Source: Rhodospirillales bacterium BBD 1991-14 (lineage in GTDB: Bacteria > Pseudomonadota > Alphaproteobacteria > Kiloniellales > Kiloniellaceae). Taken from it: 64,000 nucleotides of DNA. Made by a program: the position numbers and the translations under genes. The stretch is taken from assembly GCA_001657395.1 (NCBI GenBank), contig LYSY01000007.1, positions 62,001 to 126,000 of the forward strand, in the 5' to 3' direction. The notes under the pieces are model-generated. The model was not told where the DNA came from. It worked only from the letters and a program-made list of their open reading frames with translations, and did no database searches. Below, one piece after another: positions 1-64,000 of the stretch; within the stretch, counting starts at the first letter, position 1; every line of letters starts with the position of its first letter.

Positions 1-896
1 TCCAGGCCTGGCTGCTGCGGCGGCGCGACTACCGCACCATCGGCGCGCCCTCCCAGCCGCTGTTCTACGAGCTCGGGTCCCGGCGCCGGCTGGTGGAGGC
101 GCTGTGCTGGCTGGTCATCGTCTTCATTCTGGTGCTGCCCCTGGCGGCCCTTCTGGCCGCCTCCCTGGTCAAGGCCTACGGCCTGTCGCTTTCGCCGGAG
201 ACCTTCACGCTGCGCCACTATGCCGATGCCGTCCTCAGTCACGACGCCACGGCGCGCGGCTTCGTCAACAGCTTCATGCTGGCGGGCGCGACGGCGGTGC
301 TGCTGATCGCGCTGGCGGTGCCGCTGGCCTACTTCATCGTCTGGCGCCGCACCGCCCTGCTGCGGGTGCTGAACGGCCTGGCGGAGCTGCCCTATGCCCT
401 GCCCGGCGCGGTGCTGGCCATCGCCGCCATCTTGGTGTTCCTGAAACCGATCCCGCTGCTCGGCGTGTCGCTCTACGGCACGCTGTGGATCATCTTCGCC
501 GCCTACCTTGCGCGCTTTCTCACACTCGGCCTGCGCCCGGTGATCAGCGGCTTCTACCAGCTCGACCGCACGCTGGAGGAGGCGGGACAGATGGCGGGGG
601 CCGGGTTCTTCCGGCGCCTGGCAACCATCGTGCTGCCGCTGACCGCGCCAGTTGCCGCCGCCGGCGGGCTGCTGGTCTTCCTCACCGCCTTCAACGAGAT
701 CCAGGTCTCCGCCCTGCTCACCTCCTCCGGCGCCGAGACCATCGGCGTCATCATCTTCTTCCTGGACGAGAGCGGCAGCTCGTCCATGGCCTCCGCCGTC
801 GCGGTGATGGTGGTCGCCGTGGTGCTGGGGCTGATGCTGCTGGCCGGCGGCCTCGCCAAGCGTCTGCCGCGTGGCGTGCTGCCCTGGGAAGCCTGA
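1..896 (+). CDS. Iron(III)-type ABC transporter permease, C-terminal part
   Basis: The reading frame is open from base 3, so the gene starts before the window; only the last ~298 codons are present. It is an inner-membrane binding-protein-dependent permease of the Fbp/Afu (iron III) type: several hydrophobic segments and an EAA-type cytoplasmic loop (EAGQMAGAGFFRR, about bases 576-615) that docks the ATPase. These permeases normally have two fused six-helix halves, and this is the second half. The stop TGA (894-896) is followed at once by a large palindromic element. The likely ATPase gene lies just downstream but on the opposite strand, so the two converge instead of forming an operon. The substrate (iron, or a polyamine/thiamine-like compound) cannot be decided from the sequence. 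Confidence 0.85.
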   Translation, partial: QAWLLRRRDYRTIGAPSQPLFYELGSRRRLVEALCWLVIVFILVLPLAALLAASLVKAYGLSLSPETFTLRHYADAVLSHDATARGFVNSFMLAGATAVLLIALAVPLAYFIVWRRTALLRVLNGLAELPYALPGAVLAIAAILVFLKPIPLLGVSLYGTLWIIFAAYLARFLTLGLRPVISGFYQLDRTLEEAGQMAGAGFFRRLATIVLPLTAPVAAAGGLLVFLTAFNEIQVSALLTSSGAETIGVIIFFLDESGSSSMASAVAVMVVAVVLGLMLLAGGLAKRLPRGVLPWEA

Positions 897-901
897 TTTT
901 T

Positions 902-1003
902 TCGACTTGCGTCGAAGCGGTTCCAGCCCGCTCCCCCTCCCGGCCACCCAACAGGATAATCGCATTGGGTGGCCGGGAGGGGGAGCGGGCCGGTGCCGAA
1001 AAC
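902..1003. repeat. Dispersed palindromic element, copy A
   Basis: A small hairpin (TTCGAC-TTGC-GTCGAA, 901-916) is followed by a perfect 25-bp inverted repeat: left arm 926-950, right arm 966-990, 15-nt loop. The arms are G/C tracts built on CCCGCTCCCCCTCCCGG. A closely similar ~100-bp copy lies at 57687-57787 in opposite orientation on the window. Both copies sit immediately behind the stop codon of a transporter membrane protein and have the same orientation relative to that gene. It lies here between two convergent stop codons, so it may act as a bidirectional terminator or RNA-stability element; that role is inference. Confidence 0.85.
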
Positions 1004-1011
1004 CAATCCAA

Positions 1012-2073
1012 TCAACCGGCCGGGATCACCCAGCCGTCCTGCACCGTCAGGCGCACAGGGTCGCCGCGCGACGGCGCGCCGTCGTCGGGCAGCGTAAGTT
1101 GCAGCCGCGCCGCCGGGTCGGCCTCCGGCGCCACCTCCACCGCCGTCACGCCGCCCTTGTAGGTGACCCTGAGCGCCCGGCCGCGGATGGCGCCCTCCGG
1201 CGAGAGGACCAGATCCTCCGGCCGCAGGCAGACCCTGGCCGGCCCCTGCCGCTGGTCCGGTGCGCAGCGCAGCACGAAGTCGCGCCCCAGCAGGGTGGCG
1301 GTGCAGCGTCCCTCGCGCAGCAGGGAGGAGACCTCGGCCGCCACGATGCTGCCCTGGCCGATGAAGTCCGCAACCATATCGTTCTGCGGCTTGCGGTAGA
1401 GATCGCGCGGCGCCGCAAGTTGGGCCAGGCGGCCGTCGTGCATCACGGCGATACGGTCGGCCAGGGTCATGGCCTCCGCCTGGTCGTGGGTGATGTAGAC
1501 CATCGTGGCGCCGGTCTTGGCGTGGAAGGCCGCGAACTCCTCCTCCATCGCCGCGCGGAGATGGACGTCGAGGTTCGCCAGGGGCTCGTCCAGCAGCACG
1601 ATGCGCGGCTCCATCACCAGGCAGCGCGCCAGCGCCACCCGCTGGCGCTGGCCGCCGGAAAGCTCCGCCGGGCGCCGGTCCTCCAGGCCTTTGAGGCCCA
1701 CGGTCTCCAGCGCCGCGGCGACACGCCGGTCGTAGTCGCTGCCGCGCACCTTCTGCACCCGCAGCGGGTAGCCGACGTTGCCGGCCACGCTCATATGCGG
1801 CCAGAGGGCGTAGGACTGAAACACGATACCGATGCGCCGGTCCTCGGTGGCCAGGTGATGGGCGTCGGAAGACGCCAGAAGGTCGCCCAGGTGGATGCTG
1901 CCCGCGTCCAGCCGCTCGAAGCCGGCGATCAGGCGCAGCAGGGTGGTCTTGCCGCAGCCGGAGGGGCCCAGCACCGCCAGGAATTCGCCGTCAGCCACAT
2001 CCAGGCTGACCGCGTCCACCGCGCGGGTGTCGCCGAAGCGCTTGGAGACTGAGGAGATCGTGAGAGCAACCAT
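1012..2073 (-). CDS. ABC transporter ATP-binding protein (Fbp/Pot family)
   Basis: A 353-aa ATPase energising import through a binding-protein-dependent permease. Walker [10 protein letters not shown] at residues 36-44, Q-loop, signature [13 protein letters not shown], Walker B IVLLDEP, then a C-terminal TOBE-type region of about 110 residues, as in FbpC, PotA and MalK-like subunits. The start at 2073 ([14 protein letters not shown]) fits the family N-terminus; an ATG 33 bases upstream would add 11 non-conserved residues. The only nearby permease converges on it from the opposite strand, so pairing with that permease is likely but the two are not co-transcribed. Substrate probably iron(III) or a polyamine. 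Confidence 0.85.
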
Positions 2074-2154
2074 GGTTCCCTGGGTGGCGGGTTTGTTACA
2101 ACGCAAAGACGGTCCCGGCTTAGCCTGCCGCCGCCGCTGCGGTCAAATGACGCT

Positions 2155-2409
2155 TCAGAGAAACAGGCAGAACAGCGCGTAGCAGCGGCCGAAAAGGCCG
2201 TTGAAAACGAAGTAAAGAACCGCATCGACCAGCAGGCCGAGGACGAGGACCGGCAGCCCGACGTAGAGCAGGAAGTAATAGAGCGCCCAGCCGGTAAAGC
2301 GGCGCTTGGGAATGCGGTGGCCGCGGATCTCGGGAACCGCCGGCCCGGGCGGCCCGGGCGACCCAGGCGACCCAGGCGACCCAGGCGACTCGGTGGAAGG
2401 CTCAGCCAT
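2155..2409 (-). CDS. Small membrane protein with collagen-like N-terminus
   Basis: An 84-aa protein. Residues about 8-25 are Gly-Ser-Pro/Gly-Pro-Pro repeats ([16 protein letters not shown]), encoded by a short tandem repeat of a 9-base GACCCAGGC unit at about 2355-2390. The C-terminal half is one long or two short hydrophobic segments ([21 protein letters not shown] and following), so it is probably anchored in the inner membrane with the repeat on one side. The gene is divergent from the FemAB-like gene at 2461 with a 51-base gap. No function is recognised. The tandem repeat makes length variation between strains likely. Confidence 0.6.
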
Positions 2410-2460
2410 GGCCGCAGACTAAGCATTGTGGGGCGGTGAGAAAACCGGGAGACTGCGCCC

Positions 2461-3414
2461 ATGGTCGCCGTTCCGGACACCGCCGCGGAAGTCGCCTGGG
2501 AGCCCTGCACGCGCGAGCGCTGGGAGGCGCTGTTCCGCGCAGCCGGCAAGTCCGGCCTTGAGCAGGCCTGGGCCTACGGCGCGGCCGTCGAGCGCGAGCA
2601 CGGGCTGACGGTTGAGCGCGGCCTGGTCGCCGCGGGCGGCGAGCCCCTGGCCCTGGTCCAGAGCTTCTGCCGCAACCGGGCGCTCGTCCGCTTCGCCCGG
2701 GTGATGCGCGGGCCGGTCTGGCTGATCGACCCATTGGCGGACGCGCGCGCACCGCAGGTCTGCGCGGCGATCGCAGATCATCACCGTCGGCGCCGCTTCG
2801 GCGACTTCCTCCTCTGGCTGGCGGAGCTGCCACAGGACGCGCGCAGCGACACCATGCTGCGTGCCCAGGGCCTGCGCCCGGTGGTGACCGGTTACAGCTC
2901 CGTCTGGCTCGAGCTCGATCCGCCGCTGGGAACCCTGCGCGCGAAGCTCCACGGCAAGTGGCGCAACGCCCTGCAACAGGCTGAGAAGTCCGGGATCACG
3001 GTGGAGGCGGTCGACCACCCGCGCCGCCTCAACCAGATGCTGCTGCTCTACGACCGTTTCCGCCGCAAGAAGCGCTTCCTCGGCCCCAACGGCGACTTCA
3101 TCGCCGCCCTGGCAAGGGCGGACCGCGGGGCCGTGATCGCCCTCACCGCGCGCCGCGAGCGCGATCTTGTCGCCGGTGTCATCCTGGTGCGCCACGGCGC
3201 CAGCGCCACCTACCTCGCCTCCTGGACCAGCGATGCCGGGCGCGCCGGGCAGGCCCACAACCTGCTGCTGTGGCGCGGCATCGAAGCCTTGAAGGCCGGC
3301 GGCTGCCGCTGGCTCGACCTCGGCGGCGTGAACACCGAAAGCCAGCCCGGCATTGCCCGCTTCAAACTCGGCCTCGGCGGCGAAGTCTTTACGCTGACGG
3401 GAACCTATATGTGA
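2461..3414 (+). CDS. FemAB/FemX-like GNAT-fold acyltransferase
   Basis: A 317-aa protein of the FemAB-like (lipid II:glycine glycyltransferase) branch of the GNAT fold. Supporting stretches are GKWRNALQQAEKSGI in the middle and the C-terminal block WLDLGGVNTESQPGIARFK followed by a glycine-rich end, both typical of bacterial FemAB-like proteins. In Gram-positives such enzymes add amino acids to peptidoglycan precursors; in Proteobacteria the role is mostly unknown, and aminoacyl or acyl transfer to a cell-envelope or polysaccharide substrate is the usual guess. No signal peptide; expected cytosolic. The ATG at 2461 is the first in frame and begins the conserved region at about residue 10. Confidence 0.75.
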   Translation: MVAVPDTAAEVAWEPCTRERWEALFRAAGKSGLEQAWAYGAAVEREHGLTVERGLVAAGGEPLALVQSFCRNRALVRFARVMRGPVWLIDPLADARAPQVCAAIADHHRRRRFGDFLLWLAELPQDARSDTMLRAQGLRPVVTGYSSVWLELDPPLGTLRAKLHGKWRNALQQAEKSGITVEAVDHPRRLNQMLLLYDRFRRKKRFLGPNGDFIAALARADRGAVIALTARRERDLVAGVILVRHGASATYLASWTSDAGRAGQAHNLLLWRGIEALKAGGCRWLDLGGVNTESQPGIARFKLGLGGEVFTLTGTYM

Positions 3415-3433
3415 GCGGCCAGACCCAGGTGAA

Positions 3434-4333
3434 TCAGGCGAGCTGTCCGCCCGTCGCATCGAGGTCCATGCCGTTGAAAGCCGTGGCCGCGTCGGAGGCG
3501 AGGAACATGACCCCCTCGGCCATCTCGTGCGGGTCCATGATGCGCGGCGTCACAAAGGTCGGCGCGGCGGCTTCGTAGGTGAAGCCCTGGTAGTCGAAGC
3601 TCTCCCGCAGCATCGGCGTATCGACCGCAAGGGGCGAGATCGACACCACCCGGATGTTGTCCCTGGCCAGTTGGGCGCCGGCCTTGGTCAGGCCGGCCAC
3701 GGCGTGCTTGGACGCATTGTAGTGGGCGGTGTTGGGAAAGCCGCGGTGGGCCGCGACGGAGGCCATGTTGACGATCACGCCGCTGCCCTGCGCCTTCATC
3801 ACCGGGATCGCGTACTTCATGCCGTAGAAGACGCCGTAGGTATTGGTGCGCAGCATGTCGTCGAAGTTTTCGAGCGCGATGTCCTCGATCAGGCCCGGGG
3901 TCATGAAGATGCCGGCGTTGTTGAACAGCACGTCGAGCCGGCCGTAGGTGGAGACGGTTGCGGCGATGAAGGCCTCGACCTGCGCGGGGTCGCGCACGTC
4001 CGTCACCATCCAGGTCGCCGCGCCGCCCTTGGCGCGGATCTCGGCTTCGACCTGCCTGCCCAGGGCATCGCGGCGGGCGGTGATGACCACCTGCGCGCCG
4101 GCCATGGCGAAGGCATGGGCGGTCGCCGCGCCGATGCCGGAGTTGCCGCCGGTGATCGCCACCACCTTGCCGGCGAAAGCGCCCTGCGGATCGGCACGGT
4201 CGGGCGCCGCAACCGGGTTCAGCGCGTTGGCCTTTGCCGTGGAGGCCGCCGCCGCTGTGGCCGCGGTCGCGGCCAGGCCAAGTGCCCCACGGGTGAGGAA
4301 GAAGCGGCGGGTGGCGTCGGTTTCAGATGTCAT
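3434..4333 (-). CDS. Tat-exported short-chain dehydrogenase/reductase
   Basis: A 299-aa classical SDR. The N-terminus carries a twin-arginine signal (TRRFFLTRGALGL, residues 8-20) followed by an alanine-rich hydrophobic stretch, so the enzyme is probably exported folded with its NAD(P)H cofactor. Then come the nucleotide-binding motif TGGNSGIG (61-68), NNAG, and the active-site YNASK. Exported SDRs are uncommon but known. It lies downstream of the SnoaL-like gene (gap 94 bases) and the LysR gene, all on the minus strand, suggesting one LysR-controlled unit. The substrate is unknown. Confidence 0.8.
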   Translation of the reverse strand: MTSETDATRRFFLTRGALGLAATAATAAAASTAKANALNPVAAPDRADPQGAFAGKVVAITGGNSGIGAATAHAFAMAGAQVVITARRDALGRQVEAEIRAKGGAATWMVTDVRDPAQVEAFIAATVSTYGRLDVLFNNAGIFMTPGLIEDIALENFDDMLRTNTYGVFYGMKYAIPVMKAQGSGVIVNMASVAAHRGFPNTAHYNASKHAVAGLTKAGAQLARDNIRVVSISPLAVDTPMLRESFDYQGFTYEAAAPTFVTPRIMDPHEMAEGVMFLASDAATAFNGMDLDATGGQLA

Positions 4334-4427
4334 CGCGGGGGTCCTTTCAAACAGGGGTCAGAAGGGCCGAGCGTGGAACCGGTCCTGCTCAAGCCTTCGC
4401 TGTAATCGGTCCGGGCCTGTTGCGGGT

Positions 4428-5009
4428 TTAGCTGCCGGGCGTGTTGCGCACGAAGCTGCTGCCGCGCTCGGCGGTTGCGGTGAAGGTCATGGCGTTGATC
4501 TTCCAGGCGCCGTCAACCCGCGCGAAGCCGTGGACATAGGTGCCCCAGACCTCCCACAGCGGGTTGCCGCCGTTCTCCGGCAGGGCACCGCGTTCCATGC
4601 GGTTCCAGGCATAGCCGTGGCTGAGCATCAGGGCGGTGTCGGCGCCGGTGAAGGTGATGCGGTGGTTGCCGCGCAGATGGAAGCTTTCCTTCTCCGCCGT
4701 CAGGTTGGCGGACCAGCCGGCGATCAGGTCGTCGGCGGCAATGGTCGCCGGCTCCCCGCCCACCAGCGAGGTGAAGTCGACATCGATCTGATCCGTGAAG
4801 AGACTGCGGGCAAGCGCCCAGTCCTTCGCGTCGACGGCGGCGTCCAGGGTATCGGCAATCCGGATCATCTCGGCCCGGTCGACCAGGGTCTCGGCGGTGA
4901 CCGGACTGCCCTGAAGGGCCGGCCCTGGGGTCTGGGCCTGCGCGGTCTGAATAGGGCCGGCGAGCGGCAGCGCCACGGCAAGGGCGGCTGCGAGGGCAAG
5001 GGTCTTCAT
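4428..5009 (-). CDS. Secreted SnoaL/NTF2-like protein
   Basis: A 193-aa protein with a clear Sec signal peptide (MKTLALAAALAVALPLAG, cleavage expected after TAQAQ) and then a cone-shaped NTF2-like domain of the SnoaL_4 kind (DTLDAAVDAKDWALARSLF near its start). Such proteins are cyclases, isomerases, dehydratases or simple ligand binders; catalytic identity cannot be read here. It is periplasmic like its neighbour, the Tat-exported SDR, and the two may act on one substrate. A 7-bp inverted repeat (5062-5085) lies 53 bases upstream of the start and is a candidate LysR site. Confidence 0.7.
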   Translation of the reverse strand: MKTLALAAALAVALPLAGPIQTAQAQTPGPALQGSPVTAETLVDRAEMIRIADTLDAAVDAKDWALARSLFTDQIDVDFTSLVGGEPATIAADDLIAGWSANLTAEKESFHLRGNHRITFTGADTALMLSHGYAWNRMERGALPENGGNPLWEVWGTYVHGFARVDGAWKINAMTFTATAERGSSFVRNTPGS

Positions 5010-5061
5010 CGGCCATCTCCATCACGTTGTGTTCTGGTAGGCTGGAGATAGGCGGCTCAAC

Positions 5062-5085
5062 CCATAACCACAAATACCGTTATGG
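5062..5085. promoter_or_regulatory. Inverted repeat, candidate LysR operator
   Basis: CCATAAC (5062-5068), 10-base spacer, GTTATGG (5079-5085): a perfect 7-bp inverted repeat in the gap between the LysR stop and the SnoaL-like start. Size and symmetry fit a LysR-type box (ATAAC-N10-GTTAT). The link to the adjacent regulator is inference. Confidence 0.45.
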
Positions 5086-5109
5086 TCTGGGAGCGATGCT
5101 TCTCAGGCA

Positions 5110-5991
5110 TCATTCATCCAGGACGGTTTCGATCAGGAGCGCCGCCAGACTGCCCGGATTTGTCCTGTGGATGAAGACGAATTCCAGCGGCACAGACAGC
5201 CCCTTCACCTTGCGAAACTGAACGCCGCGCGGCGGGCGCTGCATGTTGGCCGAGTTGACCAGGGCGCAGCCGACCCCGGCCGAGACGAGGCTCAGAATCG
5301 TTGTCTCGTTGTTGGCGCGTTGAACGATTCGCGGTTCGAGGCCGAGCGCCGCCATTGCGGCGTTCTGGCGATCGAAGTAGGCGGGTGCGGCCTCGCGGGG
5401 AAAGGAGACCATCGGCAGCCCATCGATATCAGCCGGATTGAGTGGTCCGTCGCGATCGAAGGCCATGTCGGTGGAGGCCGCAAGGACCACGTCGTCCGTG
5501 GCCAGCGGATGGACCGCCAGCTTGCCGTCGACGAGGTTGTCCTGGCGGTAGACGAAGCCGGCATCGAGCAGGCCATCGCGCACCGCGTCGATTTGCGCGA
5601 TCGATCCAAGCGGCACCACGTCAAGCTGGATGTCGGGATAGGCCCGCGCAAAGCGGTTCAACGCGCGCGGCAGCGGCCCCGACCAGGATGCGTTTTCCAG
5701 CAGACCGATCTTCAGCGTTCCCGCGCGCCCGCGTGCAACGCGCTGCGCCTTTTCGACGGCCGCAGCGGTCCGTGCCAGCACGTCGCGCGCCTCGCCGGCA
5801 AAAACCTTTCCGGCATCCGTCAGAACAACGCCGCGCCCCTCACGGCGCAACAGATCGAAGCCGAGTTCGGCCTCAAGATCCTTGATCTGCCGCGAGACGG
5901 CAGGCTGCGCCACGTTCAGGCGGTCTGCGGCATGACGCAGACCGCCATGATCGGCGATGGCAACGAAGTACCGAAGATGCCTGAGCTCCAT
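5110..5991 (-). CDS. LysR-family transcriptional regulator
   Basis: A 293-aa LysR regulator: N-terminal winged HTH (MELRHLRYFVAIADHGG, LNVAQPAVSRQIKDLE) and a C-terminal periplasmic-binding-protein-like effector domain. It is on the same strand as, and upstream of, the SnoaL-like and SDR genes, its likely targets. The start is fixed by the family-typical MELRHLRYF. An 11-bp perfect inverted repeat (5993-6025) sits directly in front of the start codon and contains the only GGAGG, at an unusually short spacing of one base, which suggests autoregulation or poor translation. Effector unknown. Confidence 0.9.
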   Translation of the reverse strand: MELRHLRYFVAIADHGGLRHAADRLNVAQPAVSRQIKDLEAELGFDLLRREGRGVVLTDAGKVFAGEARDVLARTAAAVEKAQRVARGRAGTLKIGLLENASWSGPLPRALNRFARAYPDIQLDVVPLGSIAQIDAVRDGLLDAGFVYRQDNLVDGKLAVHPLATDDVVLAASTDMAFDRDGPLNPADIDGLPMVSFPREAAPAYFDRQNAAMAALGLEPRIVQRANNETTILSLVSAGVGCALVNSANMQRPPRGVQFRKVKGLSVPLEFVFIHRTNPGSLAALLIETVLDE

Positions 5992-5992
5992 G

Positions 5993-6025
5993 CCTCCAAT
6001 GATACTTCAGGAGCATCATTGGAGG
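5993..6025. promoter_or_regulatory. Inverted repeat overlapping the LysR ribosome-binding region
   Basis: CCTCCAATGAT (5993-6003), 11-base loop, ATCATTGGAGG (6015-6025): perfect 11-bp inverted repeat abutting the LysR start codon (5991, minus strand). As DNA it could be an autoregulatory operator; as RNA it would form a hairpin trapping the Shine-Dalgarno sequence. Confidence 0.5.
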
Positions 6026-6094
6026 AATAATTCAATAGTCAGGAGTATCGATACACAGCCGACCGGCAGCGCCCACTTCAGGTCGCTCGCCGCC

Positions 6095-6649
6095 TTACTG
6101 AGCGGCCTCGATCAGCCCGCAGGCGACCCGGGGCCCCGAACCGCCGATCGGCTGGGACATGTGGTCGTCCGGGTTCTCATGGATGACAAAGGTCGACCCA
6201 TCCTCGTCGAGCAGGTTGTGCGGGCCTTCGACAAGCGACACCAGGGTGTTGAAAGCCTCCATCTCGCCGATGCCGTCCGCCCCGACGAAGAGATTGGGGA
6301 GATCGCCGGCCTCCGGCCCATCGGGGTTCAGCAGCCCATGGCCGCCCTCGATAAGACCGATATGGCCCTTTGCCGTGGTGAAGCCCTCTTCGGGATCGCA
6401 GGCCCCGTGACTGTGCAGATGGAAGCCGTGAGCACCCGGTGTCAGCCCCGACACCCGGATATGGAGCAAGACGCCCGTCGGTCCCTGCCGCAGGGAGGCC
6501 GTGCCGATCTCCTCCCCCTGAAGATTGATGATGGTTGCCTGGGCCTGCACGGGCGCTGCATGGCCGTCGGCAAAGGCGGGGGCGGCCCCGGCGGCCAGCA
6601 TCAGAGCGGCGGCGGCGAGGGAGGGAACAGCAGCGGCGGAAACACGCAT
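6095..6649 (-). CDS. sodC: Cu/Zn superoxide dismutase-family protein, periplasmic
   Basis: About 184 aa with a Sec signal peptide (MRVSAAAVPSLAAAALMLAAG). Copper ligands are visible in HGFHLHSHGACDP and in the C-terminal VIHENPDDH; the disulfide cysteines are in HGAC and RVACG. Bridging and zinc-site histidines are in GHIGL and GGHGLLNP, and the zinc-site Asp in AGDLPNL, but the position just before it, normally His (HHAGDLP in well-studied SodC), is Glu (GPEAGDLP). It may thus bind zinc differently or less tightly. The start at 6649 has GGAG nine bases upstream; ATG at 6655 is an alternative with GGAG only three bases away. A periplasmic superoxide defence role is likely but altered metal binding is possible. 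Confidence 0.8.
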   Translation of the reverse strand: MRVSAAAVPSLAAAALMLAAGAAPAFADGHAAPVQAQATIINLQGEEIGTASLRQGPTGVLLHIRVSGLTPGAHGFHLHSHGACDPEEGFTTAKGHIGLIEGGHGLLNPDGPEAGDLPNLFVGADGIGEMEAFNTLVSLVEGPHNLLDEDGSTFVIHENPDDHMSQPIGGSGPRVACGLIEAAQ

Positions 6650-6880
6650 GGTCATCGACTCCGAAGGATTACAAAATCTAGAGATGTGGCCGGCGCGGGA
6701 CACCGACAATCCCCGGCAGGTGACATTTGGAGGCCGTTTGGCGACTTTCACGCGGCCTCTCTAATCGGATGAACGGTCTTCCTAATCAGACGAATGAGGC
6801 GCTTGTTGAATTGGCCCGACCACATCGGAAGGGGGTGTAAGCTACGGGGACAGGCGCTTCCTTCAGCGGGGACTCAACGC

Positions 6881-7354
6881 ATGCCCGAAACGGACTGCAT
6901 CATGTGCCGTGGGGCGGAAGCCGACGGCGAACTCGACCGCATCGAGGTCTGGCAGGATGCGCACTGGCGGCTGACCTTCAGCCTCTCGTCCGAGGTGATG
7001 GGCTTTTCCTACCTGGAGCCGAAACGCCACATCACCCACATCCACGCCCTGGACGGCGAAGAGGCCAGCACCTTCGGGCCGGCCCTGGCGCGCTGCACCG
7101 CTGCGCTGAAGGCAGCCACCGGTGCCGAGGTCGTCTATGTCTATATCTTCGGCGACGGCGTTCCGCACCTGCACCTTCACCTCGCCCCGCACCGCGCCGG
7201 CGACGCGCTGAACGATCAGATGATCAAGGGCGAGACCGTCGAGGAGAAGCTGCCGAACGGCATGACCCGCTTCTACAGCCCGGACTTTCCGGCGCTGCCG
7301 CGCAAAGACCTGCAGGAGACGGCCGAGCGGGTGAAAGGTCTTCTAAACCCCTGA
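6881..7354 (+). CDS. HIT-family nucleotide hydrolase/transferase
   Basis: About 157 aa. The histidine-triad motif HLHLHLAPHR (HxHxHxx) marks the HIT superfamily, which hydrolyses or transfers nucleotidyl groups through the middle His. An N-terminal CIMCRG pair of cysteines suggests a partial zinc site. The start at 6881 (MPETDCIMC) is preferred over the frame's earlier ATG at 6794, because the family begins with this cysteine-containing segment. The gene is divergent from sodC. Substrate not determined. Confidence 0.8.
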   Translation: MPETDCIMCRGAEADGELDRIEVWQDAHWRLTFSLSSEVMGFSYLEPKRHITHIHALDGEEASTFGPALARCTAALKAATGAEVVYVYIFGDGVPHLHLHLAPHRAGDALNDQMIKGETVEEKLPNGMTRFYSPDFPALPRKDLQETAERVKGLLNP

Positions 7355-7394
7355 GCGGGCCGCCGGTCCCTCAAGGGACCGCCCCCGATGTCGC

Positions 7395-8051
7395 TCAGGA
7401 GCAGCCGCGGTCCAGATCACTCTCCCGCGCGTCGTGGAAGCGCAGCAGGATGCGCCGCGGAAAGAAGCGCCTGAGGTTGCGACGGACATCGCGCTCCGCA
7501 CGCCGGGGATCGAAGCCGGCCTGGGGGTCGCGGCTGAAGGCGGCCGTCGTCGAGAAGTCGAGAAACTTGGCGTGCACCGTTGTGGTCGGGAAACGCCAGA
7601 TCATGTGGTAGTCCAGCGGCACCCCGCCGCTCTTGGCCTGCGCACAGACCTGGCTGGGTTCACCGTAGGCGGCCTCCAGGCTCTCCACCAGACGCTCGAA
7701 GGCGGCCGGCGTGGCGCCGACGCGGCGGCGCTCCAGCAACACCTGGCGCAGGCGGTCGCTGGCCTCGTCCATCTGCAGATAGGCGGTGAAGGCCAGGCCG
7801 CCGACAGCGACGTCCGGCACGCTGAGGTCCGCATAAGCGCCGCCGTAGAGCCAGCGCCCGGGCAACGGCTGCGCCGCCGTCCCCAGGGCCGCCTCCAACT
7901 CGCCGGCGGTCATGCCCCAGCGCGCCGCGCCCCAGCCCGTCAGATCTTCTGGGCTCTCGGCGGCAGCCAATCCGTTTGGCATCAGCGCAAGCACCAGCAC
8001 CAGCATCAAGAACTTCGGTCTCATGCCTCTCATGTGGTGTGGAACGGCCAT
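7395..8051 (-). CDS. Secreted protein of unknown function
   Basis: Up to 218 aa. The N-terminus has a basic then hydrophobic signal (MRPKFLMLVLVLALMPNGLAAAE); the true start may be 8051, 8033 or 8024, none having a strong Shine-Dalgarno. After the signal comes WGMTAGELEAALG, resembling small periplasmic proteins with a repeated WG(M/S)T-type element in which an alpha-beta unit follows. No catalytic motif is seen. Convergent with the HIT gene; not in an evident operon. Function unknown. Confidence 0.6.
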   Translation of the reverse strand: MAVPHHMRGMRPKFLMLVLVLALMPNGLAAAESPEDLTGWGAARWGMTAGELEAALGTAAQPLPGRWLYGGAYADLSVPDVAVGGLAFTAYLQMDEASDRLRQVLLERRRVGATPAAFERLVESLEAAYGEPSQVCAQAKSGGVPLDYHMIWRFPTTTVHAKFLDFSTTAAFSRDPQAGFDPRRAERDVRRNLRRFFPRRILLRFHDARESDLDRGCS

Positions 8052-8190
8052 CGACGCAAAAGGCGGTCGCGGAGGTCACAAAAAAGTGCGGCGGCCTCAC
8101 TGAAGAGACCGCCGCCAGTGGCAAGTTGCGGACCGCCCGGCAGATCGAGCGGATCTGAGCGGCCCAGGTGATCAGACGGGAAATGCGCGG

Positions 8191-9762
8191 TCAGATCGCA
8201 TTCTTGCCCATCTGGTCAGCGATGTAGTCGGCCTGGCGCAGGGCCAGGGCGACAATCGTCAGGGTCGGGTTCTCCGCCGCGCCGGTGGTGAACTGGCTGC
8301 CGTCGGAGATGAAGAGGTTGGCGATGTCGTGGGTCTGGCCCCACTTGTTCACCACGCCGTCGCGCGGCTTCTCGCTCATCCGGTTGGTGCCCAGGTTGTG
8401 GGTCGAGGGGTAGGGCGGCGTCGGGAAGGTCCTGACCGCCCCCACCGCGTCGTAGACCGCCGCACCCTGCCGGTAGGCATGGTTGCGCATGGCGACGTCG
8501 TTGGCGTGGTCGTCGAAGTGCACGTCGGGCACCGGCAGACCGTGCTGGTCCTTCATCGTCGCGTGCAGGGTGATTCGGTTGGTCTCCTGCGGCATGTCCT
8601 CGCCCACCAGCCACATGCCGGCCATGTGGTCGTACATGTCCATGGCCGAGGTGAAGCCGCGCCCCCAGGCACCGGGGTTGAGGAAGGCGGCCATGAACGG
8701 CAGGCCGAGCGACAGCGTTTCCATCTCGTAACCGCCGACGAAACCGCGCGAAGGATCGTTGACGGACTCGTCGGTGATGATCCCCGCCATGGTGGTGCCG
8801 CGGTACATGTGCACCGGGCGGTCGAAGACGGCATAGACGCTGCCGGTCATGTGGCGCATGTAATTGCGCCCCACCTGGCCGGAGGAATTGGCCAGGCCGT
8901 CGGGGAACATCGCCGAGGCGGAGTTCAGCAGCAGCCGCGGCGATTCGATGGAATTGCCGGCGACCGCGACCGCCCGCGCCTTCTGCCGATGCTGCTTGCC
9001 CTCGGCATCGGCATAGAGCACGCCGGTGACCTTGCCGGAACTGTCGTGCTCGATCTGCAGCACCTGGCTGTTGGGCCGCACCTCCAGCTTGCCGGTCTCT
9101 TCGCCCTTGGGGATCTCTGCATAGAGCGTCGACCACTTGGCGCCCGTCTTGCAGCCCTGGAAGCAGAAGCCGATCTGCTGGCAGGCGCCGCGGCCGTCGC
9201 GGTCGGCGGAGTTGATCGCCATGCGCCCGGTGTGACAGCTCTTGTAGCCCAGCTTGTCGGCACCGGCTTTCATGACCTTGAAGTTGTTGTTGCCCGGAAG
9301 GCCGTCGATGCCGTGGGTGCGGGTCACGCCCATGCGGTCTTCGGCCTTGGCGTACCAGGGCTCCATGTCGGTCAGCGTGATCGGCCAGTCCAGCAGGTTG
9401 GCGCCGGCGATCTCGCCGTAGGTGCTGCGCACCTTGAACTCGTGCTCCTGAAAGCGCAGCGAGGCGCCGGCCCAGTGCACGGTGGAGCCGCCCACCGCCT
9501 TGACGATCCAGGCCGGCAGGCCGGGAAAGTCCTTGGCGACCCGCCAGTCGCCGGAGGTGGTGCGCGCGTCGAGCCAGGAGATCTTGCCGAACATTCCCCA
9601 CTCGTCGTTTTCGAAGTCGTCGATCTCGTGGCGGCCGCCGGCCTCCAGGATCACGGTCCGGATGCCCTTCAGGGCGAGCTCGGTGCCCAGCGTGCCGCCG
9701 CCGGCGCCTGAGCCGATGACGACGACGACGCTGTCGTCGTTCAGATCGAATGTCTTTGCCAT
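8191..9762 (-). CDS. GMC-family membrane-associated dehydrogenase, large subunit
   Basis: A 523-aa FAD enzyme of the GMC oxidoreductase family, gluconate 2-dehydrogenase alpha-subunit type. FAD-binding Rossmann motif IGSGAGGGTLGTELALKG near residue 17, a cysteine-containing region (ACQQIGFCFQGC) found in this subfamily, HNLGTNRMS with the catalytic His near residue 455, and the C-terminal NPTLTIVALALRQADYI. It oxidises an alcohol or sugar acid and passes electrons on. The partner small subunit gene (Tat-exported) lies 16 bases upstream in the same operon; the cytochrome c subunit common in such complexes is absent here. Substrate unknown; it has no Tat signal of its own and probably hitch-hikes with the small subunit. 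Confidence 0.85.
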   Translation of the reverse strand: MAKTFDLNDDSVVVVIGSGAGGGTLGTELALKGIRTVILEAGGRHEIDDFENDEWGMFGKISWLDARTTSGDWRVAKDFPGLPAWIVKAVGGSTVHWAGASLRFQEHEFKVRSTYGEIAGANLLDWPITLTDMEPWYAKAEDRMGVTRTHGIDGLPGNNNFKVMKAGADKLGYKSCHTGRMAINSADRDGRGACQQIGFCFQGCKTGAKWSTLYAEIPKGEETGKLEVRPNSQVLQIEHDSSGKVTGVLYADAEGKQHRQKARAVAVAGNSIESPRLLLNSASAMFPDGLANSSGQVGRNYMRHMTGSVYAVFDRPVHMYRGTTMAGIITDESVNDPSRGFVGGYEMETLSLGLPFMAAFLNPGAWGRGFTSAMDMYDHMAGMWLVGEDMPQETNRITLHATMKDQHGLPVPDVHFDDHANDVAMRNHAYRQGAAVYDAVGAVRTFPTPPYPSTHNLGTNRMSEKPRDGVVNKWGQTHDIANLFISDGSQFTTGAAENPTLTIVALALRQADYIADQMGKNAI

Positions 9763-9778
9763 GGTCCGTCCTCCCCGC

Positions 9779-10330
9779 TCAGGCTTCCAGCCAGTCGATG
9801 TCGTCGAAGCCGCGGCTGATGTAACCGCCCTTCTCCGCCGAGGCGCCCTCGTAGCCGAACTTGGCCCAGACCTCCGGCTGGTTGTAGAGCCCGGTGATCA
9901 GGCCGCCGCGGATCTTTTGGAAGAAGGCGCCGTCTTCGATGGAGGTCAGGATGGCGACGCGGTCCTCCTCCCAGGCGACATCGCGATAGCCGCCGCCGTG
10001 GCGCGCCTGGGCCGTCGCATCCAAGAGGTCGACCCCGCCTTCCAGCATGGCTTTCAGCGCCGCGTCCTCGCCGGCCGAAGCGTCATAGCCGATCATCGCC
10101 TGGGCATAGAACTTGTCGGCCAGGTGATCGTGCGGGTAGGTGTCGCGGGCCATCTGCACCAGCGTTGCCATGCTCGCGGGCCGCAGGTTTTTCACCTCCA
10201 TGGCCCAGGCCCCGCCGGAGCCCATCACGATCCCGCCGTTGACAACGGCGATGATGCCGGCGGTGCCGGCCCCGGCGGTCTTCAGAAACCGCCGGCGCGT
10301 CACCTTCGTGCGCTTATCCAACGTCCTCAT
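9779..10330 (-). CDS. Gluconate 2-dehydrogenase subunit 3-like Tat protein
   Basis: About 183 aa. A twin-arginine signal (TRRRFLKTAGAGTAGI) is followed by the subunit-3 fold (PHDHLADKFYAQAMIGYD), as in the small subunit of gluconate/sorbitol/2-ketogluconate dehydrogenase complexes; it carries the folded flavin subunit across the membrane. The start at 10330 has GGAGG eight bases upstream. It is immediately upstream of the GMC subunit, and the two stop/start signals are 16 bases apart. Confidence 0.85.
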   Translation of the reverse strand: MRTLDKRTKVTRRRFLKTAGAGTAGIIAVVNGGIVMGSGGAWAMEVKNLRPASMATLVQMARDTYPHDHLADKFYAQAMIGYDASAGEDAALKAMLEGGVDLLDATAQARHGGGYRDVAWEEDRVAILTSIEDGAFFQKIRGGLITGLYNQPEVWAKFGYEGASAEKGGYISRGFDDIDWLEA

Positions 10331-10397
10331 GGGTCTTTCCTCCTCAGATCCTCTGCTTTGTTCTTTGTTTTTCTGTATGCGCGTCGGCGCCCAGCCT

Positions 10398-10793
10398 TCA
10401 GCGGTAGCGGCCGTGTTGCTGCAGCACCTCGATCTTGTAGCCATCGGGGTCCTGCACGAAAAAGAAGGCCGCCATCAGCGCGCCGTCGCGGTGAAACTCC
10501 TTCATCGGATTGGGGTTGAGACCGAGTTCCTCGAAGCGTTCGTGCTCCGCCTTCAGGTCTTCCACCGCCACCGCCAGGTGCCCGTAGCCGGTGCCGTGTG
10601 TGTAAGGTTCGCTCTGGCTCTTGTTGACCGTCAGTTCGACTTCGAAGTCGTTTTCGGGGTTGCGCAGATAAATCAGCGTGAAGTCGTCGAAGTCAAAACG
10701 GTCGGCGACATCCAGCCCGAAGGCCTTCCTGTAGAAGTCCGTCGAGCGCGTCTCGTCCATTACACGGATCATGGTGTGGATGGCTTTGGCCAT
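10398..10793 (-). CDS. Glyoxalase I-like VOC-family protein
   Basis: About 131 aa, closest in layout to lactoylglutathione lyase (GloA): HTMIRVMDETRSTDFYRKAF at the start, metal-site residues in H (HTMIRV), E (FEVELTVN), H (GYGHLAVAV) and E (YKIEVLQQ). It would isomerise the methylglyoxal-glutathione hemithioacetal, or act on another vicinal-oxygen-chelate substrate. The ATG at 10793 has GAGG at suitable spacing; an ATG three codons earlier (10802) abuts that GAGG. It lies 67 bases upstream of the dehydrogenase pair on the same strand and may be co-transcribed. Confidence 0.8.
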   Translation of the reverse strand: MAKAIHTMIRVMDETRSTDFYRKAFGLDVADRFDFDDFTLIYLRNPENDFEVELTVNKSQSEPYTHGTGYGHLAVAVEDLKAEHERFEELGLNPNPMKEFHRDGALMAAFFFVQDPDGYKIEVLQQHGRYR

Positions 10794-10802
10794 GGCGGTC
10801 AT

Positions 10803-11092
10803 CCTCGCTTTATCTGCTGGCTGCCTCGATCAGGCCGCCCGCGGCGTCTGGTGACAGCCAGCGCCAAGGGCGCGTCGCCGGCGCCATGAGAGGCAGGGCG
10901 CAGGCGCACATCGGGCAGCAAGACTCACAACCTGTGGAGAGCGGTCGGCACAGCCGTTCATCCTCCCGGGCCGTTTCGCTTTGCGCGTTCTCTCGGCCGT
11001 TGGTGAGGAGTCTACCGTCCGGCAGCGGACAGGTGGTGTTATGCCGCTACTACAGCAGCAGGGAGGCGTGATCGTCGCCGCGAGATCTGTGT
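10803..11092. other. Intergenic stretch without recognised gene
   Basis: About 290 bases between the glyoxalase-like start and the RHH protein stop. No conserved coding frame, tRNA-like fold or strong terminator was seen. It must contain the promoter of the minus-strand glyoxalase gene. Confidence 0.5.
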
Positions 11093-11413
11093 CTAGACCG
11101 CGATGCTTTCCTCAACCGGCAGCTTGGCCGACGGCCGAACCGATTGCGGAAAGCGTTCATCGGTCAGGAAGACAAGGCAGGCGCAACGCAGCAGCGAGGC
11201 AAAGTTGCTGATCTCGCCCTGAAGCTCCAGAACCTCTTCGTAGAGTTCAGAGACGAACTGCGGCACCGTCATGCTCTGTGACCGCGCCATAGCCTCCAGA
11301 ATGTCCCAGAAACGGGCTTCCAGCCTGACAGAGGTACTGTGGCCGTTGATGCGGATCGACCGCGTCACGAAACGATAGGTCTCAGGATCCTGTCCGGAAA
11401 AAACATGGCACAT
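11093..11413 (-). CDS. Ribbon-helix-helix domain protein
   Basis: A 106-aa protein of the RHH_4 kind (small alphaproteobacterial ribbon-helix-helix proteins). The beta strand and helix pair are seen in TRSIRINGHSTSVRLEARFW and DILEAMARSQSMTVPQFVSELYEE. The start at 11413 has GGAGG seven bases upstream (MCHVFSGQDPETY). It probably binds DNA as a dimer, perhaps regulating itself or the divergent dioxygenase gene. The same frame stays open for ~600 bases upstream but that part is not conserved. Confidence 0.75.
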   Translation of the reverse strand: MCHVFSGQDPETYRFVTRSIRINGHSTSVRLEARFWDILEAMARSQSMTVPQFVSELYEEVLELQGEISNFASLLRCACLVFLTDERFPQSVRPSAKLPVEESIAV

Positions 11414-11697
11414 GGGTCTGACCTCCCCAGGACAGCGGGAGCCCGCAGCAACCCCGGTCTCAGCGCGATACCGCCGCGACGGCCGGTTTGCAGGCCCCGA
11501 TAAGCCGAACATTTGTAACTTTTCGTTGCAATAAGTATGCGGAATCGCAGACCGCACTGTCCAGCGTCTCCTTTCACGCCGGCTGATCGGGCCGAAGGAC
11601 AGGCCGGTCAAAAGGTCCCAGTTGGTCGGAAAGTGCTCTAGGCTGGCAGCAGCGTGCGGCGGCTGGGACCGCAGGCCGGAACAGGGAACCGCAGAAC
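11414..11697. other. Divergent intergenic region
   Basis: 284 bases between two divergent genes (RHH protein and PhyH dioxygenase), so both promoters must lie here. An A/T-richer patch around 11515-11540 is the likeliest promoter area for the minus-strand gene. No clear palindromic operator was found. Confidence 0.4.
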
Positions 11698-12570
11698 ATG
11701 CCCGATCAGACCGAATCAGCAGAGCACACAGCGCAACTCCCCGAAGCGGCGATCGCCGCGTTTCAGCGAGACGGGGTCGTCTGCCTGCGGCAGGCCTTTG
11801 ACCGGCGCTGGCTGGAGCTGCTTGATCAGGGCATCTCGGAAAACCTGAGGAATCCAAGTCCGCGCCAAGAAGTTCGCCGTGCCCAGGGCAACCAGGAGGG
11901 GCCGCGCTACATAGAGGATTTCTGGGTCTGGGCGGACTTCCCGGCCTTCGAAACCTTCGTGCGTCAGTCGCCGGCCGCAGGCCTGGCGGCCCAACTGCTG
12001 GGCGCACACCGGATCAACCTGGTGATGGACAACTGGTTCCTGCGCGAGACCGGCTCCTCGGCCCGGCCGCCATGGCACCATGACATCTCCTATTTCGACT
12101 TCGAGGGCAGCATGTGCGTGCTCTGGCTGCCGCTGGAGGCGACCAGCAAGGCGGAGGGGATTTCCTTCGTACGCGGCTCGCACCTCTGGAACCGCCTTTT
12201 TATGCGCACTTTCTTCGCCGATCACCGCCCTGCCGCCGCGCCGGGGATGGTCAACGGCAAGCTCTACGAGGCGCCGCCGGATATCGATGCCAACCCGCAG
12301 GACTACGAGCTTCTGTCCTTCGATTGCGCAGCCGGCGACTGCATTTTCTTCGACATGCGCTGTCTGCACGGTGCTCTTTCAGCCCACACGCCGGATCAGA
12401 CGCGGCGGCGCTACACCCTGCGAATGGCCAAGGAAGACGCGCGGATCCGCTACCGCGGGGACTGGGCCAAACAGGAGCGTGCCATCATGGAAGCCGCCGG
12501 CCACCGCGAAGGCGACGCCCTGGTGAGCGAATTCTTTCCGACCCTCTGGGAAAAGGCGGCGGACGGCTAG
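11698..12570 (+). CDS. Phytanoyl-CoA dioxygenase-family protein (PhyH)
   Basis: A 290-aa Fe(II)/2-oxoglutarate-dependent oxygenase. The metal triad is visible as HHD (PPWHHDISYF) and the distal His (MRCLHGALSAH), with an Arg after it (RRYTLR) to hold 2-oxoglutarate. N-terminal FQRDGVVCLRQAF is the usual PhyH opening. Such enzymes hydroxylate lipids, ectoine or small natural products; this one lacks the ectoine-hydroxylase context. It stands alone upstream of the BCCT operon (gap 211 bases). A substrate among betaine-like osmolytes would fit the neighbours but is a guess. Confidence 0.85.
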   Translation: MPDQTESAEHTAQLPEAAIAAFQRDGVVCLRQAFDRRWLELLDQGISENLRNPSPRQEVRRAQGNQEGPRYIEDFWVWADFPAFETFVRQSPAAGLAAQLLGAHRINLVMDNWFLRETGSSARPPWHHDISYFDFEGSMCVLWLPLEATSKAEGISFVRGSHLWNRLFMRTFFADHRPAAAPGMVNGKLYEAPPDIDANPQDYELLSFDCAAGDCIFFDMRCLHGALSAHTPDQTRRRYTLRMAKEDARIRYRGDWAKQERAIMEAAGHREGDALVSEFFPTLWEKAADG

Positions 12571-12732
12571 AGCAGATCCGGGCGCGCCAACGTCGTCTCA
12601 AGCAAAGTAAGGGTCGTGAGAAGCACACGGCGGCACTTGCGAGCATCTATCCTGGCCACTCAACCGGGGACAGCAGTCCCGGACCGTGCTACGGTCGCGA
12701 GACACCACGACTAAGCACGAGCAACAAAAAAA

Positions 12733-12761
12733 GCCTCCGCAACGCAAAGAAATGCGGAAGC
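12733..12761 (-). terminator. Hairpin with A-tract in front of the BCCT gene
   Basis: GCCTCCGC (12733-12740) pairs with GCGGAAGC (12754-12761) with one mismatch; seven A precede it (12726-12732). Read on the minus strand this is a hairpin followed by seven T, the form of an intrinsic terminator, although no minus-strand gene ends here. Confidence 0.3.
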
Positions 12762-12781
12762 ACATAACTGGGGGGGTGTGC

Positions 12782-14371
12782 ATGCTTTTCAAGAATCCCG
12801 TCCTGATCATTTCCGTCGGACTCAGCGCCATCATCGGTATCTGGAGCGTCGTCTCACCTGATGACGTGACCGGCGCCGCCGTCGCCCTGACCAGCGGTGC
12901 GCTGGAGTACCTCGACTGGCTGTTCATGCTCACCTGCACAATGTTCGTCTTCCTCGTCGTCTACCTGGCGATCACCCGCTACGGCGAGATCAAACTGGGC
13001 AAGGACGAAGAGGAGCCGGAGTTCTCGACGGCCTCGTGGATCGCCATGCTGTTTGCCGGCGGCATGGGCTCGGGCCTGCTGTTCTGGGGCGTGGCCGAGC
13101 CGATGTACCACTTCTACTCGCCGCCGGGCATGGACGGGGAGACCGCGGAAGCCGCGCGCATGGCCTTCGTCATCACCAACCTGCACTGGGGATTTCACGC
13201 CTGGGCGATCTACGGCGTCTGTGCGCTGGTCATCGCCTATTTCGTGTTCCGCAAGGACGCCCCCTCGATGGTCTCGACGCCCATCGAATACGCCCTGCGC
13301 CCTCTGCTCGGCGACCGCGCGACCGGCGTCATCTCCGTGACCTCCGACGTGCTGGCGGTCATGGCGGTGGTCTTCGGGCTTGCCGGCTCGCTCGGCATGG
13401 GCACCCTGCTGGTGCGCTCGGGCCTGGCAGAGGTCTTCGGCACCGACCCGGCGTCGCTCACCGTGGCCATCGGCATCCTGGTGGTGATGACCATTGCCTT
13501 CCTGCTGTCCGCCTGTACCGGCGTCGACAAAGGCATCAAGATTCTTTCCAACCTCAACATGGTGATCGCCATCGTCATCATGCTGGTGGTGCTCTTCGCC
13601 GGTCCCACGACCTTCATCTTCAACGCCTTCGTGAACTCCATCGGCGACTATCTCAGCCAGTTCATCTTCCTGTCGTTCCGCATCTTCTCCTATGACGACT
13701 CGCTGCGCGGCTGGACCCACGGCTGGACCCTGACCTACCTCATCTGGTGGATCGCCTGGGGCCCCTTCGTCGGCATCTTCATCGCCCGCATCAGCCGTGG
13801 GCGCACCATCCGCGAGTTCTGCATCGGCGTCGTCATGGTGCCGACGATCTTCTCCATGCTGTGGTTCGCCGTCTTCGGCGGCGCCTCGGTCTACATCGAG
13901 ATGAACGGCGGCGGCGGCCTGGCGGAGGTGGTCTTCGAGGACGTCACCAAGGCGCTTTTCACCTTCTTCAGCTATCTGCCGGGCACCGGTTTGCTGAACA
14001 TTCTGGCGGTCATCCTGATCTTCGTCTTCCTGGTGACCAGCGCCGATTCCGGAACCTTCGTGGTTTCCATGATGACCACCCGGGGCAATCTGAACCCGGA
14101 TGTGCGCACCAAGCTGCTCTGGGGCATCATCATGTCGGCCATCACCTTCGGCGTGCTGGTCTCCGGCAGTGTGACGGTGGCCAAGGCGATGGCGATCACC
14201 GGCGCCATACCCTTTACCTTCATCGTCTTCTTCCAACTGGTCGGGTTCTTCCGAGCCTTGAGAGAGGACGAGTCGCCGGAGAACCGCGACCTTCGCATGG
14301 CGCGGCGTATGGCGCATGCCCAGGCTCAGGCCCAGGGCCAGGCGCAGCCCGGCGGCGGATCGGCGGATTAA
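12782..14371 (+). CDS. BCCT-family betaine/carnitine/choline transporter
   Basis: A 529-aa secondary transporter of the inner membrane with twelve expected helices. Family marks: MFAGGMGSGLLFWGVAEPM, with the glycine-rich helix TM3, and the signature WTLTYLIWWIAWGPFVGIF with the TM8 tryptophans that make the substrate box, followed by ARISRGRTIREF. GMGSG indicates a Na+-type binding segment as in BetP. The cytoplasmic C-terminus is short and Gln/Ala-rich, not the long basic osmosensory tail of BetP. The start at 12782 follows GGGGGG; earlier in-frame ATGs add a polar non-conserved leader. It is first in a three-gene operon with a fused binding protein (15-base gap) and a UspA protein. Confidence 0.9.
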   Translation: MLFKNPVLIISVGLSAIIGIWSVVSPDDVTGAAVALTSGALEYLDWLFMLTCTMFVFLVVYLAITRYGEIKLGKDEEEPEFSTASWIAMLFAGGMGSGLLFWGVAEPMYHFYSPPGMDGETAEAARMAFVITNLHWGFHAWAIYGVCALVIAYFVFRKDAPSMVSTPIEYALRPLLGDRATGVISVTSDVLAVMAVVFGLAGSLGMGTLLVRSGLAEVFGTDPASLTVAIGILVVMTIAFLLSACTGVDKGIKILSNLNMVIAIVIMLVVLFAGPTTFIFNAFVNSIGDYLSQFIFLSFRIFSYDDSLRGWTHGWTLTYLIWWIAWGPFVGIFIARISRGRTIREFCIGVVMVPTIFSMLWFAVFGGASVYIEMNGGGGLAEVVFEDVTKALFTFFSYLPGTGLLNILAVILIFVFLVTSADSGTFVVSMMTTRGNLNPDVRTKLLWGIIMSAITFGVLVSGSVTVAKAMAITGAIPFTFIVFFQLVGFFRALREDESPENRDLRMARRMAHAQAQAQGQAQPGGGSAD

Positions 14372-14386
14372 GGGGGGAGAGGAACA

Positions 14387-16333
14387 ATGACCAGATCAAG
14401 CAGAACCGCCGCCCTCGCCCTCGTTCTCGCCGCCAGCCTCGGCCTTGCGGCCTGCGCGGAAGAAGACGCGAAGATCGTGCGCGTCGCCTCGAAGAACTTC
14501 ACCGAAAACATGCTGATGGCCGAGATGATGGCCCGCATCGCCGAAGAGGACGGCCTGGCGGTGCAGCGGGCCATCCCCTACGGCTCCTCGGCGGAAACCT
14601 TCGAGGCTCTGAAGCAGGGGCGCATCGACCTCTATCCGGAATACAACGGGACCGGCCTGGTCTACCTCGGCCAGCCGCCGATGACCGACGGCGATGCGGC
14701 CCTGGCACGGGTGCGCGAGCTCTATGGCGCCCTCGAGCTGGATTGGCGCGAGCGCCTCGGCTTTTCCAGCGACTACGTGCTGGTGGTCCGCCCGGAGGTC
14801 GCCCAGGCCCAGGACATCGCCAGGATCAGCGATCTCGCGCAGTTGGAGAGCGTCGACTTCGCCACCGACGATACCTTCGTCGAGCGCCCGCTCGACGGCC
14901 TCAACCCGCTGGTGCGGCGCTACGGGCTGCGGCCCGGCAAGGTTCTGACTTACAGTCTCGACGAGGGCGGCAAGGACGCCATCGCCCAGGCGGTGCTGGA
15001 AGGCGACGCTCTCGTCGGCGAGCTGTTCCGCACCGACCAGCAGATCGACAGCTTCGACCTGGTGGTTCTGCAGGACGACCTCGCCTTCTTCCCGGTCTAC
15101 GAGCCTTCCCCGCTGGTGCGCCGCGAGGCGCTGAACCGCTTTCCCGAACTGGGGCCCGCGCTGGCAAAGCTGGAGAATAAGCTGACCGCCGACGCAATGC
15201 GGGAGATGATCGCCGAGGTCGAGTTGGAGGGACGCAGCGTGGCCGCTGTCGCCTTCGACTATCTTGTCGCATCAGGCCTGCTGCAGGCGGCATCAGAAGC
15301 GGGCGACACCGGCGGCGGCGGGGCCGATCCGCTGGTGGTAGCGATGGGCGAGCTGGACTCGCTCGCCGGGCCGGCCGGAAAGGCCGTGCGCGCGGCGCGC
15401 AGCGTCTTTCCCAAGCGCTCCGTCATCGTCGAGCGGGCCCCCAACCCGCTCGATCTCGTCACCTCCGGGGCTGCACGCCTCGCTGTGGCCGGCGTCGACT
15501 CCTTCTACGAGGTCGAGGGCGACAGCGCCATGCTGACCAGCCCGGCCGAGGCCCTGGGTGTGGTCGGCTTCCAGGTGGCCCATGTGATCACCCGCGAGAA
15601 CGGCCCGGCCGGCCTGGCGGAGGTCGGCAAGCTGGGCGTCGGGCAGGCCGGCTCCTCCTCCGACCGGGTGGCGCGCATGGCCCTCGCCGGCATCGGGCTG
15701 GCCGAGGTGAATGTGGTCGCCGGCCAGGATGCGGAACTGGGAATCCAGTTCGAGGCCATGGCCAAGGGACTGGTGGACGCCCTGTTCGTCATGGCCCCGC
15801 TCGGCGACACGGCGGTGCTGGAGCTGCTCGAAGGCGGCTCGTTCAAGCTGCTGCCGATCCCGGGCTGGACCGAAGGCAACGCGCCGCTGCGTTTTTCCTT
15901 CCTGCGTCAGATCCAGATCCCGCAGGGCACCTACGACGGCCAGCAGGCCGCCATCGAGACGCTCGGGGTGCAGATGGTGCTGGCCGGTCCCTCCGGCGGA
16001 CGGGAAGCTTTCGGCGCGCAGGGCCCCGGCACCACCGGCACGGCGGCCACGCAGCCCTTGCCGGCCTCCACCGTTCAGGAGCTCGCCAAGGCTCTGGGTT
16101 CGGCCGAGGCGGTCGACCCGGCGGCGCCGGCCGCCGCCGCTCTCAGGCCCACGCTCGACGAAGGCCCGCAGCCGCTCGTCGCCGACCCGGCGACCTCGCT
16201 GATCAACCTCGTCGCCAGCCTGTTCCTGGTCTGGATGGTCTATCTCTTGGTTGCCAGACCGCGGCGCGCGCCGGATCAGCCCAGCGACATCCGCATAACA
16301 CCGGCCAGGTCGGCCGACAGCACCGGCGAGTGA
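14387..16333 (+). CDS. Fused OpuAC + TAXI double binding protein with membrane anchor
   Basis: A 648-aa exported protein. Residues 1-21 look like a lipoprotein signal (LGLAACAEE, Cys ~22). Residues ~28-295 are a glycine-betaine/choline ABC-type binding domain (OpuAC/OsmX kind: VASKNFTEN, DLYPEYNGTGLVYLG). After a Gly-rich linker (~305) residues ~313-545 match TAXI-type TRAP receptors (KLGVGQAGSSSDRVA, MAKGLVDALFVMAPLGDT, QIPQGTYDGQQAAIETLG). A Pro/Ala linker leads to one helix (LINLVASLFLVWMVYLLVA, ~605-623) and a short basic cytoplasmic tail. No ABC or TRAP membrane subunit is nearby: its neighbours are a BCCT carrier and a UspA protein. It may feed or sense ligand for the BCCT; that is inference. 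Confidence 0.75.
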   Translation: MTRSSRTAALALVLAASLGLAACAEEDAKIVRVASKNFTENMLMAEMMARIAEEDGLAVQRAIPYGSSAETFEALKQGRIDLYPEYNGTGLVYLGQPPMTDGDAALARVRELYGALELDWRERLGFSSDYVLVVRPEVAQAQDIARISDLAQLESVDFATDDTFVERPLDGLNPLVRRYGLRPGKVLTYSLDEGGKDAIAQAVLEGDALVGELFRTDQQIDSFDLVVLQDDLAFFPVYEPSPLVRREALNRFPELGPALAKLENKLTADAMREMIAEVELEGRSVAAVAFDYLVASGLLQAASEAGDTGGGGADPLVVAMGELDSLAGPAGKAVRAARSVFPKRSVIVERAPNPLDLVTSGAARLAVAGVDSFYEVEGDSAMLTSPAEALGVVGFQVAHVITRENGPAGLAEVGKLGVGQAGSSSDRVARMALAGIGLAEVNVVAGQDAELGIQFEAMAKGLVDALFVMAPLGDTAVLELLEGGSFKLLPIPGWTEGNAPLRFSFLRQIQIPQGTYDGQQAAIETLGVQMVLAGPSGGREAFGAQGPGTTGTAATQPLPASTVQELAKALGSAEAVDPAAPAAAALRPTLDEGPQPLVADPATSLINLVASLFLVWMVYLLVARPRRAPDQPSDIRITPARSADSTGE

Positions 16334-16351
16334 TCGGGGGAGGACGCGCCA

Positions 16352-16804
16352 ATGACAAAGAAAGTACTGGTTCCCATCGACCTGGAACACAAAAGCTCCT
16401 GGGCCAAGGCGCTGCCCAACGGCGTCGATCAGGCCCGCATCCTGGGGGGCGAGGTCTGGCTGATGACGGTCGTCCCGCACATTCCATCCGGGATCGATTG
16501 GCGCTATGCCATCCGCGGCGAGGAGCACGGCTCGATCGACTATGACGTGAAGGAGTTCGTCAAACAGGCCGAGGGGCGTTTGAAGGAACTGGCAGGCGAG
16601 CTGATTCCCGACGATCTCTTCGGCGGCATCATCGCCGCGCACGGGACGATCTACGAGAAGATCGTCGAAGCGGCGGAACAGATCGGCGCGGATCTGATCG
16701 TCATGGCCGCACACCGCCCCTCGCTGAAGGACTATCTGCTCGGCCCCAACACGGCGCGGGTCGCCCGCCACGCACCCTGTTCGGTGCACATCGTGCGCGA
16801 CTGA
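16352..16804 (+). CDS. UspA-family protein
   Basis: A 150-aa single-domain universal stress protein: KKVLVPIDLE at strand 1, LIVMAAHRP and the nucleotide-loop region LLGPNTARVARHAPCSVHIV at the end. The usual GxxGx9GS/T nucleotide loop is reduced (GPNTA instead of GSVA-S), so ATP binding is uncertain. It is third in the BCCT operon (18-base gap, strong GGGGGAGG). The ectoine TRAP system of Halomonas has an analogous UspA regulator (TeaD), so a regulatory role on the adjacent transporter is plausible. Confidence 0.85.
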   Translation: MTKKVLVPIDLEHKSSWAKALPNGVDQARILGGEVWLMTVVPHIPSGIDWRYAIRGEEHGSIDYDVKEFVKQAEGRLKELAGELIPDDLFGGIIAAHGTIYEKIVEAAEQIGADLIVMAAHRPSLKDYLLGPNTARVARHAPCSVHIVRD

Positions 16805-16825
16805 CCGCCACCGGCGTGCGGCGGC

Positions 16826-18190
16826 TCAGCCGCGCGCGTCCTGCAGTCCGTAGAAGCCGTAGGCCGCCGCCAGGTAGGCCTTGCGCAGGAACGGCAGTGG
16901 AAAGCGCGGCAGCGGCGCGCGCAGCACCGCCGGCAGGGCCTCGGCCCCCTGACGCCCGGCGACCAGGGCGGCGAGCGCCCGCCCGGCATAGGCGGTAAAG
17001 GCAACGCCGTTGCCGTGATAGGCCAGGGCGGCGAAGAGCCCCGCCTCCCGGCCCCCGCCACGCCCCTCTTCCAGGGCGCCGACAAAGGGCACCAGCGGTT
17101 GGCTGAGACAGACCAGCCCGCGCCAGAAGAACTCTGTCTCAACCTCACGCCACAGAGGAAAGTGCCGCTCGAAAGCATGGCGCAGGCGCTGCGCACCGCG
17201 CTCTGCGGCCGCCGGAGAGCCCGACACCCCGCCGCGCCCGCCAAAAAGAAAGCGACCGTCCGGCAGCAAGCGGAAGTAATGCAGCAGCCGGCGGCTGTCG
17301 GCGCACATGGTGGTGGCCGTCCAGCCCTGCGCCGCCCGTTCCGCTTCGCTCAGGGGCCGGGTGACCAGGATGTTGGAGAGCACCGGCAGCAGCCGGCCCG
17401 CCAGCCCGGGCAGGCGCTGCTCCTCACTGTAGCCGTTGGTGGCGATGATGACCTTGCGCGCCGAAAGCCGGCCTTGCGGCGTGACCAGCAGGAAACCGGC
17501 AGCGCTGCGTTCCACGGCGAGGACGGGCGAGTTGCCGAAAACCCTGGTCCCGGCGTCGATCGCAGCACGCGCCAGGCCGCGCAGGTACTTCAGCGGATGA
17601 AGGCCGGTGCCCAGAGGAACCAGGAAGCCGCCGTGAAAGCCGCTGGCCGCGAGCCCCCGCCCGGCAAGGTCCGCAGGCGACAGGATCTGGCAGTCGAGAC
17701 CGAAGAGCCGGCGCAGGGTCTCCTGCTCGGCGCGCATCTCCGCCAGCCGGCCGGGACGGTGGGCGAGGACGATCTCGCCTTCGCCCGTCAGGTCCGCTGC
17801 GATGCCGCGGCTGGCGCAGAAATCCTTCACGAGGTCGATGGCCTCTACCTGGGCCTGGAAGAAGCGGCACGTCTCCTCGCGGCCGTAGCGGCGCTCCATG
17901 GCACCATAATCCAGCTTCGCCCCACCCAGACAGCAGAAGCCGCCGTTACGCCCGGAGGCGCCCCAGCCGGGGGTCCCCGCCTCCAACACCGCAACATCCA
18001 TACTGTCTTCCTCGGCGAGGCACAGCGCCGCCGTCAGGCCGGTGTAGCCGGCGCCGATGACGGCCACATCGCAGGCCGCCTCACCGGCCAGGGCGGGTGT
18101 CTCGCGGTCCAGCGGCGGGGCCGAAGCCTCCCAGTAGCTGCCGACCGCTGCCGCACGGTCGTAGAGGCTGGCGTGATAGAGACGGCTCAT
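16826..18190 (-). CDS. FAD-dependent amine oxidase, DAO family (PuuB/OrdL-like)
   Basis: A 454-aa flavoprotein. Dinucleotide-binding motif VIGAGYTGLTAALCLAE near residue 44, then GWGASGRNGGFCCLG, the subfamily mark of gamma-glutamylputrescine oxidase-like (OrdL) enzymes. It oxidises a secondary or primary amine, giving imine and H2O2 or reduced carrier. It converges with the UspA gene (21-base gap). Substrate could be a polyamine derivative or an N-methyl amine; context with betaine transport is suggestive only. Strong start: MSRLYHASLYDRAA, typical of OrdL-like N-termini. Confidence 0.8.
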   Translation of the reverse strand: MSRLYHASLYDRAAAVGSYWEASAPPLDRETPALAGEAACDVAVIGAGYTGLTAALCLAEEDSMDVAVLEAGTPGWGASGRNGGFCCLGGAKLDYGAMERRYGREETCRFFQAQVEAIDLVKDFCASRGIAADLTGEGEIVLAHRPGRLAEMRAEQETLRRLFGLDCQILSPADLAGRGLAASGFHGGFLVPLGTGLHPLKYLRGLARAAIDAGTRVFGNSPVLAVERSAAGFLLVTPQGRLSARKVIIATNGYSEEQRLPGLAGRLLPVLSNILVTRPLSEAERAAQGWTATTMCADSRRLLHYFRLLPDGRFLFGGRGGVSGSPAAAERGAQRLRHAFERHFPLWREVETEFFWRGLVCLSQPLVPFVGALEEGRGGGREAGLFAALAYHGNGVAFTAYAGRALAALVAGRQGAEALPAVLRAPLPRFPLPFLRKAYLAAAYGFYGLQDARG

Positions 18191-18341
18191 CAGAACGGTC
18201 TATTGGATTTCAGGCTTTCTGCAAAGGGTGGCCCGCTCTAGGAAGAGCGGCCCGGGCGCGCTATGCTCCGGTGAAACGGCATCGCAAGGCAGGCGTGCAG
18301 CCTGTTGCGACGAGACAGAGCACGGAACGGGGATCGGAACC

Positions 18342-18626
18342 ATGGGCTTCTTGAGCAAGCTGTTCGGCGGTGGCGGCGGAGAGACTGCGGCTCCGAGCGC
18401 GGACGCGATCGAGTACAAGGGCTTTCAGATCCAGCCGGCAGCGCGGCGGCAGGGCGGCCAGTGGCTTACCGCCGGCGTGATCCGCAAGGAAGTCGACGGC
18501 GAGATGAAGGAGCACAGCTTCCTGCGCGCCGATACCCATGCCTCGCAGCAGGACGCCGACGACTTCGCGCTCGTGAAGGGACGGCAGATCATCGACGAAC
18601 AAGGCGACCGCCTGTTCAAGGACTAG
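18342..18626 (+). CDS. HlyU-family protein
   Basis: A 94-aa protein: MGFLSKLFGGGGG opening, then IEYKGFQIQPAA and GQWLTAGVIRKE, matching the short HlyU domain family common in Alphaproteobacteria. HlyU of Vibrio activates haemolysin expression, but most alphaproteobacterial members are unstudied and the small beta-rich fold here has no evident DNA-binding motif. The start at 18342 follows GGGGATCGG; the frame continues upstream without conservation. Likely co-transcribed with the next small gene (15-base gap). Confidence 0.75.
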   Translation: MGFLSKLFGGGGGETAAPSADAIEYKGFQIQPAARRQGGQWLTAGVIRKEVDGEMKEHSFLRADTHASQQDADDFALVKGRQIIDEQGDRLFKD

Positions 18627-18650
18627 GCGCCTTTCTTTTGGATGCGGCCC

Positions 18651-18935
18651 ATGAACCTCGATGCCTTTCGTGACAGCCTCCAGGCCGGCGAACCGCCGGC
18701 GGACCTGAGCCTGCCCCTCGCCGCGCTGTGGCAGGCCGCCAAGGGCGACTGGAATGCCGCCCACCGCCTCGCCCAGACCGACGACAGCGCTGCGGGCGCC
18801 TGGGTCCATGCTTATCTGCACCGGGTGGAAGGCGACGAGAGCAACGCCGGCTACTGGTATCGCCGTGCCGGCAAGGACCACCCCAAGGGCCCCCTGGACG
18901 AGGAGTGGGCGGCCATCGCCGGCGCCCTGCTCTAA
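18651..18935 (+). CDS. Small conserved protein of unknown function
   Basis: 94-97 aa (ATG at 18642 or 18651). Helical, with ALWQAAKGDWNAAHRLAQ and the Trp/Tyr-rich AYLHRVEGDESNAGYWYRRAG, resembling a family of short helical-repeat proteins found singly in many bacteria. The pattern suggests a TPR/Sel1-like solenoid fragment. No catalytic residues seen; function unknown. Follows the HlyU-like gene. Confidence 0.65.
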   Translation: MNLDAFRDSLQAGEPPADLSLPLAALWQAAKGDWNAAHRLAQTDDSAAGAWVHAYLHRVEGDESNAGYWYRRAGKDHPKGPLDEEWAAIAGALL

Positions 18936-18950
18936 ACCCGTCCGAACACT

Positions 18951-19889
18951 CTATCGCCGCGCGTTTGCGACCCGCATACCGGCCGGCGTCGGGCGCAGCG
19001 AGCGTTCGATGAACTCGGCCAGTGCTTCGGCCGCCGTGTTCTGCTTCTTCTTGCTGCGGTAGAGACGGACCACCACATCGCCAAGGGCCGGTAGCCCGCC
19101 GGCCGGACCCAGGACCGGAACCCCCTCGCCGATGGTGCCGGCGGCAAAGGCCGAAACGCCCAGCCCGGCCAGCACGGCGGCCTGCAGGCTCGCGGTGCAG
19201 GCCGCGGTGTAGACTAGGCGATGCTCGATGCCGCGTGCGGCGAGATTCTCCAACATGGCCTCCCGATAGAAGCAGCCGGCCGGGTAGACCGCGAGCGGCA
19301 GCGGCGTGTCCTGCCTTTGCAGGAGTTGGCCATGGCCGACCCAGAGGATCGGCTCGCGCCAGAGCACCTTGCCCGGCGGTGCGTCCTGGCGGGGCTGACG
19401 CATGAGCACAAGATCCAGTTGCTCGGCGCGCAGCAGCTCGGTCAGGTCCACCGCCATGCCGGAGACCACTTCGATCTCAAAGGCGGAGTGCAGGCGCATG
19501 AAGCGGTTCAGCAGCGGCGGCAGTTGGGTCACCGCCAGTCCTTCCTGCGTGCCGAGCCGCACCTTGCCGGACCCGACCGGCAGACGCAGGGCCGCCACGG
19601 CATCGCCTTCGATGCGCAGCAGATCGCGCGCATACCCCAAAAGAACGGCCCCCTCCGCCGTGACCGCGACCCCTTGTTTGGAGCGCACCAGCAGCCGCGC
19701 CTTGGTGAGGGCCTCCAACTTGGAGATCTGGTTGCTGATGGTCGACTGGGAGCGCCCGATCCGGTGTCCGGCCCCGGTGAAACTGCCGGCCTCCACCGCC
19801 GCGACAAAGGTCCTCAGCAACTCCAAGTCAAGCTGAGGGCGGGGATAATGCACCGGTGCGTGCCAATCCATCGAAATCCCCTCTGACAT
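18951..19889 (-). CDS. LysR-family regulator, divergent from the NAS-like gene
   Basis: A 312-aa LysR protein: winged HTH (FVAAVEAGSFTGAGHRIGRSQSTISNQISKLE) and a substrate-binding-like effector domain. It is transcribed divergently from the nicotianamine-synthase-like gene with a 91-base gap, the classical arrangement of a LysR regulator and its target, so it probably controls the NAS-like/LysE/methyltransferase operon. The effector could be metal status or the product; unknown. Confidence 0.85.
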   Translation of the reverse strand: MSEGISMDWHAPVHYPRPQLDLELLRTFVAAVEAGSFTGAGHRIGRSQSTISNQISKLEALTKARLLVRSKQGVAVTAEGAVLLGYARDLLRIEGDAVAALRLPVGSGKVRLGTQEGLAVTQLPPLLNRFMRLHSAFEIEVVSGMAVDLTELLRAEQLDLVLMRQPRQDAPPGKVLWREPILWVGHGQLLQRQDTPLPLAVYPAGCFYREAMLENLAARGIEHRLVYTAACTASLQAAVLAGLGVSAFAAGTIGEGVPVLGPAGGLPALGDVVVRLYRSKKKQNTAAEALAEFIERSLRPTPAGMRVANARR

Positions 19890-19980
19890 GTATCCGAATT
19901 ACGAATGTGACATAGGGTTGTGGTTTGAGCAATCATTGGGGTTACTCGGTACGCTGTGCCTCTGACAGGAAGGCAGGAAG

Positions 19981-20868
19981 ATGGAAGAGCGGATCCAGGA
20001 AGGGTTGCTGCGCGGGCTTGCCGGTTTCTACCCCGGATCCGAGCTGCTGAAGCGGTTCGGAGACCACATCCAATCCTTAGTTGAGGCCGCGGAGCGGACG
20101 GCGGAGGACGGCGACCCTGAACGCCACATCGCCGCCTTGCTGGCGTTGGAGGCTGTGCTGCTGAGCGATCTGCTGTCCGATCCGGAAGCACGCGAAGTGG
20201 TGCATGGCGAGGACATGCAGGCCGCCATGGCGACCAGCCAGCGGCTGTTCGCCGACTTCGAATGCCGCCTGGAAGACGCCTTCGTAGCGGACATCGACCG
20301 GGTCAAAGATCCGCAGCGCTACCTCAGCGACTGCGACTCGGAAACGCGCGGCTACCTCGCACGCTACCGCGCTCTGGCGGCGGCGGAGATTGCCCTGGCC
20401 GGGATCGGCCCGCAGGACCGGGTCGTCTTCGTCGGGGCCGGCTGCCTGCCCATCACGGCGATGGAGTACGTGCGCCGGACAGGCTGCCGGGTCGACGCCG
20501 TCGAGATCCTCCGCGACAGGGCCGCGCAGGCCGGCGCGGTCATCGACCGCCTGGGCCTGGCCGACAGCCTGCAGGTGATCGCCGCCGACGGCCGTACGGT
20601 GGACTTTGCCGAATACAGCGTCATTCTGGTGGGGGTTCTGGCCGAGCCCAAGGCCGCGATCTTCGCCCGCATCGCCGGCAGCACCGCCGCGGACAGCCGC
20701 GTGCTCTGCCGCACGACGGAGGGCCTGCGTCAGTTCATCTACAAGCCGACGGCCCCGGAATCCCTGCTGCCCTATCAGGCCCAGACGATCAGCCGTGCCC
20801 GCGGCTTCCAGACGCTCTCCACGCTATGCCTGGGCCGGGTGTCACTGAAACCGGACGGCGCGGCCTGA
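19981..20868 (+). CDS. Nicotianamine synthase-like protein
   Basis: A 295-aa protein with the nicotianamine-synthase (NAS/CntL) Rossmann core: VVFVGAGCLPITAMEYV for S-adenosylmethionine, then RVDAVEILRDRAAQA, the block VLAEPKAAIFARIAG and CRTTEGLRQFIYKP. These correspond closely to the archaeal enzyme (LAEPK, R-T-x-G-x-R, Y-x-P) and to plant NAS and staphylococcal CntL. The N-terminal ~130 residues are helical, as in the family. The reaction would move aminobutyrate groups from SAM onto an amino group or onto another SAM-derived unit, giving a nicotianamine-like metal chelator. Good match in the core; precise product unknown. It overlaps the exporter gene by one base (TGATG). Confidence 0.8.
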   Translation: MEERIQEGLLRGLAGFYPGSELLKRFGDHIQSLVEAAERTAEDGDPERHIAALLALEAVLLSDLLSDPEAREVVHGEDMQAAMATSQRLFADFECRLEDAFVADIDRVKDPQRYLSDCDSETRGYLARYRALAAAEIALAGIGPQDRVVFVGAGCLPITAMEYVRRTGCRVDAVEILRDRAAQAGAVIDRLGLADSLQVIAADGRTVDFAEYSVILVGVLAEPKAAIFARIAGSTAADSRVLCRTTEGLRQFIYKPTAPESLLPYQAQTISRARGFQTLSTLCLGRVSLKPDGAA

Positions 20869-21515
20869 TGGAAACCCACCTCGGACTGCTGAGTGTTGCC
20901 GGCGTCTGGGCCATCGCCGCCATGTCGCCAGGACCCAACTTCCTGATCTCCGCACAGTCCACCCTGCTGTTCGGACGCAGGAAGGGCCTGGCCACAGTGT
21001 TGGGGATCGTCTGCGGCACTGTGGTCTGGGGGCTGGCCGGGTTCTTCGGCCTCTCCGCTGTGATGGCCGCCGCGCCCGGTGCCTTTCTCCTGCTCTCGGT
21101 CATCGGCGGCGGCTATCTCATCTATCTCGGCCTGCGCCTTGTCTACAGTGCGCTCGGCGCGTCCGGCCTGGGCGCTGCCTTGCAGGAAAACCCGCCATCG
21201 CAGGTTTCGGCCTGGCGCCGCGGTCTGCTGACGAACCTCGCCAACCCCAAGACCGTCGCCTTCGTCGGCAGCCTCTTCATTGCGACCCTGCCGGCTCCCG
21301 CGCCGCTTTGGGTCGGACTTGCGGCCGTGACCATCATGGCCGTCACCTCCTTCACCTGGTACTCGCTGGTGGTCGCCACCCTGGCCTGGCCGCAGATCCG
21401 TGCCGCCTATGGCCGCGCCCAGGGCTGGATCAATGCCACCGCCGGCATCGTCTTCGTGTTCCTCGGTCTTCGCCTGGCTGTCTCCGACCTTCCGACACTG
21501 GCAGCCGGCGCCTAG
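20868..21515 (+). CDS. LysE-family exporter
   Basis: A 215-aa LysE/RhtB-family translocator with five to six hydrophobic helices; family motif SPGPNFLISAQ near residue 23 and NLANPKTVAFVGSLF. LysE proteins export amino acids and related compounds. The ATG shares a base with the NAS-like stop (TGATG), so the two are translationally coupled, which makes the NAS-like product the natural candidate cargo. Known metallophore loci use MFS or DMT exporters for this step; use of LysE would be a new combination. Confidence 0.85.
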   Translation: METHLGLLSVAGVWAIAAMSPGPNFLISAQSTLLFGRRKGLATVLGIVCGTVVWGLAGFFGLSAVMAAAPGAFLLLSVIGGGYLIYLGLRLVYSALGASGLGAALQENPPSQVSAWRRGLLTNLANPKTVAFVGSLFIATLPAPAPLWVGLAAVTIMAVTSFTWYSLVVATLAWPQIRAAYGRAQGWINATAGIVFVFLGLRLAVSDLPTLAAGA

Positions 21516-21611
21516 TGCAGTCGCTGGGAGAGGCTTCCGGCCCCTTCCGGTGACACGTCAATTGCGGTTCTTCCCCCTTTCCCGAACCTCAGTGCAAAAG
21601 GAGACGACACC

Positions 21612-22652
21612 GTGTCAGATGCTGCTGATCTCTTGATTGCCAACGACATTCCCTCGGAGGCTTCCACGCTTGACCTGGCAAGCGTGGAGGTCTCCGCCAA
21701 AAGCTTCCTCGGCCTGGCGCAGCCGTCATGTCTGACAGAGACCCTGCGTTTGCGGCTCACCGACCAATGCTATCTGCCTAAGGCCGATGCCCCCTTGCGG
21801 GACTGGGTTGCCCGGGTGGCCTGTCCGGCTTTCCTGGCTTACCGCCGCAAGCACCCGGAAGCCGCCGCGGCGCTCAGGCGGTTCTGCACAATCGGCACCG
21901 GCGCCGGGCTGGACGCCCTGGCCGCAGCCGAGGTGCTGAAACCATCCATGATCGCGGTCACCGACCTGCACCGCGCCGTGGTCGACCAGGCCATGGCCAA
22001 CGTTCTTGCAAATCTGAAGCGGCCGGAGAGCGTCATCCTGCGCAGCGGTGTGGGCGATCTGCTCGCACCTTTCGCCGGCAGCGGTCTCCGCTTCGATCTG
22101 ATCTACGAGAACCTTCCGAACATTCCACTGCCCGCAGACATCTCCCTGGAAGACGGGCAGGCCAGCGCCAGCTTCATCGCGCCGCGCGGCGAAGCCGTTC
22201 CGCCGCTGGCCCGCGACTTTCTGCTGGACCTGCACATCGCCTTCCTGCTGCAGGCGCGCGGCTTCCTCAGCCCCGGCGGCACGGTCCTTTGTTCCATCGG
22301 CGCGCGTCTGCCCCTGCGCGCCGTGCTGCGCAGCTTTGCCGCCGTGGACTTCAGCGCCGAGATTTTGCTCTACAGCTGGAAGATCCAAAGCGAGGCCGAA
22401 GAGGTGATCGGCGGTTATGCCGAAGCCCAGGAAGACGGGCACGGCCCCTTCCACTTCTACCTGGCCGAGGACCTGGATGCGGCCTTCGCCGGCGCAATCC
22501 CGGTGCAGTCCACCAGCGAGGCGCTGGCCCTGGAAAGCGCGCTGGCGCCGAAGCGGATCGATCCGGCCAGCGCCCTCAAGCTGCACCGGGCGGGCAGAAC
22601 CGTCGGCCATACCGCAGCCGTGATCGAGGGACAGCCAACCGCAGGGAGTTAA
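21612..22652 (+). CDS. SAM-dependent methyltransferase
   Basis: A 346-aa class I methyltransferase. SAM motif I is FCTIGTGAGLDALAAAE (about residues 91-107), and the post-IV segment DLIYENLPNIPLP holds an N-x-P-N variant of the NPPY-type motif used by N- and small-molecule methyltransferases. The C-terminal half (HIAFLLQARGFLSPGG, HGPFHFYLAED) faintly recalls methionine S-methyltransferase-like domains. GTG start at 21612 with AGGAG eight bases upstream. Third in the operon with the NAS-like and LysE genes (96-base gap), so it probably modifies the chelator or supplies its precursor. Its stop overlaps that of the convergent ATPase gene. Confidence 0.7.
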   Translation: MSDAADLLIANDIPSEASTLDLASVEVSAKSFLGLAQPSCLTETLRLRLTDQCYLPKADAPLRDWVARVACPAFLAYRRKHPEAAAALRRFCTIGTGAGLDALAAAEVLKPSMIAVTDLHRAVVDQAMANVLANLKRPESVILRSGVGDLLAPFAGSGLRFDLIYENLPNIPLPADISLEDGQASASFIAPRGEAVPPLARDFLLDLHIAFLLQARGFLSPGGTVLCSIGARLPLRAVLRSFAAVDFSAEILLYSWKIQSEAEEVIGGYAEAQEDGHGPFHFYLAEDLDAAFAGAIPVQSTSEALALESALAPKRIDPASALKLHRAGRTVGHTAAVIEGQPTAGS

Positions 22653-23485
22653 GAGCCGGCGTTGCGCCGCCGCGGCACGCCGACGCGTGGGACCGCGGCG
22701 AGAAGCGCCTGGGTGTAGGGATGTTGGGGGGCGTTGAAGACGGCTTCGACGCCCCCTTCCTCCACCACCTCGCCGTGGCGCATGACCGCCACCCGGTCGG
22801 CGACATGGCGGACGACGGCAAGGTCGTGGGAGATGAAGAGGTAGCTGAGACCGAGGCGTTCGCGCAGGTCCATGAAGAGGTTCAGCACCTGGGCCTGCAC
22901 CGAGACGTCCAGCGCCGAGACCGGTTCGTCGGCAACGATGAGATCGGGATGGGTGATCAGGGCGCGGGCGATGGCGATACGCTGACGCTGACCGCCGGAG
23001 AACTCGTGCGGAAAGCGCTCCGCATCGCGCGGCTTCAGGCCGACGGAGTCCAGAACCTCGGCGATGCGCGCCTTGCGCTCGGCGGCGCTCACGCCGCTCT
23101 CCAGCGCGTCCAGGGGTTCGGCGATCGTCCAGCCGATCTTGCGCCGCGGGTCGAGCGAGCCGTAGGGGTCCTGAAAGACCATCTGGGCATGGCGCCGCAG
23201 GGCCCGCAGACCGGCCGGCGGCAGCGCGAAGACATCTTGCCCCATCATCTCCACCCGCCCGGCCGTCGGCCGCTCCAGCGCCAGGACGGTGCGCGCCAGG
23301 CTGGACTTGCCGCTGCCCGACTCGCCCACCACGGCCAGGCTCTCCCCTTTGGCGAGTTGCAGGCTGACGGCGTTCAGCGCCCGAAACCGCGGCGCCGGCG
23401 CGAGCAGGCGTTCGCGCGGCAGGGGGTAGTCGAGGGTGAGGCCCTCGACGCGCAGCAGCATGGGGGCCGTCGCGCCGGCCGTCAT
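22649..23485 (-). CDS. Dpp/Opp/Cnt-type ABC transporter ATPase, second subunit
   Basis: A 278-aa DppF/OppF-like ATPase: Walker A GESGSGKSS, Q-loop FQDPYGSLDPR, signature FSGGQRQRIAIAR, Walker B LIVADEP, and the C-terminal AVFNAPQHPYTQALL typical of the oligopeptide/nickel transporter branch. The start at 23485 overlaps the stop of the preceding ATPase by four bases (ATGA). Last gene of a five-gene importer operon. It lacks an obvious 4Fe-4S motif. Works as a heterodimer with the DppD-like subunit. Confidence 0.9.
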   Translation of the reverse strand: MTAGATAPMLLRVEGLTLDYPLPRERLLAPAPRFRALNAVSLQLAKGESLAVVGESGSGKSSLARTVLALERPTAGRVEMMGQDVFALPPAGLRALRRHAQMVFQDPYGSLDPRRKIGWTIAEPLDALESGVSAAERKARIAEVLDSVGLKPRDAERFPHEFSGGQRQRIAIARALITHPDLIVADEPVSALDVSVQAQVLNLFMDLRERLGLSYLFISHDLAVVRHVADRVAVMRHGEVVEEGGVEAVFNAPQHPYTQALLAAVPRVGVPRRRNAGS

Positions 23486-24468
23486 GCCGGCACCTCCGTC
23501 CCGTGCGGATAAAGACAGGCGACGCGGTGCCCGTCCTCCAGCACCCGCTCGGCCGGCGGGCCGGGCAGGCAATCGGGCGCCGCCCGCGGGCAGCGCCCGG
23601 CGAAGACGCAGCCCCGGGGCCGATGCTGCGGATCGGGTACACGCCCCGGGATGGTGGCCAGGCGCCGCCCCGCCGGCAGAGCCCTGTCCAGGGCATGGGG
23701 CGAGGCCGCCAGCAGTCCGCGGGTGTAGGGGTGGGCCATGCGCTCGAATACTGCCGCCGTGGTGCCGCGCTCCACCACGCAGCCGGCATACATCACCAGC
23801 ATGGAGGCCGTGTTCTGCCAGACCACGGCGAGGTCGTGGGTGATGAGCATCAGGGCCATGCGCGCCTCGACCGTGACATCGGCCAGGAGATCGAGGATCT
23901 CCACCTGGCTGGTCACGTCGAGGGCGGTGGTCGGTTCGTCAGCGATGAGAACCGCCGGGTCGCAGGCCAGGGCGATGGCGATCACCACGCGCTGGCGCTG
24001 GCCGCCGGAGAGCTGGTGCGGATAGAGCCCGGGCGCAAAGCGCGGCTGCGGCAGGCCGACCCGGTCCAGCAGCTTCACCGCCCGGGTCTCCGCTTCGCCG
24101 CGCCCGAGACCCAGGTGCCAGCGCAGCCCCTCGGCCACCTGGTCTCCGATGGTCTTCACCGGGTTGAGCGCCGTCATGGGTTCCTGAAAGACCATGGCGA
24201 TGCGCCGGCCGCGGATGTGGCAGAGCGCGTCCTCGTCCAGCGCCAGGAGGTCGCCGCCTTCGAAGAGGATGCGGCCTTCGGCCCGGGCCGCCGCCGGCAG
24301 CAACCCCATGACGGCCAGCGCCGTCATCGACTTGCCGCAACCGGACTCGCCGACGATCCCCAGCTGCTCGCCGGCCGCAAGGTCGAAGCTGACGCCGTCC
24401 AGCAGCGTCGCCGGCCCGTCGGGCGTTGCGATGGTGACGCGCAGATCCTGCAGGCTGAGCAGCGTCAT
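23482..24468 (-). CDS. Dpp/Opp/Cnt-type ABC transporter ATPase, first subunit
   Basis: A 328-aa DppD/OppD-like ATPase: Walker A GESGCGKSM, Q-loop FQEPMTALNP, signature [14 protein letters not shown], Walker B VLIADEP, and the family C-terminus with cysteines (GCVFAGRCPRAAPDC) that bind a metal or 4Fe-4S centre in DppD-type subunits. Start at 24468 lies seven bases after the permease stop. Part of the importer operon 22649-27851. Confidence 0.9.
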   Translation of the reverse strand: MTLLSLQDLRVTIATPDGPATLLDGVSFDLAAGEQLGIVGESGCGKSMTALAVMGLLPAAARAEGRILFEGGDLLALDEDALCHIRGRRIAMVFQEPMTALNPVKTIGDQVAEGLRWHLGLGRGEAETRAVKLLDRVGLPQPRFAPGLYPHQLSGGQRQRVVIAIALACDPAVLIADEPTTALDVTSQVEILDLLADVTVEARMALMLITHDLAVVWQNTASMLVMYAGCVVERGTTAAVFERMAHPYTRGLLAASPHALDRALPAGRRLATIPGRVPDPQHRPRGCVFAGRCPRAAPDCLPGPPAERVLEDGHRVACLYPHGTEVPA

Positions 24469-24475
24469 GACGTCC

Positions 24476-25339
24476 TCACCGCAACCGCCGCAGGCGCGGG
24501 TCCAGGAGGTCGCGCAGGCCGTCGCCCAGCAGGTTGAGGCCGAGGACCGTGACCATGATGGCAAGGCCCGGAAAGACCGCGAGTTGCGGGGCGATGAACA
24601 TGAGGGTCTGGGCCTCGTTCAGCATCTTGCCCCAGCTCGGGTTCGGCGGTTGGGTGCCGAGACCGAGATAACTCAGCCCCGCTTCAGCCAGGATCGCCAG
24701 CGCAAACTGGATGGTCATCTGGACGATCAGCAGGCTGGCGATGTTGGGCAGGATATGGTCGATGGTGATACGGGTGCGCCCGCGGCCCGCCACCCGCGCA
24801 GCCAGGACGAAGTCGCGCTTCCAGAGGCTGAGGGCCGCCGCGCGGGTCAGGCGCGCGAAGACCGGAATGTTGAAGATGCCGATGGCGATGATGGCGTTGA
24901 TCGCCCCGGGCCCGAAAAGCGCGGTGATCATCACCGCGGACAGCAGGGCGGGAAAGGCGAAGGTGAAGTCGTTGAAGCGCATCACGACCTCCTCCACCAA
25001 GCCGCGGCGGGCCGCCGCCAGGGCACCGAGCGGCACCCCGATGCCGGCGCCGATGCCGACGGCCACCAGGGAAACGGCGATGGAATTCACCGCCCCGGCC
25101 ATGATGCGCGACAGCACGTCGCGGCCGAACTGGTCGGTGCCCAGCCAGTGATCGGCCGAAGGCGGCTGCAGCTTGCCGGGTATGTCGATGACGCTGACGG
25201 CGTAGGGCGTCCAGACCAGCGACACCAGGGCCACCGCGATCAGCGTCAGAGTCACCGCGAGACCGATCATGAGGTTCGCCTGGCCGCGGCCGCGCTGCCA
25301 GTACTCGCGAAGGGCCGAGGGCTGTGTCTCAGACGACAT
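24476..25339 (-). CDS. Dpp/Opp/Cnt-type ABC transporter permease (DppC-like)
   Basis: A 287-aa membrane permease: N-terminal helix, HWLGTDQFGRDVLSRIMAGA, which is the DppC/OppC signature, then about five helices with the EAA-type loop (AARVAGRGRTRITIDHILPN). Overlaps the DppB-like gene by 11 bases, indicating tight coupling. Forms the translocation pore with the DppB-like subunit. Confidence 0.9.
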   Translation of the reverse strand: MSSETQPSALREYWQRGRGQANLMIGLAVTLTLIAVALVSLVWTPYAVSVIDIPGKLQPPSADHWLGTDQFGRDVLSRIMAGAVNSIAVSLVAVGIGAGIGVPLGALAAARRGLVEEVVMRFNDFTFAFPALLSAVMITALFGPGAINAIIAIGIFNIPVFARLTRAAALSLWKRDFVLAARVAGRGRTRITIDHILPNIASLLIVQMTIQFALAILAEAGLSYLGLGTQPPNPSWGKMLNEAQTLMFIAPQLAVFPGLAIMVTVLGLNLLGDGLRDLLDPRLRRLR

Positions 25340-26285
25340 GATGGCCTCCGCGCAGCCGCGGATCGAGCACGGCGTAGAGCAGGTCGACCACGAAGTTGAC
25401 GACCACCACGCTGGCCGCCAGCAGGATCACCAGGTCCTTCACCACGATAAGGTCGCGCTGGGCAATGGCCTGAAAGATCAGACGCCCGAGGCCCGGCAGG
25501 TAGAAGACGTTCTCGATGATGATGGTGCCGGCCAGGAGGAAAGAGAACTGCAGCCCCATGATGGTGACAACGGGAATGAGGGCGTTGCGCACGGCATGGC
25601 TCCAGAGGGCGGCACGGCGGCTGAGGCCCTTGGCCCGGGCGGTGCGCACGAAGTCCTCGCCCAGGGTTTCCAGCACCGAGGAGCGGGTGACCCGGGCAAG
25701 GATTGCCGCCTGCGGCAAGGCCAAGGCAACGGCGGGCAGGATCAGGGTCTTCAGCGCCGGCCAGAAGCCGGCATCCCAGCCCGCGAAACCCCCGGCCGGC
25801 AAGACCTGCCAGTGTACCGCGAAGAGCAGGATCAGCAGCATGGCGAACCAGAAGTTGGGAATGGCGATACCGAGTTGGGTGAACCCCATCACGCCGACGT
25901 CGGCAGGCTTGTTGCGCCGCGCCGCCGCCAACACACCGAGCGGAATGGCCAGCGCCGTGGAAAGCACGATGGCCATCAGGGCCAGAGGAAGGGTGAGGCC
26001 GATGCGCTCGCCCACCAGTTCCCAGACCGGAACGCCGTAGGTGTAGCTGCGGCCGAGATCGCCGGTCACCAACCCGCCGAGCCAGACGAAGTAGCGCTCG
26101 ACCGCCGGCCGGTCGAGCCCCATCTCCGCACGCAACGCCGCCAGTGTGTCGGCGCGCGCGTTCACACCCAGGATGATGGCCGCCGGGTCGCCCGGCAGCA
26201 CCTCCATCACCAGAAAGACCAGCAGGCTCGCCACCAGCAGGGTAATGACCAGCGCGGTCAGCCGCTGAACGAGGAAGAGAGCCAT
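25329..26285 (-). CDS. Dpp/Opp/Cnt-type ABC transporter permease (DppB-like)
   Basis: A 318-aa membrane permease of the DppB/OppB/NikB type: MALFLVQRLTALVITLLVASL opening helix, then periplasmic region, and the cytoplasmic loop VRTARAKGLSRRAALWSHAVRN. Second gene of the importer operon, 75 bases after the binding protein. Such a gap, with a hairpin-prone sequence, often lowers permease relative to binding-protein expression. Confidence 0.9.
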   Translation of the reverse strand: MALFLVQRLTALVITLLVASLLVFLVMEVLPGDPAAIILGVNARADTLAALRAEMGLDRPAVERYFVWLGGLVTGDLGRSYTYGVPVWELVGERIGLTLPLALMAIVLSTALAIPLGVLAAARRNKPADVGVMGFTQLGIAIPNFWFAMLLILLFAVHWQVLPAGGFAGWDAGFWPALKTLILPAVALALPQAAILARVTRSSVLETLGEDFVRTARAKGLSRRAALWSHAVRNALIPVVTIMGLQFSFLLAGTIIIENVFYLPGLGRLIFQAIAQRDLIVVKDLVILLAASVVVVNFVVDLLYAVLDPRLRGGHHVV

Positions 26286-26360
26286 GGCGCGTTAGACGGT
26301 GGCTGAGCCATTGCCCCCGCAAAGGGGGAAAGGCTTCTCCTTGCGCGGCTCAAACAAGAA

Positions 26361-27851
26361 CTACTGCCAAGAAACCGCGGTCAGGTCGTTGGCCTGCACC
26401 GGGCTGTTCTCCCAGAGACCGACAAGGTCCTTGTTCCAGACGCCATGCTTGGCAAGCTGGAAGAGAAACACGTTCACCGAGTCCGCCGCCAGCTTCTCCT
26501 GCGCCTCGGCGAGCAGGCCGTAGCGCGCGCCCTCTTCCACCGTGGTGTTGAGCTTGGCCATCAGCGCCTTGAAGTCGGCGTCCTGGTAATTGAAGTAGTA
26601 GGTCTCGCGGCCGTAGATGCCGATATCCATGGGCTCGGTGTGCGAGACGATGGTGAGATCGTAATCGGTGCCCTTGAAGACCTGCTCCAGCCACTGCGCC
26701 CACTCGACCTGGCTGATCTCTGTCGCAACACCCACGGCGGCAAGCTGGGCGGCGATGATCTCACCGCCGCGGCGTGCATAGCTGGGCGGCGGCAGCTTCA
26801 GGCTGAGCGAAAGCCCATCACCGTAGCCCGCCTCGGCCAGCAGGGCCTTGGCCTTGTCCGGGTCGTAGGGATAGCTGCCAGTCAGGTCGACATAGGCGGG
26901 ATGGTGCGGGGCGAAGTGCGTGCCGATGGGTGTGCCGTAACCGAACATGGCCCCGTCGATCACCGCCTGACGGTCGACCGCGTGGGCCAGCGCCTGACGC
27001 ACGCGCAGATCGCTGAGCGGGCCGCGGGCGTTGTTGATGGCGAGAATGGTCTCCCCCTCCGTGCTGCCGATCACCACCTTGAAGCGGGGATCGGCCTCGA
27101 ACTGCGCCAGCGCCTCGGGCGCCGGGAAGTTGGCATAGGCGTCGATGTCGCCGGCCAGCATGGCCGCGGTCGCCGCGGCGGGGTCGGGAATGATCTTGAT
27201 GGTGGCCCTGGCCAGCTTTGCGGGCGTGCCCCAGTAGTTGCCGTTGCGGACCATCTCCACACGGTCGCCCTTCACCCAGCGCTCGAAGGCGAAGGGCCCG
27301 GTGCCGACGGGATTGGTCTTGTTGTTCGCGGCGCTTTCCGGCGCGACGATGACAGCATCGCCCCAGCCGAGATTGAACAGCAGATTCCCCGCAGGCTGCT
27401 TCAGCGTGATCACCACGGTTTGCGCATCCGGGGTTTCCACCGAAGCGATGGACTCGAAGAGCCCTTTCTGCGCGTTGACGCTGTCTTCGGCCATGGCGCG
27501 GTCGAGCGAGAACTTCACATCGCCGGAGTCGAAGGCGGTGCCGTCGTGGAACCGCACCCCCGACCGGAGGGCGAAGGAATAGATGAGGCCGTCGTCCGAG
27601 ACCTCCCAGCTTTCGGCCAGGGCTGGTTGTACGGCGCCGGCGCTGTCGATGCGGGTGAGACCTTCGAAGATGTTGGCGTAGACCACCTCGTCGATGGCCG
27701 CCGCCGCTCCGGCGGTGGGATCGAGATGCGGCGGCTCGAGCGGCATGGCCAGGGTGATGCTGTCCTTGGCGGCCGCCGGCAGCGCGCCGAGGCCCAGCAG
27801 GCCGCAGGCGATCACGCCTGCCTGAATGCTGCGTGCAAGAACTCTGTTCAT
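26361..27851 (-). CDS. Periplasmic binding protein of the Dpp/Nik/Cnt family
   Basis: A 496-aa SBP_bac_5-family protein with Sec signal (start 27851, MNRVLARSIQAGVIACGLLG). Family marks: GVRFHDGTAFDSGDVKFSLDRAM, GTGPFAFERWVKGDRV, and DLRVRQALAHAVDRQAVIDG. The family includes receptors for peptides, nickel, opines and metallophores (CntA of the staphylopine system). Ligand cannot be read from sequence, but the convergent NAS-like/LysE/methyltransferase operon makes a nicotianamine-like metal complex an attractive candidate. A dipeptide or amide ligand is the alternative, favoured by the M20 hydrolase gene just upstream. Confidence 0.85.
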   Translation of the reverse strand: MNRVLARSIQAGVIACGLLGLGALPAAAKDSITLAMPLEPPHLDPTAGAAAAIDEVVYANIFEGLTRIDSAGAVQPALAESWEVSDDGLIYSFALRSGVRFHDGTAFDSGDVKFSLDRAMAEDSVNAQKGLFESIASVETPDAQTVVITLKQPAGNLLFNLGWGDAVIVAPESAANNKTNPVGTGPFAFERWVKGDRVEMVRNGNYWGTPAKLARATIKIIPDPAAATAAMLAGDIDAYANFPAPEALAQFEADPRFKVVIGSTEGETILAINNARGPLSDLRVRQALAHAVDRQAVIDGAMFGYGTPIGTHFAPHHPAYVDLTGSYPYDPDKAKALLAEAGYGDGLSLSLKLPPPSYARRGGEIIAAQLAAVGVATEISQVEWAQWLEQVFKGTDYDLTIVSHTEPMDIGIYGRETYYFNYQDADFKALMAKLNTTVEEGARYGLLAEAQEKLAADSVNVFLFQLAKHGVWNKDLVGLWENSPVQANDLTAVSWQ

Positions 27852-27930
27852 CGGTCCGCTCTGCCTCCTCCTTGGCCTCTGGACGGGTGCTGGGCCGCCG
27901 AACGGCGCCGTCCCTTGCTTTGCGGGGAGT

Positions 27931-29214
27931 TTAGCCAGCCGCGGCGCTGCCCAAAAGCGCCAATGTCGCCGAGGCCATGACCTTGGCGGAAGCAATCATA
28001 TCGTCGATACCGACATACTCATCCGGCTGATGGGCCAGATCGAGGATACCCGGGCCATAGGCGATGCAGTCCTCCAGGTGGCCGACCCGCACGATGTGCT
28101 TCTGGTCGTAGGTGCCGGGGGAGACCACCTGCTCCGCCGGGCGGCCCAGTACCGCCTCGATGGCGGCGGAGACCGCACGCACCACCGGCGCCCCGGCATC
28201 GGTCAGGGTGGGCTGAAAGGCCAGCACCTCTTTCAAGGCATAGTCGAAGCCGGCGCGGTCGTGTTTCAGGCTCTCGAGGATCGAGACGATCTCGTTCTTC
28301 ACCGCCTCCGGGTCCTCTTCGATGAGGTAGCGGCGGTCGAGCACCATGCGGCAGGAGTCCGGCACCATGGGCGCCGGCAGGCCCTCGAAGTCTTCGGCAA
28401 GGCCGCCGTGGATGGCGTTGATGTTGAGGGTCGACTGGCGCGCGCCCTCCGGCACCACTGGCATGGCGGTGCGTTTTTCCGCCAGGGCGGGATAAAGCTC
28501 GCTTTCCAGGCGCTGCAGGAAGGCGCCCATGTGGCGCACCGCGCAGTCGCCCAGAAACGGCATGGAGCCGTGGGCGATGCGCCCCCGGGTCTCCACCTCC
28601 GCCCACCAGACCCCGCGGTGGCCGATGCAGACCCGGTCGACGTTCAGCGGCTCCGGAATAATCACGTGGTCGACCCGCGGCCGTGAGAAGAGGCCCTGCT
28701 GCGCCAGATAGCCGACGCCGGCATAGCCGCCGGACTCCTCGTCGACCGTACCGGAGATCTCCAGCGCCCCGGCAAAGCCGCCCTCCTGCTCAACAAGCGC
28801 CTCGACGGCGATCACCGCCGCGGCGATCCCGCCCTTCATGTCGCAGGCGCCGCGGCCATAGACCCGGCCGTCGCGCACCACCGGCGCGAAGGGATCGACC
28901 GACCAGCCGCGGCCGGCCGCCACCACATCGATGTGGCCGTTGAAATGAACGCAAGGGCCGGGGCGGCTGCCTTCGATGCGGGCGACCACGTTGGTGCGCG
29001 GATAGCGCGCAGAATCGCCCACGACGCCTTCGGCGCGGTGATAGGAGACATCGAAGCCGCGCTTGCGCAACCGCTCGCCCAGGAACTCGGCGCAGGGCGT
29101 GTAGGCCTCGCCCGGCGGATTCACGGTGGGAAAGCGGATCAGATCGCAGGTCAGCGCGACCAGGTCCTCCTGCTTTTCCTCAATGCGGCGAAAAACGGCA
29201 TCCTGCATGACCAT
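27931..29214 (-). CDS. M20-family amidohydrolase (ArgE/DapE-like)
   Basis: A 427-aa zinc amidohydrolase of the acetylornithine deacetylase/succinyl-diaminopimelate desuccinylase type. First metal ligands and catalytic Asp in FNGHIDVV, the bridging Asp in GRGACDMKGG, the catalytic Glu pair in TVDEESGG, a ligand in IIPEPL and the distal His in DQKHIV. It is upstream of the ABC importer on the same strand (79-base gap) and probably in the same operon. It would hydrolyse the imported amide or peptide in the cytosol, or release metal from an imported complex. Exact substrate unknown. Confidence 0.85.
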   Translation of the reverse strand: MVMQDAVFRRIEEKQEDLVALTCDLIRFPTVNPPGEAYTPCAEFLGERLRKRGFDVSYHRAEGVVGDSARYPRTNVVARIEGSRPGPCVHFNGHIDVVAAGRGWSVDPFAPVVRDGRVYGRGACDMKGGIAAAVIAVEALVEQEGGFAGALEISGTVDEESGGYAGVGYLAQQGLFSRPRVDHVIIPEPLNVDRVCIGHRGVWWAEVETRGRIAHGSMPFLGDCAVRHMGAFLQRLESELYPALAEKRTAMPVVPEGARQSTLNINAIHGGLAEDFEGLPAPMVPDSCRMVLDRRYLIEEDPEAVKNEIVSILESLKHDRAGFDYALKEVLAFQPTLTDAGAPVVRAVSAAIEAVLGRPAEQVVSPGTYDQKHIVRVGHLEDCIAYGPGILDLAHQPDEYVGIDDMIASAKVMASATLALLGSAAAG

Positions 29215-29397
29215 CAGCTAGCCACAGAGCGCCACCCGGGCGCAAGCGATAGGCGACACAAAGCAAGGTGGGGTATCGGGAAACAGGGAAAGGACAGAAA
29301 TGTCACAAACCTTCCCTTCGCCCCTGCAGCGCAGTCCCCACCTATAGACCTGGAGAGAGCGCCGAGCCCGAGGATCCACGATCAGAGGAGACGCGCC

Positions 29398-30513
29398 ATG
29401 CCGATTCCCACCGACCTTCTGCAAGCCAAGCAAGCCATTGGACCGCGCCTGCTGCGTGCCGCCCTGCGCGGCGGCACCGTGACCGCGCGCCGGCCCTCGG
29501 GAACCTCCGGGCGGCTCTCCGGCGCGATCGCCGCTGCCGGCGCCAACGTGCATGCGGTGGGCGTGGGGAAGAAGGTCGTTGCCGGCAGGGCGACGAAGCA
29601 GAGCTGCGTGCGCTTCTATGTCGCACAGAAACTGCCGCTGTCGCTGCTGGCGCCGCGCGACCGCCTGCCGGAGACCATCGACGGGCTGGCCACCGACGTC
29701 ATCGAGACGGCGCCCGCCTTCGCGCTGGCCAGCACAGTGGTCAAGAAGCCGCCGCCGAAAACCGCCAGACCCGCCGCGAAGCGCCGCAGCGCAACACGCC
29801 AGGAAGACTGCAGCGAGGCCAGACAGTCGCGCCAGCGTCCGGTGGTCGCCGGCATCAGCGTCGCCCATGAGGATGTGACCGCCGGCACCCTCGCCTGCTT
29901 CTGCCGTTCGACCCGCGATGGCGACGATCCCGGCCAGGTGCTGGCACTGAGCAACAACCACGTCTTCGCCGACACCAACCGTGCCCTCATCGGCGACGAT
30001 CTGCTGCAGCCCGGCCCCGCCGACGGCGGACAGGTCGCCGACCGCGTCGCGACGCTGCAGCGCTTCCAGGAAATCGTCATCGACGGACAGACGCCGAACC
30101 GCATCGACGCCGCCGTCGGACTGCTGCTGCCGGAGACCGAAAGCCGGGCGGAGGTCTGCGGCATCGGGCCGCTTTCCGGGGCCGAACGCGGTGTCGAGGG
30201 CATGGAGGTGCGCAAGCACGGGCGCACGACCGGCTATACCGAAGGCGTGATCACGGACGAGTCCTATGACGCGCTGGTCGGCATGGACGCCTTCGACCCC
30301 GCTGCCGTGGCGCTCTTCGTCGATCAGCTTCGCATCGAGGTGACGCCGCCCTACAGCGCCATCGGGCTCGGCGGGGACAGCGGATCGCTGATCGTCAACC
30401 GGGCCGCGGCCCGCGCGGTGGGCCTGTTCTTCGCCGGACCGCAGAGCGGGGTTTACGGCATCGCCAACCAGATGAATGATGTGATGGAGAGTCTGGAAAT
30501 CGAACCGATCTAG
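29398..30513 (+). CDS. Chymotrypsin-fold serine peptidase with N-terminal accessory domain
   Basis: A 371-aa protein. Residues ~40-115 form an accessory alpha/beta region (NVHAVGVGKKVV... CVRFYVAQKLPLSLL), followed by a basic linker and a trypsin-like catalytic domain: His in LSNNHVFAD, Asp in NRIDAAVGLL, Ser in GLGGDSGSLIV. This layout is shared with uncharacterised bacterial S1 peptidases related to plant NAL1. No signal peptide is evident, so it may work in the cytosol. The ATG at 29398 has GAGGAG eight bases upstream. It is followed by a small gene whose product resembles the accessory domain. Confidence 0.8.
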   Translation: MPIPTDLLQAKQAIGPRLLRAALRGGTVTARRPSGTSGRLSGAIAAAGANVHAVGVGKKVVAGRATKQSCVRFYVAQKLPLSLLAPRDRLPETIDGLATDVIETAPAFALASTVVKKPPPKTARPAAKRRSATRQEDCSEARQSRQRPVVAGISVAHEDVTAGTLACFCRSTRDGDDPGQVLALSNNHVFADTNRALIGDDLLQPGPADGGQVADRVATLQRFQEIVIDGQTPNRIDAAVGLLLPETESRAEVCGIGPLSGAERGVEGMEVRKHGRTTGYTEGVITDESYDALVGMDAFDPAAVALFVDQLRIEVTPPYSAIGLGGDSGSLIVNRAAARAVGLFFAGPQSGVYGIANQMNDVMESLEIEPI

Positions 30514-30525
30514 GAAGCCTGGCCG

Positions 30526-30750
30526 ATGGGCGACCCTCTGGAGGATGCGAAGCGGCGGCTGAAGCACCGCCTGCTCGGCCGCTGCGGTATCCACGCAGTG
30601 GGTATCCGCCGCGCGGACAACGCGGTCTGTCTCTATGCCGCGGCGGTCGAGGACCCGGAACTGGTCGCACTGCTCCCGGACATCGAAAGGGAAGTCGCGC
30701 CGCTGCGGGTCCTGCTGATCGAGGAAGCGCCGCCGACAACCGCTGTCTAA
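30526..30750 (+). CDS. Small protein resembling the peptidase accessory domain
   Basis: A 74-aa protein, 12 bases after the S1 peptidase stop. Its sequence GIHAVGIRRADNAVCLYAAA mirrors the peptidase segment NVHAVGVGKKVV...CVRFYVAQ, then both continue with a helix and a second strand ending near E-x-A-P. It thus looks like a free-standing copy of the accessory domain, possibly an inhibitor, chaperone or adaptor of the peptidase. The similarity is by eye and modest. Confidence 0.6.
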   Translation: MGDPLEDAKRRLKHRLLGRCGIHAVGIRRADNAVCLYAAAVEDPELVALLPDIEREVAPLRVLLIEEAPPTTAV

Positions 30751-30770
30751 GCCGGCAAGGCCGCCCCTCC

Positions 30771-31757
30771 TCAAGCCCGGTCGCGCTTGCGGTCGCGGAA
30801 CAGCCGCCAGCGGCGCCCCAGGTACCAGAAGAGCCCCCAGGGCAGAACCCGGCGCAGCCGGCGGCGCCAGCCGAACAGCGGCGGCTCGCCCGGCGGCGCG
30901 TCGATGCAGCGCAGACCTTTCACAGCCGGGCGGCCCTCGCTGTCCTGCGGCTCGCGGACCCGCAACGCCTCCGGCCCGAGCTGCAGCCGCATGCGCTGCG
31001 GTGCACCGGGCGTCGCAGGATCATAGCCGGTGAGGAAAAGCCAGCCGTCGCCCCGGTCCTCCAGGCGGTAGACGACCAGGACCTGGGCCCCAGCCGGCGC
31101 GGTCAGGGGGTCGCGCAGCACCTCCACCGCAACGGGCTGCCGCTGCGCGAGCGCCGCCTTGATGCGCTCCAGCGTCTCAGCCGTCCGGGCCCTCACCCAG
31201 GCGCCACCGCCTGGAACCGGCGGCTTGAGGTCCAGGTCCACAGCGACCGAGGTGAAAAGCCCGGTCTCCGACAACTGGCGCTCGAGACTGCGGCTGATCT
31301 GCTCCGCCGGGATCCAGTTGTCGGCAATCCGTCCGGCAACGGCCCGCCAGATCAGGGAGTCCGCCGCATTGTCCTCCGCCCAGGCGTGAAGTCGTCGCAG
31401 CAGATAGGGCCGCAGGGCGGCCCAGCGCTCCCGGTTCGTCGCGTTGGTGCTGCCCCCGGGGTCGGGGCGCGGCGGGGCAAGGCGGGCCCGGTAGTGATCG
31501 ATGGCCGCCAGGGCCAGGACGATGCGGAACAGGGCCTCGGGCTCCGCGGGTGTTGCCGCCAGGCGGTCGGCCAGGGCGGTCGCGCCGAAGCGCCGGGCCT
31601 CCGCGGCAAAATCGCTCTCCAGGCGCTCTCTGGCCGGACCCGCGGCACCCCGCAGAAGCTCCGCGACAGCCGCCGCCTCCGGAGGCTCCATCTCCCAGGG
31701 ATCCCAGGGCCCGGGGTCGTCCAGCCAGGGCCGGAACCAGCTTTCAAGCCTGGCCAC
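30771..31757 (-). CDS. Protein of unknown function, last gene of DUF2589 cluster
   Basis: A 328-aa protein without signal peptide. N-terminal half helical; the C-terminal part (RQPVAVEVLRDP, GAQVLVVYRLEDRGDGWLFLTGYDP) resembles the end of cysteine-protease-like folds in which a conserved segment HxV-Y is followed by a strand and Asp-Pro, but here Gln-Val replaces His-Val (GAQVLVVY), so activity is doubtful. C-terminus is strongly basic (RRRLRRVLPW, RDRKRDRA). Convergent with the S1-peptidase pair. Not recognised as a named family. Confidence 0.6.
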   Translation of the reverse strand: MARLESWFRPWLDDPGPWDPWEMEPPEAAAVAELLRGAAGPARERLESDFAAEARRFGATALADRLAATPAEPEALFRIVLALAAIDHYRARLAPPRPDPGGSTNATNRERWAALRPYLLRRLHAWAEDNAADSLIWRAVAGRIADNWIPAEQISRSLERQLSETGLFTSVAVDLDLKPPVPGGGAWVRARTAETLERIKAALAQRQPVAVEVLRDPLTAPAGAQVLVVYRLEDRGDGWLFLTGYDPATPGAPQRMRLQLGPEALRVREPQDSEGRPAVKGLRCIDAPPGEPPLFGWRRRLRRVLPWGLFWYLGRRWRLFRDRKRDRA

Positions 31758-31818
31758 AGTCAGGCTCTCTTATGGCGGGCTGCGGACAAGGTGCGTGCCC
31801 GGGGCGCGGCGAACGGAG

Positions 31819-32079
31819 TTACCGCGACCGCCGCTTTTTTGCAGCACCCTTGCCGCCCGCGCCGGCAGCCGATGCAGCCATATCGCGGGCGGCGCCGGTT
31901 TCTTCGTACCAGCGGCCGAGGGCGTCCAGCGCCTCGCGCGAGGTCTCGCGCTGGGCGGTCAGTTCCAGTCCGCAGCCGGCGCAGACGATGGGCTGTCCGG
32001 ACAGCACCGCGGCGACCGGCAAGGGCAGCGGGCGGCCGCAGGACGGACAGGGGATTTCCCCGGGCTGCATTGCCGTCAT
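31819..32079 (-). CDS. Zinc-ribbon protein of DUF2589 cluster
   Basis: An 86-aa protein: a zinc ribbon CPSCG...CAGCG (residues ~11-38) followed by a helix (SREALDALGRWYEETG) and a basic, Gly/Ala-rich tail (GKGAAKKRRSR). Small zinc ribbons with this helix occur beside DUF2589 genes, so it may be a partner of those proteins. The start overlaps closely with the preceding stop (three bases apart), with no separate ribosome-binding site. Start may be 32079 or 32070. Confidence 0.7.
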   Translation of the reverse strand: MTAMQPGEIPCPSCGRPLPLPVAAVLSGQPIVCAGCGLELTAQRETSREALDALGRWYEETGAARDMAASAAGAGGKGAAKKRRSR

Positions 32080-32082
32080 GGC

Positions 32083-32820
32083 CTAGTCGTCCTTGTCGCC
32101 GCGCGTGTCGTCTTCGCTCTCTGCTTCTTCACTCTCTGTTGCGGTCACCGCCTTCTGGCCTGCGGACTCGCCGGCCAGCGCCAGAAGCTGTGCGAGGCCG
32201 GCCGGCATGTCGGCCTGTTCGATGCGCAGCTTCATCTTCAGGAGCATATCGACCGAACGCCGGTCGCCGGGGCGCTGCTCGCGGGCGAAAGCGGCGCGCA
32301 GGGTCGCCGGCGGTTCGCCCAGCGGCCCCTGGCGCTTGGTGGTCATCAACTGGTTGATCTCGGCCTGGCGCTGCGGCAGCGCCTCGGTCTGGATGATCTT
32401 CACGGTGTAGTCCAGCTCCGCGTCTTTGATCTGCAGCGCCGGGATCGGCAGCATGGAGAGCAGCGGGATCTGCACTTCGACCTCTTCGTCGCTGCCGTCG
32501 GCATTGCTGCGGCGGCGCTTGAAGCGGGCCATCTGCAGGTCACCCAGTTCGCCCATGCCGTCGCCGTTGCCGACAAAACCCACCGAGCGGATGAAGCGGG
32601 CCGTCGCCATGGCCGACTGCGCCTCGGCATCCACCAGCGCGTGGATCGGCGCACCGATGAGCTGGGCCAGGGACAGCACGGAGCCCTGCGGGTCCGGCAG
32701 GTCGCCGCTGGAAGAAGACGGGCGACCGCCATTCCCGCCGCCGTCACCGCCCCTGCCGGGCGGCTGGCCGTTTCCAGCGGATGCCGGCACCGCCGCGTCC
32801 TCCGGTGTCTCGTCAGACAT
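32083..32820 (-). CDS. DUF2589-family protein B
   Basis: A 245-aa protein. After a Gly/Pro-rich, disordered N-terminus comes the family core: LAQLIGAPIHALVDAEAQSAMATARFI, RFIRSVGFVGNG, then PLLSMLPIPALQIKDAELDYTVKI, matching positions in the second DUF2589 protein at 33848 (PFGSLIGGPLDAAIEAQAKA, VPLLTIVPIPFIRIDEMTID). The C-terminus is acidic (EESEAESEDDTRGDKDD). The two are therefore paralogues within one cluster. Function unknown; family proteins are beta-rich and lack enzymatic motifs. Confidence 0.75.
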   Translation of the reverse strand: MSDETPEDAAVPASAGNGQPPGRGGDGGGNGGRPSSSSGDLPDPQGSVLSLAQLIGAPIHALVDAEAQSAMATARFIRSVGFVGNGDGMGELGDLQMARFKRRRSNADGSDEEVEVQIPLLSMLPIPALQIKDAELDYTVKIIQTEALPQRQAEINQLMTTKRQGPLGEPPATLRAAFAREQRPGDRRSVDMLLKMKLRIEQADMPAGLAQLLALAGESAGQKAVTATESEEAESEDDTRGDKDD

Positions 32821-32844
32821 TGCCGCTCTCCTCTCTGCGCGCGC

Positions 32845-33663
32845 CTACTCGGACGTCAGGGCGTGGCGCGTCGTGCGGTCGCCCACCTTCACCTCTGTCC
32901 AGACCATGTTGCGCACCACGGCCTTGATCTTCACGCTGGACAGCGCCGCATCGCTCAACTGGGAAAGCTGCCCGCCCTCGACCATGATCTCCAGGCGCGC
33001 ATCGCTGTTGCCCTGCCAGATGGTCTTGATGGGCTTGGCCATGGCCGCCACCGCCTGCTTGACCGCCTCGTCGCCGATGATGGGCAGGATCAGTTCGCGC
33101 AGATCGCTCTTCATCTGCTGTTCGGCCTCTTCATCGCGGGTGAAGTCCTCCTTGGCGAAGGCCTCCATCGCCCAGCGAAAGGGCCGCTCCAGTTCGCCGA
33201 GGACGAGCGCGGCATCGAAGTTGCCGTCGTCATCGATCATGTGGGTGTAGGACTCGATGAAGTAGCGCAGCACCTTCTGGCGCATCTCGATGCGCAGGGC
33301 GGTCGAGTTGAAGCCTTTGCTGAGATACTTCCACCAGGATTCGTTGAAGCTCTGGTCGCTCTGACTGCGTGCCCGCGCGATGTCGAGAAAGCTGGCGACC
33401 AGACGCTCCACCGAGCGCTCGAAGAGGACGGCGGCGTTGGCTTCCTGGCTTTCGTTGTTGACCTCGCTGTCGGGCACGCCGGCAATGGAGAACTTCAGAT
33501 CGATCTCCACCTCTTCGACGTCGGCGCGCGGCACCGGGAACTTGCGCAGGAGGTAGTCGTTCTCGTAGTAGCGCGCGATCGAGCGCGAGTAGAGATCAGC
33601 GCTGAAGCGCGCCTTCGCGAGATCCCTCAGGATCGCCCCGACGATCTGTTGCAGATCCGCCAT
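32845..33663 (-). CDS. Unknown protein of DUF2589 cluster
   Basis: A 272-aa protein without signal peptide or membrane segment. Largely helical (NESWWKYLSKGFNSTALRIEMRQKVLRYFIES), with a beta segment VEEVEIDLKFSIAGV that resembles the strand exchange region of the DUF2589 partners. The start MADLQQIVGAILRDLAKARFSADLYSR is typical of companions in such clusters. It lies between the two DUF2589 genes; the three probably form one complex. No catalytic residues recognised. Confidence 0.65.
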   Translation of the reverse strand: MADLQQIVGAILRDLAKARFSADLYSRSIARYYENDYLLRKFPVPRADVEEVEIDLKFSIAGVPDSEVNNESQEANAAVLFERSVERLVASFLDIARARSQSDQSFNESWWKYLSKGFNSTALRIEMRQKVLRYFIESYTHMIDDDGNFDAALVLGELERPFRWAMEAFAKEDFTRDEEAEQQMKSDLRELILPIIGDEAVKQAVAAMAKPIKTIWQGNSDARLEIMVEGGQLSQLSDAALSSVKIKAVVRNMVWTEVKVGDRTTRHALTSE

Positions 33664-33847
33664 CTTTGCCTAAACCGCCTCCCCCCTCATGCGGACGTTA
33701 CCCGTCCTTAGCTTGCGCTCCAGGCACTATGCCATCCCCCGAGCCAATCCAACAGCCGCCGCCAGAGGCGGGTGTGGACCGGACGGGAACGGGCAAGGGT
33801 GCTGGGGCGGCCCGGCAGACTGGCGGCCCTGGACGGCCCCAGCGCGA

Positions 33848-34462
33848 TCAGTTTCCCCGGGAGCCGCCGCCCCCGCCGCCACCGCCGCCACCACCGCCGC
33901 CGCCACCGCCGGTCTGATCGGTTACGGGCGGCGGTGCCTGGATGGTATCGGCGAGGATATTCAGCATCTTGGCGAGGCCGGCGGGAAGCTCGTCCTGTAC
34001 CGCGTGGACATGCACGTCGATCGTGGTCTCCACCGAGTACTTGGAGTTCTTGGTCGACTCCGAATCCTTCTTGGAGGAGATCGAGGCTTCCAGACTCGCC
34101 TTGAAGAAGAGGTAGCGGGCGCTGGCGTTGACCTTGGCGCTCTTGCTGGTCGACTCCACCGTCTTGTCGGCGCTCTCCTTGCTGGAGGTGATGTTCGCCT
34201 TGAAATCGATGGTCATCTCGTCGATGCGGATGAAGGGGATCGGCACGATCGTCAGCAGCGGCACCGTGATCTCGGTTTCCGTGCTGCCCTTCTTGGCGGT
34301 AAAGGTGATGTTCTGAACCGCGCCCTTCTCGTCGAAACCGATGGAGCGGATGAAGTTCACCGACGAAACGGCGGCCTTGGCCTGCGCTTCGATCGCCGCG
34401 TCGAGCGGGCCGCCGATCAAGGACCCGAACGGTAGTGCCTGGAGTTCGCCTGCTACGGCCAT
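33848..34462 (-). CDS. DUF2589-family protein A with poly-glycine tail
   Basis: A 204-aa protein: core PFGSLIGGPLDAAIEAQAKAA, FIRSIGFDEKGAV, PLLTIVPIPFIRIDEMTIDF, then a Lys/Ser-rich stretch (SSKESADKTVESTSKSAKV), and the segment VHVHAVQDELPAGLAKMLNILA shared with protein B (QADMPAGLAQLLALAG). The C-terminus is a run of about 16 glycines encoded by a CCG/CCA trinucleotide tract (minus strand GGN) at about 33862-33910, which can slip. First gene of the five-gene cluster. Function unknown. Confidence 0.75.
   Translation of the reverse strand: MAVAGELQALPFGSLIGGPLDAAIEAQAKAAVSSVNFIRSIGFDEKGAVQNITFTAKKGSTETEITVPLLTIVPIPFIRIDEMTIDFKANITSSKESADKTVESTSKSAKVNASARYLFFKASLEASISSKKDSESTKNSKYSVETTIDVHVHAVQDELPAGLAKMLNILADTIQAPPPVTDQTGGGGGGGGGGGGGGGGSRGN
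33862..33910. repeat. Trinucleotide tract encoding poly-Gly
   Basis: Uninterrupted run of CCG/CCC/CCA triplets, read on the minus strand as about 16 Gly codons near the end of a DUF2589 gene. A likely site of replication slippage, changing tail length in steps of one residue. Confidence 0.75.
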
Positions 34463-34695
34463 AGTCTCCCCTCCCTTGGTGAGCCCGCAGCAAAGCGCGT
34501 CCCCCTGCCCGCAAGGCGAGCAGGCTCCCTGACGCTGCCGCGACGGCTCGGCTCACAACCCAGGGCCGCTCCTGCGGACAGCGATGTAACCTTCCGGAGG
34601 AATCGACCAACGATTCTCACAGCATAGCGACGTTTTCGCTAGGGGCCGTGACAAATAAGAGGCAGAGAAGCGGGAGGACGGGCAGAGCGCGCCGC

Positions 34696-35361
34696 TCAGG
34701 CGGAAGCCGGCAGGATCTTCGTTCTGACGAGCAGGTGGCGCAGCGTGAACCAGCGCGGTGTCCGCGCCGCGTAGTCGCGGTAAGCCTCACCGTGAACGCG
34801 CGAGAGGTGGGCTTCTTCAAGACGCACCTGCAGATGCAGCACGATCACGCCGACCACCAGACAGAGCAGAGTGAAGCCGCTGGGAAAGGCCAGGAAGAAC
34901 CCGAGCTGGGCGACCTGGACCGCCAGGAACATCGGGTTGCGGGTCCAGGCGAAAACCCCCGTGGTGATGAGGGGCGGCGGGCCGCCTGCGGTCACGAGGC
35001 CGGAGCGCCAGGCGTCGCCCATGGTCAGGTTCAGAACCACGACCACCGTGAAGGCACCCACCATCATCGCGACCCCGGTGACGACAACTACAGGCGTCAT
35101 CAGCCAGGAGCAGGCCAACAGGTAGCCGTCCAGCGATGGCCAGAACGCCCGCGCCAACATGGCGACGGTAATGGCGGTGCGGAAGAAAACGAAGGTCTTG
35201 GCCAGCCACCAGGCCTGGCTGCCGACGGTTCCGTGAGACACCGCGGAGTAACCCAGAACAGAGCGGCGCCTGATCAGGCGCAGGATGTAGAACAAGGCTA
35301 CGCCCGGGAAAAACAGCGCCAGAAACCAGCGCACGGCTTCCAGGATTTGCGGCTCTGCCAC
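34696..35361 (-). CDS. PEMT/ICMT-family membrane methyltransferase
   Basis: A 221-aa integral membrane protein with about five helices and the C-terminal methyltransferase block of the phospholipid N-methyltransferase/isoprenylcysteine family: TTGVFAWTRNPMFLAVQVAQLG, then RLEEAHLSRVHGEAYRDYAARTPRWF (E-E-x-H and Y-x-x-Y-x-x-x-x-P-R-W). It uses SAM at the membrane interface; substrate could be phosphatidylethanolamine or a lipid/quinone. GTG start at 35361. It is upstream of the minus-strand DMGDH-like gene's end, not in its operon. Confidence 0.75.
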   Translation of the reverse strand: MAEPQILEAVRWFLALFFPGVALFYILRLIRRRSVLGYSAVSHGTVGSQAWWLAKTFVFFRTAITVAMLARAFWPSLDGYLLACSWLMTPVVVVTGVAMMVGAFTVVVVLNLTMGDAWRSGLVTAGGPPPLITTGVFAWTRNPMFLAVQVAQLGFFLAFPSGFTLLCLVVGVIVLHLQVRLEEAHLSRVHGEAYRDYAARTPRWFTLRHLLVRTKILPASA

Positions 35362-35455
35362 CTCTTGAACCCATTTTGATTGTCGGCAGGACTATAGCAG
35401 CAACACAGCACTGAAGCATTAGAGGATGGTTAATTAATAAAAATGCTGTTTTAGA

Positions 35456-37924
35456 TCAGGCCCTTATCCTGGCCATTGCCGGGTCGATCAGCGGTCCGAG
35501 GTGCAGGCGGCAGGGCAGCCGGTCGCCGGCAACCTCCAGGGCGTAGTCGCCAGCCTCCAGGTAGTCCCGTCCGATCGGTGCCTCGGCGCGGACGTAGCCG
35601 TAGCCGACCGGCCGCCCCAGGCTGTGGCCGAAGCCGCCGCTGGTCAGCCAGCCGGCGCGCGCGCCGTTGCGGTAGATGGTCTCCCGCCCCAGCAGGACGA
35701 CCTCCGGGTCGTCGGGCAGGAAGGCGGCAAGGCGCTTCTTCACGCCGGCGCTGCGCTGGGCTTCCAGGGCCGTCCGGCCCCGGAAGTCGCACGATCCGCC
35801 GAGCTTCACCGCCCAGCCGAGGCCGGCCTCCAGCGGCGTGTGGTCCGGCCCGATCTCCGCGCCCCAAGCCCTGTAGCCCTTTTCCAGCCGCAGCGATTCG
35901 ATCGCCCGGTAGCCGGCATCGCGGAGCCCCGCGGCGACGCCCGCCGTCCTCAGGGCCTCGTAGACCGCGACCATGGACTCCGTGGGCACGTGCAGTTCCC
36001 AGCCGAGCTCGCCGACATAGGTCAGGCGCAGCGCCCAAACCGTGGCTCCGGCGATGGGAAGGGGCCGGGCCGCGGCGAAGGGAAAAGCGGCGTTCGAAAC
36101 GTCGGCCGGGGTCACCGCCTGCAGGATGTCGCGTGCGCGCGGGCCCATCAGCGCCAACACGCCGTAGGCCGAGGTGACGTCCAGCAGTTCGGCGCGCGTG
36201 TCCGGCGGCAGGGTGCGGCGGATCCAGTCGAAGTCGTGGGTGGCAAATCCGGTGCCGGTGACGATGTAGTAGCGGTCGGCAGCCAGGCGCGTCACCGTGA
36301 GGTCGCATTCGATACCGCCGCGGTCGTTCAGCATCTGGGTGTAGATCACACTGCCCGGCGGCCGTGCGACGTCATTGGCGCAGATCCAGCCCAGCGCCGC
36401 CTCGGCGTCCGGGCCCTGGAGCAGGAATTTGGCAAAGGAACTCTGGTCGAAGAGCGCCGCGGCCTCGCGCGTTGCCCGGTGTTCGCGGGCGACGGCCCCG
36501 AACCAGTTCTGGCGCCCGAAGCTGTAAACGTCTTCCGGCACCTCCCCCGCCGCAAGATCGGCGAACCAGTTGGGCCGCTCCCATCCCAGCTTCTCGCCGA
36601 AGCAGGCGCCCTGATCCTTCAGGATCTGGTAGAGCGGCGAGCGCCGGCAGGGCCGCGCCGAGCTGTGCTCCTCATGGGGCCAGGCCATGGTGTAGTGCTT
36701 GCCGTAGGCTTCCAGGGTGCGCCGGCGCACCCAGTCGGTATCGGCATGGGGCCGTCCGAAGCGCCGGATGTCCACCGGCCAGAGATCGAAAGGCTGCTCG
36801 CCCTTGGCGACCCATTCCGCCAAGGCCATGCCGGCACCGCCGCCCGAGGCGATGCCGAAGGCGTTGAAGCCGGCGCCGACGAAGAAATCGGCCAGTTCCG
36901 GCGCCTCGCCGAGAATGAAGTTGCCGTCGGGGGTGAAGGACTCGGGACCGTTGATCAGTTGCTTCACGCCGGCGCGCTCCAGCGCGGGCACGCGGCCGAG
37001 CGCCAGTTCCATCATCGGTTCGAAGTGGTCGAAGTCGGAGTGCAGCAGACTGAAGTGAAAGTCCGGCGGGATGCCGTCCACCGCCCAGGGAATCGGATTG
37101 GGCTCGTAGCCGCCCATGACCAGGCCACCCACTTCTTCTTTGTAGTAGGTGAGCCGGTCGGGATCGCGCAGCGTCGGCAGGTCGCGGGTCACACCCTCGA
37201 TGGGTTCGGTCACCATGTACTGGTGCTGGACCGAAACCAGCGGGACAGTAACCCCGACGCCAGCCGCCAGCGTCCGCGACCACTGCCCGGCGCAGCACAC
37301 GATTTTCTCGCAGGCGATCGTCCCCTGCGGAGTCTCCACCCCGGCGATGCGGCCATCGTCGTCCAGCACGACCCGGGTGACCGGCGTGTCTTCCATCAGG
37401 GTCACGCCGGCCTGCCGGGCGCCCTTCGCCAGAGCCAGGGTGATGTCGGAGGGGTTGGCCTGGCCGTCGCTCGGCAGGAAGGCCGCGCCCACCACGTCCT
37501 CCACCGCCATGAGCGGCCAGAGGTCCTGCGCTTCCTTGGGCGTCAGCAGCGCCATCTCCAGGCCGAAGGAATGGGCCGTCGTCGCCTGGCGCCTCACCTC
37601 GGTCCAGCGTTCGTCGTTGCAGGCCAGGCGCAGGCCGCCGTTGCGCTTCCAGCCCGTGGCCTGTCCCGTCTCCGCCTCCAGCCGGTCGTAGAGATCGACG
37701 GAGTAGCCGAGCAGTTGAGTGATATTGGCGGAGCTGCGGAGCTGGCCGACCAGTCCTGCCGCGTGAAAGGTGCTGCCGGAGGTGAGCTTGTGCCGTTCCA
37801 GAAGCAGGCAGTCGGTGATCCCGAGCCTGCCCAGGTGATAGGCGGTCGAGCAGCCGATGATGCCGCCGCCGATGATGATGATCTTCGCGTCCTTCGGCAG
37901 CACCGCCCACTCCCCGCCCGGCAA
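35456..37924 (-). CDS. Dimethylglycine/sarcosine dehydrogenase-type flavoprotein
   Basis: An 822-aa four-domain enzyme: N-terminal DAO flavin domain (IIIIGGGIIGCSTAYHLGRLG; FHAAGL with the His that usually carries covalent FAD), FAO_M middle domain, then a folate-binding GcvT domain and GcvT C-terminal barrel (LGWAVKLGGSCDFRGRTAL). It oxidatively demethylates an N-methyl glycine, passing the methyl group to tetrahydrofolate. Length (820 aa) is that of the family. Start MPGGEWAVLPKDAKI at 37924. Neighbouring LicA-like kinase and transporter genes upstream suggest choline-to-glycine breakdown. Dimethylglycine versus sarcosine cannot be decided. Confidence 0.88.
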   Translation of the reverse strand: MPGGEWAVLPKDAKIIIIGGGIIGCSTAYHLGRLGITDCLLLERHKLTSGSTFHAAGLVGQLRSSANITQLLGYSVDLYDRLEAETGQATGWKRNGGLRLACNDERWTEVRRQATTAHSFGLEMALLTPKEAQDLWPLMAVEDVVGAAFLPSDGQANPSDITLALAKGARQAGVTLMEDTPVTRVVLDDDGRIAGVETPQGTIACEKIVCCAGQWSRTLAAGVGVTVPLVSVQHQYMVTEPIEGVTRDLPTLRDPDRLTYYKEEVGGLVMGGYEPNPIPWAVDGIPPDFHFSLLHSDFDHFEPMMELALGRVPALERAGVKQLINGPESFTPDGNFILGEAPELADFFVGAGFNAFGIASGGGAGMALAEWVAKGEQPFDLWPVDIRRFGRPHADTDWVRRRTLEAYGKHYTMAWPHEEHSSARPCRRSPLYQILKDQGACFGEKLGWERPNWFADLAAGEVPEDVYSFGRQNWFGAVAREHRATREAAALFDQSSFAKFLLQGPDAEAALGWICANDVARPPGSVIYTQMLNDRGGIECDLTVTRLAADRYYIVTGTGFATHDFDWIRRTLPPDTRAELLDVTSAYGVLALMGPRARDILQAVTPADVSNAAFPFAAARPLPIAGATVWALRLTYVGELGWELHVPTESMVAVYEALRTAGVAAGLRDAGYRAIESLRLEKGYRAWGAEIGPDHTPLEAGLGWAVKLGGSCDFRGRTALEAQRSAGVKKRLAAFLPDDPEVVLLGRETIYRNGARAGWLTSGGFGHSLGRPVGYGYVRAEAPIGRDYLEAGDYALEVAGDRLPCRLHLGPLIDPAMARIRA

Positions 37925-37984
37925 AACCGCCGGGAGTCTGCCCTGCCCCGCGGCCTCTTCGCAAGGCGTGCGGACGCCAGGGTC

Positions 37985-38024
37985 TTGACATTGCCGAGAT
38001 TTTTGATAACTAAACTGTTATGGA
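37985..38024 (+). promoter_or_regulatory. Promoter and operator of the ArsR-SRPBCC operon
   Basis: TTGACA at 37985-37990 is a perfect -35 box. A short inverted repeat ATAAC-N6-GTTAT (38006-38021) overlaps the probable -10 region and runs into the ATG at 38020. With normal spacing the transcript would begin at or a few bases before the ATG, so the ArsR mRNA is probably leaderless and repressed by its own product. Confidence 0.55.
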
Positions 38025-38391
38025 ACAAATCGGTTATGAAAATCGGCCTGAAGCGCTCGATGCGGTCTTCGCCGCCCTGGCCGACCCGACCCGGCGGGCG
38101 ATCCTGACCCGGCTGGCGGCGGGCGAAGCCTCTGTGAAGGAGATCGCCGCCCCCTTCGCAATGAGCCAGCCTGCCGTCTCCAAGCACCTGCGCGTCCTGG
38201 AGCGGGCCGGGCTGGTGGAACGGGCCGTCGACCGGCAGCGCCGTCCGGCGCGCCTCAAGGCCGAACCCATGGCCGCCGCCGTGCAGTGGCTGGAGGAGTT
38301 CAAGCGGTTCTGGTCGTCGAGTTTCGATCAGCTCGACGACCTGCTGGAAGAATTGAAGCAAGCGGACAACAGGGGGACCAAGCGTGAGTGA
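38020..38391 (+). CDS. ArsR-family repressor
   Basis: A 123-aa winged-helix regulator of the ArsR/SmtB type that pairs with SRPBCC genes: ALADPTRRAILTRLAAGEASVKEIA, then MSQPAVSKHLRVLERAGLVER. No metal-binding cysteines are visible, in keeping with this non-metal subgroup. The ATG sits inside an inverted repeat and has no ribosome-binding site in front. Its stop overlaps the next gene by eight bases. Confidence 0.85.
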   Translation: MEQIGYENRPEALDAVFAALADPTRRAILTRLAAGEASVKEIAAPFAMSQPAVSKHLRVLERAGLVERAVDRQRRPARLKAEPMAAAVQWLEEFKRFWSSSFDQLDDLLEELKQADNRGTKRE

Positions 38392-38887
38392 CCTGCCGAC
38401 CTATGTGCTGGAGCGCGTCTTCAACGCACCGCGGGAGCTGGTGTGGAAGACCTGGACCGACCCGGAGCTGCTGCCGCGCTGGTACGGGCCGCAGGTGGAA
38501 ACCATCATCCACCGGCTGGAGGTCAAGCCCGGCGGCTTGTGGCTGGTCGAGATGCGATGGGGCGGCAACGCGCACTTCCAGAGGGTCGAGTACACCGAGG
38601 TGACGCCGCCGGAGCGGCTGGTCTGGCTGCATTCCTCTTCCGATGCCGACTGGAATGTCATCGCCTCGCCGATGATGGAGAACTGGCCGCGGGTGCTGCT
38701 GACCACCGTGACCTTTGAGGAGGACGGCGAGCGGACGAAGCTGCGGCTGACCTGGGTGCCGCACGAGGCGAACGCCGCCGAGATCGCCTGCTTTGCCGAG
38801 GCGATGGCGGGCGCCGACAAGGGCTGGGCTTCCGGTATGGACCTGCTGGAAGAGCTGCTGGCTGAACTGCAGGCCGAAGCCGTTTAG
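38384..38887 (+). CDS. AHSA1/SRPBCC-domain protein
   Basis: A 167-aa START-like domain of the Activator of Hsp90 ATPase homologue 1 family: YVLERVFNAPRELVWKTWTDPELLPRWYGP at the start, and EEDGERTKLRLTWVP in the sheet. Such proteins bind small hydrophobic ligands. GTG start at 38384 overlaps the ArsR stop. Pairing of ArsR and SRPBCC genes is common and suggests the regulator controls it; the ligand is unknown. Confidence 0.85.
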   Translation: MSDLPTYVLERVFNAPRELVWKTWTDPELLPRWYGPQVETIIHRLEVKPGGLWLVEMRWGGNAHFQRVEYTEVTPPERLVWLHSSSDADWNVIASPMMENWPRVLLTTVTFEEDGERTKLRLTWVPHEANAAEIACFAEAMAGADKGWASGMDLLEELLAELQAEAV

Positions 38888-38898
38888 AAACACGCCCC

Positions 38899-39792
38899 TT
38901 ACAGCGCCGTGTATTCCTTGTAGGCACGCTCGAAACGGCGGCGGTTCTCCGCCGTGTAGGCGGCGTAATCGAAGTCCAGGGTCGAATGGATCTCTGAGAC
39001 CATGGACCAGAGGGTTTCGCGCAGCAGCGACGCGCACTTCATGGCGCTGAAGCGGCGGTAGAGCACCGCGTCCGCCGGCGCCTGGAAGTAGCGTTCGAGC
39101 AGGTGCCGTTCCAGGTCCTGGTCGAGCCCACAGTTGGTGGCGAGATTGGCAAGGTCGAAGAGCGGCGATCCGAAGCCGGCGTAGTCCCAGTCGATCAGCC
39201 AGAGCCGGTCGCCGTCGTCGAGGATGTTTCCGGGCAGCAGATCGTTGTGGCAGAAAACCAGATCGATCTTTCCGACGGCCACTTCCAGGTCTTCGGTGAT
39301 CTGCAACAGCTCCGGCAGCTCGGCGCGGTGACGGCTCCCGCCCTCCTCCAGCGTGCGCCCGTAGTCGCGCAGCACGTGGAAGGGCCAGAAGGTCAGGGCC
39401 GGGCCGCGGAAGGCACGCGCCACCTGCCAGTGCACCCTTTGCAGCAGCGGCACGAAGCGGTCGAGCATCGCGGCGGTGCGCAGGTCGGCCTCTCCCAGGG
39501 TGCGGCCTTCGACGAAACGCACCACCAGCACGCCGCGCTCGGCATAGACCACCTCCGGCGACACCCCGGCCGCCGCCGCGGCGCGGCTGGCCGCCGCTTC
39601 GTTGAAGCGCATGACGTGATGCACCGGGATGTCGTCGCCGAGGCGCACGACGTAGCCCGCATCGCCGTCGACCACGTGGAAGTTGACGTTGGTGATGCCG
39701 CCTTCCAGGCGATTGGGCTCGACGATGCCGGACCACAGCGGCAGCTTGCGCGCCCGCTCCTTGAGGATGTCCTCTGCTTCTGCAGCCGTCAT
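38899..39792 (-). CDS. LicA/choline-kinase-type phosphotransferase
   Basis: A 297-aa APH-fold kinase. Catalytic loop LVFCHNDLLPGNILDDG and metal-binding LWLIDWDYAGFGSPLFDLANL are those of the choline/ethanolamine-kinase branch. It would phosphorylate choline, ethanolamine or a related amino alcohol using ATP. It converges with the SRPBCC gene (11-base gap) and lies near the DMGDH-like gene and PEMT-like gene, fitting choline/lipid head-group metabolism. Confidence 0.82.
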   Translation of the reverse strand: MTAAEAEDILKERARKLPLWSGIVEPNRLEGGITNVNFHVVDGDAGYVVRLGDDIPVHHVMRFNEAAASRAAAAAGVSPEVVYAERGVLVVRFVEGRTLGEADLRTAAMLDRFVPLLQRVHWQVARAFRGPALTFWPFHVLRDYGRTLEEGGSRHRAELPELLQITEDLEVAVGKIDLVFCHNDLLPGNILDDGDRLWLIDWDYAGFGSPLFDLANLATNCGLDQDLERHLLERYFQAPADAVLYRRFSAMKCASLLRETLWSMVSEIHSTLDFDYAAYTAENRRRFERAYKEYTAL

Positions 39793-39816
39793 GCGTGGAT
39801 CTCAGTCAACCGGGGC

Positions 39817-41730
39817 TCAGGCAAAGGGCTGCGCCAGGCGCTGCTTTCCGGTCACCAGCCGGAGGGTGGCGTTGAGGGTCGCCTCGTCGTTGTCGAAGCC
39901 GCCGTGGGTGGTGCTTTCGGACGCGGGCTTGAAGGCGGCGGGCAGGTTGAAACCGCGCACCACTGACGTGCCGTTGTCGAAGACCGGCTTGCCGAGGGCG
40001 CGGCGTGCCTTCGCGCCCGGCCCCGTCTCCAGGAAGGCCTCCATGCCCAACAGCGGCGTGCCGCGCTTGGCCTCGAACGCCTCGGAGACCAGGTAGAGCA
40101 GGCTCTTGTGGTAGACCGGGCCGACGGAGTCGTCGCGCTCGGTCGCGTCGGTGAGATTGAACACCGCACAGCGTTCGACGGTCTCACCGAGTTCCTGCAG
40201 GATGGTGTCCTCGAACAGCGCGGTGGAACAGGCGGGCGCATAAAACGTCAGCGTCTTCACCGGCAAATCCAGTGTTTTGAGCACGGGGATCAGGTGGGCG
40301 AGGAAAATGCTGCCGGCGCTGTGGCCGACCAGATGCAGCTCCGCCTTGCCGTCCAGTTCGGCAAAGCAGGCCTTGATGCGCGCAGCCGTGTAGCGGGCGC
40401 CGCCCTCCGGGTCGGTAGAGGCTAGGGCAGCGTTCTGTTTCATCTGGCTCCACACCGGTTTGCCGAGGCCGCGGGCGCCCAGTTCCACCCCTTCGTCCAC
40501 CAGATCGAAGAAGCGCTCCTTCAGTTCGCGGCCCCAGCCCTTGAAACGGCCCTTGCGAAAGGCGTCCTCGACGATCCCCGAAACCGCATCGCCGAAGCCG
40601 GTCTCCCACATGAAGTGCAGGGGGTAGATCTGGTTGGCGAGGAAGGTGGGCCTGAGGCTGGCGATGCGCGCGGCGGAGGCCTTTTCGCTGTTGAGCCCGC
40701 CGTGGCAATAGACCAGCAGCTTCTTTGGACCCTCCCAGGCCGCGGAGGTCTGCTTGAAGCCCTCCAGCACCACCTCGTCCACTTCCCGCTCGTCGCTGGA
40801 GTAGAGGCCGGTGGAGGAGAAACGCCCGTCGTTGCCGAGATTGACGAAGTGCGGGCGGATGTTTTCCAGCACCACCGATTCATGCGGGATGTAGTCGAAG
40901 TCGGCGACCCGGCCGCGCAGCCGCGTGCCCTCTTCCGCCAGGGCCGCGGTCGGCACGCCCAGGCGCGCCACCCAGCAGTCGTAGCCGTTTTCCAGCCAGT
41001 CGTCGTAGCCGAGATGGCAGAAGCCCTTCAGCCCCCAGGTGGGGCCCCAGGAGTTCTGCACCCAGAAGCCGCGTTCGTCGTAGCCCACGATGGCAAAGGC
41101 GTGGCCGCCGACCTTGGCGCTGCGGTAGGGAATGCGCCCGCTGCGCTTGTCCACCTCGTACCAGCCTTCGTGGACGGCGGCACTGGCGTAGAGAATGCCC
41201 ACCTCGTTGAGGGCCGACTGCATCTGGTTCAGGTGCAGGTGGCGGACGCGGTAGTAGGCGCCCAGCGGATGCTTCAGGGCGGCCAATTGCCGCTGCGGCG
41301 TCAGGCGCCCGGGGTCGTCGGCCTCGTAGGGCCAGTCGCCCCAGGTGCAGACGCCATGGCGCGACCAGCCCTTCATGGCGCCGCGGATGGAAGAGCCGTC
41401 GTAGTTCTCGCCCTCCCACTCGTCGTAGCGCTTCGCCATCTCGTAGAGCATGCGCGCCGAGGCGCCATTCTTCTGACTGCGATACCTGCGGCGCCGCGCC
41501 TCGGAGAACTCGCTGCGATTGTAGTGCAGGAAGTTCACCACGGCGGCGAGACCGAAGCCGGTGCAGGCCCCCTCGCGCCCCTGGTCGAGCACCCGCGGGA
41601 CATAGGGACGGTGATCGAGGGTGAAGGGTAACTCCTGAAGACTGCTCTCGTAGATCAGATCGCGCAGGTCGAGCGGATCCTTGGTGACCCCGGTAAAGGC
41701 GCGGCGCTCGTCGTTCGCGGAGCCCGGCAT
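39817..41730 (-). CDS. Papain-like protease fused to an alpha/beta hydrolase
   Basis: A 637-aa two-part protein with no signal peptide. Residues ~20-260 form a C1A-like peptidase: DQGREGACTGFG with Cys56 as nucleophile, His in KVGGHAFAIVGYD, Asn in FWVQNSWGPTWG. Residues ~310-600 look like a serine hydrolase: KLLVYCHGGLNSE (oxyanion-type HG) and the nucleophile elbow LVGHSAGSIFLAH (Ser ~471). The two enzymes are joined by ~45 residues. The C-terminus ends VTGKQRLAQPFA. This fusion is not a standard domain pair; the substrate may be a lipopeptide or amide/ester conjugate. Stands upstream of the LicA-like kinase (24-base gap). Confidence 0.75.
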   Translation of the reverse strand: MPGSANDERRAFTGVTKDPLDLRDLIYESSLQELPFTLDHRPYVPRVLDQGREGACTGFGLAAVVNFLHYNRSEFSEARRRRYRSQKNGASARMLYEMAKRYDEWEGENYDGSSIRGAMKGWSRHGVCTWGDWPYEADDPGRLTPQRQLAALKHPLGAYYRVRHLHLNQMQSALNEVGILYASAAVHEGWYEVDKRSGRIPYRSAKVGGHAFAIVGYDERGFWVQNSWGPTWGLKGFCHLGYDDWLENGYDCWVARLGVPTAALAEEGTRLRGRVADFDYIPHESVVLENIRPHFVNLGNDGRFSSTGLYSSDEREVDEVVLEGFKQTSAAWEGPKKLLVYCHGGLNSEKASAARIASLRPTFLANQIYPLHFMWETGFGDAVSGIVEDAFRKGRFKGWGRELKERFFDLVDEGVELGARGLGKPVWSQMKQNAALASTDPEGGARYTAARIKACFAELDGKAELHLVGHSAGSIFLAHLIPVLKTLDLPVKTLTFYAPACSTALFEDTILQELGETVERCAVFNLTDATERDDSVGPVYHKSLLYLVSEAFEAKRGTPLLGMEAFLETGPGAKARRALGKPVFDNGTSVVRGFNLPAAFKPASESTTHGGFDNDEATLNATLRLVTGKQRLAQPFA

Positions 41731-41816
41731 GGCACACCCCCCGTTGCGTGTCGGCTGAGGCCGTCAGTCTCCGCCCATCCAAGCCGCGGCGTCAATGGGG
41801 CGGGGGCAAATGGGGA

Positions 41817-41843
41817 GGGGGCAGAGGTGTAACCTCTGCCCCC
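41817..41843 (-). terminator. Terminator hairpin behind the RNA-repair operon
   Basis: GGGGGCAGAGG (41817-41827), 5-base loop, CCTCTGCCCCC (41833-41843): a perfect 11-bp stem just past the rlaP-like stop on the minus strand. The T-tract is weak on both strands, so termination may depend on context. Confidence 0.6.
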
Positions 41844-41852
41844 TTATTGCGG

Positions 41853-42686
41853 TCAAGCAGCGGAAGGTTCGCTATAGGCAGCGCCACCGCAGACCAGGTT
41901 CCGGAACAGGTCATCAGCCTCGGCCCTCAGGTCCGATGCCTCCGGCGCACTGCCCGGCAGGGTCCGTTCGGCGCGCGCCATCTCCTCCTCAATGAGGGCG
42001 TCGAGCACCACCAGACGCGGTCCGTGGCCGAGCTCCCGGCTGCGCGCCTTGCGGGCCAGCATCTCGTCCAGGAAGTCGGAGAGGCCGGTCGGCAGCTCGA
42101 GCCCGGCCCGCAGTTCGGCAAAGTTCATCGGCAGCGCACGGTCGGGGTGACGACGCAGCCACATCAGCGCCAGCGCCGGGCACAGGGCGTAGAAGTATGT
42201 CTTCAGCTTCACGCGCTCCTTGCCCTCGATAAAGCGGCGGTACTGGCCGCGGCAGAGGTGCAGGTGGTGATAGGCCGAAGGGCGCCGCTGCGCCGTCTTC
42301 TCCGCCAGGTCAACGAGCTTCACCATGGCCTCCCCATCGGCGCGGTAGACGATGGGCGAACGCAGCCATTCCAGCAGCACCGGGTCAGGCTTCAACAGCA
42401 GGGACAGCGCCTTGCGCAAATCCCAGCCGTTGATGTCGAGATCGCCCTCGATCGGCAGCTCGATGACGTCGCGGCGCTGTTCGATGGAGAGATACCGTTC
42501 CGGCCGCTGCACGTAGACGAATCGCACGTCGTAGTCGCTGTCCGGCGAGGGAAAGCCCCAGGCGCGGCTGCCGGACTCGACGGCAAAGAGCAGGCGCACG
42601 TCGTGATCGCGCTCGATGGCATCCAGCCGCTCGGCGATGAGGGCGCGGGGCTCCGCTGCAATAGGGGCATAGGCCAGCGCGGTCAT
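41853..42686 (-). CDS. RlaP/YcgL-type nucleotidyltransferase
   Basis: A 277-aa nucleotidyltransferase of the predicted RNA-ligase-associated protein family: AVESGSRAWGFPSPDSDYDVRFVYVQ carries the GS and D-x-D catalytic core of the polymerase-beta superfamily, and FRPxxYL-like helices follow. The family often sits beside RtcB, as it does here, and is thought to act in RNA end repair. It overlaps the preceding gene by four bases (ATGA). The second catalytic Asp may be that in GDLDINGWDLRKAL. Confidence 0.8.
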   Translation of the reverse strand: MTALAYAPIAAEPRALIAERLDAIERDHDVRLLFAVESGSRAWGFPSPDSDYDVRFVYVQRPERYLSIEQRRDVIELPIEGDLDINGWDLRKALSLLLKPDPVLLEWLRSPIVYRADGEAMVKLVDLAEKTAQRRPSAYHHLHLCRGQYRRFIEGKERVKLKTYFYALCPALALMWLRRHPDRALPMNFAELRAGLELPTGLSDFLDEMLARKARSRELGHGPRLVVLDALIEEEMARAERTLPGSAPEASDLRAEADDLFRNLVCGGAAYSEPSAA

Positions 42687-43453
42687 GTCTTCCTCCTCTT
42701 ACTCTTGTGCCTCTGCGGCTTGACGCCGTCTTGAGCCCGGTTGTCGTTCTCCAGGCCATACAGTTTCAGTTCGCGTCGCGACAGCTGGCGTTTGCTGGCG
42801 GCAAAGCGCTCGTGCGCCTCGACGGGATGGTCCTTGATGACGTCGTAGACATTGGTGTCTTCTGAAGCCTCGCGCGGCCCGGCGTAGGTCACGGCAAACC
42901 ACAAGCCTTTGACGCGGTGCAGCTTAAGATCGTCGTTGATCGGCACCACATCGGCACGCGCATTGCTTCGGTCCGGCTGATGCCACGCGGGTCGTCGGCA
43001 AGCCTTTTGATTGCGCCAGTACTTCGCCGAATCCTTCAGAATCCCATCTTTCGGATCGACGTAGAGGTCTTGACGCCAATGGTCGCTGCGGGACCAAAAC
43101 GGGCTTCCTTTGTCCAGAAATTCGCCGTCGCGGCCAATGCCAAGGCGGTAGGCAACGAAGTCCTCCAGGTGGTCGCGCACATGCTGCTTCACAGTATGAC
43201 TGGCGTCGAGGCTCGCGCAGATCTCCGAGTAGACCTTGTTCCAAGGCCGCCCCACCTGCTTGGCGAGATAGCGCTGCAGGGGCGCCAGGTTCTCGTTAAG
43301 GCTCTTTGTATCGCGCTCCGTCATCTTGATGAAGCGCCGGGACCCGATCTTTCCCGAAATGCCGGCGAAGCGCGCACGCCGACCACCCCGCGACTTTAGC
43401 GTGTTGCCGTCGCGCGGCCGTTCCACGATCACCTTGAACATGTCTTCACGCAT
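42683..43453 (-). CDS. Basic protein of the RNA-repair operon, unknown
   Basis: A 256-aa protein between RtcB and the RlaP-like nucleotidyltransferase. Conserved-looking parts are LAPLQRYLAKQVGRPWNKVYSEIC, VKQHVRDHLEDFVAYRLG and HRVKGLWFAVTYAGPR. The C-terminus is a Lys/Arg-rich tail (QRHKSKRRKT), fitting RNA or ribosome binding. It has no metal or nucleotide motif that I recognise. Operon position (shared bases with rlaP, 100 bases after rtcB) argues for a role in RNA repair. Codon use is like its neighbours, though the protein is less GC-biased. Confidence 0.7.
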   Translation of the reverse strand: MREDMFKVIVERPRDGNTLKSRGGRRARFAGISGKIGSRRFIKMTERDTKSLNENLAPLQRYLAKQVGRPWNKVYSEICASLDASHTVKQHVRDHLEDFVAYRLGIGRDGEFLDKGSPFWSRSDHWRQDLYVDPKDGILKDSAKYWRNQKACRRPAWHQPDRSNARADVVPINDDLKLHRVKGLWFAVTYAGPREASEDTNVYDVIKDHPVEAHERFAASKRQLSRRELKLYGLENDNRAQDGVKPQRHKSKRRKT

Positions 43454-43483
43454 TGCCCTGTCCCCAATCTCTTTCCGTCGCCC

Positions 43484-43516
43484 GGGGCCGGCGGCTGGGT
43501 GAGAACCGCCGGCCCC
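43484..43516. other. Hairpin between rtcB and the next gene
   Basis: GGGGCCGGCGG (43484-43494) pairs perfectly with CCGCCGGCCCC (43506-43516) across an 11-base loop. No T-tract follows on the minus strand, so it is more likely an mRNA stability or processing element inside the rtcB operon than a terminator. Confidence 0.5.
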
Positions 43517-43553
43517 GTTCCGGGCCGGCGATCCGCCGCCGCCGGTCCGGGTG

Positions 43554-44768
43554 TCACCCTTTCACGCAGACCACCTGCTTCAGGGTGTGTTCCACCGCCA
43601 CCAGGTCGCGCTGGGCGGCCATGACGGCGTCGATGTCCTTGTAGGCCGCGGGGGTCTCGTCGATGACCCCCTGGTCCTTGCGGCACTCGACGCCCTCGGT
43701 GGCGGCGGCGTGGTCGGCCAGAGTGAAGCGGCGCTTCGCCTCCGACCGGCTCATGGTGCGGCCCGCCCCGTGGGAGCAGGACTGGAAGGACTCGGCATTG
43801 CCGAGGCCGCGCACGATGTAGGAGCGCGCGCCCATGGAGCCGGGGATGATCCCCAGCTCGTCCTTGCCGGCCCGGACCGCACCCTTGCGGGTGACCCAGA
43901 CCTCCGCATCGAAGTGCCGCTCCCGTGCCACGTAGTTGTGGTGGCAGTTCACGGCCTCCTTCTCGACCCGGAAGGCCGGGAAGTGATTGCGCAGAACCAT
44001 GAGGATCCGCGCCATCATCACCTCGCGGTTGGTACGGGCGAAATCCTGCGCCCAATGCACCGCCTCGACGTAGTCCTCGAAGAGCGCTTCGCCCTCCTCG
44101 AACCAGGCGAGGTCGCGGTCCGGCACAGCCGCCGCCCCGTCGCGCCGCAACAGCGCTTCGCGCGCCTCGGCAATGAAGTAGCTGCCGATGCGGTTGCCGA
44201 TGCCGCGGCTGCCGGAGTGCAGCATCACCCAGACCCGGTCCTCCTCATCGAGGCAGATCTCGATGAAGTGGTTGCCGGTGCCAAGCGTACCGAGGTGGAC
44301 CACGTGGTTCGCCCCCGCAATCTTCCCGTGCTTGGCCTCGATGGCGTCGAGCCGCGCAGCGAGGCCCGAAGCCGCGAAGCGCTTGCCCACCGCATCGGGG
44401 ATGCCGTCCTTCCAGCCGCCCTTGACGCCGATGCCGCCATGGGGCACTGCGCGCTCGATGTCGCTGCGCAGTGCCGCCAGAGAGTCCGGCAGCTGCGCGG
44501 CGGTGAGCGAAGTGCGCATCGCCATCATGCCGCAGCCGATGTCGACACCGACCGCTGCCGGGACGATGGCGCCCTTGGTGGCGATCACAGAGCCCACGGT
44601 GGCCCCGCGGCCGAGATGCACGTCGGGCATCGCCGCCACGTGGGAATGGATGAACGGCAGGCGCGCGATGTTTTCGAGCTGACGCCGCGCCGCATCCTCC
44701 ACCGGGACACCCTTGACCCAGGCCTTCACCGGGGCCCGTCCGGTCTGAAACTCCTCGTATGCCGCCAT
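43554..44768 (-). CDS. rtcB: RtcB RNA ligase
   Basis: A 404-aa RtcB ligase, joining 2',3'-cyclic phosphate or 3'-phosphate RNA ends to 5'-OH with GTP and Mn2+. Seen: PDVHLGRGATVGSVIA, the metal Cys in VGVDIGCGMMAM, HLGTLGTGNHFIEI, HSGSRGIG, HNYVARE, and the guanylylated-His region SHGAGRTMSRSEAKR. Length fits the ~400-aa bacterial type. The start at 44768 (MAAYEEFQTGRAP) has GGAG seven bases upstream; an ATG 21 bases earlier lacks one. First gene of the operon rtcB-unknown-rlaP. No RtcR activator gene is nearby. Confidence 0.92.
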   Translation of the reverse strand: MAAYEEFQTGRAPVKAWVKGVPVEDAARRQLENIARLPFIHSHVAAMPDVHLGRGATVGSVIATKGAIVPAAVGVDIGCGMMAMRTSLTAAQLPDSLAALRSDIERAVPHGGIGVKGGWKDGIPDAVGKRFAASGLAARLDAIEAKHGKIAGANHVVHLGTLGTGNHFIEICLDEEDRVWVMLHSGSRGIGNRIGSYFIAEAREALLRRDGAAAVPDRDLAWFEEGEALFEDYVEAVHWAQDFARTNREVMMARILMVLRNHFPAFRVEKEAVNCHHNYVARERHFDAEVWVTRKGAVRAGKDELGIIPGSMGARSYIVRGLGNAESFQSCSHGAGRTMSRSEAKRRFTLADHAAATEGVECRKDQGVIDETPAAYKDIDAVMAAQRDLVAVEHTLKQVVCVKG

Positions 44769-44825
44769 CTCTTCTCTCCTCGTCTTCATCCTGGCGGTTC
44801 CTCACATTCCACCGGGCGGGCACTG

Positions 44826-44866
44826 CAAAAAGAAAAACCCTCCCGTGGCTTCTGCCGCGGGAGGGT
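44826..44866 (-). terminator. Intrinsic terminator of a small minus-strand transcript
   Basis: A 13-bp stem (44837-44849 with 44854-44866, TTCT-type loop, one G-U pair) built on ACCCTCCCG/CGGGAGGGT. On the minus strand it is followed by TTTTTCTTTTTG (44826-44837). This is a textbook intrinsic terminator placed upstream of rtcB, so it must end a transcript starting further upstream on the minus strand. Confidence 0.8.
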
Positions 44867-44896
44867 CCTTGGTGTCTTGAACCGGTGGCGCTGTTT

Positions 44897-45016
44897 CTAC
44901 AGCCGCTCCGGCAGGCCCTCCCTCAGGCGCAACAGAGTGAACGCACGATCGCCGTAAGCCATCCACGGCTTGGCGCTCTGTACGCTCGTCTGATTAATGA
45001 GGTGGACCCGTTTCAT
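44897..45016 (-). CDS. Candidate 39-aa small protein
   Basis: ATG at 45016 to TAG at 44897-44899, minus strand. The product begins MKRVHLINQTSVQSAKPW and ends LREGLPERL; it is amphipathic, net basic, with no signal peptide. GC3 is about 80 percent, like real genes here, but the start has no convincing ribosome-binding site. It is enclosed between a sigma-70-like promoter (45103-45131) and a strong terminator (44826-44866). The same ~270-base transcript could instead be a non-coding RNA. No known homologue is recognised. Confidence 0.4.
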   Translation of the reverse strand: MKRVHLINQTSVQSAKPWMAYGDRAFTLLRLREGLPERL

Positions 45017-45068
45017 CGTACGTCTATCTGTTCTTTGTCAGTCGCTGCTGTCGCGTTGATTTTCTGCT

Positions 45069-45088
45069 GCGGCACGGTCGCGTGCCGC
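45069..45088 (-). other. 5' leader hairpin of the small transcript
   Basis: GCGGCAC-N6-GTGCCGC: a perfect 7-bp stem located about 10 bases after the expected start of the small minus-strand transcript. It would protect the 5' end or act as a regulatory fold. Confidence 0.5.
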
Positions 45089-45102
45089 GAATTCCGGAGA
45101 CG

Positions 45103-45131
45103 GTTATGATCGTTTCGGCTGCGGAAGTCAA
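45103..45131 (-). promoter_or_regulatory. Sigma-70-like promoter of the small transcript
   Basis: On the minus strand TTGACT (45131-45126), a 17-base spacer, then CATAAC (45108-45103): five of six and four of six consensus matches with ideal spacing. Start expected near 45096. Confidence 0.55.
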
Positions 45132-45284
45132 GGAAGCCCACCGGGCTGGGCCGCAAACTCACACTTATGTTCATGGCATCGCGCGAGAGCGCAGAGCGGC
45201 AGCGCAGGCGGGACTGCGAATTTGAACGGCGTTCACCGGCTGTGCTAACGAGGGAGTATCCGAACCGACTCGGCGGGAGACTCT

Positions 45285-45893
45285 GTGGGACGGCGTTCCG
45301 ATCATTCGCGCGAAGAGCTGGTGACCCTGGCGGTGGAGGCCGCGCGGGCGATCATGGTCGAGGAGGGCGTGGCCCAGGTCTCCGCGCGCGCCATCGCCAA
45401 GCGCATCGGCTATTCGCCGGGCACGCTCTATAACCTCTTCGAGAACATCGACGCCATCGTCTACCAGGTGAATGCCGGCACCCTGCGGGAGCTGGCCGCC
45501 TTTGCCATGGCGGCTCTCGCCGACAAGACCGATCCCCTGGAGCGGGCCGTCGCCCTGGGCCGCGCCTATGTCGACTACGCGGCCCGGCACCCCCAGCCCT
45601 GGCTCGCGGTCTTCGACTTCCGCCCGGCCCCGGACAGCAAGCCGCCGCCGCTGTTCGAAGAGGCGGTGGCCCTGCTGTTCGCCGTGGTGGCCGACTGCCT
45701 GACCCCCTATTTCGCTGCAGGAGAGGAGCGGCTGCGCGATGCGGCGGGCCGGGTGCTGTGGTCGGGCGTGCACGGCATCTCGCTGCTGCATGTCACCGCG
45801 CGCCTGAACCAGCCCGAGGGCATGACCGCCGCCGACATGGCCGAACTGTTGATCCGCAACTTCCTGCGCGGGCTGAAGACGCAACCGGATTGA
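45285..45893 (+). CDS. TetR-family regulator
   Basis: A 202-aa TetR protein: HTH ISA-type in VSARAIAKRIGYSPGTLYNLFENID, and a C-terminal domain of the WHG kind (GRVLWSGVHGISLLHVTARL). GTG start at 45285 with GGGAG six bases upstream. It converges with the PlsC-like gene (6-base gap). Unlike many TetR genes it has no divergent partner except the small-transcript locus, whose promoter lies 150 bases upstream. Confidence 0.88.
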   Translation: MGRRSDHSREELVTLAVEAARAIMVEEGVAQVSARAIAKRIGYSPGTLYNLFENIDAIVYQVNAGTLRELAAFAMAALADKTDPLERAVALGRAYVDYAARHPQPWLAVFDFRPAPDSKPPPLFEEAVALLFAVVADCLTPYFAAGEERLRDAAGRVLWSGVHGISLLHVTARLNQPEGMTAADMAELLIRNFLRGLKTQPD

Positions 45894-45899
45894 CGGGCC

Positions 45900-46721
45900 T
45901 CAGACCTGCCGCTGTGGCGCGTAGGTCAGGACCCGCAGGTAGTCGGTGAGCTGACGGCGGTCTTCGAAGGCGGCCAGTTCGCCGTAGTCGATGGGCTCGC
46001 CGATGCGCACCGGCACGTCGCTGCCGATCTTGTTCACCACCTCGCGGAACAGCAGCGACAGGCGCAGGGTCATGGAGATCAGGCTGGCCCACTGGAAGAG
46101 CCGGCTGTTCTGCCCCTCGAAGAAGAACGGCACTACGGTGGCCTGGCCTTCCTGGATCAGGCGGCCGACGAAGGGCTTCCATTCCGGATCGACGGCCACG
46201 CCGCCCGGCGGCTTGGCGGTGGACACGGTGCCGCCGGGGAAAATCGCGATCGCCTTGCCGGCGGCGAGATCGCGGAGCGCCGCGCGGCGGGTCTGGATGT
46301 TGGTCCTCAAGGCCGCGCGGGTTTCTGCGAAGTCGATGGGCAGCATGTAGGGATGCAGCTCCGGCAGGCGGTAGAGCACCGAGTTCACGAGGATGCGGAA
46401 GTCGCGGCGCACCCGCGAGATCAGATAGCCGAGAACGATGCCGTCGACCACGCCGAAAGGATGGTTGGCGACGACGACCAAGGGCCCCTCGCGCGGAATG
46501 CGCGCCAGATCGCGCTCGTCCACCGCCACATCGAGACAGAGACGCAGCACCGCCTCGGAGAAAAAATTCTCTGCCGCGGGCCCGCGACAGTAATCCTCAT
46601 AGAGGCGCCAGAGGCGCGGCTTGCCGGTGAGCTGCTCGATTGTGTGGATCACCGTGCGCCGCCAAGGGGCATCCTCCGGCGAGGCGTAGGTGAAGTCGGT
46701 CGTGGGCGACAGAATGCTCAT
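45900..46721 (-). CDS. PlsC-like lysophospholipid acyltransferase
   Basis: A 273-aa acyltransferase: the HX4D box in VVVANHPFGVVDGIVLG (Asn-His-Pro-Phe-Gly-Val-Val-Asp) and the second motif IAIFPGGTVSTAKP (FPGG in place of FPEG). It would transfer an acyl chain onto a lysophospholipid or a related lipid (for example ornithine lipid). The start at 46721 (MSILSPTTDF) is preferred; the frame's earlier TTG at 46736 has no ribosome-binding site. Convergent with tetR. Confidence 0.82.
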   Translation of the reverse strand: MSILSPTTDFTYASPEDAPWRRTVIHTIEQLTGKPRLWRLYEDYCRGPAAENFFSEAVLRLCLDVAVDERDLARIPREGPLVVVANHPFGVVDGIVLGYLISRVRRDFRILVNSVLYRLPELHPYMLPIDFAETRAALRTNIQTRRAALRDLAAGKAIAIFPGGTVSTAKPPGGVAVDPEWKPFVGRLIQEGQATVVPFFFEGQNSRLFQWASLISMTLRLSLLFREVVNKIGSDVPVRIGEPIDYGELAAFEDRRQLTDYLRVLTYAPQRQV

Positions 46722-46995
46722 GGTGACAATCGGCAAGTCTTACGCCGGATTCGTGACGCCGATGCTGCGCTTTCGTGGCAATTCCTTGACGCCGGCGACC
46801 TGCGCGGCCTCGGCCAGCGCGACGGTTTAGTGGCCTGCGGGACGGTTTCCCGGCTGATTGATTCACTTGAGAAAACCGCTGATTTCCGCCGTTTTCCGCC
46901 GCGCGTTAGGATTTCGTTAAGACTCTTTGGCTTGGATGGCGGGTTAGAGGCGCCATCCGGGGGCGGACCCGATAGACAGACCGACTTGCGCGTAC

Positions 46996-48579
46996 ATGGG
47001 ACGATCAGAAAAACCCAGATTTCAAACCCACGCCGCGCTCGCTTCTTACGATCTTCTGCATACCCCGTTGTGGGTTTTCGATGTGCAGCGCCATCGTATG
47101 TGGTGGGCCAACAAGCGTGCCATAGCCTTTTGGCAGGCCGACTCGCTGGACGATCTTCTGGCGCGGGACTACAGCTCCGACAGCGACACGGTGCGCCGGC
47201 GCCTGGCCCAGATCGTCGAGAACACCCCGCCCGGCGCGGTGGCGAGCGAGACCTGGACGCTTTACCCCGGCAGCCATCCCGTCACCCTGCAGCTGGCCCT
47301 GACCCCGATTCTGATCGAGGACGGGATCGACGCAATCCTCATCGAGTCCTCCGAACCGCTGGAAGTTAAAGGCGGCGAAGAGATCGCCCGCCTTCTCGAG
47401 GCGACCCGCTACACCTCTCTTATGGTCAGCATCTTCACACCGGAAGGCGACCTGCTGTCGCGCAACCCGGCGGCGGTCGAGGCCTTCGGTGCCGGCGGCG
47501 CGGGGCCTGGCGGGGACGATGCGCGGCCGGCCCTGACGCAGCATCTGGGCGATGCAGAGCTGGCGACAGCCCTGCGCGAGGCGGTTCTTGCCGGCAACGG
47601 GTTTCACCAGGACCTGCGCATCCCTACCGCCAAGGGGCCGCGCTGGCATCAGGTTAACGGCCAGCGTGGCCGCGACCCGCAGAGCGGCGAATGGATCATC
47701 GTCTTGACCGAAACCGACATCACCGAGCGGGTGGAAGCCGAAGCGCGGCTCGCCGATCTCAACATCGAGCTGGAAAAGCGGGTACGCGAGCGCACCGCCG
47801 AGCTGGAGCGCATCTCCTTCGAGGCCGTGGTCGCGCGCGACCAGGCCGAGGAAGCCAACCGCACGAAGTCCGAGTTCCTGGCCAACATGAGCCACGAACT
47901 GCGCACACCGCTGAATGCCATTCTCGGCTTCTCCGAGACGATTCAGCTCGGCGTCTTCGGTTCGGTCAACGACCGCTACCAGGACTACGTCGGCGACATC
48001 CATCACTCCGCCCAACACCTTCTGAGCCTGATCGACGGCCTGCTGGACCTGGCCAAGATCGAGGCCGGCAAGATGAACCTGCAGGAAGGCGACGTAGACC
48101 TGCTGAGGCTCTTCCGTGACGGGTTCCAGATGATCGGGGCCACGGGCCACGGGCGTTCCAAGGCCTTTCGCCTGGACTGCGAAGAACCGAGGCTGCATCT
48201 GCGCGGCGATCTCAGGCTGCTGAAGCAGGTGGCCATCAATCTGCTGACCAACGCGGCAAAGTTCAGCCCGGAGGCGGGCGTCGTCAGCGTCTCGGTCAAG
48301 CGCCTGCCGAAAGTCCTGGAGATCCGCATCCGCGACGAGGGCCGGGGGATCGAACCCGCCATGCTCGACCTCGTCTTCCGCCCTTACGAGCAGTCGGCAA
48401 CCGAAATCGGGCCGCGCGAGGGCACCGGCCTCGGCCTGCCCATCGCACGGTCTTTCGTGGAAATGCACGGCGGCACCCTGCATCTGGAAAGCAAGCCGGG
48501 CCAGGGCACCACCGCCGTGCTCAGCCTGCCGGTCGAGCGCATTCTGAATGCCCAGAACCATGCCTCACCGGCGGCCTGA
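46996..48579 (+). CDS. Soluble PAS histidine kinase, orphan
   Basis: A 527-aa kinase with no transmembrane segment. N-terminal half holds two PAS-like sensory regions (LLHTPLWVFDVQRHRMWWAN; FTPEGDLLSRNPAAVEAFG with TETDITERVEAEARL), a coiled coil (EKRVRERTAELERI), then the HisKA H-box FLANMSHELRTPLNAIL and the HATPase domain (N-box LLTNAAKF, G-boxes DEGRGIEP and GTGLGLPIA). No response regulator is adjacent. Such cytosolic PAS kinases in Alphaproteobacteria often feed PleC/DivJ-like or stress pathways; ligand unknown. Confidence 0.88.
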   Translation: MGRSEKPRFQTHAALASYDLLHTPLWVFDVQRHRMWWANKRAIAFWQADSLDDLLARDYSSDSDTVRRRLAQIVENTPPGAVASETWTLYPGSHPVTLQLALTPILIEDGIDAILIESSEPLEVKGGEEIARLLEATRYTSLMVSIFTPEGDLLSRNPAAVEAFGAGGAGPGGDDARPALTQHLGDAELATALREAVLAGNGFHQDLRIPTAKGPRWHQVNGQRGRDPQSGEWIIVLTETDITERVEAEARLADLNIELEKRVRERTAELERISFEAVVARDQAEEANRTKSEFLANMSHELRTPLNAILGFSETIQLGVFGSVNDRYQDYVGDIHHSAQHLLSLIDGLLDLAKIEAGKMNLQEGDVDLLRLFRDGFQMIGATGHGRSKAFRLDCEEPRLHLRGDLRLLKQVAINLLTNAAKFSPEAGVVSVSVKRLPKVLEIRIRDEGRGIEPAMLDLVFRPYEQSATEIGPREGTGLGLPIARSFVEMHGGTLHLESKPGQGTTAVLSLPVERILNAQNHASPAA

Positions 48580-48749
48580 GGCCGGATGAGCGCCAAGGGT
48601 CAGCGTGTCTAGCCCCATATATTACACAGACTTATAACTTGTTATTCACAAAAACTCTTAGACAGCGACTCCGACACTGCCTATGGTGGTCGCGGTTTGC
48701 CGCCGCGCCTTGCAGGCGATGACAGTTTGTCTGGACCGGGGGGAGTCTT

Positions 48750-49394
48750 TTGCTGACCAAACATGCGATCACCACCTGTGCTGCCATGGCGCTGGCCACT
48801 GTCTTCACGGTGCAACAGGGCGAACACGGACCGCTGGTGGTCTATAAGCTGAAGGTTCCCAAGGAAACGGCCCGGACCGTCAAAGCACCTGTAAAAGCAC
48901 CTGTAGTCGAGGCACCGAAGACGGTGCCGACGGTGCAGATGCCGGCGCTCAAGGCCCCGGTCTCCAAAACCAAGACGCCGAAGCTGAGTTCCCTGACGCC
49001 GACAATTCTCGGGCGCGTCGTCATGCCGGCCGGGGCCCGCCCCGGCGTCAGCCCCAGTGCTAGCCCCGGGGCCAGCCCCGGCGTCAACACTGTGCCGTCC
49101 GTAGCGCTCGCGCCGCCCGTCACAGCGCCGCCCGTCACACCGCCAACAGTGTCGCCTCTCACCGCGGCCGACCGGGCGATCGTTGCGCCCGCAATCGCAC
49201 CGGCGGCCGGCAGCTTCGCGAGCCCCGTCTCAAGTCCGGTCTATCGCAGTGTCTCCGGCCTGCCCGTCGGTGACTCTCTGGTGAATGAAGAGACCGGCGA
49301 ACCGCTGACCCTGGACGCCGTCCAGGACGTCATCGAGTGGCGGCGCGACACGGTTGAGGGTCTGCCGCAACTGCAAAGCACGCCGCGCTTCTAG
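48750..49394 (+). CDS. Proline/alanine-rich exported protein
   Basis: A 214-aa protein starting with TTG at 48750 (GGGGGAG five bases upstream). After a hydrophobic N-terminal segment (ITTCAAMALATVFTVQQ) comes a low-complexity region of Lys-Ala-Pro and Val-Pro repeats (TVKAPVKAPVVEAPKTVPT; GVSPSASPGASPGV), resembling extended periplasm-spanning or cell-wall linkers, and a small non-repetitive C-terminus (YRSVSGLPVGDSLVNEETGE). Function unknown. An A/T-rich patch at 48620-48660 is the probable promoter. Confidence 0.65.
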   Translation: MLTKHAITTCAAMALATVFTVQQGEHGPLVVYKLKVPKETARTVKAPVKAPVVEAPKTVPTVQMPALKAPVSKTKTPKLSSLTPTILGRVVMPAGARPGVSPSASPGASPGVNTVPSVALAPPVTAPPVTPPTVSPLTAADRAIVAPAIAPAAGSFASPVSSPVYRSVSGLPVGDSLVNEETGEPLTLDAVQDVIEWRRDTVEGLPQLQSTPRF

Positions 49395-49428
49395 AGCCTC
49401 TGCGGTCCAGCCCAGCATCCCAAAAGGG

Positions 49429-50013
49429 CTAGCCCAGCATCAAAGTGAAGTAGGCCGGAACGGCGATGTAGCTGGCAAAGGCGAGCAGCAGGGCCGCGCG
49501 CACCGGCAGGGACCGAAAGCGCCGCCAGAGAAAGACGATCAGCACCAGACCCAGGGCCGCCTCGGCCAGGGAGACCAGCGCACCGTGGTGGGCCGGATCC
49601 CAGTAGGAAACCGGCGAGCGGAAGCGCCAGTCGCTGAACGGCCAGAAGTGCGGATGGGCGTCGTCACGGTGGAACGGCAGATCGAAGGCGAGATGCAGCA
49701 GCGCCGCGGCGGCAAAGACGATGGCAATGCGGCTTCGGGCCCAGAGACCGGCCAGCAGAAGCGTCAGATAGAGCGGCAGCGAATTGCCGATGGCAACCAG
49801 GGTCTGCCAGGGTTCCTGCCAATAGACCTCGCCCCAGAGCCTGGCCTCCGAAATGCCCTGAATGAGGCGCGCCCACACGAAGAGCCCAAAGATCGCAGCA
49901 TCGGCAATCAGTGCCCCGGCCAGGATCGCCAGATTGTGCCGCCGTGCCGCGGCATCCTCCGCAGGCCGCGCCAGGGCGGCGGCGCCGATCAAAAGGTGGG
50001 TCGGCGTGTTCAG
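49429..50013 (-). CDS. Membrane protein with probable CTG start
   Basis: A 194-aa integral membrane protein with four to five helices (LAILAGALIADAAIFGLFVW, SLPLYLTLLLAGLWA, ALVSLAEAALGLVLIVFLW). Residues LHLAFDLPFHRDDAHPHFWP hold a His/Asp-rich motif like that of DUF-type metal-dependent membrane hydrolases (YdjM/CobQ-annotated relatives). Family members begin (M/L)NTPTHLLIGAA; here that sequence is preceded by CTG at 50013 with GAGGAGA seven bases upstream, and no ATG/GTG/TTG fits as well (TTG at 49992 has none). Function unknown. Confidence 0.65.
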   Translation of the reverse strand: MNTPTHLLIGAAALARPAEDAAARRHNLAILAGALIADAAIFGLFVWARLIQGISEARLWGEVYWQEPWQTLVAIGNSLPLYLTLLLAGLWARSRIAIVFAAAALLHLAFDLPFHRDDAHPHFWPFSDWRFRSPVSYWDPAHHGALVSLAEAALGLVLIVFLWRRFRSLPVRAALLLAFASYIAVPAYFTLMLG

Positions 50014-50089
50014 CGCGCAATCTCCTCGGCGGGCAGGGCAGATCAGGGTAGGCCGCGCCGCCGCAGAAGGAAATGGAGGCGAAACGGAA

Positions 50090-50716
50090 TCACAGGATGT
50101 CCAGGCGGGCGCGGTGGGCGCTCAGAATGTGGGCGCGGGCCAGTTCCTCGGCCCTCTGCGTGTCGCGCGCGGCGATGGCTTCGACCAGCTTGGCATGCTC
50201 GGCCACCGCCCTGGCGCGCCGCTCGGTATCCGCCAGCGTGGTGCCGCCCAACAGCAGGCGGTATTGCTTCATGTGCTCCATCTGGGCAACGAGATAGCGG
50301 TTGTGGGAGGCCAGGGTGAGGCGCCGGTGGAAGCCCTGGTTGGAGGCGATCAGGGCCTGGACGTCCTCCAGCCGCTCCTGGTCAGCGGCCACCATGTCCT
50401 GCAGCAGGGCGATCTCCGCCTCCGTCGCGTGCTGGGCGGCCAGGCGGGCCGCCGTTCCTTCCAGCACCTCGCGGATCACGTAGAGTTCGTTGATCTCGTC
50501 GTTGTCGAGCACCGGGATCACCATGCCCCGGTTGGGCTCGTGGCGCGCCAGGCCCTGGGCCTCAAGCTGTTTCAGGCCCTCGCGGATCGGCGTGCGGCTG
50601 ACCCCGAAGCGCTCGGCCAGCTCGGTCTCGCGCAGGCGCGTTCCCGGCGCCAGGTCCCCGGCTTCGATGGCTTCCACCAGGAGCCGGAAGATGTCGGTGC
50701 CGCCGTGCGAGGCCAT
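50090..50716 (-). CDS. GntR-family regulator (FCD type)
   Basis: A 208-aa regulator: winged HTH (LRETELAERFGVSRTPIREGLKQLEAQGLA) and an FCD ligand domain (VLEGTAARLAAQHATEAEI). Start at 50716 (MASHGGTDIF). It is divergent from the D-2-hydroxyacid dehydrogenase operon, and the gap holds a perfect 16-bp inverted repeat, the probable binding site. FCD regulators sense organic acids, so the ligand may be the dehydrogenase substrate. Confidence 0.9.
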   Translation of the reverse strand: MASHGGTDIFRLLVEAIEAGDLAPGTRLRETELAERFGVSRTPIREGLKQLEAQGLARHEPNRGMVIPVLDNDEINELYVIREVLEGTAARLAAQHATEAEIALLQDMVAADQERLEDVQALIASNQGFHRRLTLASHNRYLVAQMEHMKQYRLLLGGTTLADTERRARAVAEHAKLVEAIAARDTQRAEELARAHILSAHRARLDIL

Positions 50717-50732
50717 GGTGTTCCAATCTCTC

Positions 50733-50772
50733 CTTGCCCTTATTGTATACATTAGCATACAATAAGGGCAAG
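50733..50772. promoter_or_regulatory. Perfect 16-bp inverted repeat, GntR operator
   Basis: CTTGCCCTTATTGTAT (50733-50748), 8-base centre, ATACAATAAGGGCAAG (50757-50772). It fills the gap between gntR and the dehydrogenase gene. The inner TTGTAT...ATACAA halves match FadR/GntR-type sites. It covers both likely promoters and extends to within ten bases of the dehydrogenase start codon. Confidence 0.7.
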
Positions 50773-50781
50773 AGGTGTCCC

Positions 50782-51732
50782 GTGAAGATTGCCGTTCTAG
50801 ACGACTACCAGTCGCTTGCCCAAGACTTTGCCGATTGGCGGCGCCTCGAAGGACGTGCGACTGTCACTTTTTTCGCCGAGCCCATCGTCGGCGAAGCAGA
50901 GCTGATCGAAACGCTGCAGCCCTTCGACGCAGTCTGCCTGATGCGCGAACGCACGCCCTTTCCGCGACAGGTGATCGAGGCGCTGCCCAAGCTGAAACTG
51001 ATCGTGACCAGCGGGATGAAGAATGCGGCGATCGACGTCGCCGCCGCCGCCGCCCGCGGCATCACGGTGAGCGGCACGCCCTCCCCCGGTCATGCGACCG
51101 CCGAACTGGCCTTCGGCCTGATCCTCGCCCTGGCGCGCGGCCTGGTGCCGCAGAGCAACGCGCTGCAGGCGGGGCGCTGGCAGCAGGGCATCGGCCGCGA
51201 CCTGAAGGGCGCGACGCTGGGGGTGCTCGGCCTCGGGCGCCTCGGCAGCCAGGTCGCGGGCTTCGGCAAGGCCTTCGGCATGGAGGTCATTGCCTGGAGC
51301 GAGAACCTGACGGAGGAACGCTGCCGCGAGGCCGGCGTCGGCTACCGCGACAAGGCGCGCTTTTTCGCCGAGGCGGACTTCATCACCATCCACCTGCGCC
51401 TTTCGGAGCGCAGCCGCGGCCTGGTCGGCGCGGAGGAGTTCTACCTGATGAAGCCGGAAGCCTATCTGGTGAACACCTCGCGCAGTCCCATCGTCGATGC
51501 CAAGGCCTTGGAGCGCGCCCTGGTGGGTGACATGATCGCCGGGGCCGCCCTCGACGTCTTCGACCAGGAGCCGCTGCCGCCGGACCACTGGGTGCTCAGC
51601 ACGCCCAGGCTGCTGCTCACACCGCACATCGGCTACGTGACGCGGGAGACCTATGCGGTGTTCTACGGCGAAACCCTGGCCGCGGCCGAGGCCTGGCTCG
51701 ACGGCGCGCCGATCAATCGGATCGCGCCGTGA
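50782..51732 (+). CDS. D-2-hydroxyacid dehydrogenase-family protein
   Basis: A 316-aa NAD-dependent dehydrogenase. NAD motif LGVLGLGRLGSQVAGFGKAFG near residue 145, Arg in LRLSERSRG, Glu in FDQEPLPPD and His in LTPHIGYVT complete the catalytic set. GTG start at 50782 just after the operator (AGAGG seven bases upstream). First gene of a three-gene operon (next gene overlaps by four bases). Reduces a 2-keto acid or oxidises a D-2-hydroxy acid; the partner permease suggests an anionic substrate. Confidence 0.88.
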   Translation: MKIAVLDDYQSLAQDFADWRRLEGRATVTFFAEPIVGEAELIETLQPFDAVCLMRERTPFPRQVIEALPKLKLIVTSGMKNAAIDVAAAAARGITVSGTPSPGHATAELAFGLILALARGLVPQSNALQAGRWQQGIGRDLKGATLGVLGLGRLGSQVAGFGKAFGMEVIAWSENLTEERCREAGVGYRDKARFFAEADFITIHLRLSERSRGLVGAEEFYLMKPEAYLVNTSRSPIVDAKALERALVGDMIAGAALDVFDQEPLPPDHWVLSTPRLLLTPHIGYVTRETYAVFYGETLAAAEAWLDGAPINRIAP

Positions 51733-52499
51733 TCGAGCCGCTGCTGACCGGCCTCGTCACCGATCTGGGCTGGCCCCTGATCGCGGTGCTCGTCCTTGCG
51801 GTGATCGCCACCTCCGCCATTCACGGGGCGACCGGGGTGGCCGGCGGGTTCCTGATGGCGGCGGCCATCGCCCCGATCATCGGGGTCAAGGCGGTGGTCC
51901 CGGTGATGAGCGTCGCGCTGCTGATCAGCCATGGGTCCCGCGCGCTGCTCAATCTGCGCGACTTCGACCGCGGCGTCTTTCTCGCGATCGCGCTTCCCGC
52001 AGTCCCCTGCATTGTCGCCGGGGCCATTCTCTACGGACGCCTGCCGGCCGCAGCCATCGGCGTACTGCTGGGCTGCATCATCCTGGCCTCCATCCCCCTG
52101 CGCCACTGGGCCAGGGCGCGGGCGATCAAGACCAGCCGCCCGGCCCTGCATGCCGCCGGCGCGGTCTACGGCGGCCTCTCCGGCGCCTCTGTCGGGCCGG
52201 GCATGCTGCTGGTGCCCTTCATGCTGGGATATGGCCTCACCAAGGAAGCCTTCGTCGCCACCCTGGCGGTCATTGCGCTCACCACCAACATCACGCGGGT
52301 TTCGGTCTTCGGCGGCACGGACCTGCTGGACGCGCAGTTCCTGCTCCTGGGCGTGCTGGTCGGCCTGGTCACGATACCCGGCAACTGGATCGGCCGGGCG
52401 ATCCTGCGGCGCCTGACCAACGCGGGCCACAGCGGATTCATCGATGCCCTGACGGTGGTCGGCGCCCTGAACTTCTTCTGGCTGGCGTACCGCGCGTGA
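51729..52499 (+). CDS. TauE/SafE-family permease
   Basis: A 256-aa inner-membrane protein of the sulfite exporter TauE/SafE family, with about eight helices in two halves: STAIHGATGVAGGFLMAAAIAP and the repeat YGGLSGASVGPGMLLVPFMLGYGL. These carriers move sulfite, sulfonates or organic acids. GTG start overlaps the dehydrogenase stop (GTGA). Coupled to a hydroxyacid dehydrogenase, the cargo may be a sulfo- or hydroxy-acid. Confidence 0.85.
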   Translation: MIEPLLTGLVTDLGWPLIAVLVLAVIATSAIHGATGVAGGFLMAAAIAPIIGVKAVVPVMSVALLISHGSRALLNLRDFDRGVFLAIALPAVPCIVAGAILYGRLPAAAIGVLLGCIILASIPLRHWARARAIKTSRPALHAAGAVYGGLSGASVGPGMLLVPFMLGYGLTKEAFVATLAVIALTTNITRVSVFGGTDLLDAQFLLLGVLVGLVTIPGNWIGRAILRRLTNAGHSGFIDALTVVGALNFFWLAYRA

Positions 52500-52522
52500 G
52501 CGCTCAAATAAAGGAGGACCCG

Positions 52523-52759
52523 ATGACCATGGATAACCCCTCTCTGGTGCTCGACCTCGTCGAATGGGTCGCGCGGGAGCCGCGGCGCTACAACGAGGTC
52601 ATGGAGGCCTGGCGCACCTCCTGCCCGCGTCTCTCGGTCTGGGAGGATGCGGTCGACCACGGCTATCTGGCGCGCGCGCAGACCGAGGCAGGCGAAGCCC
52701 TGGTCACGGTGACCGATGCCGGGCGCGCTTTCCTGCGCCGCGAAGGCCGGCTACACTAG
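52523..52759 (+). CDS. Small conserved protein of the GntR-controlled operon
   Basis: A 78-aa protein with AGGAGG seven bases upstream of ATG 52523. Sequence LVLDLVEWVAREPRRYNEVMEAWRTSCPRL and GYLAR...VTVTDAGRAFL resemble the compact winged-helix fragments that occur beside transporter genes. It is third in the operon (gap 23 bases). It may be a small DNA-binding protein, but no ligand domain is present. Function unknown. Confidence 0.7.
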   Translation: MTMDNPSLVLDLVEWVAREPRRYNEVMEAWRTSCPRLSVWEDAVDHGYLARAQTEAGEALVTVTDAGRAFLRREGRLH

Positions 52760-52876
52760 CCGGGCCGTTCGTAACAGTCCTCACGTCGCCGCGCCACCAC
52801 CGCGCCACGCCCGCTTCCCGCCGGAGCCGGTGCGATGACCGTTGCTTGCTGCCGCGGTCGCCAGGGAACGGACTCC

Positions 52877-54082
52877 ATGACGGCCCAGGCCAGTGCCACC
52901 CCCAAGAGCGGGGCTCTTCACCTGCCTTCACTCGTGATGGCGCGGGTCTGCACCACCGCCATCTTCATGACCTACCCGGCCTGTCTCAATGCGCTGCTGG
53001 GCGAATGGCAGATGACGGCGACCCGGGCCGGCATCGTTCAGGGCGTCTTCACGGCGGCTTTCGCCCTGTCGCTGCTGGTCTCCTCCTTCCTTTGCGACCG
53101 GATCGGGGCGAAGCGGGTGTTCTCCGTGTCGACGCTGCTGGCGGCAGGGGCGGCGCTGCTCTTCGCCGCCTTCGCACGCTCCTTCGAAACCGCCATCGTC
53201 TTCATGGCGATCATGGGCCTGGCGCAGGGCGGCACCTACACCCCGGCGATCATGCTGGTCTCTGCCAACACGCCACAGACACGCAAGGCCTCCGCCATCG
53301 GCTGGGTGTTGGCGGGCATGTCGGCGGGCTACGTGATCTCGATCTTTCTGTCGACCGCCCTGCTGGCGCTCTACGGCTACGAGACCGCCTTCCTCGCCAC
53401 CGCGGCCATCACGGTGTTCGGCTGGCTGCTCGGCCAGATCGCCGTCCGCCATGCACGCGAACTGCTGGTGGACGCAGGCCCCGGCGTCGGCACCTTCGAC
53501 CGGGCAATGAAGAAGCGCTCGCGGCTGCTGACCCTGGGCTACATCGGCCACTGCTGGGAACTCTTCGGGGCCTGGGCCTGGATCCCCGCCTTTCTCGCGG
53601 CGACGCTGCTGTCCAGCGGGACCGTCTCGCCCATCGAACTGGGGCTCTGGACCGCATTGGCGCTTCATGTCTCGGGCTTTTTCGCGTCTTTCCTCTCCGG
53701 CTACGCCGCCGACCGTTTCGGCGCCCGCCGCGTCCTCATCGCTTTTGCCCTGCTGGGCGCCGTCTGCTCGCTTTCCATCGGCTGGATGGGGGACTTCGGC
53801 GTTGTCCTGCTGCTGGCGGCAACGGCCCTCTACGGCTTCGCCACCATCGGCGATTCCTCGGTCCTGTCATCGGCCATGACCGATGCCGTGCCACCCGAGC
53901 AGTTGGGACGGGTGCTGGGCCTGCGCTCGGTCCTCGGTGTCGGCGCCGGCGCCCTTTCACCGGCGGTCTTCGGCCTCGCGCTGGATCTCTCGCCCGCCGC
54001 CCTTGGCTGGGGCATCGCCTTCTCGACCCTGGCCGCAGGCGCCGCCGTGGCGATCGTCTGTGCGGTTCTGCTGCGGCACTAA
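52877..54082 (+). CDS. Major facilitator superfamily transporter
   Basis: A 401-aa twelve-helix carrier; the conserved loop after helix 2 is DRIGAKRVFSVS (D-R-x-G-x-K-R) and after helix 8 ADRFGARRVLI. Start at 52877 (MTAQASATPK) or 52835; only the former places the first helix at a normal distance. N-terminal motif ARVCTTAIFMTYPACLNALLGEWQM. It may import or export an organic anion. Its stop overlaps that of the convergent PHB-depolymerase-like gene by four bases. Confidence 0.82.
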   Translation: MTAQASATPKSGALHLPSLVMARVCTTAIFMTYPACLNALLGEWQMTATRAGIVQGVFTAAFALSLLVSSFLCDRIGAKRVFSVSTLLAAGAALLFAAFARSFETAIVFMAIMGLAQGGTYTPAIMLVSANTPQTRKASAIGWVLAGMSAGYVISIFLSTALLALYGYETAFLATAAITVFGWLLGQIAVRHARELLVDAGPGVGTFDRAMKKRSRLLTLGYIGHCWELFGAWAWIPAFLAATLLSSGTVSPIELGLWTALALHVSGFFASFLSGYAADRFGARRVLIAFALLGAVCSLSIGWMGDFGVVLLLAATALYGFATIGDSSVLSSAMTDAVPPEQLGRVLGLRSVLGVGAGALSPAVFGLALDLSPAALGWGIAFSTLAAGAAVAIVCAVLLRH

Positions 54083-55284
54083 GGACTGCAGGACGCCGTC
54101 GAGAAGGTGCCTTCCGGGCTCTCGTAGAGCGTCGAGTATCCGTAGAAGTATCCCACCGGGTCTTCACTGCCGACGGCGCAGAAGGAAACCCAGCCGCAGG
54201 CCTCCACACGGTCGTCCAGAAAATGGCGCCAGTTCCAGGCGTCATAGCTCTCACAGAAGGACGGCGACGGATCGGCGAAGGCGACACCCAGGCGCGCCGC
54301 CATGGCGGCCACCGCCTTGATCTGCCGCCCGCTCTTGGTGTGATAGGCGGAGTCGTCGTAGCCCCACCAGTCCCAGCAGCCGTTCGGATTGCCGGGCGAG
54401 GTGCTGGACTGCGGATAGAGCACGACCAGGCGGTTGCTCTCGGCCCAGCGGTTGAAGCCGGCGGTGCGCGCATAGAGGTCGCCGATATGCGCCGGCGTCT
54501 GCCGGCAGCCGGCAAAGGCGATGTGCAGGCGGCAGTCCCCGCCGTCGGCGCAGGCCGACGGGATGTAGGCGAAGCCGGTGGCCGCCATGCCGTGGCTTTC
54601 CGGGTCGGGCAGGAACTCCGCCTGATCGAAGACGATCAGACGGCTGGCATCCGCCGTTCCAGGCGGCAGCAGCGCCCCGTAGAGATGCTGCAGGATGTCG
54701 CCGGCCTGGTCGAAGCCGCAGTCGTTGAGGAAGGGCGTTTCGGTGTCGCCACAGGCGACGGGCGCTCCCTCGGCGATGAAGGCATGACCGGCGGCAACGT
54801 CGGTCACCGCCTGGATGTCCTGGTCGACAATCCCCGCCTGACGGTAGAAATCGCGCGCCGCGGCCATCACCGGCGGCGTGACCGTGTTGTCCTCGGTCCC
54901 GCTGAAGAGATAGACGCGGTCGCCGGCCAGATCCGCCAGCGGATCGATGCGTCCGGCGTCGGCGAGGCTCTGCGCCCGCGTGAGGAGCGCCGCAGTGTCG
55001 GGCGCCCCCGCCGTCGTCTGCATGCAGCGGTTCAGCGCCGTCAGCAGTTCCCCCTCGGCGCAGAAGTACGGGCCGCCCGCGACGACGGCGGCACCGATGA
55101 TGCTTTTCGAATGGGCGACGTGCAGTTGCACCGCCATGTAGGCGCCGCTCGACAGCCCGGAGACCGTGGTGCCGGCGGGGTTGAGCTGCAGCGCCGGCAG
55201 CGGTTCGGCAGCCCGGACCCCCGTGATGGGAGTCAGAACACAAAAGGCAAGAAGGACAGCGCGTCGGCGCAGTGCAACGGACAT
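54079..55284 (-). CDS. PHB depolymerase-like secreted esterase
   Basis: A 401-aa extracellular alpha/beta-hydrolase of the poly(3-hydroxybutyrate)-depolymerase-like family with Sec signal (MSVALRRRAVLLAFCVLTPITGVRA). Lipase box GLSSGAYMAVQ, acid region GTEDNTVTPP, His in AAGHAFIAEG, and many cysteines (CADGGDCRLH; NGCWDWWGY) for disulfides. It hydrolyses short-chain polyesters or oligomers outside the cell. Start 55284. Converges with the MFS gene. Confidence 0.83.
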   Translation of the reverse strand: MSVALRRRAVLLAFCVLTPITGVRAAEPLPALQLNPAGTTVSGLSSGAYMAVQLHVAHSKSIIGAAVVAGGPYFCAEGELLTALNRCMQTTAGAPDTAALLTRAQSLADAGRIDPLADLAGDRVYLFSGTEDNTVTPPVMAAARDFYRQAGIVDQDIQAVTDVAAGHAFIAEGAPVACGDTETPFLNDCGFDQAGDILQHLYGALLPPGTADASRLIVFDQAEFLPDPESHGMAATGFAYIPSACADGGDCRLHIAFAGCRQTPAHIGDLYARTAGFNRWAESNRLVVLYPQSSTSPGNPNGCWDWWGYDDSAYHTKSGRQIKAVAAMAARLGVAFADPSPSFCESYDAWNWRHFLDDRVEACGWVSFCAVGSEDPVGYFYGYSTLYESPEGTFSTASCSP

Positions 55285-55492
55285 GGCAGCTCTCGGATTC
55301 CGAAAGACCCTTCCACCCGGAAGGCAAGCTAAAGAGACCTGCAGTAAAACACGCAATCGCCTGGCGGGCCTAAGCGTCAATGGTGGGTGCGCTGTGACTC
55401 TTCGATGACAAGTGGCCGTTCAGGACGATTACTCCGCCTCAGCCGCAAGCGTCGCGCGGTCGCAGGTCGCGACGGCGATCCGCCCTCCTGGT

Positions 55493-56350
55493 TCAGTCAC
55501 GCCGATGCACGGCACGAATGACATAGCCCCCGGAGCGCTCGTCCATCTCAAGGTCCAACAGGCCGCGCTCCTCCGCTTCCTCCAGAAGGTCGCTGAACGA
55601 CCGGAAACCGAAGTAACTCTCGTTGAAGCCCGGGCGCCGGCGCTTCAGAGTCTGCTTGATCATCGAGCCCCAGACCCGGTCGCCGCGTTCGACGAAGAGG
55701 GCGTCTGCCGTTTCCAGCAGCAGATCGATGGCCTCGTCACGCCTGTCCGGCTCTTTTTCGGTGCTCTCCGCGCGCCCGGCCTTCTTGGCCGGCGCCGACT
55801 TTTTGCCTTGCTTCTTGCCGGCCGCCGCTTTCTTTGCCGCGGGACGCTTGCGCTGAGCCTTGGCCGAACCGCTTGCCCGAACGAGGTCGTCGTAGAAGAT
55901 GAACTCGTCACAGCTGTTCATCAGCAGGTCCGAGGTGCTGTTCTTCACCCCGACACCGATCACCGTCTTGGCGTTCTCGCGCAGCTTGCTGACCAGCGGC
56001 GAGAAATCCGAGTCGCCGCTGACGATCACGAAGGTATCGATATGCTCCTTGGTGTAGCAGAGGTCCAAGGCGTCGACCACCATGCGGATGTCGGCAGAGT
56101 TCTTGCCGGACTGCCGCGTGTGCGGAATCTCGATGAGTTCAAAGGCGGCTTCGTGCATTGCGGGCTTGAACGCCTTGTAACGGTCCCAGTCGCAATACGC
56201 CTTTCTGACGACGATGCTGCCCTTCAGCAGCAGGCGTTCGAGCACAAGCTGCATATCGAACTTCGGGATTTTCGCATCGCGCACGCCCAGCGCGACGTTC
56301 TCGAAGTCGCAGAACACAGCCAGGTTGTAGTCGAAGTCTGCGGTCGTCAT
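55493..56350 (-). CDS. NYN-domain nuclease-like protein with LOTUS domain
   Basis: A 285-aa protein. N-terminal NYN/PIN-like RNase domain (LabA/DUF88): AVFCDFENVALG with two acidic residues, SADIRMVVDALD, and IVSGDSDFSPLV, the full acid set. A Lys/Ala-rich linker (KRPAAKKAAAGKKQGKKS) leads to a C-terminal OST-HTH/LOTUS domain (MIKQTLKRRRPGFNESYFGFRSFSDLL). Such proteins cut or bind RNA. The start at 56350 is preferred: MTTADFDYNLAVFCDFEN is the family start, although the frame extends upstream. Confidence 0.83.
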   Translation of the reverse strand: MTTADFDYNLAVFCDFENVALGVRDAKIPKFDMQLVLERLLLKGSIVVRKAYCDWDRYKAFKPAMHEAAFELIEIPHTRQSGKNSADIRMVVDALDLCYTKEHIDTFVIVSGDSDFSPLVSKLRENAKTVIGVGVKNSTSDLLMNSCDEFIFYDDLVRASGSAKAQRKRPAAKKAAAGKKQGKKSAPAKKAGRAESTEKEPDRRDEAIDLLLETADALFVERGDRVWGSMIKQTLKRRRPGFNESYFGFRSFSDLLEEAEERGLLDLEMDERSGGYVIRAVHRRD

Positions 56351-56492
56351 GGTGATCCTTGTGCGGGTGTTCCTGCGCGCAGGCGGGAGAAGCCCGGACT
56401 GCCGGGCCGCGCGGTCCCCTGCCTCAAGACCTTCGGCTGGCAAGCGCTCCGCGCTGTGCAGTTTTAGGCCGAATCTGCGTGAACGAACAGTG

Positions 56493-56530
56493 CCAAGGTG
56501 ATGGGCCAAGGTGATGGGCCAAGGTGATGG
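56493..56530. repeat. 13-base tandem repeat
   Basis: CCAAGGTGATGGG repeated 2.9 times between the NYN gene and the PrpF-like gene, within the 3' region of the latter. No function is evident. Confidence 0.7.
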
Positions 56531-56557
56531 CGTCGATGGACCCGGCCCCGCCCTGCC

Positions 56558-57655
56558 CTACGCCGCGTCCTTGGGCCAGACGTCCCCGGGGATCGAAACA
56601 GCCCCGGCAAAGAGCTTGCGCGCCGTGCGCAGCAGGCCCGCCGAGTTCAGCGTGAACTGGCCGTCGACGACTTCGTAGTCGAAGACCACGTCGATGCTGC
56701 CGGAGGGATGCTCGATCTTGACCGGCGTCGGATGCTCGGGCGGGAGGACGGCCAGCCCCGCCGCCACCGTGCCCGGCGCCAAGAGGCAGGAGCCGGTGCA
56801 GATCGACCCGGTGACGGCGTAGCTGGGGTGGCAGTTCCAGGGCATGAAGTAGCGCGCGGCAACGGCGCCGCCGGCGCGCGGCGGGGCCAGCAGGCCGAAC
56901 TTGGGCACCACTGAGTCGGAAACGTCGCCCAGGCCCATTTTCTCGCCGGCCTTGATGCGCAGCGGTTCCATGCGCTCGAAGAAAGCCTTGTTTTCGTCCA
57001 GGTCTTCGCGGCTCTCGGCGCCGGTCAGCCCGAAGCTCTCGGCCCGGGCGATCACCATGGGCATGGCGACATCGATGCAGGTCACTTCTATGCCGTCGAT
57101 GACGTCTACCGGGTTGCCGGTGGGAAAGAGCGCACCGGTCTTGGAGCCCACCACGTCCATGAAATTGAGGACCACCGGCGCGGCGGTGCCCGGCACGCCG
57201 TCGATGCGCGCTTCGCCGTCGTAGTGCACCGCGCCGCCCGGCGTCTGCACCACCGCTTCGATGCGGGAACGGGTGTTGACGTTGCGGATGCGCACCCGCG
57301 TTTCCTCCCCCTCCGGCGGAACCAGCCCCATCTCCAGCGCCGCCGGCCCGACACCGGCCAGGATGTTGCCGCAGCTCGGCGAGAAGTCCACCTCGGCCTT
57401 TTCCGCATGAACCTGGGCGAAGAAGTAGTCGACCTCCGCCCAGTCGTCGTCGGAGGGCGAGAGCATGGCCACCTTGCTGGTGGTCGGCCGGCTGCCGCCG
57501 ATGCCGTCGACCTGCAGCGGCGAGCCCGCACCCATGGCGGCGATCAGCACCTGTGCCAGGGCCTCGCGGTTGGCGGGCAGATCCGCGCCTTTGAAGTAGG
57601 GGCCGCGGGAGGTGCCGCCGCGCATCAGAATGCAGGGAATGTCTCTCTGGGCCAA
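56558..57655 (-). CDS. PrpF-family isomerase/tautomerase
   Basis: A 365-aa DapF-fold protein: IPCILMRGGTSRGPYFKGADLP with a thiol-neighbouring motif and DFSPSCGNILAGVGPAALE (catalytic Cys). PrpF-type enzymes isomerise tricarboxylates (2-methylaconitate, aconitate) or tautomerise 4-oxalomesaconate. Given the adjoining tricarboxylate transporter, TctDE and TcuB-like genes, aconitate or a related tricarboxylate is the most reasonable substrate, but GalD-type 4-oxalomesaconate tautomerase is equally close in sequence. It lies downstream of tctAB behind palindromic copy B (gap 139 bases). Confidence 0.8.
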   Translation of the reverse strand: MAQRDIPCILMRGGTSRGPYFKGADLPANREALAQVLIAAMGAGSPLQVDGIGGSRPTTSKVAMLSPSDDDWAEVDYFFAQVHAEKAEVDFSPSCGNILAGVGPAALEMGLVPPEGEETRVRIRNVNTRSRIEAVVQTPGGAVHYDGEARIDGVPGTAAPVVLNFMDVVGSKTGALFPTGNPVDVIDGIEVTCIDVAMPMVIARAESFGLTGAESREDLDENKAFFERMEPLRIKAGEKMGLGDVSDSVVPKFGLLAPPRAGGAVAARYFMPWNCHPSYAVTGSICTGSCLLAPGTVAAGLAVLPPEHPTPVKIEHPSGSIDVVFDYEVVDGQFTLNSAGLLRTARKLFAGAVSIPGDVWPKDAA

Positions 57656-57686
57656 CAGGACCTCCTTGGGCTTGGATCAACCTGAT

Positions 57687-57787
57687 TTCTTCGGCACCGG
57701 CCCACTCCCCCTCCCGACCACCCAATAGGATACGCGCGTGGGTGGCCGGGAGGGGGAGCGGGCTGGAACCGCCTCGACATAAGTCGA
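57687..57787. repeat. Dispersed palindromic element, copy B
   Basis: Arms 57700-57724 and 57739-57763 (25 bp, two mismatches, 14-base loop), flanked by the small hairpin TCGAC-ATAA-GTCGA (57774-57787). Reverse complement of this stretch matches copy A (902-1003) including the flanks GGTTCCAGCCCGCTCC and GGGCCGGTGCCGAA. It lies between the tctAB stop and the PrpF-like start. Confidence 0.85.
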
Positions 57788-57794
57788 GACAGAC

Positions 57795-59819
57795 CTAGCG
57801 CCCGGCGAAGGGCCAGGGCAGTTCCACCAGAGCCTGCAGCAAACCCGGCGGGAAGTCACGGTTGAGGGCGCCGGCCATGACCAGCAGCACGCCGATGCCG
57901 CCGGCGGTCATGATGCCGATCCGGACCCAGCTCAACCGCTCGCGCAGGCGAAGGAAGATCACGAAGAACAGCGCCAGAGCGATGACGAAGCCGAAGAGCG
58001 CCGTCAGCACCAAGAGCCCGACAAACCAGACCAGGGTCTCCCAGAGGCCGTGGGGCGCGATGGAATCCTCGCCCCGGGTCTCGCCGTCGGCGAAGAGGAT
58101 GCCGCTTTCCGGGGCACGCCACATCTGCAGCAGCAGGATGAGGCCGCCGATGAAAGCGAAGCCCGAGACCACCATGGGAAAGACCTTGTCGATCATGACG
58201 GAAAGCTGCGCGGTGACCAGGAACATCACCGCCATGAAGAGGGTCACCAGGCCGGCGAAGGCCACCGGCGCCATCCTGTTGGTGCCCGGGCGGATGCGAT
58301 CCGCCTCCGCATCGCCGCCCGGCTTCTGCCGGGTGCCAAGCCAGATGGAGACTACGGTGATGACGAGCAGAACGACGACGGTCGGCGAGAAGATGTACTC
58401 AAGCCCCTCCCCGAAGCCGCGGCGGAAGCGGGTCAGGGCGATCTGGGTTGCCTGGTAGGTGTAGACCTCGGCCTGATCGGCCAGCACGAAGCCGATGAGG
58501 AAAGCCGGGCGCGGCCATTCGAAGCGCCGCATGAAGATGCCGAGCAGACCGATCGCCACCAGCGCGCCGAGATCCCAGAGGGTCTGGCGTGATTGGAAGG
58601 CGGCGAAGGAGATCATCATGAAGAGGAAGGGCACCAGCAGCGGAAAGCGGATGGTGGTGAGCTTTGCGATGCCGCCGGAGAGGAAGATGCAGAGCCCGGC
58701 GCCGAAGACGTTGGCCAGCGCCAGCGACCAGACCACGGTATAGGTTATGGGCAGGTCGTTGCGGATCATCTGCGGTCCGGCCTCGTAGCCCAGCAGGATC
58801 ATGCCGCCGATGAAGACGGCCATGGAGCCGGAACCGGGAATGCCGAACAGCAGGGTCGGCACCAGGCCGCCGCCCTCCTTGGCGTTGTTGGAGCTTTCCG
58901 GCCCGATGACGCCGCGGATATCGCCCTTGCCGAAGTTCTCCTTGTTCTTGGAGGTCTGCACCGTGTGGCCGTAGGCGATCCAGTCGACCACCGAGCCGCC
59001 GAGGCCGGGGACCACGCCGACGATGACGCCGATGGTGGCGCAGCGGATGGAAAGGAAGATGTTGCGCCACCAGTCGCGGATGCCGTCCATCCAGCCGGCG
59101 CCCAGCCGTGAGGTTTCGGAGATGGCGCGGTTCTGGCGCAGCAGGGAGATGATCTCCGGAATCGCGAAGATGCCGAGACCGATGATGACAAGCTGCAGGC
59201 CGTCCTGAAGGTACCAGAAGCCGAAGTCCATGCGCGGGCTGCCCTGGGCCGGGGCCTCGCCGATGGCACCGATGGCCATGCCCAGCCCGGCCGCGACCAG
59301 TCCCTTCAGAAGGCTGCGTCCGGCCAGCACGCCGACCATGGAAAAGCCGAGGATGGTCAGCATCAGCAGTTCCGGCAGACCGAAGGCGAGGATCAGCGGG
59401 CGCGCCATGAGGATGAAGAAAGTCAGCACCACGGCGCCGAAAAGCCCGCCGAACAGCGACGAGACGAACGCCGCCGCCAGGGCGCGGGCCGCCTGCCCCT
59501 TTTTGGACAGGGGAAAGCCGTCCAGCACCGTCGCCTGGCTGGCCGAGGAGCCGGGAATGCCCATCAGCACCGAGGCAAAGGTGTCGGAGGTCGGGATCAC
59601 CGCCACCAGGCCGACCATGAGGGCGAGGCCCGAGACCGGGTCCATACCGAAGATGAAGGGAAGGACCAGCGACAGGCCGGCGATGCCGCCCAGGCCCGGG
59701 AAGACCCCGACCGAAAGCCCCAGCAGCACGCCGGTGGCGAGGTAGGCGATCTGCTGCGGCTGCAGAATCAGCGAGAACGCCTCGTTCAGCGCCGGCAGGG
59801 CGGTTGCGAAGATGTCCAT
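57795..59819 (-). CDS. TctA-TctB fused tricarboxylate permease
   Basis: A 674-aa membrane protein. Residues 1-~500 are TctA: LLGLSVGVFPGLGGIAGLSLVLPF, GFPLSKKGQAARALAAAF, and VIGPESSNNAKEGGGLVPTLLFGIPGSG, with about twelve helices. The remaining ~170 residues have four further helices (QLSVMIDKVFPMVVSGFAFIGG...) as in TctB, which is usually a separate gene. It forms the translocation unit of a tripartite tricarboxylate carrier with TctC. The hairpin at 59870-59905 separates it from tctC. Confidence 0.85.
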   Translation of the reverse strand: MDIFATALPALNEAFSLILQPQQIAYLATGVLLGLSVGVFPGLGGIAGLSLVLPFIFGMDPVSGLALMVGLVAVIPTSDTFASVLMGIPGSSASQATVLDGFPLSKKGQAARALAAAFVSSLFGGLFGAVVLTFFILMARPLILAFGLPELLMLTILGFSMVGVLAGRSLLKGLVAAGLGMAIGAIGEAPAQGSPRMDFGFWYLQDGLQLVIIGLGIFAIPEIISLLRQNRAISETSRLGAGWMDGIRDWWRNIFLSIRCATIGVIVGVVPGLGGSVVDWIAYGHTVQTSKNKENFGKGDIRGVIGPESSNNAKEGGGLVPTLLFGIPGSGSMAVFIGGMILLGYEAGPQMIRNDLPITYTVVWSLALANVFGAGLCIFLSGGIAKLTTIRFPLLVPFLFMMISFAAFQSRQTLWDLGALVAIGLLGIFMRRFEWPRPAFLIGFVLADQAEVYTYQATQIALTRFRRGFGEGLEYIFSPTVVVLLVITVVSIWLGTRQKPGGDAEADRIRPGTNRMAPVAFAGLVTLFMAVMFLVTAQLSVMIDKVFPMVVSGFAFIGGLILLLQMWRAPESGILFADGETRGEDSIAPHGLWETLVWFVGLLVLTALFGFVIALALFFVIFLRLRERLSWVRIGIMTAGGIGVLLVMAGALNRDFPPGLLQALVELPWPFAGR

Positions 59820-59869
59820 GGGCGGGCCTCCCCCCGAGGCGGGTGGAAAGTACGGGAGTGTAAAGAAAG

Positions 59870-59905
59870 AGCCGGGCGCTGGAAGGGGTCTACCTGCGCC
59901 CGGCT
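59870..59905 (-). terminator. Attenuator hairpin between tctC and tctAB
   Basis: AGCCGGGCGC (59870-59879) pairs perfectly with GCGCCCGGCT (59896-59905). On the minus strand CTTTCTTTACA follows, a partial T-tract. This would terminate part of the transcripts after the binding-protein gene, giving more TctC than TctAB. Confidence 0.55.
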
Positions 59906-59947
59906 TCGAGAGATGCTGGTTCCAGCGGAAGTATCGGCGCTAGCCGG

Positions 59948-61042
59948 TTACTTCAGCTCGACGCCGTAGCGGTCCTTCAGCCAGCCCTTCACCCAGACGA
60001 TGGGCTCATCCGCCACCACGGTGCCGGCGGTCTTGAAGGTCTCGGCCTTGGCGCCGGTAGCCTGCGGATAGACGCCCAGGCGCGACTTGGAGATCTGCGC
60101 GAAGTCAGGGCGCTCGATCACCGCCTGGAAGGCAGCTGTGTAGGCATCGATGATCTCCTGATCCGTTCCGTTGGGCAGGAACACCATCTTCTGCGCCGGG
60201 AAGCCGGCGACGAAGAAGGCCTTCCAGGCCTCCCAGGCCTCGCCCGAGGGCTCCTCACCCTTGATCTGGGTGTAGACCTCCTTGAAGGTCGGGATGTCCG
60301 GGAAGGTCGGATCGCGGACGATGTTGCCGTCAGCATCCAGCGCACCCCAGGTCATGATCGGCACCGCACGGCCCTCGTCCACCAGCGGCGTCACCTTGGA
60401 GAGGAAGCTGGAGGAGGTCTGATAGTCGATGTTGGCCTCGCCGCGCTCGAACATCAGCCGGCCGTCGCCGCGGCCCTTCAGGCCGAAGACCACGTCCACC
60501 TGCATGCCGAGCAGCTCGAAGGCGAGCTGGGGCACGAGATCCAGGCGCGTGGCGCCCTGCGACCCGTAGATGAAGCTGGTGTTTTCGATGACCGCTTTCG
60601 GGTCTTCCTTCCACTGCGCGCCGAGATCGGCCGGCAGGTAGGCGACACCGCCGGTGGCCGAGGCCAGCACGACGTTCCAGTCGGCGTAGTCGAACTTCAC
60701 CCGCGGGTCGCCGAGCAGGAAGGGGAACTGGGTCGAGCCGGAGGTGCCGAGAATGGTCAGACCGTCGGGCCGGGCCCGGTCGGCGAAGAAGTTGGCGCCC
60801 TTGGTCGAACCGGCGCCGGGCATGTTCTTGACCACCACCGCGGGCTTGCCGGGCAGCGCCTCGGACAGCAGGGGCGCATAGAAGCGGGCCCACTTGTCGG
60901 AGCCGCCACCTTCGGAGAAGGGGATGATCCATTCGATGGTCTCGCCGGAGAAGTCGGCGGCCAGCGCCGAGCCGGAGATCACCGCCGCAGCCGCGGTCAT
61001 GGCCGCGGTCTTGGCAAAGGAAGACAGGAAGTTTCGTGACAT
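59948..61042 (-). CDS. TctC-type tricarboxylate binding protein
   Basis: A 364-aa periplasmic receptor of the tripartite tricarboxylate transporter family with Sec signal (MSRNFLSSFAKTAAMTAAAAVISGSALA). Family core: IEWIIPFSEGGGSDKWARFYAPLL and VVKNMPGAGSTKGANFFADRA. Start 61042 has GGGAGG six bases upstream. Divergent from the two-component genes that probably control it. Ligand could be citrate, tricarballylate or aconitate. Confidence 0.88.
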   Translation of the reverse strand: MSRNFLSSFAKTAAMTAAAAVISGSALAADFSGETIEWIIPFSEGGGSDKWARFYAPLLSEALPGKPAVVVKNMPGAGSTKGANFFADRARPDGLTILGTSGSTQFPFLLGDPRVKFDYADWNVVLASATGGVAYLPADLGAQWKEDPKAVIENTSFIYGSQGATRLDLVPQLAFELLGMQVDVVFGLKGRGDGRLMFERGEANIDYQTSSSFLSKVTPLVDEGRAVPIMTWGALDADGNIVRDPTFPDIPTFKEVYTQIKGEEPSGEAWEAWKAFFVAGFPAQKMVFLPNGTDQEIIDAYTAAFQAVIERPDFAQISKSRLGVYPQATGAKAETFKTAGTVVADEPIVWVKGWLKDRYGVELK

Positions 61043-61202
61043 TGGTTCCTCCCATAGGGTCACACGCCGGGAGGCCGGAAAGAATCCCCATCGGGCCCGC
61101 GTCCTGCGGCCCCACCTCCCCAAGAAAACACCCATCCCCGGCACGCTTCACCGCGTGTTCTCGACAGGATGGCGAACATTTAGCAAGTGTGATTACATCG
61201 CG

Positions 61203-61221
61203 AACCTTTCATCAACCTTTC
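61203..61221. promoter_or_regulatory. Direct repeat, candidate response-regulator site
   Basis: AACCTTTC at 61203-61210 and again at 61214-61221 (11-base period), in the 208-base divergent region between tctC and the regulator gene. The 11-base-spaced direct repeat fits OmpR-family dimer sites, for example TctD. Confidence 0.45.
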
Positions 61222-61250
61222 TTGTCGGAACAGGGAAAGCCCAGGACTTC

Positions 61251-61919
61251 ATGCGCATCGCCGTCGTCGAAGACAATGAATCCCTGGCGGAAGCCGTCGC
61301 CGCCTCCCTGACGGACGAGGGCCATGGCGTCGACGTCATCCACGACGGCGGCGATGCGGCGCTCTTTCTGGGCCGGGAAAGGCCGGATCTGGTGATCCTG
61401 GACATCAACCTGCCGGGCAAGAGCGGCCTGGATGTACTGACGGAACTGCGCGCCGCCGGCTCGGCCGTGCCGGTGATCCTGCTGACCGCCCGCTCGGAAA
61501 CCAAGGACCGCGTCGTCGGCCTCGACAGCGGTGCCGACGACTATCTGGTGAAGCCCTTCGACATCGCCGAACTGCTGGCCCGGGTGCGGGCGTTGCTGCG
61601 CCGCAGCGCAAACAGCGACAGCCTGCAGATGGCGGTCGGCGCTCTGGTCTTCGACCAGAGTGCGCGCCGCGTCTTCCATGAGGGCAAGCCGCTGGAGCTG
61701 CCCCGGCGCGAGTTCGCTCTGCTGGAGCTTTTCGCCAACCGGCTGGGCCAGGTGGTCTCCAAGGATCAGATCCTCGATCATCTCTACGGCACCGGTTCGG
61801 ACGCGGAGGAAGCGGCGGCGGAGCTTTACGTCCACCGCCTGCGCAAGCGCATCACCGGCTGCGGCCTGACGATCCGAACCTTCCGCGGCCTCGGCTACTG
61901 CATGGAGGAGCAGCGGTGA
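61251..61919 (+). CDS. TctD-like OmpR-family response regulator
   Basis: A 222-aa regulator: receiver domain (VVEDNESLAEAV; phospho-Asp in LVILDINLPGKSG; Lys in DYLVKPFD) and C-terminal winged helix (LELPRREFALLELFANRLGQVVSKDQILDHLYG). Start at 61251 (MRIAVVEDNESL). Overlaps the kinase gene by four bases. Divergent from tctC, so it is the likely activator of the tricarboxylate operon. Confidence 0.9.
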   Translation: MRIAVVEDNESLAEAVAASLTDEGHGVDVIHDGGDAALFLGRERPDLVILDINLPGKSGLDVLTELRAAGSAVPVILLTARSETKDRVVGLDSGADDYLVKPFDIAELLARVRALLRRSANSDSLQMAVGALVFDQSARRVFHEGKPLELPRREFALLELFANRLGQVVSKDQILDHLYGTGSDAEEAAAELYVHRLRKRITGCGLTIRTFRGLGYCMEEQR

Positions 61920-63289
61920 GGGCGCCGCGCTCCATTCGCACCCGGCTGCTGCTCTGGCTTATCGTGCCGCTCAGCCTGATCGCCGTGGCCGCGGCCTCGG
62001 AGACCTTCCTCACGGCACGCAAGACCGCCGACGAGCTCTATGACAAGACCCTGCTGGCGGTGATGCTGACGGTGTCGGAAAACGTGCTGGCCTCCGACGG
62101 CGACCTGCTGTCCGAGAACGTGCTGGAGGTGCTGACCGAGAACCTGGGCGACCAGTTCTTCTATCATGTTTCCGGGCCCGACAACGTCTTCGTCACCGGC
62201 TATTCCGGCTATCCGCGGCGGCCGCCGGACAAGGCGCTGGAGGGCGGCGTACCGCTGTTCTACGACGGCCGCTACCAGGGCGACCCGGTGCGCGTCGTCG
62301 CCATCCGCCAGCTCGTCTCCGAGCGCAACCTCAACGGCTGGATCACGGTGACAGCCTGGCAGCGCACCAGCCAGCGCGAGGAGTTGTCGTTGCGGCTCTT
62401 CGGCCACTCGCTGCTGCGCCTCGGGCTGCTTGTGGTCAGCGCCGGACTGATCGTCTGGTTCGCCGTGCGGATCGGCCTGAAGCCCTTGCTCGATCTGCGC
62501 GAAGCGGTGGAAAAGCGCTCTTCCTCCGACCTCTCGCCGATCCGCCGCGCGGTGCCGGCGGAGGCGCAAAGCCTGGTCGAGGCCATGAACGCGCTCTTCA
62601 ACAAGGTCCGCGCCTCCATCGACCTGCGCGAGCGCTTCATCGCCGATGCCGCCCATCAGCTCCGCAATCCCATCGCCGGCCTGAAGGCCCAGGCGGAGAC
62701 CGCCGCCGGCGCGAAAACCGAGGCCGACATGCGCCGGCGCGTGGAGGGCATCGTCCGCTCCAGCAACCGGGTGAGCCGGCTGGTCAACCAGCTGCTGACC
62801 AGCGCGCGCATCCACTCCGCCCAGGCCGGGATCACCGGCCATGAGGACATCGACCTGGTGGAGACCACCCGCGAGGTGACCAAGCGTTTCGTGCCGAAGG
62901 CCGTAAAGACCGATCAGGCGCTCGAATTCCAGGCGGAGGCGGCGCCGTTGCGCGTCACCGCCCACCGCACCCTGGTGGAGGAGGCCATCGCCAACCTGAT
63001 CGACAACGCCATCGTCCACAACCCGCCGGCGACCACCGTCACCGTCGGCGTCACCGCGGACGAGGCCGGTACCGTGGTCTATGTCGAGGACGACGGCGTC
63101 GGCATCGCGGAAGAAGACCGCGAGAAGATCCTGGAGCCCTTCGTCAGCGGGGCCACCACCACCGCCGGCAGCGGCCTGGGCCTGACCATCGCCCGTGACG
63201 TCGCCGACCAGCACCGCGCCGTCTTCCGCCTGGCCGCCCCCGGTCCGGGCAAGGGCACCCGCTGCGAGATCGCCTTTCAGCAGGGCTGA
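61916..63289 (+). CDS. TctE-like sensor histidine kinase
   Basis: A 457-aa membrane kinase. N-terminal helix (LLLWLIVPLSLIAVAAA), a periplasmic 2CSK_N sensor domain (residues ~30-150; ENLGDQFFYHVSGPDNVFVTGYSGYP), second helix (LLRLGLLVVSAGLIVWFAVRIG), HAMP-like linker, H-box FIADAAHQLRNPIAGLK, N-box NLIDNAIVHN and G-boxes DDGVGI and GSGLGLTIA. The 2CSK_N sensor detects tricarboxylates in TctE. GTG start at 61916. Acts with the regulator encoded just before it. Confidence 0.9.
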   Translation: MRAPRSIRTRLLLWLIVPLSLIAVAAASETFLTARKTADELYDKTLLAVMLTVSENVLASDGDLLSENVLEVLTENLGDQFFYHVSGPDNVFVTGYSGYPRRPPDKALEGGVPLFYDGRYQGDPVRVVAIRQLVSERNLNGWITVTAWQRTSQREELSLRLFGHSLLRLGLLVVSAGLIVWFAVRIGLKPLLDLREAVEKRSSSDLSPIRRAVPAEAQSLVEAMNALFNKVRASIDLRERFIADAAHQLRNPIAGLKAQAETAAGAKTEADMRRRVEGIVRSSNRVSRLVNQLLTSARIHSAQAGITGHEDIDLVETTREVTKRFVPKAVKTDQALEFQAEAAPLRVTAHRTLVEEAIANLIDNAIVHNPPATTVTVGVTADEAGTVVYVEDDGVGIAEEDREKILEPFVSGATTTAGSGLGLTIARDVADQHRAVFRLAAPGPGKGTRCEIAFQQG

Positions 63290-63304
63290 CGTGGGACGGC
63301 TTTG

Positions 63305-63485
63305 CCCCCTCACCCTCCCACTTCGTGGGCCCCTCCCTCTCCCACGAAGGGGAGAGGGAATGAGAACTGCCGCACCGCACACAGAGGAACCTCGCCCCTC
63401 ATGAAGAACCCTCTCCCCTGGTGGGAGAGGGTTGCGCAGGCTTGGTGAGGCGACAGCCGAGCCTAGCCGAAGCTGGGTGAGGGGG
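63305..63485. repeat. Mosaic inverted-repeat element
   Basis: The stretch is bounded by CCCCCTCACCC (63305-63315) and its inverted copy GGGTGAGGGGG (63475-63485). Inside are further hairpins, including a perfect 10-bp one: ACCCTCTCCC (63408-63417) with GGGAGAGGGT (63423-63432), and CCCTCTCC/GGAGAGGG near 63335-63358. Such C/G-purine-rich intergenic mosaics are common in Alphaproteobacteria. It separates the convergent kinase and small-gene stops. Confidence 0.7.
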
Positions 63486-63511
63486 ACGCCCTGGCGCCCC
63501 GGTATCAGAGG

Positions 63512-63745
63512 TTACCCGAACCGGTCCGGGTCGATGCCCAGGGTTTCCAGATCGCGGGCGGCCGGCGGCCGGCCGTACTCCCGCGCGTCGGCGAGGCGCC
63601 GGGCGGCACCGAACAGCCGCAGGAAAGCGGCGATCTTTCCCGGCAGGGTCAGCCACCACGGTCGGCGGTCATTGCAAGGCTCGCGGGACCGGTCCCGGCC
63701 CGGTTCAGGCAGCGGCCAGCCGGAGGGGGTGGGATGAGTGGCCAT
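63512..63745 (-). CDS. Small basic protein downstream of tcuB
   Basis: A 77-aa protein, ATG at 63745 sharing a base with the TcuB-like stop (TGATG). Pro-rich start, then PWWLTLPGKIAAFLRLFGAARRLADAREY and a tail RDLETLGIDPDRFG that resembles the end of DUF1127-type proteins (…DLGI…). Translationally coupled to tcuB; function unknown. Confidence 0.6.
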   Translation of the reverse strand: MATHPTPSGWPLPEPGRDRSREPCNDRRPWWLTLPGKIAAFLRLFGAARRLADAREYGRPPAARDLETLGIDPDRFG

Positions 63746-64000
63746 CACGGTTTGCGCTCCTCTGCTGCGTGGCGAACAAGCGCGGCGAAACGATAGAGGC
63801 CGTGGACGAACTTGCCATAGGGGAAGCTCAGGAACAGGGCGAAGACGATGCCGAGGTGCGCGGCCAGCAGGAGGCCCATGGCCGGCGTTTCCCTCAGCAG
63901 GTAAAGGGCGAGACCGGTCAGGCTGGTGAGGAACAGCATGACGAGGAAGGCGGTGTCCATGCCGGAGGCGCTGGCGGACTTCACCGCCTGCGCGCGCTTC
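63745..64000 (-). CDS. TcuB-like membrane electron-transfer protein, C-terminal part
   Basis: Only the last ~84 codons are in the window; the gene continues beyond 64000. Visible are two hydrophobic helices ([54 protein letters not shown]) matching the end of citrate/tricarballylate utilisation protein B (CitB/TcuB), which carries reducing equivalents from the FAD-dependent tricarballylate dehydrogenase TcuA. With the tct genes this supports tricarballylate or a related tricarboxylate as growth substrate. Confidence 0.75.

Follow-up and report, generated by a model that had tools for sequence, protein, structure and literature searches.

Why does a membrane-anchored protein that joins two receptor domains, one of the OpuAC and one of the TAXI type, lie directly behind the gene of a BCCT carrier? 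The locus was found in a window of 64,000 nucleotides (contig LYSY01000007.1 of Rhodospirillales bacterium BBD 1991-14), by which we mean the whole stretch of DNA analyzed. A first-pass annotation of the window, made from the letters without database searches, had read the protein as a fusion of an ABC-type and a TRAP-type receptor and had proposed that it is attached to the BCCT carrier, with a UspA regulator as in TeaABCD, in a new type of transport or osmosensing system. The receptor is the middle gene of a tight operon, whose three genes lie on one strand in the order BCCT, receptor, Usp, with the following features:

12782 to 14371, plus strand: BCCT-family carrier, 529 aa (Pfam BCCT, E 2.9e-168)
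14372 to 14386, plus strand: 15-nt gap from the BCCT stop to the receptor start, with a purine-rich stretch resembling a ribosome-binding site (read directly)
14387 to 16333, plus strand: tandem OpuAC-TAXI receptor, lipoprotein-like, with a C-terminal membrane helix, 648 aa
14387 to 14455, plus strand: signal peptide and lipobox LAAC (Cys23), a lipobox-like motif by our own pattern
14471 to 15286, plus strand: OpuAC domain, residues 29-300, with a predicted betaine site of the AfProX type (Pfam, fold match, residue alignment)
15287 to 15325, plus strand: low-confidence linker, residues 301-313 (pLDDT below 50 at 302-312)
15326 to 16126, plus strand: divergent TAXI domain, residues 314-580 (profile and fold match; glutamate determinants not found)
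16187 to 16255, plus strand: C-terminal membrane helix, residues 601-623 (helix in the AlphaFold2 model; hydropathy peak)
16352 to 16804, plus strand: Usp-domain protein, 150 aa, UspF-like (Pfam Usp, E 2.1e-21)

Anatomy of the tandem receptor and its operon

The 648-aa reading frame exists exactly as annotated, and both halves of its product were identified by profile and by fold. Pfam OpuAC covers residues 31-293 (E 1.6e-45; 156.2 bits against a gathering score of 21.2). In the second half, residues 415-533 match Pfam NMT1_3 above its gathering score (E 4.8e-8) and NCBIfam TRAP_TAXI (TIGR02122) with E 6.5e-14, the 51.5 bits of the latter match lying below the cut-off of 84.35. Among solved structures matched by sequence, OpuAC-type chains cover approximately residues 30-299, and the TAXI chains 1us4 and 8u79 cover residues 387-533. 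An AlphaFold2 model of the receptor (14 sequences, mean pLDDT 75.7, pTM 0.48) consists of two alpha/beta domains joined by a weak linker and followed by the C-terminal helix at residues 601-623. Model residues 27-302 match ProX, OpuBC, EgtU and related receptors (Z about 28-33), while residues 312-579 match TAXI chain 1us4 (Z 20.0, rmsd 3.1, 243 aligned residues) and the further TAXI chains 8u79, 9ibo, 8s4j, 4ddd and 9ibp (Z 19.7, 19.6, 19.5, 19.1 and 17.0, respectively); the list of structure matches is made up mostly of OpuAC-half entries, so the lack of other folds in it is uninformative. Finally, hhalign aligned the second half with 34 TAXI-like reading frames of related genomes (98.6% probability, E 8e-16, 173 columns) over approximately residues 355-530, the first part of the TAXI domain lying outside the alignment.

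The match of the second half to TAXI receptors, on which the earlier reading had been made to depend, was therefore found by profile, fold and hhalign alike, and the domain reading was right: an OpuAC and a TAXI domain are fused in one protein. Betaine-type OpuAC proteins belong to cluster F of the substrate-binding proteins (SBPs). The TAXI protein VcGluP is placed in SBP cluster F as well (PMC11574862). The two halves are thus of two different receptor types, as had been claimed, but not wholly unrelated ones. The description of the protein as lipoprotein-like and membrane-anchored was borne out by the lipobox LAAC (Cys23) and the hydrophobic C-terminal helix. A lipobox-like motif was present in all 21 members of the family with an intact N-terminus, and a C-terminal hydrophobic stretch was detected by hydropathy in 22 of 22. 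The lipobox, together with basic residues after the terminal helix, suggests that both ends of the protein reside in the inner membrane and that the two domains are periplasmic.

The gap between the receptor stop and the Usp start is 18 nt. The Usp protein matches NCBIfam UspF with E 1.6e-21, at 77 bits, below the cut-off of 166. The gene content is as first annotated: the BCCT-receptor-Usp operon contains neither an ABC permease or ATPase, the usual company of an OpuAC receptor, nor a TRAP membrane component adjoining the receptor. A gene for a PhyH-type dioxygenase lies upstream of the operon (11698-12570) and one for an FAD oxidase lies downstream on the opposite strand (16826-18190); neither was seen as part of the conserved set described below. 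Two ABC ATPase-like frames of the oligopeptide-importer type, identified from translation alone, lie outside the operon, about 6 kb downstream on the minus strand (22649-24564). Scans for promoters and terminators yielded nothing above shuffled sequence.

Conservation of the receptor and its pairing with a BCCT gene

Twenty-two loci of the tandem receptor were studied, from 20 genomes, Paracoccus aminovorans and Martelella NC18; they extend down to about 26% identity, span several alphaproteobacterial families and include two plasmids. Full-length relatives were found in 14 of 58 near relatives (own genome included, one truncated), 16 of 61 genomes of the order, two of 385 genomes sampled from the class (counting the source genome, with at most three candidates scored per genome), two of 398 genomes from the phylum (E up to 1e-60, at most three candidates) and four of 248 genomes of one further family (E up to 1e-100, at most five candidates); the last three counts may be too low because few candidates were scored per genome, and the draws overlap, giving 20 genomes in total. 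Across the class, the system is rare. Named records that carry the receptor are Pelagibius sp. (two MAGs), Pelagibius litoralis DSM 21314, plasmid IV of Paracoccus aminovorans and plasmids of Martelella sp. NC18/NC20. The trio is also present at the three named Pelagibius loci, which were excluded from the counts as probable repeats of counted genomes.

At each of the 21 loci that extend upstream of the receptor, a BCCT gene of the same orientation immediately precedes it, separated by -4 to 28 nt with the start codons that we chose; the contig of genome G049 begins inside the receptor gene and was excluded from the upstream and N-terminal counts. The trio is thus conserved outside this genome, the other point on which the first-pass annotation had staked its claim, with the BCCT gene in 21 of 21 loci and the Usp gene in 20 of 22. 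Tight linkage of a receptor gene to a secondary carrier gene, one mark of SBP-dependent secondary transporters such as TRAP, TTT and TAXI-GltS, accordingly holds at all 21 loci. In P. aminovorans, the BCCT match (L084:6395-7857) falls in two frames and is absent from the plasmid gene table, reflecting either a broken gene or a sequence error. No member was found in which BCCT and receptor form one polypeptide; two long frames, one in G803 (1266 aa) and one in G747 (1023 aa), were considered as fusions and rejected, as the BCCT match lies in another frame. A Gemmatirosa plasmid match, covering 61% of the Martelella receptor, was likewise set aside, being by eye an OpuAC domain joined to a permease-like stretch, with no BCCT. 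For the plasmid matches in Comamonas and Neorhizobium, the listed genes include no BCCT.

The pairing was compared with control loci. Neither a BCCT nor a Usp match was found in the flanks (about 1.5 kb per side, shorter at contig ends) of 39 control OpuAC-only loci or 30 TAXI loci that came out of the same searches. Conversely, a BCCT search of 59 genomes of the order, excluding G008 and G011, returned 92 hits, 14 with at least 45% identity and the other 78 with at most 43%. The receptor lies directly downstream in all 14 of the former. Thirty-six of the 78 were examined, with flanks of about 1.2-1.5 kb, and none had a receptor-domain match by tblastn or any of three profiles. In G049, a genome 69% complete, the receptor is present without a BCCT hit, the contig being cut at the gene.

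A BCCT tree of 57 rows, built by a quick method, placed 20 of the 21 linked BCCTs in one group without unlinked rows (SH-aLRT 99), and the receptor-linkage label changes twice on this tree compared to a mean of 17 changes in shuffles. The exception, the BCCT of G036, clusters with 11 unlinked BCCTs on a long branch that may distort its placement. A single origin of all 21 linked BCCTs was rejected by the AU test (p 0.0009). Given these two results, the pairing does not follow one simple lineage; G036 may descend from an early pairing that its sister BCCTs later lost, or it may represent a pairing that arose a second time. Pairwise identities of BCCTs and receptors correlate with a Spearman coefficient of 0.91 over the 21 loci (the pairs are not independent), a value also expected from joint inheritance alone.

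Since the OpuAC domain is closest to ABC receptors, the receptor might instead serve an ABC importer encoded elsewhere, adjacency to the BCCT gene providing only for shared regulation. Related permeases do occur in the genome: a Rhizobium ABC permease query gave 19 matches at E up to 0.01, the fifth of which (C8:38597) had E 6e-14. However, the best four of these map close to the genome's four other OpuAC genes, no more than about 3 kb away, and of its five OpuAC genes, that of the window receptor alone is known to adjoin a BCCT gene. The constancy of the BCCT partner also argues against this explanation, as does the lack of an ABC permease in two plasmid stretches (with an incomplete gene table) and in 20 flanking frames run against Pfam. 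We regard service to a distant ABC importer as very unlikely. The absence of an ABC permease from the operon, with a permease match close to each of the four other OpuAC genes, supports a receptor that assists the BCCT carrier.

The third gene is less faithful. In 20 of the 22 loci, the receptor is followed by a Usp gene in the same orientation, within 71 nt (to the alignment start) in 19 of these and at 402 nt in G037, while no Usp match follows the receptor in G036 or Martelella. In G036, the frame after the receptor encodes a DUF454 protein (L094:3469-3993); in G023, a 348-aa protein with two Usp-domain matches is encoded on the other side of the BCCT gene (L096:8714-9757). Usp matches were also found beside five of the 36 receptor-free BCCT genes (L159, L165, L169, L171 and L174), all in one part of the BCCT tree, so that the Usp-BCCT pairing is wider than the receptor system. 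The TeaABCD cluster likewise includes a Usp gene, TeaD, and most of the loci do have the Usp domain in a transporter operon that marks a TeaD-like regulator. The idea that such a Usp protein is part of a receptor-linked machine found no support, however: absent from two receptor loci and present beside receptor-free BCCTs, Usp goes with BCCTs rather than with the receptor.

Predicted ligand sites of receptor and carrier

The best solved match to the family profile of the OpuAC half was AfProX, practically tied with designed sensors that derive from an OpuBC-type protein. The residues that we take to form the betaine site of AfProX (K13, Y63, T66, Y111, R149, Y190 and Y214) match the AfProX chain in letter and number at every position. 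Their equivalents in the window receptor are K36, Y86, T89, Y130, R167, F214 and Y238, an intact predicted site. Nineteen of the 21 full-length members retain all seven positions (214 being F or Y); G049 is outside this count for lack of its N-terminus. The exceptions are Martelella, with L at 214, and G036, the most distant member, with E, Q and V at 36, 167 and 214. The same seven residues occur in 22 of the 39 control OpuAC proteins, and F in place of AfProX Y190 in 20 of the 39; the set is therefore characteristic of ordinary betaine-type receptors and not peculiar to the tandem family. By inference from AfProX, K36 and R167 would favor a ligand that bears a carboxylate.

The TAXI half presents a different picture. 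In VcGluP, the key residues for glutamate are Y45 and Q93, which are found in 78% and 54% of TAXIs, respectively (PMC11574862), so that loss of one is not rare. In the tandem family, none of the 22 members has Q where the Q of the TAXI motif QSD aligns; we equate this Q with Q93 via the motif and not by direct alignment to VcGluP. Nor was a Tyr found in any of the members in residues 314-334, the expected Y45 region, which lies outside the residue-level alignment. A motif close to (V/I)(E/D)(T/S)LxxQxVLAG persists with few changes. The TAXI half thus did not prove to be a working receptor of the known glutamate type.

Could this half instead bind a second solute for the same carrier, so that both sites of the protein are live? 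Among ABC importers, GlnPQ is an example with binding domains in tandem, and the TAXI part remains alignable down to 25% identity. TAXI ligands other than glutamate, namely 2-oxoglutarate and phthalate, are mentioned in the TAXI-GltS report (PMC12344293). Set against these points are the absence of the known glutamate determinants from all 22 members and a mean pairwise identity, over 21 members, of 44% in the TAXI half compared to 52% in the OpuAC half, which makes it somewhat the less conserved of the two. Two live sites appear to us the least probable of the arrangements weighed here.

The carrier, for its part, appears complete. The BetP residues that we take to form the Trp box (W189, W194, Y197, W373, W374 and W377) and the Na2-type site (A147, M150, F464, T467 and S468) agree with the numbering of the BetP chain in the alignment. 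The Trp box of the window BCCT consists of W136, W141, Y144, W322, W323 and W326, and the equivalents of all five Na2-type residues are kept. The protein thus has the three marks of a BCCT carrier, the Pfam BCCT domain, the Trp box for quaternary amines and the Na2 site. All 21 linked BCCTs retain the Trp box, and each of the 20 whose Na2-type stretch is readable there retains its TS. Unlike BetP, with its GMGIG motif, the linked clade has GMGSG or GMGAG; the motif in G036 is GMGVG. Judged by these kept residues, the carrier would seem capable of binding both a quaternary amine and Na+ unaided.

This completeness gives weight to the main rival explanation, in which the receptor is a sensor or gate: periplasmic binding, relayed via the C-terminal helix, would tune the BCCT carrier without delivering substrate. 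A carrier that retains its own substrate and ion sites may need no receptor, the membrane helix follows the second domain of the receptor, and the usual third gene encodes a Usp protein, a family that is often regulatory. On the other hand, the OpuAC site is as in ordinary receptors, shared with more than half of the control proteins, and several members have only a very short cytoplasmic tail (ending RPDYR or RPERR), with no room for a signaling domain. The short tails speak against a classical signaling protein, though not against direct allosteric control of the BCCT carrier. On balance, we consider a sensor or gate rather unlikely.

A model for a receptor-assisted BCCT carrier

The findings presented above have led us to lean, if only narrowly, toward a receptor-assisted secondary carrier, in which the OpuAC domain captures a betaine-like solute for a Na+-coupled BCCT, with TAXI as spacer or dock and Usp as an accessory. 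The receptor would be anchored in the inner membrane, on the periplasmic side, through its N-terminal lipid and C-terminal helix. Its OpuAC domain would capture a carboxylated quaternary amine, such as glycine betaine, proline betaine, carnitine or a similar solute, and bring it to the neighboring BCCT carrier, which would then move it inward with Na+. The TAXI domain, without the known glutamate site, would most likely be a spacer or a docking module on the BCCT carrier, or alternatively may bind another solute. Usp would be an accessory protein, probably regulatory. The first-pass annotation had the receptor attached to the BCCT carrier: the genetic side of this claim stands, the gene pairing being strict, while physical contact and hand-over of the solute are parts of the model. 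The transport or osmosensing function suggested there is unsupported, and it is in this conditional form that we put transport forward. Several observations weigh against a receptor-assisted carrier: the BCCT looks complete for transport alone, no fused form was found and the system is rare; moreover, G036 has lost K36, R167 and the aromatic residue at 214, and its BCCT groups with unlinked ones.

A simpler explanation would dispense with contact altogether. A tethered receptor acting as a local scavenger would enrich the solute close to the membrane, and it would suffice for receptor and BCCT carrier to be expressed together, an arrangement that accounts for the gene pairing and the intact OpuAC site without a docking surface. 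It leaves unexplained why a second domain of SBP fold has been retained, with its motif kept and the known ligand residues missing, and we consider it quite unlikely.

The receptor-assisted carrier can be compared with several known systems. The ABC receptors ProX, OpuBC, OpuCC and EgtU (AfProX, 1sw1/1sw2) share with the OpuAC half the fold and, in 19 of 21 full-length members, the seven betaine-site residues, but the tandem protein differs from them in having a fused second SBP-fold domain, a membrane helix and a BCCT partner in place of an ABC permease and ATPase in the operon. TAXI-type TRAP transporters share the TAXI-fold domain; here, the TRAP membrane protein is absent and the TAXI half stays under the TRAP_TAXI cut-off. 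BetP shares the Pfam BCCT domain, the Trp box and the Na2-type residues. Known BCCTs, BetP among them, work without receptors, and they have the LeuT fold and are not elevators. TeaABCD resembles the locus in the Usp gene of its cluster, which here is found beside receptor-free BCCTs as well.

The closest published parallel that we found is TAXI-GltS of Bordetella pertussis (BP0403/GltS; PMC12344293). In that system, the receptor is likewise a long multi-domain lipoprotein with its TAXI domain toward the C-terminal side, there is no TRAP membrane gene, and the gene of a Na+ secondary carrier is tightly linked and directly upstream (PMC12344293); by analogy, this may be taken as support for a receptor-assisted BCCT carrier. 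The two systems differ in that the carrier there is GltS, modelled as an elevator type, and in that TAXI is the glutamate binder there, while the likely binder here is OpuAC and TAXI lacks the determinants; fused carrier forms are reported there, whereas none were found here (PMC12344293). The window system has, in addition, the C-terminal membrane helix and usually Usp. A term search of the text of the TAXI-GltS paper found no mention of BCCT or betaine (PMC12344293). No description of a BCCT with a receptor appeared among the titles and abstract openings returned by our literature searches, whose coverage leaves out many journals and all preprints.

Until TAXI-GltS was described, the secondary transporters known to use a soluble receptor were confined to the TRAP and TT classes, and its authors suggest that a feature of the elevator mechanism may be required, which further classes would test (PMC12344293, 2025). 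Given the fold of BCCT carriers, the BCCT-receptor operon is therefore a test case for this requirement. Our findings suggest that a carrier class not known to use receptors has acquired one. Going further, and with a confidence somewhat short of even, we propose tentatively a receptor-dependent transporter based on a BCCT, of LeuT fold and not an elevator, that arose when a lineage of alphaproteobacterial BCCTs captured an ABC-type betaine receptor fused to a disarmed TAXI dock. If this is true, dependence on a binding protein is not confined to elevator carriers, and the system would represent an intermediate stage in the coupling of receptors to carriers, and possibly a means by which marine bacteria take up betaine-like solutes with high affinity. 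The BCCT family has solved structures, among them BetP, a trimethylamine transporter, a high-affinity choline transport protein, DddT and L-carnitine/gamma-butyrobetaine antiporters.

The wider neighborhood, considered as a clue to the substrate, showed no gene shared across the loci in the genes and frames that were inspected. A PhyH-type dioxygenase gene does recur: in Pelagibius it precedes the trio, as in the window, and in G046 and, in part, G803 it lies close by (L098:7914-8654 and L090:16-504). The gene in G046 was missed by tblastn, so that absence of PhyH from other loci is not established, and a link between the recurring dioxygenase and the solute is possible.
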